Positions 1-39,165 of a stretch of DNA of 39,165 nt are shown here, piece after piece. This stretch comes from a virus, in the IMG/VR virus record IMGVR_UViG_3300008216_004413, positions 1 to 39,165 of that record; one strand, written 5' to 3'. A program made the position numbers and the translations under genes. How positions within the stretch are numbered: the first letter of the stretch is position 1; each line of letters starts with the position of its first letter. A model generated the notes under the pieces. It searched no databases. It had not been told where the DNA came from and was given only the letters and a program-made list of their open reading frames with translations.

Positions 1-2
1 GG

Positions 3-587
3 GCTAAATTTATGCAGAAAATGAGCATTGCTCTTGCCAAGCGGGGCCACATGGCCATCTTTGTTTCTCAAGTTAGGGCAGACATAAAACTTGACCCTTA
101 CAGCAAGGCTCCTATTCGCCAGACCACGGCTACAGGAGGCAATGCTTTGTTACATTTTGCTAATTTTATTCTTGAATTTGAGCCGCGTTTTAAAAAAGAT
201 TGGATACTAGAGAATTCGGGAGAGAAGCACGACCCTGATAAGAATAAAATTGTTGGCCACTTCGCTAAAATCACAGTCAAAAAAAGCCCCAACGAAAAGA
301 CTAACGCAGTCATTAAATACCCTATCCTTTATGGCCGCAAAGGAGGCAAAAGCATTTGGATAGAAAAAGAAATTTTGGATATGTTATTTTTATGGGATTT
401 TGCTCACAGAAAAGGAGCAGGTTGGATAGAATTTGATCCTGAATTACTTAATATAATGTCCGAAGCCAAAATTGACTTTCCTGAAAAGATACAAGGAGAA
501 AATCAGTTCGATAAGTTCCTCGAAGAAAGCCCGGAGGCCAAAGACCACCTGATAAATTATTTCAAAAAGATGGTGATTTCTGTTTAG
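3..587 (+). CDS. RecA/UvsX-like recombinase, C-terminal part (5' truncated)
   Basis: The reading frame is open to the left edge, so the N-terminus with the Walker A motif is outside the window. The visible part begins in the RecA-fold core: a beta strand (residues MAIFVSQVR) is followed by a loop ending TTATGGNALLHFAN, which matches the DNA-binding loop 2 and following helix of RecA (TTTGGNALKFYAS in bacterial RecA). The rest is a charged tail without a recognisable motif. RecA-family proteins form filaments on ssDNA and drive strand exchange during phage recombination and repair. A following nuclease gene and helicase fit a recombination/replication operon. RecA and UvsX cannot be told apart from this fragment. 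Confidence 0.8.
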   Translation, partial: AKFMQKMSIALAKRGHMAIFVSQVRADIKLDPYSKAPIRQTTATGGNALLHFANFILEFEPRFKKDWILENSGEKHDPDKNKIVGHFAKITVKKSPNEKTNAVIKYPILYGRKGGKSIWIEKEILDMLFLWDFAHRKGAGWIEFDPELLNIMSEAKIDFPEKIQGENQFDKFLEESPEAKDHLINYFKKMVISV

Positions 588-588
588 G

Positions 589-990
589 ATGACCTTTAAG
601 ACCCTACTTGGAAAGCGTCGCCGCCTTAAAAAGCCAATTAATTATTTGATTGATTGGGACAAAGGAAGTCGCAGCAAACTTCAAGCTAAAGTTAAAAAAT
701 TTTTAAGAGTTTTTTGGGACGGCGATGTTGTATTCGAGGAGTTTCCTGTGGTGGGATCTCGTTTAACTTTGGATTTTTATAACGCTACCAAAAACATAGC
801 AATAGAAGTACAAGGAAAACAACATACCAAGTACAATAAGTTCTTCCACAATAAAAATAAAATAAATTATTTAAATCAATTAAAAAGAGACGACGAGAAG
901 TTGGCCTTTTGTGACCTTAATACTATTAAGCTCCTTGAAGTACATGAGGGCAACGTAGACTTTAGTGAGCTTCATAAGTCTATTTTTTAA
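589..990 (+). CDS. small PD-(D/E)XK-type nuclease
   Basis: This 133-residue basic protein starts two bases after the recombinase stop. The core reads LDFYN (D62) followed by IAIEVQGKQH (E73, Q75, K77), the D...ExQ/K pattern of PD-(D/E)XK nucleases; Gln replaces the usual Lys at the third catalytic position, with a Lys two residues later. The size and the QGKQH string resemble the VSR/DUF559-like endonuclease fold. Position beside a RecA-like gene suggests a role in resolving or trimming recombination intermediates, but a homing-type or restriction-like nuclease cannot be excluded. Nuclease fold is likely; substrate is unknown. Confidence 0.65.
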   Translation: MTFKTLLGKRRRLKKPINYLIDWDKGSRSKLQAKVKKFLRVFWDGDVVFEEFPVVGSRLTLDFYNATKNIAIEVQGKQHTKYNKFFHNKNKINYLNQLKRDDEKLAFCDLNTIKLLEVHEGNVDFSELHKSIF

Positions 991-1016
991 TCACACGTGT
1001 AAATGTTTTATAATTA

Positions 1017-1274
1017 ATGCAAGAAAATATCCCAGATCATCCTATAGAAGAATTTACTATTCCCAATAGTTTCCTTGATAAGCTTTTCGAGTTCACAGGC
1101 GATGGCGACGACGGCGGTTTTATTTTAGCCTACGTTACTCAAGATGGTCGCCCACTTATACAATGCAAAATCGGCTCCCAAATCGTTGAGATGGGGCTCC
1201 GCAAGGCTTTGGAAAAATTTTTGGATGATATGGAGCTTGGCGAAAAAGCCCTCTCAGAAGACAATCAGTCTTAA
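1017..1274 (+). CDS. small acidic protein of unknown function
   Basis: An 85-residue acidic protein between the nuclease and the helicase. I do not recognise a family. The middle (GDGDDGGFILAYVTQDGRP) looks like a beta hairpin and the C-terminal half is a predicted amphipathic helix; there is no signal peptide, membrane segment or Cys cluster. A TATAAT hexamer lies at 1009-1014, but only two bases before the ATG and without a good -35 box, so I do not call it a promoter. No Shine-Dalgarno-like sequence precedes the start. Confidence 0.6.
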   Translation: MQENIPDHPIEEFTIPNSFLDKLFEFTGDGDDGGFILAYVTQDGRPLIQCKIGSQIVEMGLRKALEKFLDDMELGEKALSEDNQS

Positions 1275-1278
1275 TGTC

Positions 1279-1307
1279 TTGACTTATTTCTTTTCTTGGT
1301 GTAAGGT
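1279..1307 (+). promoter_or_regulatory. sigma70-like promoter before helicase gene
   Basis: TTGACT at 1279-1284, a 17-base spacer, then TAAGGT at 1302-1307 (a weak -10). The helicase ATG begins nine bases after the -10 box, so transcription would start at or next to the A of the ATG, predicting a leaderless message. Confidence 0.45.
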
Positions 1308-1316
1308 TGTAGTTCT

Positions 1317-2837
1317 ATGATATTTTCCTTAGAGCTCGAACAGCACTTGCTTGCAGGGCTGATTAAATACCCGCACAAATACGGGAACATTGCCACCTTT
1401 ATCAACGAGAATGATTTTTGCGCAGACGAAAATGCCATTAATAAGACTATCTTCTATGTCCTGCGCCAAGCTTTAGAGAACGCGGAAAAAATGGACGAGG
1501 TTTTGCTCGCTCAAAGAGTTGACGCTCTTAACATCAGCTTTCCCAATGATATTAAAATTTCAGATTATATTCATTCCCTAGCCCTTCGTAAAGTCTCGCC
1601 CGACAATATCGAAAAGATAGCTCAAGAACTCAAAAAGTTCACTGTTAGGCGAGAAATTTTTGAGGGGGCAAAGAAGGTGGCCGATTCGATGCGCAAAATG
1701 TCCCCTTCCGTTCCCTATAACGAGATAATAGAGAGCGCAGACAATACCTTTAATGAAAAAATTAACTTCTTTGATGCTGGCGCCAGCAGTCCTGTCAATA
1801 TCTCAGACGAGATGGAAGAATGGATCGAACTGAGAGGCAACAACCCTGTTACTGAATTTGGCCTTATGAGCCCCTACAAGCGCCTTAACGATCTTTACGG
1901 GTCTTTGTTGCGGCCGGGCAATATAACGGTCATAGTGGCCCGCTCAGGGGTCGGGAAGACACGTTTCTGTATGGACTTCTGCACCAAGGTTTCTTCTGAG
2001 TATAATGTGCCTATTTTACATTTTGATAACGGTGAAATGTCCAAAGAAGAGCTTATCATTCGCCAATGTTCCGCACTAAGTGGAATTTCGGCTAATTTGC
2101 TTGAAACAGGGCAATGGAGACAAGCTGGAGAAGAAACAGTAAATAAGGTTCGTTCTGTATGGAAGCAGGTTAAAAACATTAAGTTTTACTACTATAACGT
2201 TGGTGGGATGGGTGTAGATACCATGATAGCAACCCTTCGCCGTTTTTATTACTCTAAAATTGGCAGAGGAAACCCGATGATATTTTCTTTTGATTATATT
2301 AAAACTACTTTCGAAAACAACGGAACTAAATCTGAGTGGCAAATCGTTGGCGAAATGATAGACAAATTTAAAAAAACCATCCAAAAAGAAATTCTTTCGG
2401 ACGGGGGCCCTGTCATTCCAATGATCACATCCGTCCAGAGCAATCGCCAAGGTATTGTCAACGTTCGTCAGCCTCAAGACGTAAGAGACGACGAGAGCAT
2501 TGTTTCGCTATCTGATCGCATTACTCAATTTTGTTCTCACATGTTTATTTTGCGCCAAAAAACATTAGAAGAAACGGCCACTGAACCTAACTGTGGCAAC
2601 CACAAACTTATTAATGTTAAATCACGTCACCTTGGGGCAGATTATATGCGAGCTATTAATCCTGTGAGAATGCCTGATGGATCCCTTCGCAAAAATGCTA
2701 TTAACCTTCAAATGGATGGTTTCACTGTGGAAGAGCGTGGAGATATGGTAGACTTGGTCAAAGCCTTAAATGTTAACGAAGAGCTTGACGGGGAGAATAA
2801 TGTTGTTGATGATTTTATTCCGGAGCTTTTGCGCTAA
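1317..2837 (+). CDS. DnaB-like replicative helicase
   Basis: 506 residues with the layout of hexameric DnaB helicases: an N-terminal helical domain beginning with LELEQHLLAGLIKYP (the typical DnaB N-terminal helix), a linker, and a RecA-fold ATPase with Walker A ARSGVGKT at residues 208-215 and a Walker B-like strand FSFDYIKTT near 323. The IPMITSVQSNRQG segment fits the sensor/arginine-finger region. The protein unwinds DNA at the fork and would work with the primase 1.5 kb downstream and the polymerase III alpha halves further on. No Shine-Dalgarno sequence is evident; a promoter with the -10 nine bases upstream suggests leaderless expression. Confidence 0.9.
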   Translation: MIFSLELEQHLLAGLIKYPHKYGNIATFINENDFCADENAINKTIFYVLRQALENAEKMDEVLLAQRVDALNISFPNDIKISDYIHSLALRKVSPDNIEKIAQELKKFTVRREIFEGAKKVADSMRKMSPSVPYNEIIESADNTFNEKINFFDAGASSPVNISDEMEEWIELRGNNPVTEFGLMSPYKRLNDLYGSLLRPGNITVIVARSGVGKTRFCMDFCTKVSSEYNVPILHFDNGEMSKEELIIRQCSALSGISANLLETGQWRQAGEETVNKVRSVWKQVKNIKFYYYNVGGMGVDTMIATLRRFYYSKIGRGNPMIFSFDYIKTTFENNGTKSEWQIVGEMIDKFKKTIQKEILSDGGPVIPMITSVQSNRQGIVNVRQPQDVRDDESIVSLSDRITQFCSHMFILRQKTLEETATEPNCGNHKLINVKSRHLGADYMRAINPVRMPDGSLRKNAINLQMDGFTVEERGDMVDLVKALNVNEELDGENNVVDDFIPELLR

Positions 2838-2841
2838 AGGT

Positions 2842-3732
2842 ATGATTAAAGCTTTCATGTATCACGACATTAGGAACCCACAATACGGTGGCTACCCTCG
2901 TCGCTTAGAGCTGCGTTCTTTTTTGTCTACGTCGCAATTCAAATGCCAGCTAAAATTTATCACTGAAAATTATACAGTGATAGAGCCCCAACATTTAAAA
3001 GAGAACTTAAAAAGGGACTGCGCCATCCTTACATTCGATGATGGCCTTAAAGATCACTATTTAGCAGCTGAGATGCTGCACGAGGCTAAACTGAAGGCAA
3101 CCTTTCTGATACCTACGTTAGCGATTCGAGAGCGAAAGGTTATAAGAGCCCATAAGATACAGTTTATTTTAGCAACCCTTTCTGAGAAAAAGGTAGTAGA
3201 AAATATTTTTGATTTGATGGGCGCAGATCCCTGCGAAAGAGATGCCCTGTGGAATACTTTTTCAGTTTCTTATCATTCTGATAATTGGTGGTCCCAAGAA
3301 ATGGTTTTTGTTACTAATTTTTTACGGCGACATAATACAGGAGATATGATTACAGATAAGCTGTTTGCTAAATTTATAACAAAAGACGAGAAAGACTTTT
3401 GTTCTGATTTTTATTTAACCCCTGCGGAGGTTGGGCATATTGCCGAGTGTGGTATGATTGTGGGAGGTCACGGCTATACCTCAACAAGCCTTGCATCCTT
3501 AAGCAACCAAGAAGAAGAGATCAAAGAGTCTTTGCTTTATGCCGCAAGTTTTTCGGCACCCCCCCTTTCTTTTTCATACCCTCAAGGGTCTTATAACGAC
3601 GACAGTGTTTCTTACGCAAAAACGTATAACTGTGAATTTGCGTACACCACTGACGCTGAAAACATAACATCTGATACCAATTTACTCAAAATCCCTCGCT
3701 TCGATGCGCCCCAAACATTACCCCTCTCATGA
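2842..3732 (+). CDS. polysaccharide deacetylase (NodB homology) family protein
   Basis: I start at ATG 2842, just after the helicase stop; this gives the N-terminus MIKAFMYHDI typical of the family, while the longer frame from 2770 would overlap the helicase by 68 bases. The protein is 296 residues. TFDDG (64-68) is NodB motif 1, and FSYPQGSYND near the C-terminus fits motif 3. Motif 2 appears as GGHGYTSTSL, where the second metal-binding His of H-S/T-x-x-H seems replaced. The family removes N- or O-acyl groups from sugars with a divalent metal. It overlaps a formyltransferase gene by ATGA, so deacetylation then N-formylation of an amino sugar is an attractive inference. Confidence 0.75.
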   Translation: MIKAFMYHDIRNPQYGGYPRRLELRSFLSTSQFKCQLKFITENYTVIEPQHLKENLKRDCAILTFDDGLKDHYLAAEMLHEAKLKATFLIPTLAIRERKVIRAHKIQFILATLSEKKVVENIFDLMGADPCERDALWNTFSVSYHSDNWWSQEMVFVTNFLRRHNTGDMITDKLFAKFITKDEKDFCSDFYLTPAEVGHIAECGMIVGGHGYTSTSLASLSNQEEEIKESLLYAASFSAPPLSFSYPQGSYNDDSVSYAKTYNCEFAYTTDAENITSDTNLLKIPRFDAPQTLPLS

Positions 3733-4394
3733 CAAAACAGATTTTATGTATTACCTATAGGGATTGGGCATTGAAGATATACAAAATGTTGGCCGACGCA
3801 TTGCCGCAATATAATTTTAAAATTATCTTCAACCCCGCTGAAGATATTTGTGCCGTTAAGATTAAGACTTTTCAGCCCGATATTATCCTTTGGTATGGGT
3901 GGAGTTGGATCGTTCCGGAATCTATTGTAGAACAATATGATTGTATTTGCCTACACCCATCCCCTCTACCCCAATATCGTGGAGGAAGCCCCCTACAAAA
4001 CCAAATCCTGAACGGTGAGAAAAACTCTGCGGTGACTATTTTCAAAATGAGCGCTGGATTGGATGAGGGGGACATTATCCGCCAAATCCCCATGTCTTTA
4101 CAAGGAAACATTGGGGACATTTTTTCACGCATGACTACGCTTGGCTTTGCTGGGACATGTGATTTTTTGAAAAATGGTTATAATTTAAAACCGCAAGACC
4201 ACTCTGCGGCGACATTATTTAAGCGACGCAAACCAGCCGATTCCGAAATCACACTCGATGAAATACAAAACCAAACTCGAGAATATCTTTGTAATAAAAT
4301 TCGAATGCTCACACCCCCTTACCCCAACGCTTTCATCAAAGATAAAGAAGGGAAAAGACTATATATAACAAGCGCCCACATCAATGGAAACTGA
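3729..4394 (+). CDS. Fmt-like (sugar N-) formyltransferase
   Basis: 221 residues with the formyltransferase core LHPSPLPQYRGGSPLQNQ and GLDEGDII. Relatives transfer a formyl group from N10-formyl-tetrahydrofolate to an amine: Met-tRNA (Fmt), or an amino sugar (ArnA, VioF, WlaRD types). The short length and the absence of the Fmt C-terminal tRNA-binding domain favour a sugar substrate. In Fmt the catalytic residues are Asn-x-His and Asp; here His76 and Asp112 are present, but the Asn position reads Cys74 (C-L-H). The gene overlaps the deacetylase by ATGA and the primase by 11 bases, so it belongs to the replication-operon transcript although its role is metabolic. Confidence 0.8.
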   Translation: MTKQILCITYRDWALKIYKMLADALPQYNFKIIFNPAEDICAVKIKTFQPDIILWYGWSWIVPESIVEQYDCICLHPSPLPQYRGGSPLQNQILNGEKNSAVTIFKMSAGLDEGDIIRQIPMSLQGNIGDIFSRMTTLGFAGTCDFLKNGYNLKPQDHSAATLFKRRKPADSEITLDEIQNQTREYLCNKIRMLTPPYPNAFIKDKEGKRLYITSAHINGN

Positions 4395-5496
4395 GGAGAT
4401 CAAAGAAGTTTTGTTAGAACTAGGGTTCAAGCTGCGCGACGGCGGCGCCTACTGGCAAACCAATGCGTTGTGGCGCAATGGTGATAATTTTACAGCCATT
4501 CAAATATACAAAGATTCTGGTGTGTGGAGAGATTACGTGGAGAATACCGCCTTTCTTCCCTTTCAAGCGTTAGTGGAAAAAGCCCTAGGCACTACAGACA
4601 AAAAGATTTTGGCCCAATATATCGAACCTTCTGGGGGGCCAAAGGTGCCCCGTACCTTTGAAAAAGAGAGTCAAAAAGTTAAAATACAAATGGACGAAAC
4701 CTACTCTTTGGAGTATTTATCCAAATTATTGCCACATTTTAAGTTCTATAACGATAAAGGAGTCTCAGATTTAACCCTAAAGCTCTATAAAGGAGGCTTG
4801 GCTACAGCAGGGAAACTTAACGGGAGATTTGTTTTTCCTATTTTTGATGAAAAGAACCCTTCTCAAATCATTGGTTTTACCGGGCGCCACTTACGCTGGA
4901 ACAGCGAGTCTGGGTTTCCGAAATGGAAGCACGTAGGCCGCAAGTCTAATTGGCTCTATCCCATATGTGTTCCTAGTTTTAACAGAAAAAAAAGGGGGTC
5001 AAATACTTTTCCTTTTCTAGAAAGCATTCAAGAGCGCAGAGAGGTTATCATTGTTGAAAGTATCGGGGACAGCTTAGCCCTGACAGAAAACAAGTTCCTT
5101 AACCATTTGGTGGCAGGGGGCCTTGATTTGAGCTCAAAACAGATTTCTTTTTTACTAGCCCAAGAGTTAGACCAGATTATTATCGCGACTAACAATGACG
5201 CGTCCAATGTAGGACTTCGCGCAGCAATTAAAATCTTTGTTAAGCTTTTAAATTATTTTGACATTAACAAGCTTCGCATCAACCTCCCCACAGAGAACGA
5301 TTTCGGAGATATGCAGACAAACAATATTAATTTTAAAGAACAATGGTACAACAAACCCTTAGATAAACCCAAGCAAACAAGTAGAATACTTTCTATCTTA
5401 AAAAGCGAAGAGGGGGCGACTATAGTAAAAAACAAAACAGAAAGAAATAAAAAAATAAATTTTCTTAAAAATTCCATTGAGGAAACCGATGTCTAA
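4384..5496 (+). CDS. TOPRIM-type DNA primase
   Basis: 370 residues. The N-terminal 110 residues (ALWRNGDNFTAIQIYKDSGVWRDYV) resemble the front of phage DnaG-like primases but carry no zinc-binding Cys pairs. A middle region with GRFVFPIFDE and IGFTGRHL matches the primase catalytic core N-terminus. TOPRIM features follow: VIIVESIGDSLAL with the conserved Glu, then IIIATNNDASNVGLRAA, where the usual D-x-D is N-N-D. Primases make RNA primers for the lagging strand and pair with DnaB helicases; the helicase is encoded 1.5 kb upstream. The Lys/Asn-rich C-terminus may be the helicase contact, but that is a guess. Confidence 0.75.
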   Translation: METEEIKEVLLELGFKLRDGGAYWQTNALWRNGDNFTAIQIYKDSGVWRDYVENTAFLPFQALVEKALGTTDKKILAQYIEPSGGPKVPRTFEKESQKVKIQMDETYSLEYLSKLLPHFKFYNDKGVSDLTLKLYKGGLATAGKLNGRFVFPIFDEKNPSQIIGFTGRHLRWNSESGFPKWKHVGRKSNWLYPICVPSFNRKKRGSNTFPFLESIQERREVIIVESIGDSLALTENKFLNHLVAGGLDLSSKQISFLLAQELDQIIIATNNDASNVGLRAAIKIFVKLLNYFDINKLRINLPTENDFGDMQTNNINFKEQWYNKPLDKPKQTSRILSILKSEEGATIVKNKTERNKKINFLKNSIEETDV

Positions 5497-6538
5497 AACA
5501 AAACCAATATATTTATCCGCCAGTCGCCTTAAAACAGTAAAAATGTGTTCTTGGCTTTACTGGTGCAAGTACCACCAACGTTTACCCGACAAATCTAACG
5601 ACGGCGCCTCCCGAGGGACAGTGTGTCACTTGGTTTTTGAATGCCTTGGTAAGCCGTCAAGAAGGCATTACTATGATCTTATTTTAGAACAAAATGATCC
5701 TTTTGCTGTAGACGCCATCAAAAAGCTGATCCTTAAAACAGCTATCCCCCTCGGGGTTGATGACGAAGAGAATATGCAAATGATTAAAGAAATGATTGTG
5801 GCCGGGTTGCGGTATGATTTTTTTGGGAATAAAGTCGCGAAGCCATCTGAGTCTTTTTCTGAATATGAATTTGATATGCATATTAAAGAAGGGGAAAAAG
5901 ACTACTCCATCAAAGGGTTTATAGATAAGCTATTTATTTACGACAAAAAGAAGAGCGCCCTTATCAGAGACTTCAAAACAAGCAAACAAGTATTTCAAGG
6001 GGAAGATAAGAAAAGAAATCTTCAAGATTATATTTATAGCATTGCAGTTAAATATCTCTTTCCTGAGATTTCCAGCCGAAACAGTGAGTTCGTTTTTCTA
6101 AGATTTGATTTGGATTCTAAAAACAAACCTAAGGGTATCATGAAGATGCGCAAAATTTCGGATAAAAGAATTGAAGAATTTGAAATAGAACTCACCCAAG
6201 CCCAACGCTACCTGTCCAAATTTAATTACTATTCGGCTATCAATTCATACGCTGCTGACAAACCGAATCCCACGGATGGTAGTTTTGGTGGCCCTATCGC
6301 ATGTGGTAGAGCCAAATATCCGGGACAGCTTAAAAAAGACGGTTTGCCGATGTGGCACTGTGCTTATAAATTTCCATTTGATTATTATGGCCTGTTCGAC
6401 AAAGACGACAAGCTCATTAAGACAGAATTTCCGGAAAACTATGCGCTTTTATTAAAAAATAAAAAAGACAGTTTTTCTATAAAAAAACTTCATTATGTTG
6501 GGTGTCCTCGCTGGAATTACCTTGACACTCCCGTCTAA
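5489..6538 (+). CDS. RecB/Cas4-like PD-(D/E)XK exonuclease
   Basis: Start chosen at ATG 5489 because GAGG stands six bases upstream; a TTG at 5477 would lengthen it by four residues. The 349-residue protein has the RecB-nuclease signature: GFIDKLFIY (first Asp), IRDFKTSK (D...K) and the QD-Y motif NLQDYIYSI. A Cys-containing N-terminus (KMCSWLYWCKYH) and later Cys in PIACGRAKY, PMWHCAYK and VGCPRW are arranged like the Fe-S cluster ligands of Cas4/AddB nucleases, although I cannot prove a cluster. Such phage enzymes degrade or process DNA ends for recombination. It overlaps the primase by eight bases. Confidence 0.75.
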   Translation: MSKTKPIYLSASRLKTVKMCSWLYWCKYHQRLPDKSNDGASRGTVCHLVFECLGKPSRRHYYDLILEQNDPFAVDAIKKLILKTAIPLGVDDEENMQMIKEMIVAGLRYDFFGNKVAKPSESFSEYEFDMHIKEGEKDYSIKGFIDKLFIYDKKKSALIRDFKTSKQVFQGEDKKRNLQDYIYSIAVKYLFPEISSRNSEFVFLRFDLDSKNKPKGIMKMRKISDKRIEEFEIELTQAQRYLSKFNYYSAINSYAADKPNPTDGSFGGPIACGRAKYPGQLKKDGLPMWHCAYKFPFDYYGLFDKDDKLIKTEFPENYALLLKNKKDSFSIKKLHYVGCPRWNYLDTPV

Positions 6539-6549
6539 ACCGTTATACT
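6522..6549 (+). promoter_or_regulatory. strong sigma70-like promoter, leaderless arrangement
   Basis: TTGACA at 6522-6527, a 16-base spacer and TATACT at 6544-6549: 11 of 12 consensus bases. The PHP-gene ATG starts eight bases after the -10 box, so the expected +1 falls on or beside the start codon. The boxes overlap the end of the nuclease gene. Confidence 0.7.
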
Positions 6550-6557
6550 AAGAGGGT

Positions 6558-7301
6558 ATGGTACCTTTGTTTAAAACTCATTACAGTATCGGGAAGTCTA
6601 TTCTTACCGCTACTGACCCCGCTTCTATCAAAGAGGGAGGGTCAGACAGCGTTATTCAAATTGCAATTGAAAACAATCTCGACAAACTAGTTTTGGTGGA
6701 GGATAATTTTCATGGTTTTCTAGAATCAAAAAAACGTTGTGATGAGCATGACATTCAATTAGTTTTTGGCTTGAGACTCAGCGTGTGTAACTCTCACGAA
6801 GATGATAAAAAGAAAAATCACAAGGTCATCATTTTCGCTAAAAATGATCACGGATGCAAAAAGCTTTACAAGATTCACTCTCAAGCATTTTGTGATTACG
6901 AACAACGGTTAACTTTCAAGGACCTAAAAGAACACTGGACTAATAACCTTTTATTGGCGATCCCCTTTTATGATTCCTTTCTTCATCGCAACAATTTTTC
7001 TTTTGCAGAGTTTATTCCGGACTTTAGCTTTGTTAAACCTTTATTTTTTCTAGAAAACAACCAACTCCCATTTGACCATTTGTTACGTGGGGTAGTGGAG
7101 GGTTACTGTGCTCGGCACAATTATAATACAGAAGAGTCGAAAACCATTTACTATAAAAATAAAAAAGACTTTGCCGCCTACCAAACATTCAAGATTATCT
7201 GTAATCGAAGCTTCAGCGGGCGCAAGTCGGACCTAACGCGTCCAAACTTAGACCATTGTGGAAGTCAAGAGTTTTGTATGGAGAGCTTTTTAGAGCAGTG
7301 A
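6558..7301 (+). CDS. DNA polymerase III alpha, separate PHP-domain subunit
   Basis: 247 residues matching the PHP domain of bacterial DnaE: an opening FKTHYSIGKSIL in place of LHxHSxxSLLDG, then a TIM-barrel-like series (KLVLVEDNFHGF, IQLVFGLRLSV, HKVIIFAKNDHGCKKLYKIHSQAF) and the WTNNLLLAIP segment that in DnaE reads ENLIVLS. It stops where PHP ends, and the polymerase core resumes in a separate gene at 9152. At least one metal-binding His of the first motif seems lost, so PHP nuclease activity is doubtful; the DnaQ-like exonuclease at 8511 may proofread. PHP plus core total about 1100 residues, close to a full DnaE. Confidence 0.8.
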   Translation: MVPLFKTHYSIGKSILTATDPASIKEGGSDSVIQIAIENNLDKLVLVEDNFHGFLESKKRCDEHDIQLVFGLRLSVCNSHEDDKKKNHKVIIFAKNDHGCKKLYKIHSQAFCDYEQRLTFKDLKEHWTNNLLLAIPFYDSFLHRNNFSFAEFIPDFSFVKPLFFLENNQLPFDHLLRGVVEGYCARHNYNTEESKTIYYKNKKDFAAYQTFKIICNRSFSGRKSDLTRPNLDHCGSQEFCMESFLEQ

Positions 7302-7765
7302 AAAAATTCATCATTAGCAAGAGCGCCATTCAAAGAGTAAAAGCTCGCGCAGAAGAGCTCCCCCTCTTAAACAATTCTATCCGCAAAGGAGAAGGCAGTT
7401 TAGTGGCCTACATTGGGGAAGAGGTTGTCAAAAACGTTCTTAACGGGGAAATCAAAGATACTTACGATTATGATATCGTCTATCAAAATATGAAGGTCGA
7501 TGTAAAAACCAAAGAACGCACAGTAGCACCAAAGCCCCACTACGAATGTTCGGTGGCAGACTTTAACACCAGACAAGACTGTGACGAGTATGCTTTTGTC
7601 AGCGTTCTGAACACCCTCCAAGAAGCGTGGTACCTTGGAAAAATTAGTAAACCAGACTTCTATAAGAAAGCGGTTTTCCACCGCAAGGGGGAGATCGATC
7701 CGGCCAACAATTTTACCTTTAAAGCAGACTGTTATAACATTCCCATAAGTTTATTAAATTCATAA
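7298..7765 (+). CDS. putative PD-(D/E)XK-fold protein
   Basis: I place the start at GTG 7298, giving a GTGA overlap with the PHP stop, the same arrangement as at 33694; an alternative TTG at 7256 would overlap by 46 bases. The 155-residue protein carries IGEEVVKNVL, then YDYDIVYQNMKVDVKTKERT, a D...DxK pattern as in PD-(D/E)XK enzymes, followed by ECSVADFN and CDEYAFVSVL. This resembles small restriction-type or repair endonucleases. The fold call rests on this motif only. It lies between the two halves of the polymerase. Confidence 0.5.
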   Translation: MKKFIISKSAIQRVKARAEELPLLNNSIRKGEGSLVAYIGEEVVKNVLNGEIKDTYDYDIVYQNMKVDVKTKERTVAPKPHYECSVADFNTRQDCDEYAFVSVLNTLQEAWYLGKISKPDFYKKAVFHRKGEIDPANNFTFKADCYNIPISLLNS

Positions 7766-7833
7766 TGAAAAAGAAACAATACGACATTCTCCCGTCGCCG
7801 GTTGAAGAGGATTATATAGTGTGGGTATGGTAA
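7765..7833 (+). CDS. possible 22-residue microprotein
   Basis: An ATG overlaps the upstream stop as TAATG, and the frame (22 codons, beginning MKKKQYDILPSPVEED and ending in aromatic residues) stops one base before the next ATG at 7835. The tight stop/start chain on both sides suggests translation, but a frame this short could occur by chance. It could simply relay ribosomes to the next gene. Confidence 0.3.
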   Translation: MKKKQYDILPSPVEEDYIVWVW

Positions 7834-7834
7834 T

Positions 7835-8005
7835 ATGAGCGACACCCCGCAACAAAGATACAGCAAAAGCCCAAAGGGAAAAAAATCTCGCTTGCGCGCC
7901 CAAAAGAAATACGACGACAAAGACAAGGAGAAACGACGCACTCAAAAAAGAGAGTATATGCGGCGCAAACGATCCCAAGACCCTTCTTATTGCAAATGGA
8001 AATAA
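7835..8005 (+). CDS. small very basic protein
   Basis: A 56-residue frame ending three bases before the tRNA. More than a third of its residues are Lys or Arg (KSPKGKKSRLRAQKK, KEKRRTQKREYMRRKR), so it may bind nucleic acid. I recognise no family. The frame is preceded by a one-base gap from the previous mini-ORF stop. TATAGT occurs at 7815-7820, but a matching -35 is not obvious. Confidence 0.45.
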   Translation: MSDTPQQRYSKSPKGKKSRLRAQKKYDDKDKEKRRTQKREYMRRKRSQDPSYCKWK

Positions 8006-8008
8006 CTC

Positions 8009-8085
8009 GCCACCTTAGCTCAGTTCGGCAGAGCATCCGATTTGTAATCGGAAGCGCCTTGGTTCAAATCCAAGAGGTGGCTCCA
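8009..8085 (+). tRNA. tRNA-Thr (anticodon UGU)
   Basis: A complete cloverleaf can be folded. The acceptor stem GCCACCT (8009-8015) pairs with AGGTGGC (8075-8081). The D arm has GCTC/GAGC. The anticodon stem TCCGA/TCGGA encloses the loop TTTGTAA with anticodon TGT at 8043-8045. The T arm is CTTGG-TTCAAAT-CCAAG. CCA is encoded at 8083-8085. It reads ACA and perhaps other ACN codons. It is the only tRNA found in the window and lies between the two polymerase genes. Confidence 0.95.
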
Positions 8086-8092
8086 CTTTTAA

Positions 8093-8518
8093 ATGAAAAA
8101 CAATCTTTTCTTACCTACTAAAATCCAAGTACAAAAACACGGCGATAGGCACGGCGTATTTTGTATTGAGGATATAACAAAGGGAGAACTCATAGAAGAG
8201 GCTCCCCTCATTTTACCTCACGACAACAAATGGGAAAACTGTGACAGAGAGATAATGAAACATGCCTTTCCTTGGGCAGAACTGCGAGAAGATTGGAAGG
8301 AGTTTTGTGAGAAGGAGGGGGGAATTTTACCTCTTCACGCTACGCGACCACTCCTTGTTTTAGGTTACGGTATGGTTTATGCTCGATCCAAAGACTACAA
8401 TGTTGATTTCAAGGTGGAAAAAAAATTATTTGCTTGCCATTTCATCGCTAAATGTGATATAAAAGAAGGAGAAGAATTGTTGTTGTTAGGAGGCGAGATT
8501 AGTAAAAATAATGAATGA
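8093..8518 (+). CDS. SET-domain protein (putative lysine methyltransferase)
   Basis: 141 residues. GDRHGVFCIEDITKGELIEEAP matches the opening SET motif (G-x-G-V-F-A-x-x-x-I-x-x-G-x-x-I-x-E), and the C-terminal part has LGYGMVYARSKDYNVDF followed by FIAKCDIKEGEELLLL, the pseudoknot-forming motifs of SET domains. The canonical NHS reads ARS here, so the cofactor pocket is divergent. SET enzymes methylate protein lysines using S-adenosylmethionine. A phage SET protein could modify host histone-like or transcription proteins, or a virion protein; nothing here decides the target. It overlaps the exonuclease gene by eight bases. Confidence 0.75.
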   Translation: MKNNLFLPTKIQVQKHGDRHGVFCIEDITKGELIEEAPLILPHDNKWENCDREIMKHAFPWAELREDWKEFCEKEGGILPLHATRPLLVLGYGMVYARSKDYNVDFKVEKKLFACHFIAKCDIKEGEELLLLGGEISKNNE

Positions 8519-9152
8519 TAATCTTTTAAGGTTTAAAACAAATCAAAACTATCTTTGTTTTGATTTTGAAACATGTCACCTTAATCTCTTGAATTCAGAG
8601 AATAAGCCATGGCAGCTTGGATACGCGCTATGCAAAGGTAAAAAAATTATACAAAATTACGACCACCTTATCGCATGGAAGACTCTTAATATTAGCCCCG
8701 AAGCGGCTAAAATATGTAGATTTAACCGTAAACACTACGAAAAAAACGCTACCAACGCAGCGCAAATTTTAGAAGACTTAGAAAAATATCTTTATGACCC
8801 TTCTTATTTGATTATCGGCCATAACCTTTTAGGTTTTGACGTTTACATTCACAATATTTTCAGAAAGCAACTCAAAAAAGAAAGCGACTATTCGTATGTA
8901 GACCGTATCGTCGACACACATTGTCTTGCTAAGGCGGCAAAAGAGCAAATCAGAAAAAGCAAAAACGAGAGCCTAATTAACTGGCAATATAAACTTAACG
9001 AATACAGAAAAAGAGGGCTCAAAACCAACCAAAAACAATTGCTTAAAGACTACGATATAAAATTCGATGAAAACAAATTACATAATGCGCGCTATGATAT
9101 CGAAATGACTTTCAAGATTTTCAATAAACTTATTTGGGAGGTAGAGGTATAA
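8511..9152 (+). CDS. DnaQ-like 3'-5' exonuclease (DEDDh)
   Basis: 213 residues. Exo I motif CFDFETCHLN (DxE), Exo II region IIGHNLLGFDVYI (N...D), and Exo III HNARYDIEMTFKIF (H-x4-D) make a DEDDh exonuclease like the epsilon subunit of DNA polymerase III. The gene is followed directly by the polymerase core with a TAATG overlap, so the two are probably translated together and act as polymerase and proofreader. The charged central region (150-185, rich in Lys) is a possible alpha-contact segment, which is inference. Confidence 0.85.
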   Translation: MNDNLLRFKTNQNYLCFDFETCHLNLLNSENKPWQLGYALCKGKKIIQNYDHLIAWKTLNISPEAAKICRFNRKHYEKNATNAAQILEDLEKYLYDPSYLIIGHNLLGFDVYIHNIFRKQLKKESDYSYVDRIVDTHCLAKAAKEQIRKSKNESLINWQYKLNEYRKRGLKTNQKQLLKDYDIKFDENKLHNARYDIEMTFKIFNKLIWEVEV

Positions 9153-11722
9153 TGTTCGCTGACAAATTTACAAAATACGACAAGTGTGCACCGGCTGGGG
9201 TTTTACTCCCAAAGATCAAAATAGCCCCAAAATTCTATAAGCAATTGAAGTTGTCAGAGGATGTGGACAATCTAAAGTTTCTTAAAAAGCTCTGTTGGGA
9301 AAACATTAAAGAAATGGGCATTAACAAGTATAGCAACAAGGATGCCTATTACGACAGAGTTGGAGTAGAGCTACACATTCTTAGCGATTTGGGGTTTATT
9401 GATTATATTTTACTTAATTGGGATATTTTAAATTATTGCCACGAAAACGATATACCAACAGGTCCCGGGCGCGGTTCGGCAGCAGGCTCTTTAATCTTAT
9501 ACTTGTTAAAGGTCACAAAAGTAGACCCTATTAAATATAATTTGTTTTTTGAGCGCTTCGTTTCTAGAAGCCGCGCAAGAAAAATAGAAAAAGACGGCAT
9601 TACCTATTTAGATGGCTCCCTTTTAGCAGACGTTGATAACGATATAGCTTACGACCGTCGCACTGAAGTTATAGAATATATTAAACGCAAGCACCCGAGT
9701 CGTACATGCCGCATCCTAAACTTAGTGAGTCTAAGTGGAAAACTTTGCATCAAAGAGACGGGCAAAATAGTAGGCCTCTGTACTGAACAGGAAGTCAACG
9801 AGCTAAGCGATTTAATTCCCGTAAAATTCGGTAAGGTTTCTCCCTTGCGTGAGGCTCGACAAGAAAGCGAGCTTTTTGACGAGTGGTGCGAGGATCACCT
9901 GAAGGCTTACGAGATTGCTCTCAAACTTGAGGGGTTAATCAAAAACACAGGTGTTCACGCTTCGGGAATTGCCATTTCTCATGAGCGCCTTACAGATATC
10001 TGCCCCCTTCAAAAAACCAAGGAAGGGGAACTAGCCTCTTGTTACGACATGAATTGGATTGCGGAGCTTACAGTTAAATTTGATATCTTGGGACTTAAAA
10101 CCCTAACCGTTCTTAAAGAAGCTTCTCGTTTAACAGGAGTGGAACTCGATAGCATAGACCTTGCGGATAAAAATCTTTATAAAAACTTTAAAAACCTAGA
10201 GTGCCCCCAAGGTCTTTTTCAGATTGAAGCTGACACCAATTTTGGGGTATGTAAAAAAATTAAACCCCGCAACCTCGAAGAGGTTTCAGCGGTGATTGCG
10301 ATAGCGCGCCCGGGGGCACTAGAATTTAAAGACCAATACGCGGAGTATGTTCGTACAGGTAATTCAGAGCTCGTTCATCCTCAATTTGCGGAGATTTTAG
10401 ACTCCACTGGAGGTATTCCCCTCTATCAAGAACAGCTAATGAAAATGGCTGTTGAAGTAGGGTTTACCCTTGATGAAGCGGAGCAACTAAGAAGAATCGT
10501 TGGGAAGAAGAAGGTGGATCAGATGCCCACGTGGAGAGAGAAGATTTCTCAGAAGGTTGAAGAAAACCGTTTGACAAACGCATGGACGGGACACCGCGGA
10601 GATGAGATTGCAGATGTATTATGGCAGGTAGCGGAAGATAGTGCTAATTATTCTTTTAACAAATCTCATTCCATTAGTTACGCTATTCTTTCGGTGTGGA
10701 CGGCCTATATGAAGTTTAACCATCCTCAGCATTTTTACATTGCTCTTTTAAAAATGGCTAAACACGAAGCCGACCCTTTCGATCAAGTCAACAAGGTGGC
10801 ACGCGAATTAAATTATTTTGACATGAAACTATTGCCCCCTGATTTGGCCAAATCTAAGATGGACTTTAGCATCGAAGGGAAAGATATTAGATACGGGTTA
10901 AATTGCATCAAAGGGGTGAGCGAAAAAAGCCTTCAGTCAATTGTTGATTTCCGTCAATCTGAAATTTCTAATAAGTTTGATGTTTTCTTGGCAGCGAAAG
11001 ACGCAAAGATTAATATTGGGGTATTGTCTGCGCTGATTCAAGCTGGGGCGCTCACCTCTTTTGGGAATAGCCGCAGTCGTATGGTGCTGGAGTCACAAGC
11101 CTTTAACCTTTTGACTGATCGAGAAAAAAGAAACTTTATAGCGCTTGGCCCAAAGCATAGTTACGACATGTTGAGTATTCTAGGAACCGAAGTCTTGAAA
11201 AATAAAAGTGTCGGGGACGATAACAAACCCTTGATGAAAGAAAGCCGCACTGAAACTTTCCTTAAAAAATATAGGCCCTATAAAAATATTTATGATCAAA
11301 ATAAAAGTTTTGAAAAATTTGCCAATTGGTATTTTGAAAATCAGCTTTTAGGCTATTCCTATAGTCACACGTTGCGAGATGTGTTTAAAAACGAGTCTCG
11401 CAACCTGATGAATTGTTACGAAGTGTGTTCTACGCACCCCAACGAAGGTGTAAAGTTTGTAGGGGTAGTTAAGGATTGTAGTCGGCGCTTGGTAAGTAGA
11501 AACAATAGGCGTTATATTAGAATAAGCGCAGCCGATGAAGTAGGAAGAATAGATTGTTTGTTTTTTGACCCCAAACTAGAAAGATATTTAGAGGAAAAAG
11601 GGGCGCCAGAAAAGGACAATATCGTGACCATTGTAGGTAAAAAGTCGGATGACATTGTGTTTGTTGATGATATGAAGATTCTAGACGGGCGAATTTACAT
11701 GAAGCTATCAGACGTAAAATGA
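9152..11722 (+). CDS. DNA polymerase III alpha, catalytic core without PHP
   Basis: I start at ATG 9152, which overlaps the exonuclease stop and has GGGAGG and GAGG upstream; a TTG at 9134 is less likely. The 856-residue protein lacks PHP and begins just before the palm. GPGRGSAAGS lies near 107-116; catalytic acids are D162 and D164 (ADVDND) and D311 (KFDILGLKTL), equivalent to E. coli DnaE D401, D403 and D555. The middle has QEQLMKMAVEV and the fingers-region SFNKSHSISYAILS. A C-terminal OB-fold (KFVGVVKDC to GRIDCLFF) follows. It is the replicative polymerase, working with PHP at 6558, DnaQ at 8511 and the DnaB helicase. Confidence 0.92.
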   Translation: MFADKFTKYDKCAPAGVLLPKIKIAPKFYKQLKLSEDVDNLKFLKKLCWENIKEMGINKYSNKDAYYDRVGVELHILSDLGFIDYILLNWDILNYCHENDIPTGPGRGSAAGSLILYLLKVTKVDPIKYNLFFERFVSRSRARKIEKDGITYLDGSLLADVDNDIAYDRRTEVIEYIKRKHPSRTCRILNLVSLSGKLCIKETGKIVGLCTEQEVNELSDLIPVKFGKVSPLREARQESELFDEWCEDHLKAYEIALKLEGLIKNTGVHASGIAISHERLTDICPLQKTKEGELASCYDMNWIAELTVKFDILGLKTLTVLKEASRLTGVELDSIDLADKNLYKNFKNLECPQGLFQIEADTNFGVCKKIKPRNLEEVSAVIAIARPGALEFKDQYAEYVRTGNSELVHPQFAEILDSTGGIPLYQEQLMKMAVEVGFTLDEAEQLRRIVGKKKVDQMPTWREKISQKVEENRLTNAWTGHRGDEIADVLWQVAEDSANYSFNKSHSISYAILSVWTAYMKFNHPQHFYIALLKMAKHEADPFDQVNKVARELNYFDMKLLPPDLAKSKMDFSIEGKDIRYGLNCIKGVSEKSLQSIVDFRQSEISNKFDVFLAAKDAKINIGVLSALIQAGALTSFGNSRSRMVLESQAFNLLTDREKRNFIALGPKHSYDMLSILGTEVLKNKSVGDDNKPLMKESRTETFLKKYRPYKNIYDQNKSFEKFANWYFENQLLGYSYSHTLRDVFKNESRNLMNCYEVCSTHPNEGVKFVGVVKDCSRRLVSRNNRRYIRISAADEVGRIDCLFFDPKLERYLEEKGAPEKDNIVTIVGKKSDDIVFVDDMKILDGRIYMKLSDVK

Positions 11723-14121
11723 TCACAGAAGATATCAATTTCACCCCTCGTTCCCAGAAGTTACTTCAAGCAACCAAACGTATTGCTATGGCTTTTGGGC
11801 ATGACGAGATTCTTCTGGCACACCTTTTTGCTGCCTTTTTTGAACTGAAGCAAGCCAAATCTCTTGTTATCGCTAAAGATCTTGGGTTAGATTTGGACGC
11901 CTTAAGAAAAACCTTATATGAAGAGATTCTAGAAAAGTTACCTAATGAGGGGGTGGCGCCCGAGAAGATTAAGCTTTCTCAAATGATTGTGGCCATTCTA
12001 AAGCAGTCTACCGAAATTGCTTCTGAGTTTAAGCATGGCTGGGTGAGCGTAGACCACATATTCTTAGCTCTTCTGGATAATTTTGAGCGGTGGCCCTCAA
12101 AACTTCACAGTTTATTCAGAATTGACTTAACAGAGGTTTTTACCCAAATTGTTACCTACTTGTCCGACTCTGAAGTAGTAGAGGCTTCTCCAGATCACCC
12201 CAATATTTTCCAGACGGAGAGTACTGGAGATTTTAAGCTGCTTCGAAAATATGCAAGCAACTTGACCGAAAAAGTCTTACATGGAAAAATTGATCCTGTT
12301 TTTGGAAGAGAAGAGGAGATAGCTAAGCTAGAAGATATATTAAACCGTCGAAAAAAGAATAGCGTTATTTTGTTAGGTGAGGCCGGTGTTGGCAAGACCT
12401 CGATAGTGGAGGGGTTAGCACAGCGCATTGTAAGCGGTGAAGCGCCTTTGTTTCTTCAGAATAAAATTATTTTTAATTTAGATTTAAATACTGTTGTGGC
12501 TGGGACAAAGTATCGCGGAGAATTTGAAGATCGCTTGACCAAAATAATACAAGAAGCTAAAGACCCCAATGTTATACTTTTTGTGGATGAGATTCACACC
12601 ATCGCGGGAGCCGGAGACGCAGAGGGCTCCCTTGACGCTGCCAACATCCTTAAACCGGCTCTCTCCAGTGGGGACGTTACAGTTATAGGGGCTACGACCC
12701 ATGCCGAGTATCGCAAAAAATTATTTCAAGACAAGGCTCTACATCGTCGCTTTGAGCAAATTTTTGTAGAAGAACCCACGAAAGAAGAAACCTTAAGGAT
12801 ACTCCATCAAAAAAAAGGAATTTATGAAGAATTTCATTACGTTTCAATTAGCGACGAATTATTAACAGACATTGCCAATTATGCTGAAGAATTTTTAACC
12901 AATAGTCAGTTCCCTGATAAAGCTATTGATTTATTGGATTTAGTATGTAGTCATGTCAAGGTTAAAAAAATTAAAAAACCTTCGGCCCTTCAGAAGCTTG
13001 AAAAGCAATTTGTCGGACACATGACGAAGAACGACAAGTCCCACGAGGAACAAAGCATTCTTTTTGAAGAGATTAAAAAAGGCGCAAGCGAATGGAGCAA
13101 AGGGCTTTCTAAAAAGAGATATAAAATAGCCAAACGAGACTTGTTGGAAATCCTATCTCGCAAAACAGGTATCCCTTATCATGATTTTGCCCAATCAGTA
13201 TCCCAAAAATACCTAAACCTAAGCAAAAACCTAAAGAAGCTCGTGGTTGGTCAACCTGATGCTATCAACTCAATTTCGCGATGCCTCCTAAGGCACAAAA
13301 GCGGTCTTCGCGATACAGGGCGTCCCATTGGGAGCTTAATGTTCTTAGGCCCAACGGGGGTTGGAAAAACCTATGTTGCTAAATGTTTAGCTAAGCATTT
13401 TTTTAAAAGCAAAAACAATTTTATCCATTTAGATATGTCAGAATTTTCTGAGAGCACTAGCGTTGCAAAACTAATTGGCTCCAGCCCGGGATATGTAGGG
13501 TTTAAAGAAGGGGGTCTTTTGGTAGAAAAGATGTCTAAAAACCCCAACTCTGTGATACTCTTTGATGAGATAGAAAAAGCGCATCCAAAGGTGTGCCATA
13601 TTTTACTTCAAATACTTGAAGAGGGTCGCCTCCGCGACTCCCAAGGAAGAGACGCTAATTTCTGTAACAGCATCATTATAATTACTGGTAACATTGCGTC
13701 TAAAAGACTAGCCCAAAAGCAATCATTGGGGTTTGGGGCGAATGTAGCGTCGGAACGCTTGTCAGATGCCAAGAAAGAGCTGAAAAAAGTGTTGCCCTTA
13801 GAGCTTATCAATAGATTTGATGACATTATTTTCTTCAAGGAGCTTTCGGATGACAGTCTTAAAACTATAGTGGGCCACGAGCTTCAAAAACTAATAGATA
13901 ATGCCACTAAAAATGACATTATTCTCGATTTTGACCCTAATATTGAGGATTTTATTGTGGACAACATTGGAGACTCTTCTTTTGGGGCGCGCCTTATCAA
14001 ACGAGAGATTCAAAATAAGATAACCGACGAACTTTCCTTAGAGTTTATCAAAAACCCTCATACTAAAAAGTATCGTGTACGCTATGATAAAAATCAAGAC
14101 AAAATTAATGTAAATTTTTGA
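11719..14121 (+). CDS. ClpA/ClpC-like AAA+ unfoldase
   Basis: 800 residues in Clp order: an N-terminal Clp repeat domain (ITEDINFTPRSQKLLQAT and the DHIFLALL repeat), AAA1 with Walker A GEAGVGKT at 220-227 and Walker B LFVDEIHT near 286, a short linker without a long ClpB-type middle domain, then AAA2 with GPTGVGKT at 544-551 and ILFDEIEKAHP near 614. A hydrophobic LGF tripeptide at 670-672, in a loop of AAA2, matches the IGF/IGL/VGF loop by which ClpX, ClpA and ClpC dock on ClpP. No clpP gene is seen in the window, so a host peptidase is the likely partner. ATGA overlap with the polymerase gene. Confidence 0.88.
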   Translation: MITEDINFTPRSQKLLQATKRIAMAFGHDEILLAHLFAAFFELKQAKSLVIAKDLGLDLDALRKTLYEEILEKLPNEGVAPEKIKLSQMIVAILKQSTEIASEFKHGWVSVDHIFLALLDNFERWPSKLHSLFRIDLTEVFTQIVTYLSDSEVVEASPDHPNIFQTESTGDFKLLRKYASNLTEKVLHGKIDPVFGREEEIAKLEDILNRRKKNSVILLGEAGVGKTSIVEGLAQRIVSGEAPLFLQNKIIFNLDLNTVVAGTKYRGEFEDRLTKIIQEAKDPNVILFVDEIHTIAGAGDAEGSLDAANILKPALSSGDVTVIGATTHAEYRKKLFQDKALHRRFEQIFVEEPTKEETLRILHQKKGIYEEFHYVSISDELLTDIANYAEEFLTNSQFPDKAIDLLDLVCSHVKVKKIKKPSALQKLEKQFVGHMTKNDKSHEEQSILFEEIKKGASEWSKGLSKKRYKIAKRDLLEILSRKTGIPYHDFAQSVSQKYLNLSKNLKKLVVGQPDAINSISRCLLRHKSGLRDTGRPIGSLMFLGPTGVGKTYVAKCLAKHFFKSKNNFIHLDMSEFSESTSVAKLIGSSPGYVGFKEGGLLVEKMSKNPNSVILFDEIEKAHPKVCHILLQILEEGRLRDSQGRDANFCNSIIIITGNIASKRLAQKQSLGFGANVASERLSDAKKELKKVLPLELINRFDDIIFFKELSDDSLKTIVGHELQKLIDNATKNDIILDFDPNIEDFIVDNIGDSSFGARLIKREIQNKITDELSLEFIKNPHTKKYRVRYDKNQDKINVNF

Positions 14122-14130
14122 TTTAGAGTG

Positions 14131-14136
14131 TATAAT
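14131..14136 (+). promoter_or_regulatory. TATAAT -10 box before membrane-protein gene
   Basis: A perfect TATAAT lies ten bases before the ATG at 14147, in the first real gap after the polymerase/Clp operon. I see no convincing -35 or extended -10. The predicted +1 is within about three bases of the ATG. Confidence 0.45.
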
Positions 14137-14146
14137 ATTACTAATT

Positions 14147-14344
14147 ATGGAAGCTTTAAAAGGCAAGAAGACTTATTTTACGGCCGGAGCGGCGATTTTG
14201 ACGGCTCTGGGGGCATATTTTGCAGGTGAGGCCGATCTAGGGGTTATGATACAGTCTGTATTTGCAGCTCTTATGGTTGTGTTTCTGCGTCATGGCGTTT
14301 CCTCTGAGGCGGAAAAGGCAGCACCAGATAAACCAGCAGCTTAA
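14147..14344 (+). CDS. small two-helix membrane protein, holin-like
   Basis: 65 residues with two hydrophobic stretches (FTAGAAILTALGAYFAG and VMIQSVFAALMVVFL) separated by the short acidic turn EADLG, a basic N-terminus and a polar Ala/Pro/Lys tail. Small phage proteins of this layout, with a KTYxTA start, are often annotated as holins or holin-like, but lysis function is not shown by the sequence and no endolysin lies next to it. The spanin-like genes are far downstream at 33272 and 37854. It has a -10 box close to its ATG. Confidence 0.6.
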   Translation: MEALKGKKTYFTAGAAILTALGAYFAGEADLGVMIQSVFAALMVVFLRHGVSSEAEKAAPDKPAA

Positions 14345-14352
14345 TTTTCGCT

Positions 14353-14607
14353 ATGGCCCTTAACAGCACACCATGTCAAGTCAATAGCGGCACTACTATT
14401 GCTGATCCGGGTACAACCACGGATGGCTTTGAGGTTAAAACCAAAAGAAATATTTATATTGTCGCCGCTACTGCTGCATTTACGGCTAACAGTGTCGCTT
14501 GCAATCCTGCGACGGTTCAGGGGGTTAATTTTGGAAACAACCCTTTCTTGGTGACAGGTGCTGTTTCTGGTGCTACGGCTGGTACTATTTGGTATTACAT
14601 TCAGTAA
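14353..14607 (+). CDS. small protein of unknown function, possibly structural
   Basis: 84 residues rich in Ala, Thr, Gly and Val, with alternating polar/hydrophobic strands (RNIYIVAATAAF, NPFLVTGAVSGA, GTIWYYIQ) and few charges. I recognise no family. The composition suits a beta-rich virion decoration protein, but there is no structural gene nearby to support this. It sits eight bases after the holin-like gene and its stop overlaps the next ATG as TAATG. Confidence 0.55.
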   Translation: MALNSTPCQVNSGTTIADPGTTTDGFEVKTKRNIYIVAATAAFTANSVACNPATVQGVNFGNNPFLVTGAVSGATAGTIWYYIQ

Positions 14608-14810
14608 TGCCACTACCAACAAAGCGTACTGACGAACCTCGCGATAAGTTTATCTCTCGCTGCATGAGTGACGAGATGATGAATGCGGAATTCAAGGACC
14701 CCAAGCAGCGGGTGGCTGTTTGCAATAGTCAGTTTGAGCAACGAAAAAAGAGCAAAGGCACAGCTAGTTGGGACGATGCCCGTAAAGGTGACATATTAGG
14801 ACTTTTATAA
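14607..14810 (+). CDS. small phage protein with FISRCM/QRVAVC motif
   Basis: Start taken at ATG 14607 (TAATG overlap) rather than TTG 14589. The 67-residue protein has the pattern MPLPTKRTDEPRDKFISRCM, then EFKDPKQRVAVCNSQFE, a short conserved phage motif with two Cys (F-I-x-R-C-M ... Q-R-x-A-V-C) often seen as a small stand-alone protein or at an end of phage prohead-protease-type proteins. Function is unknown. It ends in a stretch of small polar and basic residues (KKSKGTASWDDARKG). Confidence 0.6.
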   Translation: MPLPTKRTDEPRDKFISRCMSDEMMNAEFKDPKQRVAVCNSQFEQRKKSKGTASWDDARKGDILGLL

Positions 14811-14825
14811 TAGAGTAATTTTTAC

Positions 14826-14853
14826 TTGACTTTTTTAGTTAAAACCATAGTAT
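14826..14853 (+). promoter_or_regulatory. sigma70-like promoter before acidic-protein gene
   Basis: TTGACT at 14826-14831, a 16-base spacer and TAGTAT at 14848-14853; an alternative -10, TATTTT, begins at 14851 with a 19-base spacer. The ATG at 14860 is six bases after the first choice, again predicting +1 at the start codon. Confidence 0.5.
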
Positions 14854-14859
14854 TTTTAT

Positions 14860-15354
14860 ATGAGTTCGAACTTAAGTACTGAAAGTCCCGCTGATACCAG
14901 TGGTAATGTGGGCACAGGAGGCACCCTCAAGGATCTCAAGACTGATTTTGCCAATTTGTTAATCAATCGGGTTACTTTGGGCGAGTGCTTGAACGTTATC
15001 CGTGACGCTTGTGTCGCAAGAGCTGGCGACCTAGTCGACGAAGCCGACGAAGCGACATTAGAAAATATTAAAAAGGATGTAGCTGCCTTTGGTTCTGCCG
15101 GGTCTGCGGGCGAGGCAGGGGAAAGTCCTCCGGTAAACGTGGGGGATGGTAGCCCTTCTTCTGTTTCTCCTGAGACTAGTGGCGATGCTGGGACTAGCGG
15201 CGATGCTGGGACTAGCGGCGATATTGGCGCTAGTGTGGACGAATCTGCCGAATCAACTAGAGAGAGAATTGAGCGCCGAGCAGCTGAGCGCGCTGCTGAA
15301 GGCGACGCCTCAACCAGTGAAGTTCCAACCGGTCATTTTGCTGGCAACGCTTAG
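14860..15354 (+). CDS. acidic low-complexity protein
   Basis: 164 residues of unknown family. A Ser/Thr/Gly-rich N-terminus leads into a helical part (LLINRVTLGECLNVIRDACVARAGDLVDEA), followed by a Gly/Ser/Pro-rich segment with three copies of the hexapeptide TSGDAG/TSGDIG and then a charged helix (ERIERRAAERAAEG). The repeat may be a flexible linker. The gene has its own promoter and is followed by an intrinsic terminator, so it forms a one-gene unit in an otherwise continuous array. Confidence 0.6.
   Translation: MSSNLSTESPADTSGNVGTGGTLKDLKTDFANLLINRVTLGECLNVIRDACVARAGDLVDEADEATLENIKKDVAAFGSAGSAGEAGESPPVNVGDGSPSSVSPETSGDAGTSGDAGTSGDIGASVDESAESTRERIERRAAERAAEGDASTSEVPTGHFAGNA
15175..15228 (+). 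repeat. 18-base tandem repeat, three units
   Basis: Three units of ACTAGYGGCGATGCTGGG (15175, 15193, 15211), the last one diverged. They lie in frame and encode TSGDAG, TSGDAG, TSGDIG in the acidic protein, so unit number could change by slippage without a frameshift. Confidence 0.85.
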
Positions 15355-15382
15355 TTATTTGTTGTAAAGTTATTAACTTCCA

Positions 15383-15407
15383 AGCCACACTTTAGTGTGG
15401 CTTTTTT
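15383..15407 (+). terminator. intrinsic terminator
   Basis: AGCCACAC (15383-15390) pairs perfectly with GTGTGGCT (15395-15402) around the loop TTTA, and the stem runs into six T residues ending at 15407. It is 29 bases after the acidic-protein stop and before the next promoter, and is the clearest rho-independent terminator in the window. Confidence 0.9.
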
Positions 15408-15430
15408 GTGGAATAAGAGAGAGAAGATTA

Positions 15431-15436
15431 TATAAT
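15431..15436 (+). promoter_or_regulatory. TATAAT -10 box before SSB gene
   Basis: TATAAT stands eight bases before the ATG at 15445 and just after the intrinsic terminator, so a new transcript should begin here. No clear -35 is visible. The expected +1 is next to the start codon. Confidence 0.55.
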
Positions 15437-15444
15437 CAGGCACA

Positions 15445-16038
15445 ATGAACGTAGCTATTTACAAGCCCAACGCCAAGCAAACCGGTAATGCTTTTAATTT
15501 TCAGATTTCTACCAAAAAAGATGTCACCTTCTATGTAAACGCTATCCAGCAACACAGTTGGAATGCGAAAACCAAGACCGGCTCTTTTGTGCAAAACAGA
15601 GAAGATCCCGATAAGAATATTAGTTTTAAATTAAACGAATTTGAACTTGGGGAAATGCTATCAGCATTCGAAGGGCGTTATGCGTGGGACGCCTTTCATT
15701 CTTTCAACGATAATAAAACCATTATTAAGCTTGCCCCATGGGACAAAAAGCGCACCTCTAAAAGTAAAGATGGCGAGCAGTCTTTTGTTGTTCCGGCATT
15801 TGGAATTTTAGTAACACGCAACGGAAATCAAACCTTTAGGCTTCCTTTGGAGCCGGGTGAAGTGGAAGCTCTAAAAAGATTGATTTATAAATACTTTGAT
15901 ATTTTATTCCAAAACAGAGAATTTCAAAGTAAGGACAATACGGCCGACGGCCACCGCCCTTCGCCCAAAAAGAGCGCTCCGACCAAAGCCGAAAAAGCCC
16001 CCCCTCCTGAAGAAGAAGACGATGACGCGCCATTTTAA
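15445..16038 (+). CDS. single-stranded DNA-binding protein
   Basis: 197 residues. The C-terminus EEEDDDAPF is almost the acidic tip of bacterial SSB (DDDIPF), which recruits partner enzymes; a Lys/Pro-rich linker (about 165-188) precedes it, as in SSB. The first 155 residues are beta-rich with aromatic residues (VTFYVNAIQQHSWN, WDAFHSFNDNKTIIKL) followed by a helix (EVEALKRLIYKYFDILF). This looks more like the PC4/whirly type of ssDNA-binding fold than a plain OB-fold, but I cannot settle that. It would coat ssDNA during replication. A terminator and a -10 box upstream suggest independent control. Confidence 0.75.
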   Translation: MNVAIYKPNAKQTGNAFNFQISTKKDVTFYVNAIQQHSWNAKTKTGSFVQNREDPDKNISFKLNEFELGEMLSAFEGRYAWDAFHSFNDNKTIIKLAPWDKKRTSKSKDGEQSFVVPAFGILVTRNGNQTFRLPLEPGEVEALKRLIYKYFDILFQNREFQSKDNTADGHRPSPKKSAPTKAEKAPPPEEEDDDAPF

Positions 16039-16047
16039 GTGTAAATT

Positions 16048-17346
16048 ATGATGCCCAATTTACGGGAATACATGGAAGAAGAAAATAAAAAAAATATGAG
16101 TAACAAAGAAAATTTACCCGAGGGTGTATATGAGGCTACCCTAGAAGAGCCCCAGTCCGCACCTCAAGAAGAAACCACAGAAGAAACCACAGAAGAGGCT
16201 ACAGAAGAGGCTACGTTTGACGCTGAGGCCTTTACAGATGACGACCTAGGGGTAGACATCCCTGATATTCCGCTGCCCTCAGAGGCCCCTCCAGAGGACA
16301 AGGTGGAGGACAAATTTGAGTCTGCTTATAAGTTTGCCATTGTCGGGGTAGGTCAAGGCGGTTCGAGATTAGCTGAAACCTTTTGGAAGTTGGGGTATAG
16401 GCGAGTTGCTGTGATTAATACCGCTCCTCAAGATCTAAAATCCGTTAAGGTTCCTGTTGCAAATAAACTTTTAGTTGGAGGCAAGGGAGCAGGAAAGGAT
16501 CGCAAAGTAGCTGAAGATATCTTTAAAGAAAGTCGAGAAGATATTCTAGATTTTCTTAAACGAACTTTTAAAGGGGGTTTCAATAGGGCTTTAGTATGTA
16601 TTGGAGCCGGTGGAGGCACGGGTGCGGGAGGTGGTCCTATTGTGATAGATATTGTTCACGACCTTTGTCAGACCTATGGTATAGAAAATGCAGATACAGA
16701 TGCTCGTGTTGGGGCTGTAGTTGCCCTTCCCACTCGAGCTGAAGGTTCTAAAGTTCAATCCAACGCAAAACAAACAGCGGAGGCGTTAATCAATTTTTCT
16801 CAGAAAGGCACCCTTTCGCCGCTTATCATTTTAGACAACGAGAGAATCAAACAAATTTATCCTAAATTATCTGTCAACAAGTTTTGGGGTACCGCAAACA
16901 CGAGCATTTGTTCTTTATTTCATTTGTTTAACAAGATTGCGTGTCAGGATTCCCAATACACGGCTTTCGATAGCGCAGACCTTGATACTGTTTTTTCATC
17001 TGGCATTATATCTTTCGGGGCCGTTCCGGTCTCTCGTGAAGGCGAAGCTATTGAGGAGACGGATATTAGCTATGCTGTTAGAGATAACTTGAAGAAAAAT
17101 ATTTTAGCCAACATTGAAGTTTCCACGGGGAACGTGGCAGCATGCGTAGTCATAGGAGACCGCCAAACTCTCGACAACACAGCTCAAGAAAGCTTGGAAC
17201 ATGGCTTCGAGCAATTAAGTCGCTTGCTAGGAGAGGGTTCCACCGTTCATCGGGGTATTTATCATACTCCCAAAAAAGGATTGGTAGTTTATACCATTAT
17301 AGGCGGCATCAAGGCCCCTGAACAATTATTTGATTACCATTTGTAA
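16048..17346 (+). CDS. FtsZ/tubulin-family GTPase
   Basis: 432 residues. After an acidic, disordered extension of about 90 residues comes a Rossmann GTPase start (FAIVGVGQGGSRLAETF), the tubulin signature GAGGGTGAGGG at 186-196, and the region preceding H7/T7. The T7 loop reads AFDSADLD (D308, D311): the two acids of the FtsZ NxDxxD motif remain, but Asn is Ala. Phage relatives (PhuZ, TubZ-like) form filaments that position phage DNA or a phage nucleus. An internal ATG at 16096 (MSNKENLP) could be the real start. Partner genes for a segregation system are not visible next to it. Confidence 0.85.
   Translation: MMPNLREYMEEENKKNMSNKENLPEGVYEATLEEPQSAPQEETTEETTEEATEEATFDAEAFTDDDLGVDIPDIPLPSEAPPEDKVEDKFESAYKFAIVGVGQGGSRLAETFWKLGYRRVAVINTAPQDLKSVKVPVANKLLVGGKGAGKDRKVAEDIFKESREDILDFLKRTFKGGFNRALVCIGAGGGTGAGGGPIVIDIVHDLCQTYGIENADTDARVGAVVALPTRAEGSKVQSNAKQTAEALINFSQKGTLSPLIILDNERIKQIYPKLSVNKFWGTANTSICSLFHLFNKIACQDSQYTAFDSADLDTVFSSGIISFGAVPVSREGEAIEETDISYAVRDNLKKNILANIEVSTGNVAACVVIGDRQTLDNTAQESLEHGFEQLSRLLGEGSTVHRGIYHTPKKGLVVYTIIGGIKAPEQLFDYHL
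16171..16218 (+). repeat. 12-base tandem repeat in GTPase N-terminus
   Basis: Four consecutive 12-base units: GAAACCACAGAA twice, GAGGCTACAGAA, then a diverged GAGGCTACGTTT. They encode the ETTE/EATE run of the acidic N-terminal extension of the FtsZ-like protein. Confidence 0.75.
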
Positions 17347-17352
17347 TTTTTC

Positions 17353-19263
17353 ATGGACCGAAAAAAGAAGATTCTCATCCACAGTAATCACTGCAAGGCT
17401 TTTACTGGGTTTGGGAAGCACAAGAAAAATCTTTTAAAATATTTACATAAAACTGGTAAATATGAAATAGTAGAGCTTTCTAATTCTAAACACAAAAACG
17501 AGCTGCCCAACACCCCGTGGAAGTGTCATGGCACTCTCCCCAATAACAAGAAAGTATTGATGGAAATTGCCAAGGATCCCAACAGACAGCGTAACGCCGG
17601 TTACGGCCATGAATTAATCAATGAAATAATAGAAGAAGAAAAGCCCGACATTTATTTAGGGATAGAAGATATTTGGGCTTTTACAGGGTTTACCTCCCGA
17701 ATATGGTGGGATAAAATCAATTCTATCATTCATACCACCTTGGATAGTGTGCCCCTTCTTCCCGAATCTATCCAAGCGGCTCCCAAAATCAAACACTATT
17801 TTGTGTGGGCTTCCTTTGCGCAACGAGAGCTCGAAAGAGTGGGGCATACACATATTAAAACCGTGAGAGGTTCATTGGAAACTAAAAGTTTTTTTAAACT
17901 TGAAGATAAGGATCGAGCGATATTGCGAGAGAAGTTTGGACTGACTAAGAATTTTGTCATTGGGTTTGTTTTTAGGAATCAACTTAGAAAAAGCGTTCCC
18001 AACCTACTGGAAGGTTTTAAAAAATTTAAGTCCGCACATCCTGCCGCCGACCCCAAACTTTTGTTGCACACCCATTGGTCGGAAGGATGGGATATTCCAA
18101 CCCTTATTAAAGAAAAAGGGTTGGATAATAATGATATTGTTACAACTTATTACTGTCCCCAATGTAAACAATATTCCGTTAAGCCCTATGAGGGACAAGG
18201 AGGAGAGTGCCCTTCGTGCTACACGAAAAACTCTCTCAATACAACCAACATTAAAGACGGTGTTTCTGAAAAACAGCTTAATGAAATTTATAATTTAATG
18301 GATGTTTATTGCCATCCGTTTACCAGTGGTGGCCAAGAAATTCCCATTCAAGAAGCTAAGCTCACAGAACTTATTACATTAGTAACCAATTATTCCTGCG
18401 GAGAAGATTCGTGCGTTCCAGAGAGCGGAGGACTTCCTTTGGAATGGGCGGAGTATAGGGAGCCGGGAACCCAATTTGTGAAAGCCTCTACATCGGCCAC
18501 TTCGATTTGTGAACAATTAAAAGTTGTCTATAATATGGACCACAAAGAACGCGAAATTTCTGGAAAACAAGCTCGAGATTTTGTAATTAATAATTATTCT
18601 ATTGAAGTGGTGGGTAAGTTTTTTGAAGATTTGTTCGACGAACTGCCCCTTATTGATTGGGAAAAAATAGACCTTGATGTTACCAACGAAGAAAAGAGAG
18701 ACCCAGATTATCGGCCTAATAAAGACATGGGTAATAGCGAATGGTTGTTAGATATATACAAAAACGTTCTCAAAATGAGTGTGGATACGACCGATAACGG
18801 TTATAAATACTGGATGAATGAATTTATTAGAGGCAAAGACCGTCAGGCCATTCTTGATTTTTTCTGCCATACAGCTCGCAAAGAAAACAGCGAGCTTTTT
18901 AAAAAAACCCTAAAGGAAACAGTGGAACTAAGCCGTCCCAATAAAAGAATTGCTTACGTTATGCCCGAGCATGAAGAAGATGTTTTTTTAAGTTTGAGTA
19001 TTGTTAATTCTCTCAAGAAGCTTTATCCTGAGCACGATATTTACTTCTTTACGATGACGAAGCACTTTCAGCTGGTGGACGAATGTGCCGCTATTTATAA
19101 AGTTTGTGAATTTTTTCCTGAAATGGATGATTGTTTTTATTTTGAAGGAAGAGCAGATGAAGAGGGTCTATTCGAAATGGCCTTTTTGCCATGGCTAGAA
19201 ACTAAAAGAGCTTTGAATTATACTCGCCATGGTAAAGACAAGTTACAGTTTGACCTCAAATGA
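17353..19263 (+). CDS. GT4-type glycosyltransferase plus N-terminal half of a GT9 domain
   Basis: 636 residues. The N-terminal 450 residues are a GT-B glycosyltransferase of the GT4 type: an acceptor Rossmann domain opening with ILIHSNHCKAFTGFGKHKKN, then a donor domain with FVIGFVFRNQLRKSVPNLLEGF and a C-terminal SGGQEIPIQEAKLTE helix in the E-x7-E position. A zinc-ribbon-like insertion, C268-x2-C271 and C286-x2-C289, interrupts the donor domain. Residues 525-636 (RIAYVMPEHEEDVFLSLSIVNSL to LNYTRHGKDKL) look like the N-terminal Rossmann half of a GT9 heptosyltransferase; the matching half is the next gene, reached through an ATGA overlap. Confidence 0.75.
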   Translation: MDRKKKILIHSNHCKAFTGFGKHKKNLLKYLHKTGKYEIVELSNSKHKNELPNTPWKCHGTLPNNKKVLMEIAKDPNRQRNAGYGHELINEIIEEEKPDIYLGIEDIWAFTGFTSRIWWDKINSIIHTTLDSVPLLPESIQAAPKIKHYFVWASFAQRELERVGHTHIKTVRGSLETKSFFKLEDKDRAILREKFGLTKNFVIGFVFRNQLRKSVPNLLEGFKKFKSAHPAADPKLLLHTHWSEGWDIPTLIKEKGLDNNDIVTTYYCPQCKQYSVKPYEGQGGECPSCYTKNSLNTTNIKDGVSEKQLNEIYNLMDVYCHPFTSGGQEIPIQEAKLTELITLVTNYSCGEDSCVPESGGLPLEWAEYREPGTQFVKASTSATSICEQLKVVYNMDHKEREISGKQARDFVINNYSIEVVGKFFEDLFDELPLIDWEKIDLDVTNEEKRDPDYRPNKDMGNSEWLLDIYKNVLKMSVDTTDNGYKYWMNEFIRGKDRQAILDFFCHTARKENSELFKKTLKETVELSRPNKRIAYVMPEHEEDVFLSLSIVNSLKKLYPEHDIYFFTMTKHFQLVDECAAIYKVCEFFPEMDDCFYFEGRADEEGLFEMAFLPWLETKRALNYTRHGKDKLQFDLK

Positions 19264-20414
19264 ACATTCTCGAAAAATATAGCGTCAACTGTGGAGTAAA
19301 AATTGGGCGCGCTAGCCCCGCTTCTTCTTATTTTCCCCTGAAGGACCAGCGCTACATCGTGATTGACGACCGAAACAAATACAGTAGCAATATATATGAG
19401 CTTTTTTCTGACGTGTTGGCTCATATCCAAAAAAGCCTCGATGAAAAAAACATTAAAGTATATAGTTTTAATATAAACGAAAAAAATTTACTCCCCGGGA
19501 CGCAGCCCTTTGTTAACTTAACAAAAAAACAAGAGGCCTACCTTATCAAAAATTCTATGCTTACAGTTTCATGCGACAACCTTTCTGTTTATTACGCTTC
19601 CGCTTTGAATGTGCCAAGTATTGGCCTTTATTCAGCTTACCCAGCCGCTTGTACAGAGCCCCTGTGGGGCACCAAGCACACTTCCATTGAAAGTGATTGG
19701 TTGGGACGCCTTCCTTCCTATGGGGTAGAGGAAACCCCTAAGGCTATCAATTTTATCAAACCGGAACAAGTAGCTTTAGCAATTTTAGATAAATTAGGCC
19801 TTCCTCCTACCTTTAGCGTGGAAACCATATATATGGGAGATCTTTATCCTACTAAAATTGTTGAAGTGATTCCCGATTTTACTACGGCGCTGGATTTCCT
19901 GCAGGGTAGAGCTATTAATTTACGGGCTGATTACCATTTTAACGAGGAATTGGTTGTTCATTGGCTTCAGGGCCGTGTCGTGAATCTGTTAATCGATCGC
20001 CCCATTAGTGTGAACTTATTAAAATATTTCAAAAAAAATATAGCGCAGTTGACTGTCAATATTAACGAAAGCTTTTCGGAAGAATATTTGACCGAAGCTA
20101 GATCTACGGGGGTTCCTTTGGAAATTTTCTGCGAAAACAAAGAGCAATTGACCGATTTTAGATTTAAATTATTTGATTTTGACATAGAAGAAAGTATCTT
20201 CAAGTCTAAAACAGACCTTGATGAAAGTATAAATAAATTTAATAAAAACACTCAATTTTTGTCTGGTAAAATTTTAATTAGCGAAGGTCAAAAATATTCA
20301 TGTCTTGAAGCAAAAAAGCAAAAAAAAGTCTTGACAGGAGACCCCGAAGTAGTGTATGATACACAAGACTTTTGGAAGGAACTGGATCACTACAGACTTT
20401 TTAACAATATATGA
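19260..20414 (+). CDS. C-terminal half of GT9-like glycosyltransferase with extra domain
   Basis: 384 residues. Residues 1-190 fit the donor-binding Rossmann half of GT9 (ADP-heptose:LPS heptosyltransferase) enzymes: YIVIDDRN, then MLTVSCDNLSVYYASALNVPSIGLYSA, the usual D-x-x-x-x-H-x-A-x-x-x-x-x-P-x-x-x-L-F/Y-G/S strand-helix-strand, although the typical His is Tyr. The acceptor half is at the end of the preceding protein. Residues 195-384 form another domain of unknown family with alternating strands (INLRADYHF, VVNLLIDRP, AQLTVNINE). A promoter for the next gene lies inside its 3' end. Confidence 0.6.
   Translation: MNILEKYSVNCGVKIGRASPASSYFPLKDQRYIVIDDRNKYSSNIYELFSDVLAHIQKSLDEKNIKVYSFNINEKNLLPGTQPFVNLTKKQEAYLIKNSMLTVSCDNLSVYYASALNVPSIGLYSAYPAACTEPLWGTKHTSIESDWLGRLPSYGVEETPKAINFIKPEQVALAILDKLGLPPTFSVETIYMGDLYPTKIVEVIPDFTTALDFLQGRAINLRADYHFNEELVVHWLQGRVVNLLIDRPISVNLLKYFKKNIAQLTVNINESFSEEYLTEARSTGVPLEIFCENKEQLTDFRFKLFDFDIEESIFKSKTDLDESINKFNKNTQFLSGKILISEGQKYSCLEAKKQKKVLTGDPEVVYDTQDFWKELDHYRLFNNI
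20331..20360 (+). promoter_or_regulatory. sigma70-like promoter inside upstream gene
   Basis: TTGACA at 20331-20336, an 18-base spacer and TATGAT at 20355-20360 (11 of 12 consensus bases). It lies in the last 85 bases of the GT9-like gene and would drive the 20411 gene with a leader of about 45 bases, in contrast to the leaderless sites elsewhere. Confidence 0.6.
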
Positions 20415-21172
20415 CATATAAGCGAAACGAAGAAGGGCTTCTCACAGGGGTAGACTACAAATTCAACGACGACGGTTCAGTAGACTGGCGCGCCATGATC
20501 GACCCGAAACACCTTTACCCCAATAAGGGATGGTTTGAGTCTCGTGGAGAACCAATGCCGCGCTCTTCAGAAGGTTTGGCTGACCATCAACTCTTGATCA
20601 AACTGTCAGGCATTAAAGAGTTGGCTAAGTTACGAGGGTTTGATGGTGTTCGTTATGAAGTTATTAAATGCGAGAAAGATCATGTTGCTATCAAATGCCA
20701 CATAGCTTGGATACCAAATTTTGAGTCCGGCATGTATTACTCTCTTAAAGAGGGGCACGAAAATTACTTTAATAGCCGAGTGGCATTTGAGGATATCGCA
20801 AACGCAACAATTGACAACACTAGCAACTTTGCTCAGAAGTTTTTGGAGACGATCGCTGCCAACCGTGCCTTTGTGCGCTGTGTTCGTAATTTTTTGAACG
20901 TTCATATCGTTGGGGCCGACGAAATAGATAGCTCCCAAGGGGCCTCAGTTCCTTCGGCGCCCCAAGAAACCAAACGTCCTGAAAAACTATCTCCCATCAA
21001 CTTACTAATGGAAAAAGTAGACCTTGGGCCGGAAGATTTTTCTACCTTTAGAGACATTTTGCGCGGCCTATGGAAGAGCAAACAGTATCAAAATGAAAAA
21101 ACAGGCGAGTGGGAAAGTTGGGATGACATTCCTAAGCGCGAAGTAGTTAAAATTTTAGGAGTCATTGAATAA
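20411..21172 (+). CDS. putative ssDNA-annealing protein (Rad52/ERF-like, tentative)
   Basis: 253 residues. The centre (LADHQLLIKLSGIKELAKLRGF, EVIKCEKDHVAIKCHIAWI) followed by an ANRAFVRCVRNFLNV helix resembles the beta-sheet and helix core of phage single-strand annealing proteins, where a tract such as A-x-x-R-A-F-x-R-A is common. A linker rich in Pro and Ser and a small C-terminal domain (residues 195-253: ESWDDIPKREVVKIL) complete it. I am not certain of the family. It has a strong promoter and starts a run of small genes. The call fits a genome that also carries RecA, SSB and RecB-like genes. Confidence 0.4.
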   Translation: MTYKRNEEGLLTGVDYKFNDDGSVDWRAMIDPKHLYPNKGWFESRGEPMPRSSEGLADHQLLIKLSGIKELAKLRGFDGVRYEVIKCEKDHVAIKCHIAWIPNFESGMYYSLKEGHENYFNSRVAFEDIANATIDNTSNFAQKFLETIAANRAFVRCVRNFLNVHIVGADEIDSSQGASVPSAPQETKRPEKLSPINLLMEKVDLGPEDFSTFRDILRGLWKSKQYQNEKTGEWESWDDIPKREVVKILGVIE

Positions 21173-21270
21173 TGTATTTATTTTGTATTGTTTTTGCCTC
21201 TGCCGTTGCCCTGTGGCTTATGAACAGAAAAGGCAACGAAGATGACGATAACGGGAATATTTGGAACTAA
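21172..21270 (+). CDS. 32-residue single-pass membrane peptide
   Basis: The ATG overlaps the previous stop (TAATG). The peptide has one hydrophobic segment (YLFCIVFASAVALWLM) followed by a short charged tail (NRKGNEDDDNGN). Its 3' end overlaps the ATG frame at 21242 by 29 bases. Size and topology suit a small phage membrane peptide, but no family is recognised. Confidence 0.45.
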   Translation: MYLFCIVFASAVALWLMNRKGNEDDDNGNIWN

Positions 21271-21535
21271 TATTCAAAACCCTGTGAATCAAAAAAATTT
21301 TTCAAAACGAATTAAAACAATAGTGGACTATATATATTGTGAAACTAGATTTATGAATATCAATGTAATAAACAGAACGTCAACCCAAAAGGTTGCCCTT
21401 AAGGTATGTGAAGAAAAGCGCCCCCAATTCACAAGAGTATCGCCGATTTGGCTTGACAAGCTCAACAAGGACGTTATACTTCTAATAGAAGATAGAATCT
21501 TACATAACACTAGCAAACAAAAAACATTAAGATAA
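21242..21535 (+). CDS. small basic protein of unknown function
   Basis: 97 residues, basic, with no recognised motif. The first part (NQKNFSKRIKTIVDYIYCETRFMNINVINRTS) may be a helix plus strand, and the second (IWLDKLNKDVILLIEDRIL) a helix. The first ATG overlaps the membrane peptide by 29 bases; an internal ATG at 21350 may be the true start. No Shine-Dalgarno sequence decides between them. Only three bases separate it from the next ATG. Confidence 0.5.
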   Translation: MTITGIFGTNIQNPVNQKNFSKRIKTIVDYIYCETRFMNINVINRTSTQKVALKVCEEKRPQFTRVSPIWLDKLNKDVILLIEDRILHNTSKQKTLR

Positions 21536-21538
21536 AAT

Positions 21539-21859
21539 ATGAATAAGAATATGGACAACAACACCAAGGAATCCGAATGGAAAAAGCGTGAGCGCGGAGC
21601 GCTCTGGAAGAAGGAAGGCAAAAGCCAGAACTACCTGACAGGCGTCATTAAAAGCTTAGACGACATGGGACAGGAGGTAAAAAGCAAGGTTATTGTTTTT
21701 GCTAACAAGAACAAGACGAGCGAGAATGCCCCCGACTTCATTATCTATGAGTCGAAAGAGATGCCCCAAACAGAGTCATCGGATACCACTTCTACAACTG
21801 GCATGGACATGGGTGGTGGTGCAGACACAAACGAAGAAATCCCAGCTTTGTTGAAGTAA
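21539..21859 (+). CDS. DUF736-like small protein
   Basis: 106 residues. The first 70 (KKRERGALWKKEGKSQNYLTGVI, then KSKVIVFANKNKTSENAPDFIIYES) follow the pattern of DUF736 proteins, which read as a short beta barrel containing G-x-L/I, a K-rich strand and a closing APDFRIY-like strand. These are frequent in phage and plasmid replication neighbourhoods, but without a known function. The tail is low complexity (TESSDTTSTTGMDMGGGADT). An ATG at 21551 is an alternative start. Confidence in the family is moderate. Confidence 0.55.
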   Translation: MNKNMDNNTKESEWKKRERGALWKKEGKSQNYLTGVIKSLDDMGQEVKSKVIVFANKNKTSENAPDFIIYESKEMPQTESSDTTSTTGMDMGGGADTNEEIPALLK

Positions 21860-21860
21860 A

Positions 21861-22022
21861 ATGACAAACACTCTTTTATCCGAACAAATCTCAAATATGG
21901 CGGATACGCTGGTTTCCTATAAGCCCAAATTTGGGAGCGAGGAAGATCTGGAAGAATACATTTACTCCGTTAACGAAGCGGTTCTTGATTTAGAAAAAGT
22001 ACAAGAACAGTTAGGTGAATAA
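21861..22022 (+). CDS. small acidic helical protein
   Basis: 53 residues, starting one base after the previous stop and overlapping the deaminase GTG start by eight bases. It is acidic and helical (ISNMADTLVSY, LEEYIYSVNEAVLDLEKVQEQL) and could be a small coiled-coil or partner protein. No family is recognised. Confidence 0.5.
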   Translation: MTNTLLSEQISNMADTLVSYKPKFGSEEDLEEYIYSVNEAVLDLEKVQEQLGE

Positions 22023-22437
22023 GCGAATCGATTGGATTAGGTATGCCCTTGACCTTGCTAAGGTAGCTGCTACTCGCAGCGAAGATCCTCATGTTAAGGT
22101 CGGGGCCACTATCTTGCGGAAAGACCACTCTGTAGCCTCTCTAGGCTACAACGGAGTACCCTCTGGAATTAATATCAAATGGGCGGACCGTAACGAACGG
22201 CGCAAACGGGTGATTCACGCAGAAATTAATGCGTTGCGATATATTAGGCCTGACGAGGGCCACATTTTAGCATGTTGCTTGTCTCCTTGCAGGCATTGCA
22301 TACAGGCAATCGCATCTTATGGTATTAAGATTGTATGTTACGAGGAAGAATACGATAAAGATGAATTTGCTTTTGAATTAGCGAAAGAATTTGGTGTGAG
22401 TTTGTGTAAATATGTCGAAGGCATATATGACCAATGA
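22015..22437 (+). CDS. dCMP/cytidine deaminase-type zinc enzyme
   Basis: 140 residues starting at GTG 22015, inside the end of the previous gene. It carries the zinc-deaminase motifs HAEINAL (H68, catalytic E70) and SPCRHC (C92, C95), with DPHVKVGATI and GYNGVPSG as in ComEB/dCMP deaminases. dCMP deaminase makes dUMP for dTMP synthesis, a common phage auxiliary step. The length is close to that of other phage dCMP deaminases. Whether the substrate is dCMP or another cytidine nucleotide cannot be read from the sequence. ATGA overlap with the next gene. Confidence 0.88.
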   Translation: MNKRIDWIRYALDLAKVAATRSEDPHVKVGATILRKDHSVASLGYNGVPSGINIKWADRNERRKRVIHAEINALRYIRPDEGHILACCLSPCRHCIQAIASYGIKIVCYEEEYDKDEFAFELAKEFGVSLCKYVEGIYDQ

Positions 22438-22679
22438 AAGTTATCTGCAAACTGCGCGAAACAAACATGGAGGCTGCCCACGATAAAATCCCGGGGTATT
22501 TTGAAGGGGAAATCCAAGGCAACGGTATTTTTAAAATTACCTTGAGTGACGGCAAAAAATACGTTCTTGATTCTAAAAATACAATTTTTACTTCTGATAA
22601 GTTTTTATTAGAGGGGCACATTGCCAACGATCAAGAGTTTTTAGGCCGCGCAGTGATAGAGGTATGCGCGTTTATATGA
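22434..22679 (+). CDS. small beta-rich protein of unknown function
   Basis: 81 residues. An alternating strand pattern (MKVICKLRE, GYFEGEIQGNGIFKITLSDGKKYVL, RAVIEVCAFI) suggests a small beta barrel, but no family is recognised. It overlaps the deaminase stop by ATGA and ends one base before the next gene. Confidence 0.55.
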   Translation: MKVICKLRETNMEAAHDKIPGYFEGEIQGNGIFKITLSDGKKYVLDSKNTIFTSDKFLLEGHIANDQEFLGRAVIEVCAFI

Positions 22680-22680
22680 T

Positions 22681-22902
22681 GTGCATCATTTTATCCTACA
22701 ATTGGAAAAAAATATCTCTCCGGACGACTGTATGGTTGCTTTGGACGATTTTATATCTAGCATCATTGACTACCACGTTTACAACCCCTCCCCTTCCCTA
22801 GAATATTTATTTTCTGAAAAGTCCCTTCTAATGCAACAGTTGACCTCCAAAATGAAACATATGCAAACAAATAATCACATTTTTTTAGTTATCTCCGAAT
22901 AA
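22681..22902 (+). CDS. small helical protein of unknown function
   Basis: 73 residues from a GTG start one base after the previous stop; the alternative ATG frames at 22676-22679 are in another frame and end early. It is helical (DDCMVALDDFISSIIDYHVY, SLLMQQLTSKMKHMQTN) with an N-terminal HHF. No motif is recognised. Confidence 0.45.
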   Translation: MHHFILQLEKNISPDDCMVALDDFISSIIDYHVYNPSPSLEYLFSEKSLLMQQLTSKMKHMQTNNHIFLVISE

Positions 22903-22906
22903 AATG

Positions 22907-22934
22907 TTGACATTTCTCATTTTTAAGTTAAAAT
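22907..22934 (+). promoter_or_regulatory. sigma70-like promoter before 22956 gene
   Basis: TTGACA at 22907-22912, a 16-base spacer and TAAAAT at 22929-22934 (11 of 12 consensus bases). It lies in a 53-base gap. The ATG is 21 bases after the -10, giving a short leader of about 14 bases. Confidence 0.6.
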
Positions 22935-22955
22935 TTTTACATAGAAAACATTGAT

Positions 22956-23222
22956 ATGAGCCCGATATTAGAAACAGAAACGGATGCTCCAGCGATGCTG
23001 GTTAGTGCAATCGAATCAGCCAACTCCGAACAAGTGGACACGCTGTGGAGCATTTTAAAGTACAAAGAAATTGGTATCTTCAGAAAGATTAAGTGCATGA
23101 CTCACGTCTTAGGGCTGGATTTTACTCAAGTAGTTGAGGACTTGCCTAAAGACGATGAGGGACGCGTTTTAGACTATAAGACGCGCCACATGATTCACGA
23201 CATTTTAATCAAAGTATCTTAA
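22956..23222 (+). CDS. small helical protein of unknown function
   Basis: 88 residues with a mostly helical outline (MLVSAIESANSEQVDTLWSIL, IKCMTHVLGL, KTRHMIHDILIKV). No family is recognised. It is the first gene after a consensus-like promoter and precedes the small 23226 gene by three bases. Confidence 0.55.
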   Translation: MSPILETETDAPAMLVSAIESANSEQVDTLWSILKYKEIGIFRKIKCMTHVLGLDFTQVVEDLPKDDEGRVLDYKTRHMIHDILIKVS

Positions 23223-23225
23223 AAA

Positions 23226-23450
23226 ATGACTGATATTACACCTCAGGACGTTGGCTCTTATATCGTAAGAGATAAGCGTGGCACCTACATGAGCGGCTAT
23301 AGCCAGAAGCTGGGCGAGCAAAAAGCTCGGTTGTGGGCTCGAGATTGCGCTAAGCGATCAAAAGGAGTCCTTTATTTTCGTCAAAACGAAGGGGAGGCTG
23401 AAGAGGAGCTTGAAAGTTTCTTGGCCCCTCCTTTCAAAAAAAGAATCTAA
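23226..23450 (+). CDS. small basic protein of unknown function
   Basis: 74 residues; a strand-turn-strand start (GSYIVRDKRGTYMSGYS) followed by a basic helix (QKARLWARDCAKRSKG) and an acidic C-terminal part (NEGEAEEELESFL). The pattern is seen in small phage proteins of unknown role. It starts three bases after the previous stop. Confidence 0.55.
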   Translation: MTDITPQDVGSYIVRDKRGTYMSGYSQKLGEQKARLWARDCAKRSKGVLYFRQNEGEAEEELESFLAPPFKKRI

Positions 23451-23454
23451 ACAA

Positions 23455-24321
23455 TTGCGCGCTTTTATTCACTTGGCATCTTCCTCATTGGGGGACACCT
23501 TAGGATGGATGCCTCAGGCAGAGGAATATAGGCTTACAAATAAAAGTGAGGTGGATATCAGGGTAACCCCTCGTTTGGTGGACTTGTTTGTTTCTGTTTA
23601 TCCCTTTTTAAATTTTGTTCCCGAGAAAAAAGGAAACTATGAGGCTTCTTTCTCTATCGGCTGCCACACGCCTAACGATTTCACAACTCCCCTTATTCAA
23701 GTAGCAACAGAGTGTCTCGGCCTTCCGTTCCAAGAAATTAAACCCCAAATATCCCTTCCTCCAAATTTAAAAAACAACTTTAGAAAAAAATATGTTTGCA
23801 TTGCCACCCAATCCACAGCCCAATGTAAATATTGGAACAATCCGACGGGGTGGGACCAAACAGTTGATTATTTACAAAGCCTAGGGTATGATGTTGTCTG
23901 TATAGATGAGTATGCACGATTTGGCACCGAAGCACACTGGAACGATACGCCAGCTCATTCGATCAGGAAAAATAAATTTGACGATGACCCTGATATTCCA
24001 CTCACGGAACGTATTAATGATTTGTATTTTTGTGATTTTTTTATTGGGCTTGGTTCAGGACTTTCGTGGCTGGCGTGGGCACTCAATAAGCCTGTTGTAC
24101 TAATATCGGGGTTCTCTGCCCCTAAGGCTGAATTTTATACTCCCTATCGGGTAATTAACGAAAATGTTTGTAATTCTTGCTGGAACGATATGGAATGCAT
24201 GCCGTTTGATACTGGTGATTGGATGTGGTGCCCTCGACACAAGGGAACTTCTCGTGAATTTGAATGCAGTAAAGAAATAACTTTTGAAATGGTTAAAAAA
24301 CAAATAGACCGGCTGTTATGA
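23455..24321 (+). CDS. BAHT-like protein O-heptosyltransferase (TibC/Aah type)
   Basis: The start is taken at TTG 23455, five bases after the previous stop; a TTG at 23410 would add 15 residues by overlap. Motifs match the bacterial autotransporter heptosyltransferase family: the opening HLASSSLGDTLGWMPQAEEY, then GLGSGLSWLAWALNKPVVLISGF, TPYRVINENVCNSCWND, and DWMWCPRHKGTSREFEC. In this family four Cys bind iron in a finger motif; here the four lie as C-x2-C-x16-C-x11-C. TibC-like enzymes transfer heptose from ADP-heptose onto serines of proteins. In a phage this suggests protein glycosylation, of virion or host targets. It overlaps the next gene by ATGA. Confidence 0.8.
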   Translation: MRAFIHLASSSLGDTLGWMPQAEEYRLTNKSEVDIRVTPRLVDLFVSVYPFLNFVPEKKGNYEASFSIGCHTPNDFTTPLIQVATECLGLPFQEIKPQISLPPNLKNNFRKKYVCIATQSTAQCKYWNNPTGWDQTVDYLQSLGYDVVCIDEYARFGTEAHWNDTPAHSIRKNKFDDDPDIPLTERINDLYFCDFFIGLGSGLSWLAWALNKPVVLISGFSAPKAEFYTPYRVINENVCNSCWNDMECMPFDTGDWMWCPRHKGTSREFECSKEITFEMVKKQIDRLL

Positions 24322-27300
24322 AAATCAAAGCACATTGCCCTTTCTTGGGTCACACGGGGTACAATGCGCACACCCGAGGTTTCTTTACTGCCCTTAGCAA
24401 AGTGATTGATTTGCGTGTTGATAATTATACTTGGTGTGATGATCGCCACAATTATCTTAGCGCAACGCAAAAAAGAATTGTTTCGGAGATTACCTTGACG
24501 GGAGCCAAAGGACAGGAAAACCAATATCCTCCCGATTGGAAAGAAGAAATAGAAGATTTTCAATATGATGTGGATATTGTGTTGCACGAACATAACCATA
24601 AGCATTTTTGGAGGGATTACAAAAAGCCCAAAATAGCATATACTGTTTGGGAAACAGATAGGTTTGATGCTAATTTTTTTAAAAAACTCCTCGAATACGA
24701 GGAGCTCTGGGTGCCATCGCAATGGCAAAAAGATTGCGCTATCGAACAGGGTTACCCCTCCCAACGGGTTAACATCGTTCCGGAAGCAGTAGAACCTGAT
24801 TGTTTACCTAGCCCCAATATAAGCCCAGACGATTCTATTTTTACTTTTTGTCTACTTGGGAGGTGGGATCACCGTAAATCAATAACCGAAATTTTACAGT
24901 GTTTTATTGAATTGTTTGGCAATAATCCCAAGGTGCAGCTGATAGCTTCAATAAACAACCCTTGTGCTACTGACAATCTTTCCACAAAAGAGCGAATGGA
25001 GAAAATGGGATGGGGAGACGTTAATAATATTATCCTTAAGTCTTTTCCTGATAGAAAGGAGTATATTGAAATTCTCCAAAGTAGCCACGTTTTTTTGTCT
25101 TGCGCGCGTTCCGAGGGATGGAATATCCCCCTGATCGAAGCAATGGCGTGTGGCACACCTTCCATATATAGTGATTGTTCTGGCCAAACAGAATTCGCCC
25201 AAGGCAGAGGCATCCCTATTCGTATTTTAGGCAAAGAGTTGGCTCGCGCAGGAACCACTGCGGTTGCTAGTCAATTTACTTCGGATATGCCCGGCCATTA
25301 TTTTAGCCCAGATTTTGGGCATCTGAAAAAGAAAATGCAGTATTGCATAGATAACTATGACGAGCTTAAGACGAAAGCTCTCAAGGAATCGGTAGAGATT
25401 AGATCCCAATATACGTGGGCAAATGCTGCCCTTATTGCTTCGAAGCATTTAGAAAACTTTGCTTCTACTTATAAGGTTTCCCCTTCTTCCAATAAAAGGA
25501 ACGTTCATGTCCTCCTAAGCGCTGATGATAATTATTTAAAATACGCTACAAGCTGTATAGCGTCTATCAAAAAACATTCTAATTATAATATAGTTTTATA
25601 TGGGTACGATACAGATTTTCAAGGGCGCGCTACACCCCTTGATGTTGAAATTCGGCGTTTGCGCCGGTGGCCCCTAGCAAAAAACGGTCAAGATCTAGGG
25701 ATTATGGGCTCACGCATTTCTATGTGTTTAGATGCTCTGGCGCAGAGGCCGCATGATTTGTTTATTGTTGTTGATTGCGATATGGTTGCAGTTAAAGATT
25801 TAGATTCATTTTTCAGCCAACAGTTTGATCGGCTGGAAAACTACCCGCTTCACCTAACATACAAGCATGATAACCTTATTCACTTTAACATTAAACCGGA
25901 TGGCTCTAAGACTGAAAAGGGGCACGGTGACGAAGCCGCTTCCGTCTTTGGCATAAAGGAGAGAGGGTGCAATCTAGACCATCCTGTTAATTTTACTATT
26001 GCCCATGGAATTTTTGTTTTTGACAAAAAGTCTAAACCCTTTTTGACTGAGTTGCTCGACTTGTCAGTAGACGCCCTAAGCAAAGAACCGTCTTATCTTG
26101 TTGATGATTTAGCTCTAGAGTCCGAAAGAATAGAAAATGCATTGTTTTGGAAATATGGCTTTATGAAGCACCTTCCCCTTTCTTGGGTTTCCCGCGACGA
26201 AGATAATGATTTTCTTAAGCCAGAACTCAAAAAGTATATCAACGAAGGGTTTGATATCGTTTATACCCATAAGGACCGGCGCTCCTATGACATTCGTCCA
26301 GAGCAGGTTTTGTTTTTGCATGGCAAGTTTTCGGTGCCTATTTTATCTAAATTAATGATCGTTGCTCATCCGGATGATGAGACTATTTTTGGATTCACTG
26401 AACTCAATGTGGATAACAAGTGGAAGGTTGTCTGTGTTGCCCCGGATGCTCGCCAAGAAGATTTTTGCAAGGCCATGCGTTTTTATGGTATTAATAACTA
26501 TGAAATATGGGACTTTCATTCTTCCCTCACAACCGACGTCCCCCATCCCCTTTTAGATAAAAAAATAAAGAATTTGCTTGGAGAAAAAAGATGGGATAAA
26601 ATTGTAACCCATAATCCCGTTGGGGAATATGGCCACCGTCAGCATAAAAATATTTTTGATGTAGTCCAAAAACACTGTGATGATTTTTACGTATTTTGTA
26701 AGACTCCCAACCCACTTAGCGCCTCGGAATTAGAACGCAAGCGCGAAGCACTCAACATATATGAATCAGAAGATATTATTTCCCAGCTCGAGCAACTAAA
26801 TGGGGACTGGTTTATATGTAATGATATGTCTACTAATTACATTGAATACGGAAGCGTAGAAAAATATGACGCGTCCAAAGACACCTCTCCTTTTATTAAC
26901 TGCTACGACAAAACCAGCACCCCTAAAAAGAAAGGGTTAAAAGAGGTTTTTTTGATTACGAGCTATTGTGATACCGACGAAAAAATAAAAGCCCTTCAGG
27001 GGTGCCTTGATAATTTAAAATCTTTTGATATTCCTATATGTTTTCATGATGCTTACGGGCTAAACGATCCCCCACAGGTAGATTACTATATTAGAGACAC
27101 ATCCAACCCTATGCCGGACCTTTATGCCAGAAGTCTCTATACGTGCAAGGAGATATGTCCTAACGTAATTATTAATAGCCATTCGTTAGATTATGGGGCT
27201 GCAGCGATGCATCAAGCCAAGACCGGAATTTTATATTTAGACTCCTTGGGGTATGAATTGGTTCATCTTTTAAATTATGATGTTTTTGTAGATTATGATT

Positions 27301-27953
27301 TTTTCACACAAACATGTCAACCCCTTGCATACAATAACAATGTGGTGTTTTACCGGTGGGGAGACACCCGCGATAGGGGGCTTAATAGTGGCTTTTACAG
27401 TATGCAGACAAAAGCATGCAAGGAAACGTTGAGTTCTATGAGCATCGCTGATTATATAGCACAAGTTCCTCCTGACGGCCATTTTGAAGATTACCTAGAA
27501 AAGAAAATATCCAACTCGGATATTCTTAATATAGAAACCGTCCCTTTTGAAACCTATAAGAATTTGATTTATGATCAAATGAGTACCTTTTGTGGCCCTA
27601 AAAAAGAAAGAGATGGGACGTTTGATTTTTTAAAGGTTTTTGAGCAATGGACCTCCAATCAAGCTCATTTTTGGCTAGGAAGAAAGAAATCTCTTGATAC
27701 CCCAGAAAACGGGGTTATATCTGTGATATTCTATGACATCAAGGAAAATTTTAACGCAACCTTAATTGTTAATGGGCAAACTTTTGATAAATTTGTATGC
27801 GCCCCTCATGGAGAGGAGTATTTTTTGCTAGAATCTACCATTAGTGGTAATGATGCCCATTCTGCGTCTGTCTTAATTGACGGGGAAGTTGCCCTTCCTG
27901 AAAATAATGATTGCATTGCTTTAAATAGCATTGAATTTATCGATCATAATTAA
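24318..27953 (+). CDS. 1211-residue multidomain glycosyltransferase/deacetylase
   Basis: Four parts are visible. (1) Residues 1-390: a GT4-like GT-B unit with SEGWNIPLIEAMACGTPSIY near 264. (2) About 393-660: a GT-A domain opening RNVHVLLSADDNYLKYATSCIASI with the metal-binding DCD of VVDCDMVAVKD near 486. (3) About 677-810: a LmbE/PIG-L type zinc deacetylase with AHPDDE (682-687) and a GHRQH motif near 770. (4) About 875-1110: another GT-A-like domain (LITSYCDTDEKIKALQGCL, YELVHLLNYDVFVDYDF), ending in a beta-rich tail. The enzyme could add and N-deacetylate sugars on one glycan. ATGA overlap with the upstream BAHT-like gene; the next ATG overlaps its stop. Confidence 0.8.
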   Translation: MKIKAHCPFLGHTGYNAHTRGFFTALSKVIDLRVDNYTWCDDRHNYLSATQKRIVSEITLTGAKGQENQYPPDWKEEIEDFQYDVDIVLHEHNHKHFWRDYKKPKIAYTVWETDRFDANFFKKLLEYEELWVPSQWQKDCAIEQGYPSQRVNIVPEAVEPDCLPSPNISPDDSIFTFCLLGRWDHRKSITEILQCFIELFGNNPKVQLIASINNPCATDNLSTKERMEKMGWGDVNNIILKSFPDRKEYIEILQSSHVFLSCARSEGWNIPLIEAMACGTPSIYSDCSGQTEFAQGRGIPIRILGKELARAGTTAVASQFTSDMPGHYFSPDFGHLKKKMQYCIDNYDELKTKALKESVEIRSQYTWANAALIASKHLENFASTYKVSPSSNKRNVHVLLSADDNYLKYATSCIASIKKHSNYNIVLYGYDTDFQGRATPLDVEIRRLRRWPLAKNGQDLGIMGSRISMCLDALAQRPHDLFIVVDCDMVAVKDLDSFFSQQFDRLENYPLHLTYKHDNLIHFNIKPDGSKTEKGHGDEAASVFGIKERGCNLDHPVNFTIAHGIFVFDKKSKPFLTELLDLSVDALSKEPSYLVDDLALESERIENALFWKYGFMKHLPLSWVSRDEDNDFLKPELKKYINEGFDIVYTHKDRRSYDIRPEQVLFLHGKFSVPILSKLMIVAHPDDETIFGFTELNVDNKWKVVCVAPDARQEDFCKAMRFYGINNYEIWDFHSSLTTDVPHPLLDKKIKNLLGEKRWDKIVTHNPVGEYGHRQHKNIFDVVQKHCDDFYVFCKTPNPLSASELERKREALNIYESEDIISQLEQLNGDWFICNDMSTNYIEYGSVEKYDASKDTSPFINCYDKTSTPKKKGLKEVFLITSYCDTDEKIKALQGCLDNLKSFDIPICFHDAYGLNDPPQVDYYIRDTSNPMPDLYARSLYTCKEICPNVIINSHSLDYGAAAMHQAKTGILYLDSLGYELVHLLNYDVFVDYDFFTQTCQPLAYNNNVVFYRWGDTRDRGLNSGFYSMQTKACKETLSSMSIADYIAQVPPDGHFEDYLEKKISNSDILNIETVPFETYKNLIYDQMSTFCGPKKERDGTFDFLKVFEQWTSNQAHFWLGRKKSLDTPENGVISVIFYDIKENFNATLIVNGQTFDKFVCAPHGEEYFLLESTISGNDAHSASVLIDGEVALPENNDCIALNSIEFIDHN

Positions 27954-28726
27954 TGAAAAACAAAATACTACTACCACTTATTACCTACGGGGGTACATGT
28001 CATACTGAATTTGCGATGGGAGTAATGGGTACTTTATTGGAAGTGCAGCGGCGAGGCGATATTGATATGGTTATTTCTCCTATCGTTTTTGAGAGTTTAA
28101 TTAGCCGAGCACGTAATGCGGCAGCTGCTTGGGCGTTGTCTAGTGATTATAGTCATTTGTTGTTTATTGATTCAGATATTGGTTTCGATCCTCAAGATGT
28201 TTTTAAGTTGATAGAATCCGATCAAGATGTAGTGGTGGGAGTTTATCCTAAAAAATATTACAGTCGCCAGAAAATGGAGGCGTTAGCAAAACATTCTCCT
28301 CACGTCTTCAATGATAAAGAAGAATGGAAGTCTCTTGCTACCGACTTCTCTACTGAATTTACTCCTGCGTGTTTCGAAAAGGCCAAAAGAGGGGAAATGT
28401 TTGAGGTGAATTACGCAGCGACGGGCTTCATGTTAATTAAAACAACTGTTTTCAGAAAAATCATTGACAAGCGCCCCGATTTGAAGTACACTAATGACGT
28501 GGATGGCTACATGTCAGCAGATCCAGATACTTTTTATGATTTTTTTCCAGTTGGAGTGAACCCCTCAAATAAAAAATACGAAAGCGAGGATTACGGATTT
28601 TGTCAATTGTGGCGATCTATAGGGGGTAAAATTTATGTTATGCCGGGCATTAAGCTTCAACATACCGGAAGAAATCATTATCCCGGGGATATAGGGGCCC
28701 AAGCCGGTTTATTTGTAGCCAAATAA
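27953..28726 (+). CDS. phage GT-A glycosyltransferase
   Basis: 257 residues with a nucleotide-diphospho-sugar fold: a first strand (ILLPLITYGGTCHTEFAMGV), then ISRARNAAAAWALSSDYSHL and the metal-binding LLFIDSDIGFD, then the phage-type signature SEDYGFCQLWRSIGGKIYVMPGIKLQHTG. This family is common in large phages and transfers sugars to unknown acceptors. It lies directly after the multidomain protein (TAATG overlap), suggesting joint action on one glycan. The donor sugar cannot be predicted from the sequence. Confidence 0.8.
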   Translation: MKNKILLPLITYGGTCHTEFAMGVMGTLLEVQRRGDIDMVISPIVFESLISRARNAAAAWALSSDYSHLLFIDSDIGFDPQDVFKLIESDQDVVVGVYPKKYYSRQKMEALAKHSPHVFNDKEEWKSLATDFSTEFTPACFEKAKRGEMFEVNYAATGFMLIKTTVFRKIIDKRPDLKYTNDVDGYMSADPDTFYDFFPVGVNPSNKKYESEDYGFCQLWRSIGGKIYVMPGIKLQHTGRNHYPGDIGAQAGLFVAK

Positions 28727-28733
28727 TTTTATC

Positions 28734-28979
28734 ATGTCGAAACAAAACAAACACAAGCACACGGCCAGACGCCCCCACCTTCAAGGTCGTTCAGGCGGTC
28801 AACGACATTCGTCCTGCAGAAAAGACAAGAAAACCAATCAAATGACTCTCGCCGAAGTTCAAAAAAAGATTGAGTTCTTAAAAGGGCGCAATGAATACAA
28901 TAGCGGCAACAAATACGCTAACGACTTAACGGACAGATTTTTAGAGCTATTAAACAAAAATGAAAGACCAACTACTTAA
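28734..28979 (+). CDS. small basic protein of unknown function
   Basis: 81 residues. A strongly basic, His/Arg-rich N-terminus (KHKHTARRPHLQGRSGGQRHSSCRKDKK) suggests nucleic-acid or polyanion contact, followed by an amphipathic helix (TLAEVQKKIEFLKGRNEY). No family is recognised. Confidence 0.5.
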   Translation: MSKQNKHKHTARRPHLQGRSGGQRHSSCRKDKKTNQMTLAEVQKKIEFLKGRNEYNSGNKYANDLTDRFLELLNKNERPTT

Positions 28980-29181
28980 TACTATCGCCGTACATAACGT
29001 AAGCCAATATCACCACGCTAAAACTAACTTAGATAATTACTTAGCTAATCCCGCGGCTATTGGAGAACACCCCGACATTGTCACCGAAGCAATTAAGCTC
29101 GTAGAAACTATGGAGGCAGCGGAATCCAACCTTCAAACACTAAATGCGGCCTATGGAACCGACTATACAACAGCAATCTAA
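28960..29181 (+). CDS. small helical protein of unknown function
   Basis: 73 residues with helical character (QYHHAKTNLDNYLANP, DIVTEAIKLVETMEAAESNLQTL). It overlaps the preceding gene by 20 bases and the LicD-like gene by 38, so it is probably translated with both. No known motif. Confidence 0.5.
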   Translation: MKDQLLNTIAVHNVSQYHHAKTNLDNYLANPAAIGEHPDIVTEAIKLVETMEAAESNLQTLNAAYGTDYTTAI

Positions 29182-30196
29182 AAATAAACAACTCTTTCAG
29201 CCCACCCTTGAGCTTGCCCATTGTTTTTCGGAGCATTTGATATCCCAAGGGATAGATGTATGGTTAGAGTATGGGTCGGCTCTGGGGGCGGCTCGAGAAA
29301 AAGGGGTTATAGAAGGGGATACGGATATAGATTTGGGGATATGGTGGAAAGATTGGGATAAGTTTAAGAATATAGTCGTTAGTGGAGAAATACCCTCTTC
29401 TTCCCCTTTTGTTTTTAATTTTCGTACGAATTTGGTGGATGGCTCTGGTTTCTTTGAAGGAACTGACAATAAAGAGGAAAGAAGTGGGGAAATGTGTAAA
29501 ATTGAAATCCCGGAAAACGAGGTGTTTCACATTGATATTTATGGATTTGAAGAGTATGGGGACACTAAATCTTCCGCCATTATTTATAACAAAGCATTTC
29601 GGTCTAAACTTTACTACCAGAAAAACCTTCGTTCAATAAAATTTGATGGGTTTAACTTTTACATTTCTAAGTATAATGAAAAATATTTAGATTATTTATA
29701 TAGAGACGCCGGAGCAAAAGGCCAAACTTGGAGGCGCCCTATTGGTAATTACAACTGGATAACCCAGATGCCCTCTGTATATCAACAAGACGTTGTTACT
29801 GGTTATGTCGAAGGAGTTTTCGACTTGTTTCATAAGGGCCATGTTCGGATTTTAAAAAAAGCTAAGAATAAGTTTGATAAAGTTTATGCAGCCGTCACTC
29901 CAGACGAGATCGTTAAGACTTATAAAAATAACCTCCCCATCCTTCCCTTCGAAGACAGAAAAGAGATGCTTGAGAGTTGTAAATACGTTGATGAGGTCAT
30001 CAGCGCATCCCCGACTCTCGCTCCTACTATTGATTGGATGAACACAAACGGCATAGATTATATTGCAGCGGGAAATAATAAAGAAAATCCTATGGATGAA
30101 TGGTACAGCGAAATCGTCAAAGAAAAGAGATTGATTCTTTTCGATGAAACCCCCGATTATCACACTACCGATTTAATAAAAATAATTTCAAAATGA
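29144..30196 (+). CDS. LicD-like transferase fused to cytidylyltransferase
   Basis: 350 residues, two units. Residues 20-205 resemble LicD phosphocholine transferases and related nucleotidyltransferase-fold enzymes: WLEYGSALGAAREKGVIEGD (GS, then D59/D61/D63 in DTDIDLG) and IEIPENEVFHIDIYGFE. Residues 219-350 are a cytidylyltransferase: GYVEGVFDLFHKGH (the HxGH motif at 230-233), AVTPDEIVKTYKNNLPI, and the DYIAAGNN segment. A CTP:phospho-alcohol cytidylyltransferase makes CDP-choline, CDP-ethanolamine or CDP-glycerol; LicD then attaches the phospho-group to a sugar. Having both in one chain suggests one enzyme that activates and transfers a phospho-alcohol. An ATG at 29153 is an alternative start. 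Confidence 0.75.
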   Translation: MRPMEPTIQQQSKNKQLFQPTLELAHCFSEHLISQGIDVWLEYGSALGAAREKGVIEGDTDIDLGIWWKDWDKFKNIVVSGEIPSSSPFVFNFRTNLVDGSGFFEGTDNKEERSGEMCKIEIPENEVFHIDIYGFEEYGDTKSSAIIYNKAFRSKLYYQKNLRSIKFDGFNFYISKYNEKYLDYLYRDAGAKGQTWRRPIGNYNWITQMPSVYQQDVVTGYVEGVFDLFHKGHVRILKKAKNKFDKVYAAVTPDEIVKTYKNNLPILPFEDRKEMLESCKYVDEVISASPTLAPTIDWMNTNGIDYIAAGNNKENPMDEWYSEIVKEKRLILFDETPDYHTTDLIKIISK

Positions 30197-30714
30197 ATTT
30201 AAATATCTTTATCCCAGCGATTTCAGACCAAACTGTAGTAGATGATTCTATTTTGCCATTACTCCAAGAGGCTATTGCTGAAGGTCAGTTTGTTTACCCT
30301 TATTATATATCGCCAAGCCAGACAGAGAAGGCGTCTTTAGTTTTTGGTTATCTTTTTGCAGCTTGCGTTCGAAATAAAACTTTTGCTTTGGCTTTAGACG
30401 AGGATAATCCCGTAGGGTTTGAGGCTTATTTGCGCAGCCCATTTTGTGATTACTTTAAAACACCTAATGTTTATGATGGTTTGCTTACTTTTGTTTCAAA
30501 ATCTTACCGAAGAAAAGGGGTGTCTACTAAGTTGCGTAAATTTTTACTCAAAAAAGGGGGCTTTAAGCAGGGTGACATATTTCGTTTTAGTGTTAAAAAA
30601 GACAATACCGGGGGGTATTTATCGGTTGACAAACTTGCAAAAGAGCTTACCATTAATATGGTAGAAACGGGGGTTACGTATGAAGGCCAACTCACTCACC
30701 AGCTTGATATTTAA
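30193..30714 (+). CDS. GNAT-type acyltransferase (probable)
   Basis: 173 residues. LLTFVSKSYRRKGVSTKLRKFLLKKG fits GNAT motif A: a strand followed by [QR]-x-x-G-x-[GAS] (R106 to S111 here) at the start of the acyl-CoA pyrophosphate-binding helix. The sheet before it (FALALDEDNPVGFEAYLRS) is also typical. GNATs acylate amino groups, for instance of amino sugars, or proteins. It overlaps the LicD-like gene by ATGA and the citrate-synthase-like gene by 35 bases, so a joint role in decorating a sugar is plausible. Substrate is unknown. Confidence 0.6.
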   Translation: MNLNIFIPAISDQTVVDDSILPLLQEAIAEGQFVYPYYISPSQTEKASLVFGYLFAACVRNKTFALALDEDNPVGFEAYLRSPFCDYFKTPNVYDGLLTFVSKSYRRKGVSTKLRKFLLKKGGFKQGDIFRFSVKKDNTGGYLSVDKLAKELTINMVETGVTYEGQLTHQLDI

Positions 30715-31306
30715 GGAGTTAACAGGGAAAGACATTTTACCTGAGCAAGAAGCGTTTCTTGATGAAGTTGCCCCTATTGTGGCTGATTTTAAATATGATT
30801 TGCTTGAACCTCCCAGTTCTACCTCGGTAGCTCTCTCTGTCGCTTGCAAGAAAGACCTTTATCAAACCTTATCCAACAGTATGAGTTTATGGGGCAATAA
30901 CCATTTTGTTTTTTCGGATGTGGTGCGTCAATGGCGTACCGGGGATTATCCTGCGCTCATAGCGGGGATGGGGCACCCTAAGTTTAAGGAGGGCGACCCT
31001 CGGGTGGTTGAAATAGAGCGATTAGCCACCCAACACAACCTTATCTTTCCTTCTTTAGGATCCTTTAAAGAGTTTGCGGGGCACAAGGGGCTATATGTCA
31101 ATTTAGCCGGGTGTTTAGGGGTTATATTATATGATATGGGGTTCAAGGAGGATAATGTAGATTTTTTTCCTATGGTATGGAGATTTTTGGGACTGACAAA
31201 GCTTTATGGCTTTCTTAATGATGAAATTAAACTGGGAAGTGGTATAAATTGTATTAAAGAGGCTTACCGAAAGGTTTATCCGGATCGTTACGATGTTTCC
31301 AAATAG
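30680..31306 (+). CDS. minimal citrate-synthase-like protein
   Basis: 208 residues, about half the length of bacterial citrate synthase (near 430). It still resembles that family in three catalytic blocks: a His in LWGNNHFVF (H75; in citrate synthase LxGPLHGGA), GMGHPKFKEGDPR (H99; family GFGHRVYKNxDPR) and NVDFF (D161; family NVDFYSG). Those are the three residues that condense acetyl-CoA with oxaloacetate. The small domain and acyl-CoA contacts (K-x-x-DPR) are retained, while the N-terminal part is shortened to about 70 residues. It could condense or cleave an acyl-CoA with a small acid. It follows a GNAT, which uses acyl-CoA. Confidence 0.65.
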   Translation: MKANSLTSLIFKELTGKDILPEQEAFLDEVAPIVADFKYDLLEPPSSTSVALSVACKKDLYQTLSNSMSLWGNNHFVFSDVVRQWRTGDYPALIAGMGHPKFKEGDPRVVEIERLATQHNLIFPSLGSFKEFAGHKGLYVNLAGCLGVILYDMGFKEDNVDFFPMVWRFLGLTKLYGFLNDEIKLGSGINCIKEAYRKVYPDRYDVSK

Positions 31307-32024
31307 TTCCCAATTTATAGGACAACTTGTTGCCGACTTAGAGCCCATTGAGGAAACGCTCTCAAACCCTTATTTTTCCTATACCCTAGGCTTTAATATC
31401 AAACATAATGAAATTTGCCAATGCAAACTTTATATTCGTTTTTTTGATCGTGACGATTCTTTTTTAAAATTTTTTGAAATTTTTACAGACTTGAATATTA
31501 AGCAAATGGCTATTCATGATTTCCACCATGCGGAAGACATTGCTTTTGAGAAGAGCGCATTAGGCTTTAAGGGATTTACCATTGGCCTTGTGAAAGATTT
31601 TAATACTAATAGAACGGGGTGTGGATGGGGAGCTCGTGCCACAAGTATCATTAGTGGCCCTTATTTTTATGGTTATAGGTTTTTTGATGATTTTCTTTCC
31701 AGAAAAATGTACAAATACGTTACACCTAATCGACGCCTTTTCAAGTTACCTTTTATGACGGAGATGGTGGAAACACAAGAGTTATTTGGCGAAAAAGAGC
31801 ATAAATATTGTTTGTGCCCAACTATAACCAGAGATAATTTAAGTGAAATTAGTCGGTCTATGGAGGGCAACTTAAGCCCTTCGTGTAAATTATATCATAA
31901 TGAAATTATAGAGGCTAACCCTGCGTTGACGTTGGTTAATATGGGGATAGGCCCTAACGAAGAAAAATTGTATTATCATAACTTCAAGCGTTCGAATAAA
32001 ATAAAAAATTATCTTTTAAAATGA
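31293..32024 (+). CDS. protein of unknown function in glycan cluster
   Basis: 243 residues, family not recognised. There is a TGCGWGARATSIISGPYFYGY segment, several Cys (GCGWG, KYCLCP, SCKLY) and an HDFHHAED motif that might bind metal. Alternating strands and helices (CKLYIRFFDRDDSFLKFFEIF, IAFEKSALGFKGFTIGLV) suggest a mixed fold. No signal peptide. It overlaps both neighbours (14 bases and ATGA), so it belongs to the LicD/GNAT/methyltransferase transcript. Confidence 0.6.
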   Translation: MFPNSSQFIGQLVADLEPIEETLSNPYFSYTLGFNIKHNEICQCKLYIRFFDRDDSFLKFFEIFTDLNIKQMAIHDFHHAEDIAFEKSALGFKGFTIGLVKDFNTNRTGCGWGARATSIISGPYFYGYRFFDDFLSRKMYKYVTPNRRLFKLPFMTEMVETQELFGEKEHKYCLCPTITRDNLSEISRSMEGNLSPSCKLYHNEIIEANPALTLVNMGIGPNEEKLYYHNFKRSNKIKNYLLK

Positions 32025-33268
32025 TCTATCAAAAACGCCAAAAATGTGCCATTTGTAGCAACTCCGAGTTAGAACCAGTATTGGATTATGGTGAGGTTCC
32101 AGCAGCAGGAAGTTTTCCCGTTGCAGAGGAAATAAAGAATGAACCCAAGTATCAGCTTGGATTAGAGTTTTGTGAGAAGTGTGGCTTATTGCAAACCAAT
32201 AGTATTTTAGATGCGAATTATCTTTTTAAGGACTACCGTTATATGTCGTCTATTGGGCTGAGCAAACATTTCACAGAGGTTGCCGCTTCATTAAAAGCGG
32301 AATTTAATTTGAGTAGCACCTCCCGTGTGGTGGAAATTGGTTCTAATGACGGCGTTCTTCAAGTTCCTTTTAAGGATTTGGGGGTGTCGGTGGTGGGCGT
32401 TGAGCCTTCGGTTAATATTTCTAAAGTGGCCAAAGAGAAAGGGGTGGAGGTTATTAATGATTTTTTTAATTACGATACGAGTTTAAAATATTTTAAACCC
32501 AAATCTGCCGACCTTGTTGTTTCAAATAATTGTTTTGCTCATATTGATGACATACATGCTGTTTTAAAAGGAATTCAAAACATTCTTAAAGATTCTGGCA
32601 CTTTTGTTATGGAGGTTCACTATGTGGAAAAACTCATTAGTGGCCTTCAATACGATAATATTTATCATGAGCATTTATATTATTATTCCCTTCACGCTCT
32701 TCGTAATCTTTTTAAACAGTACAATATGATTATTACAGATTGTTGTGAGTTGGCGGTTCACGCTGGTTCTATACGCGTTTATGTTCGACACGCGAATGAA
32801 CATCTAATTCCTAGCACTCGCCTCGATCGGCAATTGGCGCGTGAAGCCGACCTTGGGCTAAAGGATATAAATTTCTATAAAAACTTTGCGACTCAAGTCA
32901 AAAATCACTGTAATACTACTATAGAGAACTTACAACAGATCAAGCAATCTGGCGCAAGAATCGTAGGATACGGTGCATCTGGTCGGGCAAATATGGCGTG
33001 CAATATTTGGGGGTTGGATTCTGAGACAATAGAATATATTGTGGACGAGTCACCAGAAAGAGCTGGGCGCTATACAGCGGGAACTAATATCCCCATAGTT
33101 AGCAAAGATCGACTAGACAATGATAATCCCGATTATGTGATGATTTTTGCTTGGAATTTTATGAACATGATAGCGAATAAATTAAAAGATAGAAACTTCA
33201 AATTGATTTGCGCCTTCCCTCACTTTGGGGTTTATGAAGGGGGCGCATTAAACCTTAACACCTTATAA
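32021..33268 (+). CDS. sugar C-methyltransferase (Methyltransf_13/12/14 layout)
   Basis: 415 residues in three parts typical of NDP-sugar C-methyltransferases such as TylC3/NovU types. The N-terminal zinc domain has Cys pairs C9-x2-C12 and C51-x2-C54. The class I SAM domain has VVEIGSNDGVLQVPF near 103 and VGVEPSVNI, followed by FVMEVHYVEKLISG and YDNIYHEHLYYYSL. The C-terminal domain has GARIVGYGASGRANMACN and YIVDESPERAGR. The enzyme would add a methyl carbon to a deoxysugar nucleotide. It lies in the glycan cluster, joined to the previous gene by ATGA. Confidence 0.9.
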   Translation: MIYQKRQKCAICSNSELEPVLDYGEVPAAGSFPVAEEIKNEPKYQLGLEFCEKCGLLQTNSILDANYLFKDYRYMSSIGLSKHFTEVAASLKAEFNLSSTSRVVEIGSNDGVLQVPFKDLGVSVVGVEPSVNISKVAKEKGVEVINDFFNYDTSLKYFKPKSADLVVSNNCFAHIDDIHAVLKGIQNILKDSGTFVMEVHYVEKLISGLQYDNIYHEHLYYYSLHALRNLFKQYNMIITDCCELAVHAGSIRVYVRHANEHLIPSTRLDRQLAREADLGLKDINFYKNFATQVKNHCNTTIENLQQIKQSGARIVGYGASGRANMACNIWGLDSETIEYIVDESPERAGRYTAGTNIPIVSKDRLDNDNPDYVMIFAWNFMNMIANKLKDRNFKLICAFPHFGVYEGGALNLNTL

Positions 33269-33271
33269 GAT

Positions 33272-33697
33272 ATGAATAGTTATATTATTGGGGCAACCCT
33301 AGGCATTACCCTTTTGGTTTCGGCGGTAGGGTATTTTTTTTATAAGAAAAATGAAAAGCTTAAGGCCGAATTAACGACGATCAACCTCCAAGTGGAGAGC
33401 TATGAGAATCGTTTGGGGCAGTTAACCGAAGCGGTTGATGACGCCCAAAAAACCATGGACAGCCTACACGAGCGCAACAATGCGATAGAAGATGCCGCAG
33501 ACAAAAGGAAAGAAGAGCTGGATAAGGTGCTGAGGACACACGACATAAATAAGATAGCAGAACGAAAAGCATCTCTTTTAACCCGAAAAGTGAACCGTGC
33601 CAGTGCGAAGGTCATGGAAACGTTTGAATTGTTGACTGACCCTCGATACGTTTATACTGGACCCATTGATTTTGGCGCCTCTTCGATGGAAAGGTGA
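33272..33697 (+). CDS. Rz-like inner-membrane spanin subunit (probable)
   Basis: 141 residues. One N-terminal membrane helix (YIIGATLGITLLVSAVGYFFY) is followed by a long coiled coil (KNEKLKAELTTINLQVES through NAIEDAADKRKEELDK) and a conserved-looking helix, HDINKIAERKASLLTRKVN. This is the outline of phage i-spanins, which span the periplasm with an outer-membrane lipoprotein to fuse the two membranes at lysis. A lipoprotein of the right kind lies 4 kb further on (37854). A GTGA overlap joins it to the first sulfotransferase, an unusual neighbour for a lysis gene. Confidence 0.65.
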   Translation: MNSYIIGATLGITLLVSAVGYFFYKKNEKLKAELTTINLQVESYENRLGQLTEAVDDAQKTMDSLHERNNAIEDAADKRKEELDKVLRTHDINKIAERKASLLTRKVNRASAKVMETFELLTDPRYVYTGPIDFGASSMER

Positions 33698-34281
33698 GGG
33701 ATTTTATTTTTATTCATGTTCCTAAAACAGGAGGAACGGCGGTACGTAAGGCTCTAGAACCTTATGCTTATATAGGATTTGGTCATACTTCCATCAAAGC
33801 CCCACGGCTAAAGCCTTATATTGAAAAATGTTTTTCTTTTTGTTTCGTAAGAAACCCATGGGATAGATTTGTAAGTGCTTATTTTTACCTTGAGCAACAC
33901 AAGGAACCCGGAAAAAGCTATAAAAAATTTTACGAAATGTATATTAAGCCCTACAAAACATTTAAAGACGTGGTGATGAATATAGACGAAGACAAGGGAA
34001 ATCTTTTTTTCTGGGATCACTTCGCTCCCCAGATGAATTATATCACAGATGACCACGATGATGTGGCGGTGGATTTTATAGGAAGGTTTGAAAATATTAA
34101 TGAGGATTTTGGTGTGGTGTGTAAAAAAATTGGCATTCCTTCCGTAAATCTCCCCCTATTAAACACATCCCCTCACCAACCTTATTGGGAATATTATGAT
34201 GACGAAAGTCGGGAGATGATTTTTCGCAAATATAACCGGGAGATAAACCATTTTAATTATACCTTCGCGTACGATGGTTAG
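33694..34281 (+). CDS. sulfotransferase, copy A
   Basis: 195 residues from a GTG start overlapping the spanin stop as GTGA. IFIHVPKTGGTAVRKAL is the 5'-phosphosulfate-binding loop of PAPS sulfotransferases (Sulfotransfer_2 family) and FVRNPWDRFVSAYFYL the 3'-phosphate-binding helix. DFIGRFENINEDFGVVCKKI is also typical. The enzyme moves sulfate from PAPS to a sugar or other hydroxyl. It is the first of three adjacent sulfotransferase genes and is clearly a paralogue of the next one: the two share an exact 48-base stretch (34123-34170 here). Confidence 0.85.
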   Translation: MRDFIFIHVPKTGGTAVRKALEPYAYIGFGHTSIKAPRLKPYIEKCFSFCFVRNPWDRFVSAYFYLEQHKEPGKSYKKFYEMYIKPYKTFKDVVMNIDEDKGNLFFWDHFAPQMNYITDDHDDVAVDFIGRFENINEDFGVVCKKIGIPSVNLPLLNTSPHQPYWEYYDDESREMIFRKYNREINHFNYTFAYDG

Positions 34282-34297
34282 CATTAAATATTACTGA
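34274..34297 (+). pseudogene. relic of the start of the third sulfotransferase gene
   Basis: ATGGTTAGCATTAAATATTAC then TGA. This eight-codon frame (MVSIKYY) matches the first codons of the third sulfotransferase at 34885 (ATGGTTAGTATTAGG, MVSIR). In both places it overlaps the end of a copy-A-type gene in the same way. It marks the breakpoint of the duplication that created copy B. Confidence 0.65.
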
Positions 34298-34298
34298 G

Positions 34299-34892
34299 GT
34301 GAGAGATTTCCTTTTTATTCACGTTCCTAAAACAGGGGGAGTTTCTGTACGCAAAGCTTTAGAGCCTTATTCTTATATAGGGGTTGATGGGGAGCATACC
34401 CCTATCAAGGCGGCACAATTTGCCCCTTATGTGGGAAAGTATTTTTCTTTTTGTTTTGTAAGGAATCCATGGGATAGATTTGTCAGTTCTTATTTTTACC
34501 TTAATAGAGGGGGCGCAAACACACGGCCCGATAAAAAGGCTTACGCAATGTATATTGAGCCCTACAAAACATTTAAAGATGTTGTGATGAACATAGGCGA
34601 CGACAAAGGAAACCTTTTTTGTTGGCAACACTTTGCTCCCCAGATGAATTATATCATAGACGAGCACGAGGATGTGGTGGTTGATTTTATAGGAAGATTT
34701 GAAAACATTAATGAGGATTTCGGTGTGGTGTGCAAAAAAATTGGCATTCCTTCCGTAAATCTCCCCCTATTAAACACATCCCATCACCAACCTTATTGGG
34801 AATACTATGATGACGAGAGCCAAGAGATGATTGCTCGCAAATATAATAGGGAAATAAGCTATTTTAATTATACCTTCGCTTCCAATGGTTAG
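34299..34892 (+). CDS. sulfotransferase, copy B (tandem duplicate)
   Basis: 197 residues from a GTG start. LFIHVPKTGGVSVRKAL and FVRNPWDRFVSSYFYL are the PAPS-binding loops. Most of the second half is the same as copy A (FKDVVMNI, HFAPQMNYI, DFIGRFENINEDF), with the most change in residues 25-90, which include the part around the helix that often shapes the acceptor site. An exact DNA match and a shared GTG start indicate a recent duplication. Its last eight bases overlap the third sulfotransferase gene. Confidence 0.85.
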   Translation: MRDFLFIHVPKTGGVSVRKALEPYSYIGVDGEHTPIKAAQFAPYVGKYFSFCFVRNPWDRFVSSYFYLNRGGANTRPDKKAYAMYIEPYKTFKDVVMNIGDDKGNLFCWQHFAPQMNYIIDEHEDVVVDFIGRFENINEDFGVVCKKIGIPSVNLPLLNTSHHQPYWEYYDDESQEMIARKYNREISYFNYTFASNG

Positions 34893-35613
34893 TATTAGGC
34901 ACAAGTGTGTTTTTGTGCATATCCCTAAAACGGGGGGCGTAAGTATTGCTGAGCCTCTTTTCCCCGCTGCCGCCCGTAGAGGGGAGATATCGAGTTACCA
35001 TTCGTTGCCGGAGGCCGAAAAAGACGCGTTTAGTTATTTGGATGGAATGGGAGTGGGTTCCCCTCGGCATGGCTTTAATAAATACTGCGAAGGATCCCTT
35101 GGGCATCTGCCGGTTAAATATATTCGCGAGGAAATCGGAGAAGAGATGTTTGAAGAGTATTTTAAATTTGCTTTTGTAAGAAACCCGTGGGACAGAGCTG
35201 TTTCCCAGTTTTTTCATTTAACACAGGGCTCCGTGAGTCATGGAGAACGCCCTGATCTGCAGCAATGGTTGCGTATTTCCCGAAGCGGTGTTTATTCAAG
35301 CCCCTGCTTCGAGGAATATCTGGAAGCTATCCTACGGGCGCCCGCTCATGTGTTTTTTATTCCCCAAGTAGAATTTATTTTAGATGATGGCGGCAACCCT
35401 CTTATAGATTTTATTGGGCGTTTTGAAGATTTGCAAAAAGACTTTAACACTGTGTGCGATACAATAGGATTTCCCCGCACTCCCCTTGGGGCAGATACAC
35501 ACAAAACAGCCAGAAAATATAGATCTTACCATGGCTTTTATAGCTCCGCAGCAAAGGAAATGGTCGCAGAAATATACAAAAAAGATATTGAATATTTCAA
35601 ATACCAGTACTAA
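34885..35613 (+). CDS. sulfotransferase, third and divergent copy
   Basis: 242 residues. CVFVHIPKTGGVSIAEPLF (5'-phosphosulfate loop) and FVRNPWDRAVSQFFHL (3'-phosphate site) place it in the same PAPS family. It is about 45 residues longer than copies A and B because of an insertion between the two motifs (about 30-85) and another after the second. DFIGRFEDLQKDFNTVCDTIG is conserved. It may have a different acceptor from the duplicated pair. It overlaps copy B by eight bases. Confidence 0.85.
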   Translation: MVSIRHKCVFVHIPKTGGVSIAEPLFPAAARRGEISSYHSLPEAEKDAFSYLDGMGVGSPRHGFNKYCEGSLGHLPVKYIREEIGEEMFEEYFKFAFVRNPWDRAVSQFFHLTQGSVSHGERPDLQQWLRISRSGVYSSPCFEEYLEAILRAPAHVFFIPQVEFILDDGGNPLIDFIGRFEDLQKDFNTVCDTIGFPRTPLGADTHKTARKYRSYHGFYSSAAKEMVAEIYKKDIEYFKYQY

Positions 35614-35620
35614 CCCCACA

Positions 35621-36046
35621 TTGAATCTTGACTTTGCTTGGAAAGGTGCTATCATTAGTGATCTGACCTTGAAGAACCAAAATAATAATTGTCGCTTTTG
35701 TGACCTTAGTCTCCATGCGGTCATGGACACCAACGAGCACGCAGCATCTTTCCTTGATGCTTGGCCCGTGACAGAATTTCATACGCTTTTTGTTCCGCGT
35801 CGCCATGTGTTAACTTATTTTGAGTTGACGCAGGACGAGCTGCAGGGCATTCATAAGCTGATAGTATTGCAGCGAAAGCGCATTTTGGACCAAGACCCTC
35901 TGGTGGATGGTTTTAACATTGGCTGGAATTGTGGAGAAACTGCTGGCCAAACCGTATTTCATGCCCACTGTCATTTGATTCCTCGCCAAAATGGCGATAA
36001 AAATTTGCGAAGCGTTCAGTACCCCCTCCTTCATCCATGGGTATAA
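35621..36046 (+). CDS. HIT-family nucleotide hydrolase/transferase
   Basis: The only long open frame extends back to 35486, but that would overlap the sulfotransferase by 128 bases, so I use TTG 35621, eight bases after its stop; no Shine-Dalgarno sequence confirms it. The 141-residue protein has CRFC near the start and the histidine triad HAHCHLIPR, preceded by FNIGWNCGETAGQTVFHAH, as in HIT hydrolases. Such enzymes cleave dinucleoside polyphosphates, AMP-lysine or nucleotide sugars, or release AMP from adenylylated products. In this cluster it may act on a nucleotide by-product of sugar or sulfate transfer, which is inference. Confidence 0.8.
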   Translation: MNLDFAWKGAIISDLTLKNQNNNCRFCDLSLHAVMDTNEHAASFLDAWPVTEFHTLFVPRRHVLTYFELTQDELQGIHKLIVLQRKRILDQDPLVDGFNIGWNCGETAGQTVFHAHCHLIPRQNGDKNLRSVQYPLLHPWV

Positions 36047-36216
36047 AAAAAAGAGCTTCTCTCGATAATGGAATATGTGAGATATGCGGTGAAGAATTTA
36101 GGGCTACTTACGATCTTGAGAGGGATTTAATGTGCGAATTAATATGGGTTCAACTAGAAGGAAAAATGATTTTAGCTTGTGACGGATGTAAAAACGAACT
36201 AAAAAATGCCAAATAA
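36037..36216 (+). CDS. small zinc-finger-like protein
   Basis: 59 residues. Two Cys pairs, CEIC (residues 14-17) and CDGC (48-51), about 30 residues apart, suggest a zinc ribbon. The start overlaps the HIT stop by ten bases, and the stop overlaps the kinase ATG by 11. The 3' end (KNELKNAK then stop) looks like a diverged copy of the repeats at 37501-37836. Confidence 0.5.
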   Translation: MGIKKRASLDNGICEICGEEFRATYDLERDLMCELIWVQLEGKMILACDGCKNELKNAK

Positions 36217-36955
36217 TAAAATATTAGTAGTAGGAGAGGAATGCTCTGACATTTTTGTATATGGAAGTTCCGGTCGGCTTTGTCCCGATGTTCCTGCTCC
36301 GGTATTTAATGTGCGACGCTCTACCATATCGCCCGGGATGGCCGCTAATACAACTAGAAATCTTGAGTCTCTTGGACTAAAGGTGGATCTACTATCGCAG
36401 CCACAACCTATCAAAAAAACTAGATATGTTGACAGTAAATCAAATTATACATTTTTACGCGTAGATGAGGGGGAACGGTCTGTTAAACGTTTTCAAGACA
36501 ACTTAATTACAGATAAAGAAATAGCGGACTATCGGGCGGTGGTTATTAGTGATTACGGCAAGAGATTTCTCTCCGAAGCCAACATTCAACGCTTTTGTGA
36601 CAATAACCCCAACGTTTTTCTGGATACCAAAAAGGTATTGGGGGGTTTTTGTATAAACGCAAAGTTTATAAAAATTAACGAACCCGAATTTAAAGCTATA
36701 CAGCGCGACATTCACATACCGGAATGGACTGATAAACTAATTGTAACCTTGGGAAAAAGAGGGTGCATGTATGGTAGGAAGTTTTACCCTACGAAGGAAG
36801 TAGAGATATTTGATTTATGTGGAGCGGGAGATGTTTTTCTTGCGGCTTTAACGGCTAAGTATTTGGAGACAAATGACATAGACGAGGCCTTAAAATATGC
36901 AAACAAAAAGTCAACAGAAACTGTCACACACAAAGGCGTAAGTGTAATTACTTGA
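36206..36955 (+). CDS. PfkB-family kinase, HldE/heptose-7-phosphate kinase-like
   Basis: 249 residues. GRLCPDVPAPVFNV and GMAANTTRNLESLGLKV parallel the HldE/RfaE kinase domain (RISPEAPVPVV, GGAANVAMNIASLG). VVISDYGKRF, VFLDTKK, IVTLGKRGCMYG and the PfkB anion-hole signature LCGAGDVFLAAL (catalytic D209) follow. Bacterial HldE phosphorylates D-glycero-D-manno-heptose-7-phosphate. This protein is about 65 residues shorter than that domain and lacks the adenylyltransferase half, but a separate nucleotidylyltransferase gene is nearby at 38152. Sugar specificity is inferred from the closest motifs. Confidence 0.75.
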   Translation: MPNNKILVVGEECSDIFVYGSSGRLCPDVPAPVFNVRRSTISPGMAANTTRNLESLGLKVDLLSQPQPIKKTRYVDSKSNYTFLRVDEGERSVKRFQDNLITDKEIADYRAVVISDYGKRFLSEANIQRFCDNNPNVFLDTKKVLGGFCINAKFIKINEPEFKAIQRDIHIPEWTDKLIVTLGKRGCMYGRKFYPTKEVEIFDLCGAGDVFLAALTAKYLETNDIDEALKYANKKSTETVTHKGVSVIT

Positions 36956-36968
36956 AAAGATAAATAAA

Positions 36969-37304
36969 ATGAAAATAATAACCTATATGAAGCCATCCTG
37001 TGGGTGGAGCAACGGGGTTCGTTCCGTCATGAGAAAGTACGATCTTCCCTTCGAGGATCGTGACATTATTAACGACCCCACGCAACGCCAAGAGATGATG
37101 CAGAAAACAAATCAAACCCTACAACCTTGTGTGGAAGTGGATGGGAAGATGCTTGTTGATGTAAGCGGAGAGGAGGTAGAAGCCTATCTGTTATCTAACG
37201 GTATGGTTGGCCCTAGCAACCAAGAAGCGGATGCCCCTACAAATCAGGCGTGCGGAGATGAGGTGCAGGAAACTTATATTAAATTTAAGGAAGAAATCGC
37301 GTAA
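36969..37304 (+). CDS. glutaredoxin-like protein, monothiol CGWS site
   Basis: 111 residues. KIITYMKPSCGWSNGVRSVM holds the active site C11-G-W-S14, so the second Cys of the usual C-P-Y-C is Ser. LQPCVEVDGKML is the cis-Pro loop, and VSGEEVEAYL fits the glutathione-binding helix. About 30 extra residues trail the fold and include one Cys. Glutaredoxins reduce disulfides (for example in ribonucleotide reductase); monothiol ones often handle glutathione-mixed disulfides or Fe-S clusters. No ribonucleotide reductase gene is present in the window. Confidence 0.75.
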   Translation: MKIITYMKPSCGWSNGVRSVMRKYDLPFEDRDIINDPTQRQEMMQKTNQTLQPCVEVDGKMLVDVSGEEVEAYLLSNGMVGPSNQEADAPTNQACGDEVQETYIKFKEEIA

Positions 37305-37319
37305 TAACCTTAACCCAAT

Positions 37320-37520
37320 ATGGCGCATACCACCAATGTAACTTGTGTTTGCGACCTAGAAGTTTCCAATGCTAACGAATACGAAGCCCTCGAAGAAGTT
37401 ATTAAAATGATAGAAAAGAAATATGAGCTGTCTAATAAAGTTAGCATAATAATAAAAGAAACAGTAACGACAACTTCATTTGGTTGTGGTGTAAATTATG
37501 AACGAAAAATTGCCAAATAA
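37320..37520 (+). CDS. small protein of unknown function
   Basis: 66 residues. An N-terminal CVC, a helix (YEALEEVIKMIEKKYEL) and a strand (VSIIIKETVTTT) with GCG near the end; it looks like a small alpha/beta protein. The last codons (ERKIAK, stop) fall in the first copy of a short repeat found four times here. Confidence 0.5.
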   Translation: MAHTTNVTCVCDLEVSNANEYEALEEVIKMIEKKYELSNKVSIIIKETVTTTSFGCGVNYERKIAK

Positions 37521-37536
37521 GATGTATACGCGAGAG
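37501..37536 (+). repeat. 36-base repeat, copy 1
   Basis: Begins AACGAAAAATTGCCAAATAA and ends ATACGCGAGAG. It covers the last six codons and stop of the 37320 gene and the first codons of a mini-ORF at 37522. The shared core in all copies is AACGAAAAA, then GCCAAATAAG, then CGCGAG. Confidence 0.85.
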
Positions 37537-37608
37537 TTTTCAAAGGCGAACGAAAAAATGCCAAATAAGTTTATCGCGCGAGAAAAGCCAACAGTGAAAG
37601 ACGAATGA
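37522..37608 (+). CDS. possible 28-residue peptide made largely of repeat
   Basis: ATG lies one base after the TAA in repeat copy 1. The peptide (MYTREFSKANEKMPNKFIAR then EKPTVKDE) runs through repeat copy 2 and stops in an ATGA overlap with the next ORF. It looks like a translated linker rather than a folded protein, but its start/stop coupling is regular. Confidence 0.3.
   Translation: MYTREFSKANEKMPNKFIAREKPTVKDE
37549..37584 (+). repeat. 36-base repeat, copy 2
   Basis: Begins AACGAAAAAATGCCAAATAA and ends TCGCGCGAGAA, 48 bases after copy 1. It is read in another frame (NEKMPNK) inside the mini-ORF, so its TAA is not used as a stop there. Confidence 0.85.
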
Positions 37609-37775
37609 AAAAAAGCGAAATAAAAGCCATAGAAGAAAGCAAAAAAGAATGGATTTGCAAATATTGCGGTCAGTCTACTTTTGATGTAGATTATGATTAT
37701 TTATGTGCGCAAGACGAACATCTGGAGTGCGCTTTAATTTATGAAGGCAAAAGTGAACGAAAAAACGCCAAATAA
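37605..37775 (+). CDS. 56-residue Cys-rich, zinc-finger-like protein
   Basis: CKYC (residues 18-21), then a Cys and an HLEC near 34-42, suggest a small C2HC-type metal site. The start overlaps the previous stop (ATGA), and the end (KSERKNAK, stop) is encoded by repeat copy 3. The gene is flanked by repeats on both sides, so it could be moved or lost by recombination between them. Confidence 0.45.
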   Translation: MKKSEIKAIEESKKEWICKYCGQSTFDVDYDYLCAQDEHLECALIYEGKSERKNAK

Positions 37776-37791
37776 GATGTGTGCGCGAGAG
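37756..37791 (+). repeat. 36-base repeat, copy 3
   Basis: Begins AACGAAAAAACGCCAAATAA and ends GTGCGCGAGAG, preceded by AAAAGTG as is copy 4. The TAA is the stop of the 56-residue ORF, and the next ATG follows one base later. Confidence 0.85.
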
Positions 37792-37857
37792 TCAAAAGTG
37801 AACGAAAAATCGCCAAATAAGACGCGCGTGCGCGAGGCTTACATTAAACCAACATGA
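37777..37857 (+). CDS. possible 26-residue peptide through repeat copy 4
   Basis: ATG one base after the TAA of repeat copy 3; the peptide (MCARESKVNEKSPNKTRVRE and six more residues) ends in an ATGA overlap with the lipoprotein gene. NEKSPNK repeats the NEKMPNK of the 37522 peptide. It is more likely a translated coupling stretch than a functional protein. Confidence 0.3.
   Translation: MCARESKVNEKSPNKTRVREAYIKPT
37801..37836 (+). repeat. 36-base repeat, copy 4
   Basis: Begins AACGAAAAATCGCCAAATAA, 45 bases after copy 3, and ends in GTGCGCGAG with two extra bases in the CG-rich part. A partial further copy (CCAAATAAGACG) occurs at 38146-38157, at the end of the lipoprotein gene. Confidence 0.85.
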
Positions 37858-38159
37858 ATAAAGTTTTTTTATTATTTTTAATTATTTTGACAGGATGCGC
37901 CTCACCTCGCATTGCTCTCGAAAACAAACCCATTCCATTCGTCAAACCCCCTTTGCCAGCGGGGATTGATTTGCGTGAAGTTAATTGGCAAGTATTAAGC
38001 GTCAATACAAACGCTTGGTTTGCCCTTGATACAGAAAACTATTTAGACCTTTCAAAAAACATGGTAGACATAGCTGAATACATCCAAAAATTGCGGATTG
38101 TAACAGAACAATACCAAACCAATTACAGCAAAATGTTTCCAAATAAGACGAATGACTAA
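37854..38159 (+). CDS. phage lipoprotein, possible outer-membrane spanin subunit
   Basis: 101 residues. KVFLLFLIILTGC is a signal peptide ending in a lipobox (ILTGC, Cys15), so the mature protein is lipid-anchored. A short Pro-rich part (PIPFVKPPLPAGIDL) follows, then NTNAWFALDTENYLDLSKNM and a helix (IAEYIQKLRIVTEQYQTNY). Phage o-spanins (Rz1/PseT.2 type) share the lipobox and Pro-rich start, and the FALDTENYLDLS part is similar to a conserved segment in such lipoproteins. The likely i-spanin is 4 kb upstream (33272), so the pair is split. ATGA overlap at the start. Confidence 0.65.
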   Translation: MNKVFLLFLIILTGCASPRIALENKPIPFVKPPLPAGIDLREVNWQVLSVNTNAWFALDTENYLDLSKNMVDIAEYIQKLRIVTEQYQTNYSKMFPNKTND

Positions 38160-38613
38160 AATTGCTATTGTAAGTGGAGGGTTTGACCCCGTTCATGTTG
38201 GTCATGTTGAACTAATCAACGAAGCAAGTGCCGTTGTGAGCAACGATGGAGGGGGCGTGATTGTCATTCTTAATACTGATGAATTTTTAACACGCAAAAA
38301 AGGTAAACCGTTCATGCCATTTTTTGAGCGTCAGATAATTTTAGAAAATTTAAAAAATGTTGACTTGGTAATAAAGCCGACTGATAAAGATGATACTGTA
38401 AGAGAAACCCTCAAGTCACTTGCAAAATTGGCAGACAATGAATACAAGTTATATTTCTGTCAAGGAGGGGATAGAAAGTATGACGAAAAGAATCCCTCTG
38501 ATACACCCGAACACGATGTATGTAAAGAAGTAGGCATTGAACCGATTTATGGGCTTGGAGACAAAGTTCAAAGCAGTAGTTGGCTCATTAAAAACAGTAG
38601 TAAAAACAATTAA
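38152..38613 (+). CDS. HxGH nucleotidylyltransferase (heptose/CTP type)
   Basis: 153 residues. IVSGGFDPVHVGHVELI has the nucleotide-binding H15-x-G-H18 motif of the cytidylyltransferase/HldE C-terminal family; VILNTDEFLTRKKGKPFMP and ERQIILENLKNVDLV follow as in HldE adenylyltransferase (SDASVRRLKG, R-x-x-L-x-x-L-x-x-V-D), and DKVQSSSWLIK fits the closing S-S-S/T motif. Such enzymes form NDP- or CDP-activated sugars or alcohols from a phosphate. Together with the kinase at 36206 it could make ADP-heptose-like donors, the donor used by BAHT and GT9 enzymes in this cluster. It starts by an eight-base overlap. Confidence 0.75.
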   Translation: MTKIAIVSGGFDPVHVGHVELINEASAVVSNDGGGVIVILNTDEFLTRKKGKPFMPFFERQIILENLKNVDLVIKPTDKDDTVRETLKSLAKLADNEYKLYFCQGGDRKYDEKNPSDTPEHDVCKEVGIEPIYGLGDKVQSSSWLIKNSSKNN

Positions 38614-38646
38614 ACAAAACTTTTAAAAACTTTTTTTGTTTTGAGC

Positions 38647-38674
38647 TTGACTTATTTGGTGGGGGTGCTATACT
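38647..38674 (+). promoter_or_regulatory. sigma70-like promoter before rIIA-like gene
   Basis: TTGACT at 38647-38652, a 16-base spacer and TATACT at 38669-38674 (10 of 12 consensus bases). The ATG at 38685 is ten bases after the -10 box, so the leader would be about three bases. It lies in the 71-base gap after the nucleotidylyltransferase gene. Confidence 0.65.
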
Positions 38675-38684
38675 TGGTTCCGTT

Positions 38685-39165
38685 ATGATTACTCAACAGT
38701 CCGATATTAACCTCAAACAGTCACAAGACTTTAAATCCTACACCTTTGGTATTAAGGATAGTGGTCTTGCCCATATCTTCAATGTTCTGCGTAACCAGTT
38801 ATACTCTGACAAGATTCTCGCAGTCATTAGAGAGTATTCCGCCAATGCGATTGATGCTCACGCAGAACTTGGCAATGAGTCCACTCCAATTAAAGTCACT
38901 CTCCCTAACAAATTAAATCTAAAGCTAAAGATTCGTGATTTTGGTAGAGGGTTGACCGAGACACAAATTAAAGAAATCTATGCGATGTACGGGGAATCCA
39001 CCAAGCGTGGAACTAACAAACAAGTAGGCCAATTAGGACTTGGTTGCAAGTCAGCATTTGCTTACGGTGACAACTTTATTATCAACTCTTTTGTGGATGG
39101 CAACATAACTTCTTACAACGCTTTTATTGACCCCTCTCAAGTTGGTCGAATATCTAAACTGCATA
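38685..39165 (+). CDS. rIIA-like GHKL ATPase, 3' truncated
   Basis: The frame is open to the window end, so only the first 160 residues are visible. They include the Bergerat ATP-binding fold: the N-box EYSANAIDAHAELG (E50, N54), the G1 box DFGRGL (85-90) and a GQLGLGCKSAF segment (115-125) as the lid. This matches phage rIIA proteins, which in T4 protect infections against the lambda rexAB exclusion system, and other GHKL proteins such as Hsp90, MutL and GyrB. A promoter close to the ATG suggests early, leaderless expression. The missing C-terminus would decide rIIA versus another GHKL family. Confidence 0.75.
   Translation, partial: MITQQSDINLKQSQDFKSYTFGIKDSGLAHIFNVLRNQLYSDKILAVIREYSANAIDAHAELGNESTPIKVTLPNKLNLKLKIRDFGRGLTETQIKEIYAMYGESTKRGTNKQVGQLGLGCKSAFAYGDNFIINSFVDGNITSYNAFIDPSQVGRISKLH

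Follow-up and report, generated by a model that had tools for sequence, protein, structure and literature searches.

A gene for a short citrate synthase (CS)-like protein lacking the catalytic Asp of that family lies at 30680..31306 on the plus strand of an IMG/VR virus record of 39,165 bases, which was analyzed at its full length and is here called the window. The gene starts with ATG and encodes 208 residues, the length also given by an earlier, sequence-only reading of the window, and its product is matched by PF00285, by NF004868 and, as a structural model, by citryl-CoA lyases. Its 5' end overlaps by 35 nt (30680..30714) with the plus-strand gene of a GNAT-type acyltransferase of 173 aa (30193..30714; Acetyltransf_1, E=6.2e-4), and it is followed on the same strand by gene X (31293..32024), encoding 243 aa of no known family. 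The sequence-only reading had the CS-like gene preceding a C-methyltransferase gene, which was inexact, with gene X being found in between. The window also carries replication-type genes (a DnaB-like helicase, a DNA polymerase III alpha-like gene and an exonuclease), an RIIA gene, a Clp-like AAA protein, one tRNA and an extended stretch of glycan-related genes that includes glycosyltransferases, one of them with a PIG-L deacetylase domain, as well as a LicD-cytidylyltransferase fusion, a sulfotransferase and a PfkB kinase. Given this gene content, the window is therefore phage DNA.

The 208-residue protein almost certainly belongs to the CS superfamily. PF00285 matched its residues 88-171 with E = 2.9e-6 and 27.0 bits, a significant match lying exactly at the curated cut-off of 27, and independently matched two divergent phage homologues, L058 (E = 2.4e-9, 37.1 bits) and L175 (E = 3.3e-6), with the scores of L175 (26.8 bits) and of the closer relative L009 (20.0 bits) falling below that cut-off. 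The NCBIfam citryl-CoA lyase family NF004868 matched with E = 2.2e-9, far under that family's own cut-off, with NF004866, NF004868 and NF004869 giving 23.4, 36.8 and 25.9 bits vs the respective cut-offs of 245, 193 and 212. A sequence search of the PDB gave weak CS matches only. AlphaFold2, using an alignment (A4) of 10 rows of which six were CS regions, produced a model with a mean pLDDT of 74.5 and a pTM of 0.72, poor over the last 30 residues; because bacterial CS sequences were included in this alignment, the model and the sequence evidence are not independent. Foldseek with this model gave the citryl-CoA lyase 6hxp as the top match in the PDB (E=4.1e-5), and all of the 50 best matches were CS, methylcitrate synthase or citryl-CoA lyase / ATP citrate lyase, although at large rmsd values (6-12 A) that support the fold and not its fine geometry. 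The ORF is real, has the all-helical CS fold and does not represent one half of a disrupted gene. The kinship with CS originally proposed was thus borne out by the PF00285 match at cut-off, the NF004868 match and the PDB matches of the model. The accompanying description as half the usual length holds against full CS (427 aa) but is misleading, since the relatives of short citryl-CoA-lyase type have only about 245-290 aa and it is mainly their N-terminus that the window protein is missing.

We compared the active-site residues in E. coli CS numbering, combining a BLASTP comparison with GltA of E. coli and a number of MAFFT alignments that contained bacterial CS together with short citryl-CoA-lyase-like (CCL-like) proteins. 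The sequence-only reading had credited the protein with all three catalytic residues, with H75, H99 and D161 as the counterparts of H264, H305 and D362. For H99 (30974..30976, + strand) this was correct, as it was found over H305 in every alignment. The glycine anchor in LWGNNHF vs LWGPAHG puts H75 (30902..30904, +) at H264, and because most automatic multiple alignments instead place it one residue earlier, that assignment is graded as probable, with the register uncertain by one. The third assignment did not hold. BLASTP placed LYVNLAG over LYPNVDF, with the MAFFT alignments in agreement, so that the NVD of GltA, containing the catalytic Asp, corresponds to N141-L142-A143 and D362 itself to A143 (31106..31108, +). 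D161 (31160..31162, +) aligned 18 residues past the D362 position, where GltA has Thr, and its column has Asn in L058/L059 and Leu in L175; the resemblance between NVDFF and NVDFY is therefore a coincidence.

The oxaloacetate-binding set H226/R314/R387/R407' was also incomplete, with only two of its members kept, both being oxaloacetate-binding arginines in CS that the sequence-only reading had left unmentioned: R314 as R108 (31001..31003, +) and R387 as R168 (31181..31183, +). The H226 position is V34 in the window protein, and the region of R407, at the C-terminus, is missing, as is the N-terminal portion of GltA's large domain. In all five phage members H75, H99, R108 and R168 were invariant, and the position of the catalytic Asp was occupied by Ala or Gly. 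Taken together, the alignments indicate that the phage CS-like protein very probably lacks the catalytic Asp, and, as judged by homology, H99, R108, R168, A143 and probably H75 would line the cleft, with D161 falling outside it. It is thus very improbable that the protein works as a citrate synthase or citryl-CoA lyase by means of H75, H99 and D161: its CS fold, the two of three residues in place and the NVDFF motif would agree with such activity, but the distance of D161 from the D362 position, its lack of conservation, the Ala or Gly at the D362 position and the missing H226 and R407 region all speak against it. We reject a role as a metabolic gene of the TCA cycle on the strength of the active-site residues, and the protein is not a citrate synthase for that cycle.

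The phage family comprised five members in three lineages, all from related large environmental phages, with 23-29% identity between lineages. A first scan of viral sequences using the window protein (P0001) alone gave no relatives, and motif scans gave L009/L012 together with L004/L013 (86% identical) and L058/L059 (26-29%). A scan for polymerases of the window type identified 385 related stretches; the best 80 were retained, and among 50 of their records longer than 40 kb one further carrier was found (L175, a 205-kb contig). The CS-like gene was not found in 27 other records of polymerase relatives, which may be fragments. Identity to the polymerase of the window was 89% in L012/L013, about 59% in L058 and about 56% in L155, the latter from the L175 record. 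In a tree the five phage rows formed one side of a branch with support of 98/98, on long branches. No new members were found by a scan of viral contigs with a C-terminal motif, where the remaining matches were unrelated proteins, and a motif scan of a genome collection turned up, besides one frame matching by chance, citrate synthases of full-length type and no short relative. The CS-like protein had no match among the PHROGs or in a viral structure library, and tblastn searches of 50,697 phage records with P0001, L058, gene X and the GNAT gave no match. Full-length CS has already been reported as a viral metabolic gene, with gltA having been described from Lake Baikal viromes (PMC8066274), but in the PHROGs, these 50,697 records and the structure library we found no description of the short, Asp-less form.

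The GNAT gene was located directly upstream of the CS-like gene and overlapping its 5' end in all five phage loci, with overlaps of 35 nt (window, L009), 71 nt (L058, L059) and 17 nt (L175). The window GNAT scored 20.5 bits with Acetyltransf_1 vs a cut-off of 20.7, with those of L058 (29.0 bits) and L175 (23.0 bits) being above it, and the GNATs of the three lineages showed only weak mutual resemblance. The other neighbours changed. In L009, a DegT aminotransferase and a carbamoyltransferase take the place that the LicD fusion has in the window, upstream of the GNAT, and gene X is followed by neither the C-methyltransferase nor the sulfotransferases; in L058 the pair is flanked by UvdE; and in L175 it is flanked by GMP reductase/IMPDH and a JmjC-like protein, with no glycosyltransferases adjoining. 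The LicD fusion and the C-methyltransferase, which the sequence-only reading had named as neighbours, were beside the pair in none of L009/L012, L058/L059 or L175. As the GNAT overlap is constant while these other neighbours change, the conserved unit therefore consists of the GNAT and the CS-like protein. The CS-like gene is probably translationally coupled to the GNAT gene, and we consider a functional partnership of the two proteins likely. However, because the polymerase identities show the carrier phages to be related, the linkage may partly be inherited synteny. As a separate observation, the pair in L175 (L175:4196-8328) lies within an overlapping run of genes for JmjC/Cupin_8, IMPDH/GMP reductase, an unassigned 156-aa protein and a UPF0489-like protein.

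Between the window and L009, omega was 0.22-0.23 for the CS-like gene, 0.12-0.13 for the GNAT gene and 0.11-0.15 for gene X; the CS-like gene is thus under purifying selection (omega about 0.22). This led us to reject the notion that the gene is a decaying, functionless remnant of a citrate synthase gene once captured, which would fit with the short length and the partly missing active site but is scarcely credible given this omega, the intact reading frames and an architecture that three lineages share. The three genes had dS values of 0.36-0.65 in this comparison, while the next gene shared by the window and L009 had 72% nucleotide identity at 86% protein identity and a synonymous distance beyond computing, which suggests, from this one comparison, that the block of GNAT, CS-like gene and X underwent a more recent exchange than the regions around it. 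Gene X follows the pair in the window and in L009/L012, being conserved in these sister phages at 89% identity. It had no match above threshold in Pfam, PHROG or NCBIfam, no counterpart was found in L058/L059, and L175:8328-9116 was rejected as a homologue, the similarity not being significant. A model of its product had a pLDDT of 31 and was useless, with PDB matches by chance only.

The closest cellular sequences were proteins of about 245-290 aa annotated as citryl-CoA lyase, the very comparison that the sequence-only reading had suggested. Residues 5-202 of P0001 aligned, weakly (E = 0.3), to a short Paraburkholderia protein, and a profile of the phage proteins, run against about 700 bacterial genomes, gave a best E of 2.7e-9, the matches read being mostly short CCL-like proteins. 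These bacterial proteins (the PRK06224 group; NF004866, NF004868 and NF004869) share the fold, a near-full-length alignment and the counterparts of H305, R314 and R387 with the phage proteins. Many of the sampled members also lack the catalytic Asp (having T, S, N or A) and lack H264 as well, and the Asp-bearing short members L033, L077 and L083 keep H264. The phage proteins, in contrast to the sampled Asp-less bacterial members, keep an invariant His at the H264 position or one residue before it, the latter also being the placement of a His in one Rhodococcus protein. The combination of a conserved His with no Asp is typical of neither bacterial short group. The phage proteins differ further in that they score far under the bacterial cut-off (36.8 bits vs 193), are without most of the N-terminus, group in a clade of their own and occur paired with a GNAT. 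The two short citryl-CoA-lyase-type genes examined in their genomic context were situated among genes for CoA-transferase, HMG-CoA lyase, CoA ester lyase and acyl-CoA dehydrogenase. The annotation of the short bacterial 'citryl-CoA lyase' proteins L028-L032, L067, L070, L079-L082 and L084-L088, all without the catalytic Asp and the H264 His, merits a re-check.

A normal Claisen condensation is unlikely without the Asp base that D362 represents. With Ala or Gly in its place in every phage member and with D161 unconserved, the sequence-only reading's inference of an ordinary condensation or lyase reaction that would provide an unusual acyl group for the GNAT or another transferase fails; the part of that proposal linking a CoA-thioester role to the GNAT is instead favoured, because the overlap of the two genes has been kept in three phage lineages. 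In the pig enzyme, the D362 counterpart Asp375 is the base deprotonating acetyl-CoA (PMC5830745). The absence of D362 could equally mean that the CS-like protein performs no catalysis at all. The CS fold would then be retained without catalysis, binding CoA or acyl-CoA as a subunit that stabilizes, regulates or feeds the GNAT, a pseudoenzyme reading to which we give only slightly less weight than to an enzyme of altered chemistry. The Asp is missing in five of five members, the gene overlap suggests a fixed stoichiometry, and a precedent exists in ATP citrate lyase, for which a non-catalytic, allosteric role of the CS-homology module has been argued (PMC10115795). Set against it is the invariance of H75, H99, R108 and R168 at 23-29% identity, being more than CoA binding alone seems to require. 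The best structural matches of the model, Hydrogenobacter thermophilus citryl-CoA lyase (6hxp) and the ATP citrate lyase module (6hxo, 6nzy), are of similar module size; ATP citrate lyase keeps the catalytic Asp, however, as D1026 in human ACLY, the residue that was mutated to Ala in that work (PMC10115795), where the phage proteins have Ala or Gly.

The residues that are left, namely the conserved His, the probable second His and the two arginines, are compatible with the binding of a CoA thioester and a carboxylate. Given the constant GNAT neighbour, the simplest model is an acyl-CoA-handling partner of the GNAT, whether as an enzyme of altered chemistry or as a binding subunit. As a whole, we tentatively favour the view that these proteins form a branch of the short CS / citryl-CoA-lyase superfamily that is specific to phages, lacks the Asp and acts as such an enzyme. 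In the CS cleft, the CS-like protein would hold a CoA thioester, with R108 and R168 positioning a partner that carries a carboxylate, and it would run a CoA-thioester reaction independent of proton abstraction by D362; the acyl-CoA product may then pass to the overlapping GNAT, which would acylate an amine. In the window phage this amine might belong to an amino sugar in a surface glycan. A glycan target is thereby suggested only by the nearby genes in the window phage. More specifically, the pair of His residues and the two carboxylate-binding arginines might support a decarboxylative or base-free CoA condensation, using for example malonyl-CoA, that yields a dedicated acyl donor within a complex of the protein and its GNAT, with an unusual N-acyl group on the phage glycans as the outcome, but we give this version only a slim chance.

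Citrate synthase is a homodimer and host-takeover genes are known in phages, and a CS fold with an incomplete active site might in principle pair with or mimic the host CS and disturb it, steering carbon off the TCA cycle. We find this improbable, as the phage protein is closer to the short citryl-CoA-lyase types than to full-length CS, which disfavours mixed dimers with the host enzyme, and as the constant overlap with a GNAT gene would be left unexplained.

An annotation pipeline would likely label the CS-like gene as belonging to the TCA cycle, against which its active site argues. The phage CS-like proteins are a new variant of the known CS fold with a constant acyltransferase partner, and the fixed overlap makes the two proteins a concrete and testable system; they also draw attention to the bacterial 'citryl-CoA lyase' group, many sampled members of which have neither the catalytic Asp nor the His.

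Some further features were noted in the window. The gene at 29144-30196 encodes a single phage protein in which LicD and cytidylyltransferase domains are fused, and that at 24318-27953 a multidomain protein of 1211 aa combining a GT4 glycosyltransferase with a PIG-L-type deacetylase domain, the counterpart of which in the sister phage L012 is rearranged and fused with the next gene. Three sulfotransferase-like genes are arranged in tandem at 33694-35613, two of them near-duplicates, with the one tested matching Sulfotransfer_2 (E=5.7e-13). Polysaccharide deacetylase-like and formyltransferase-like genes adjoin the replicative helicase (2770-4394), and the gene at 16048-17346 weakly matched PhuZ, a phage tubulin (E=7e-4), with a GGGTGAG motif present.
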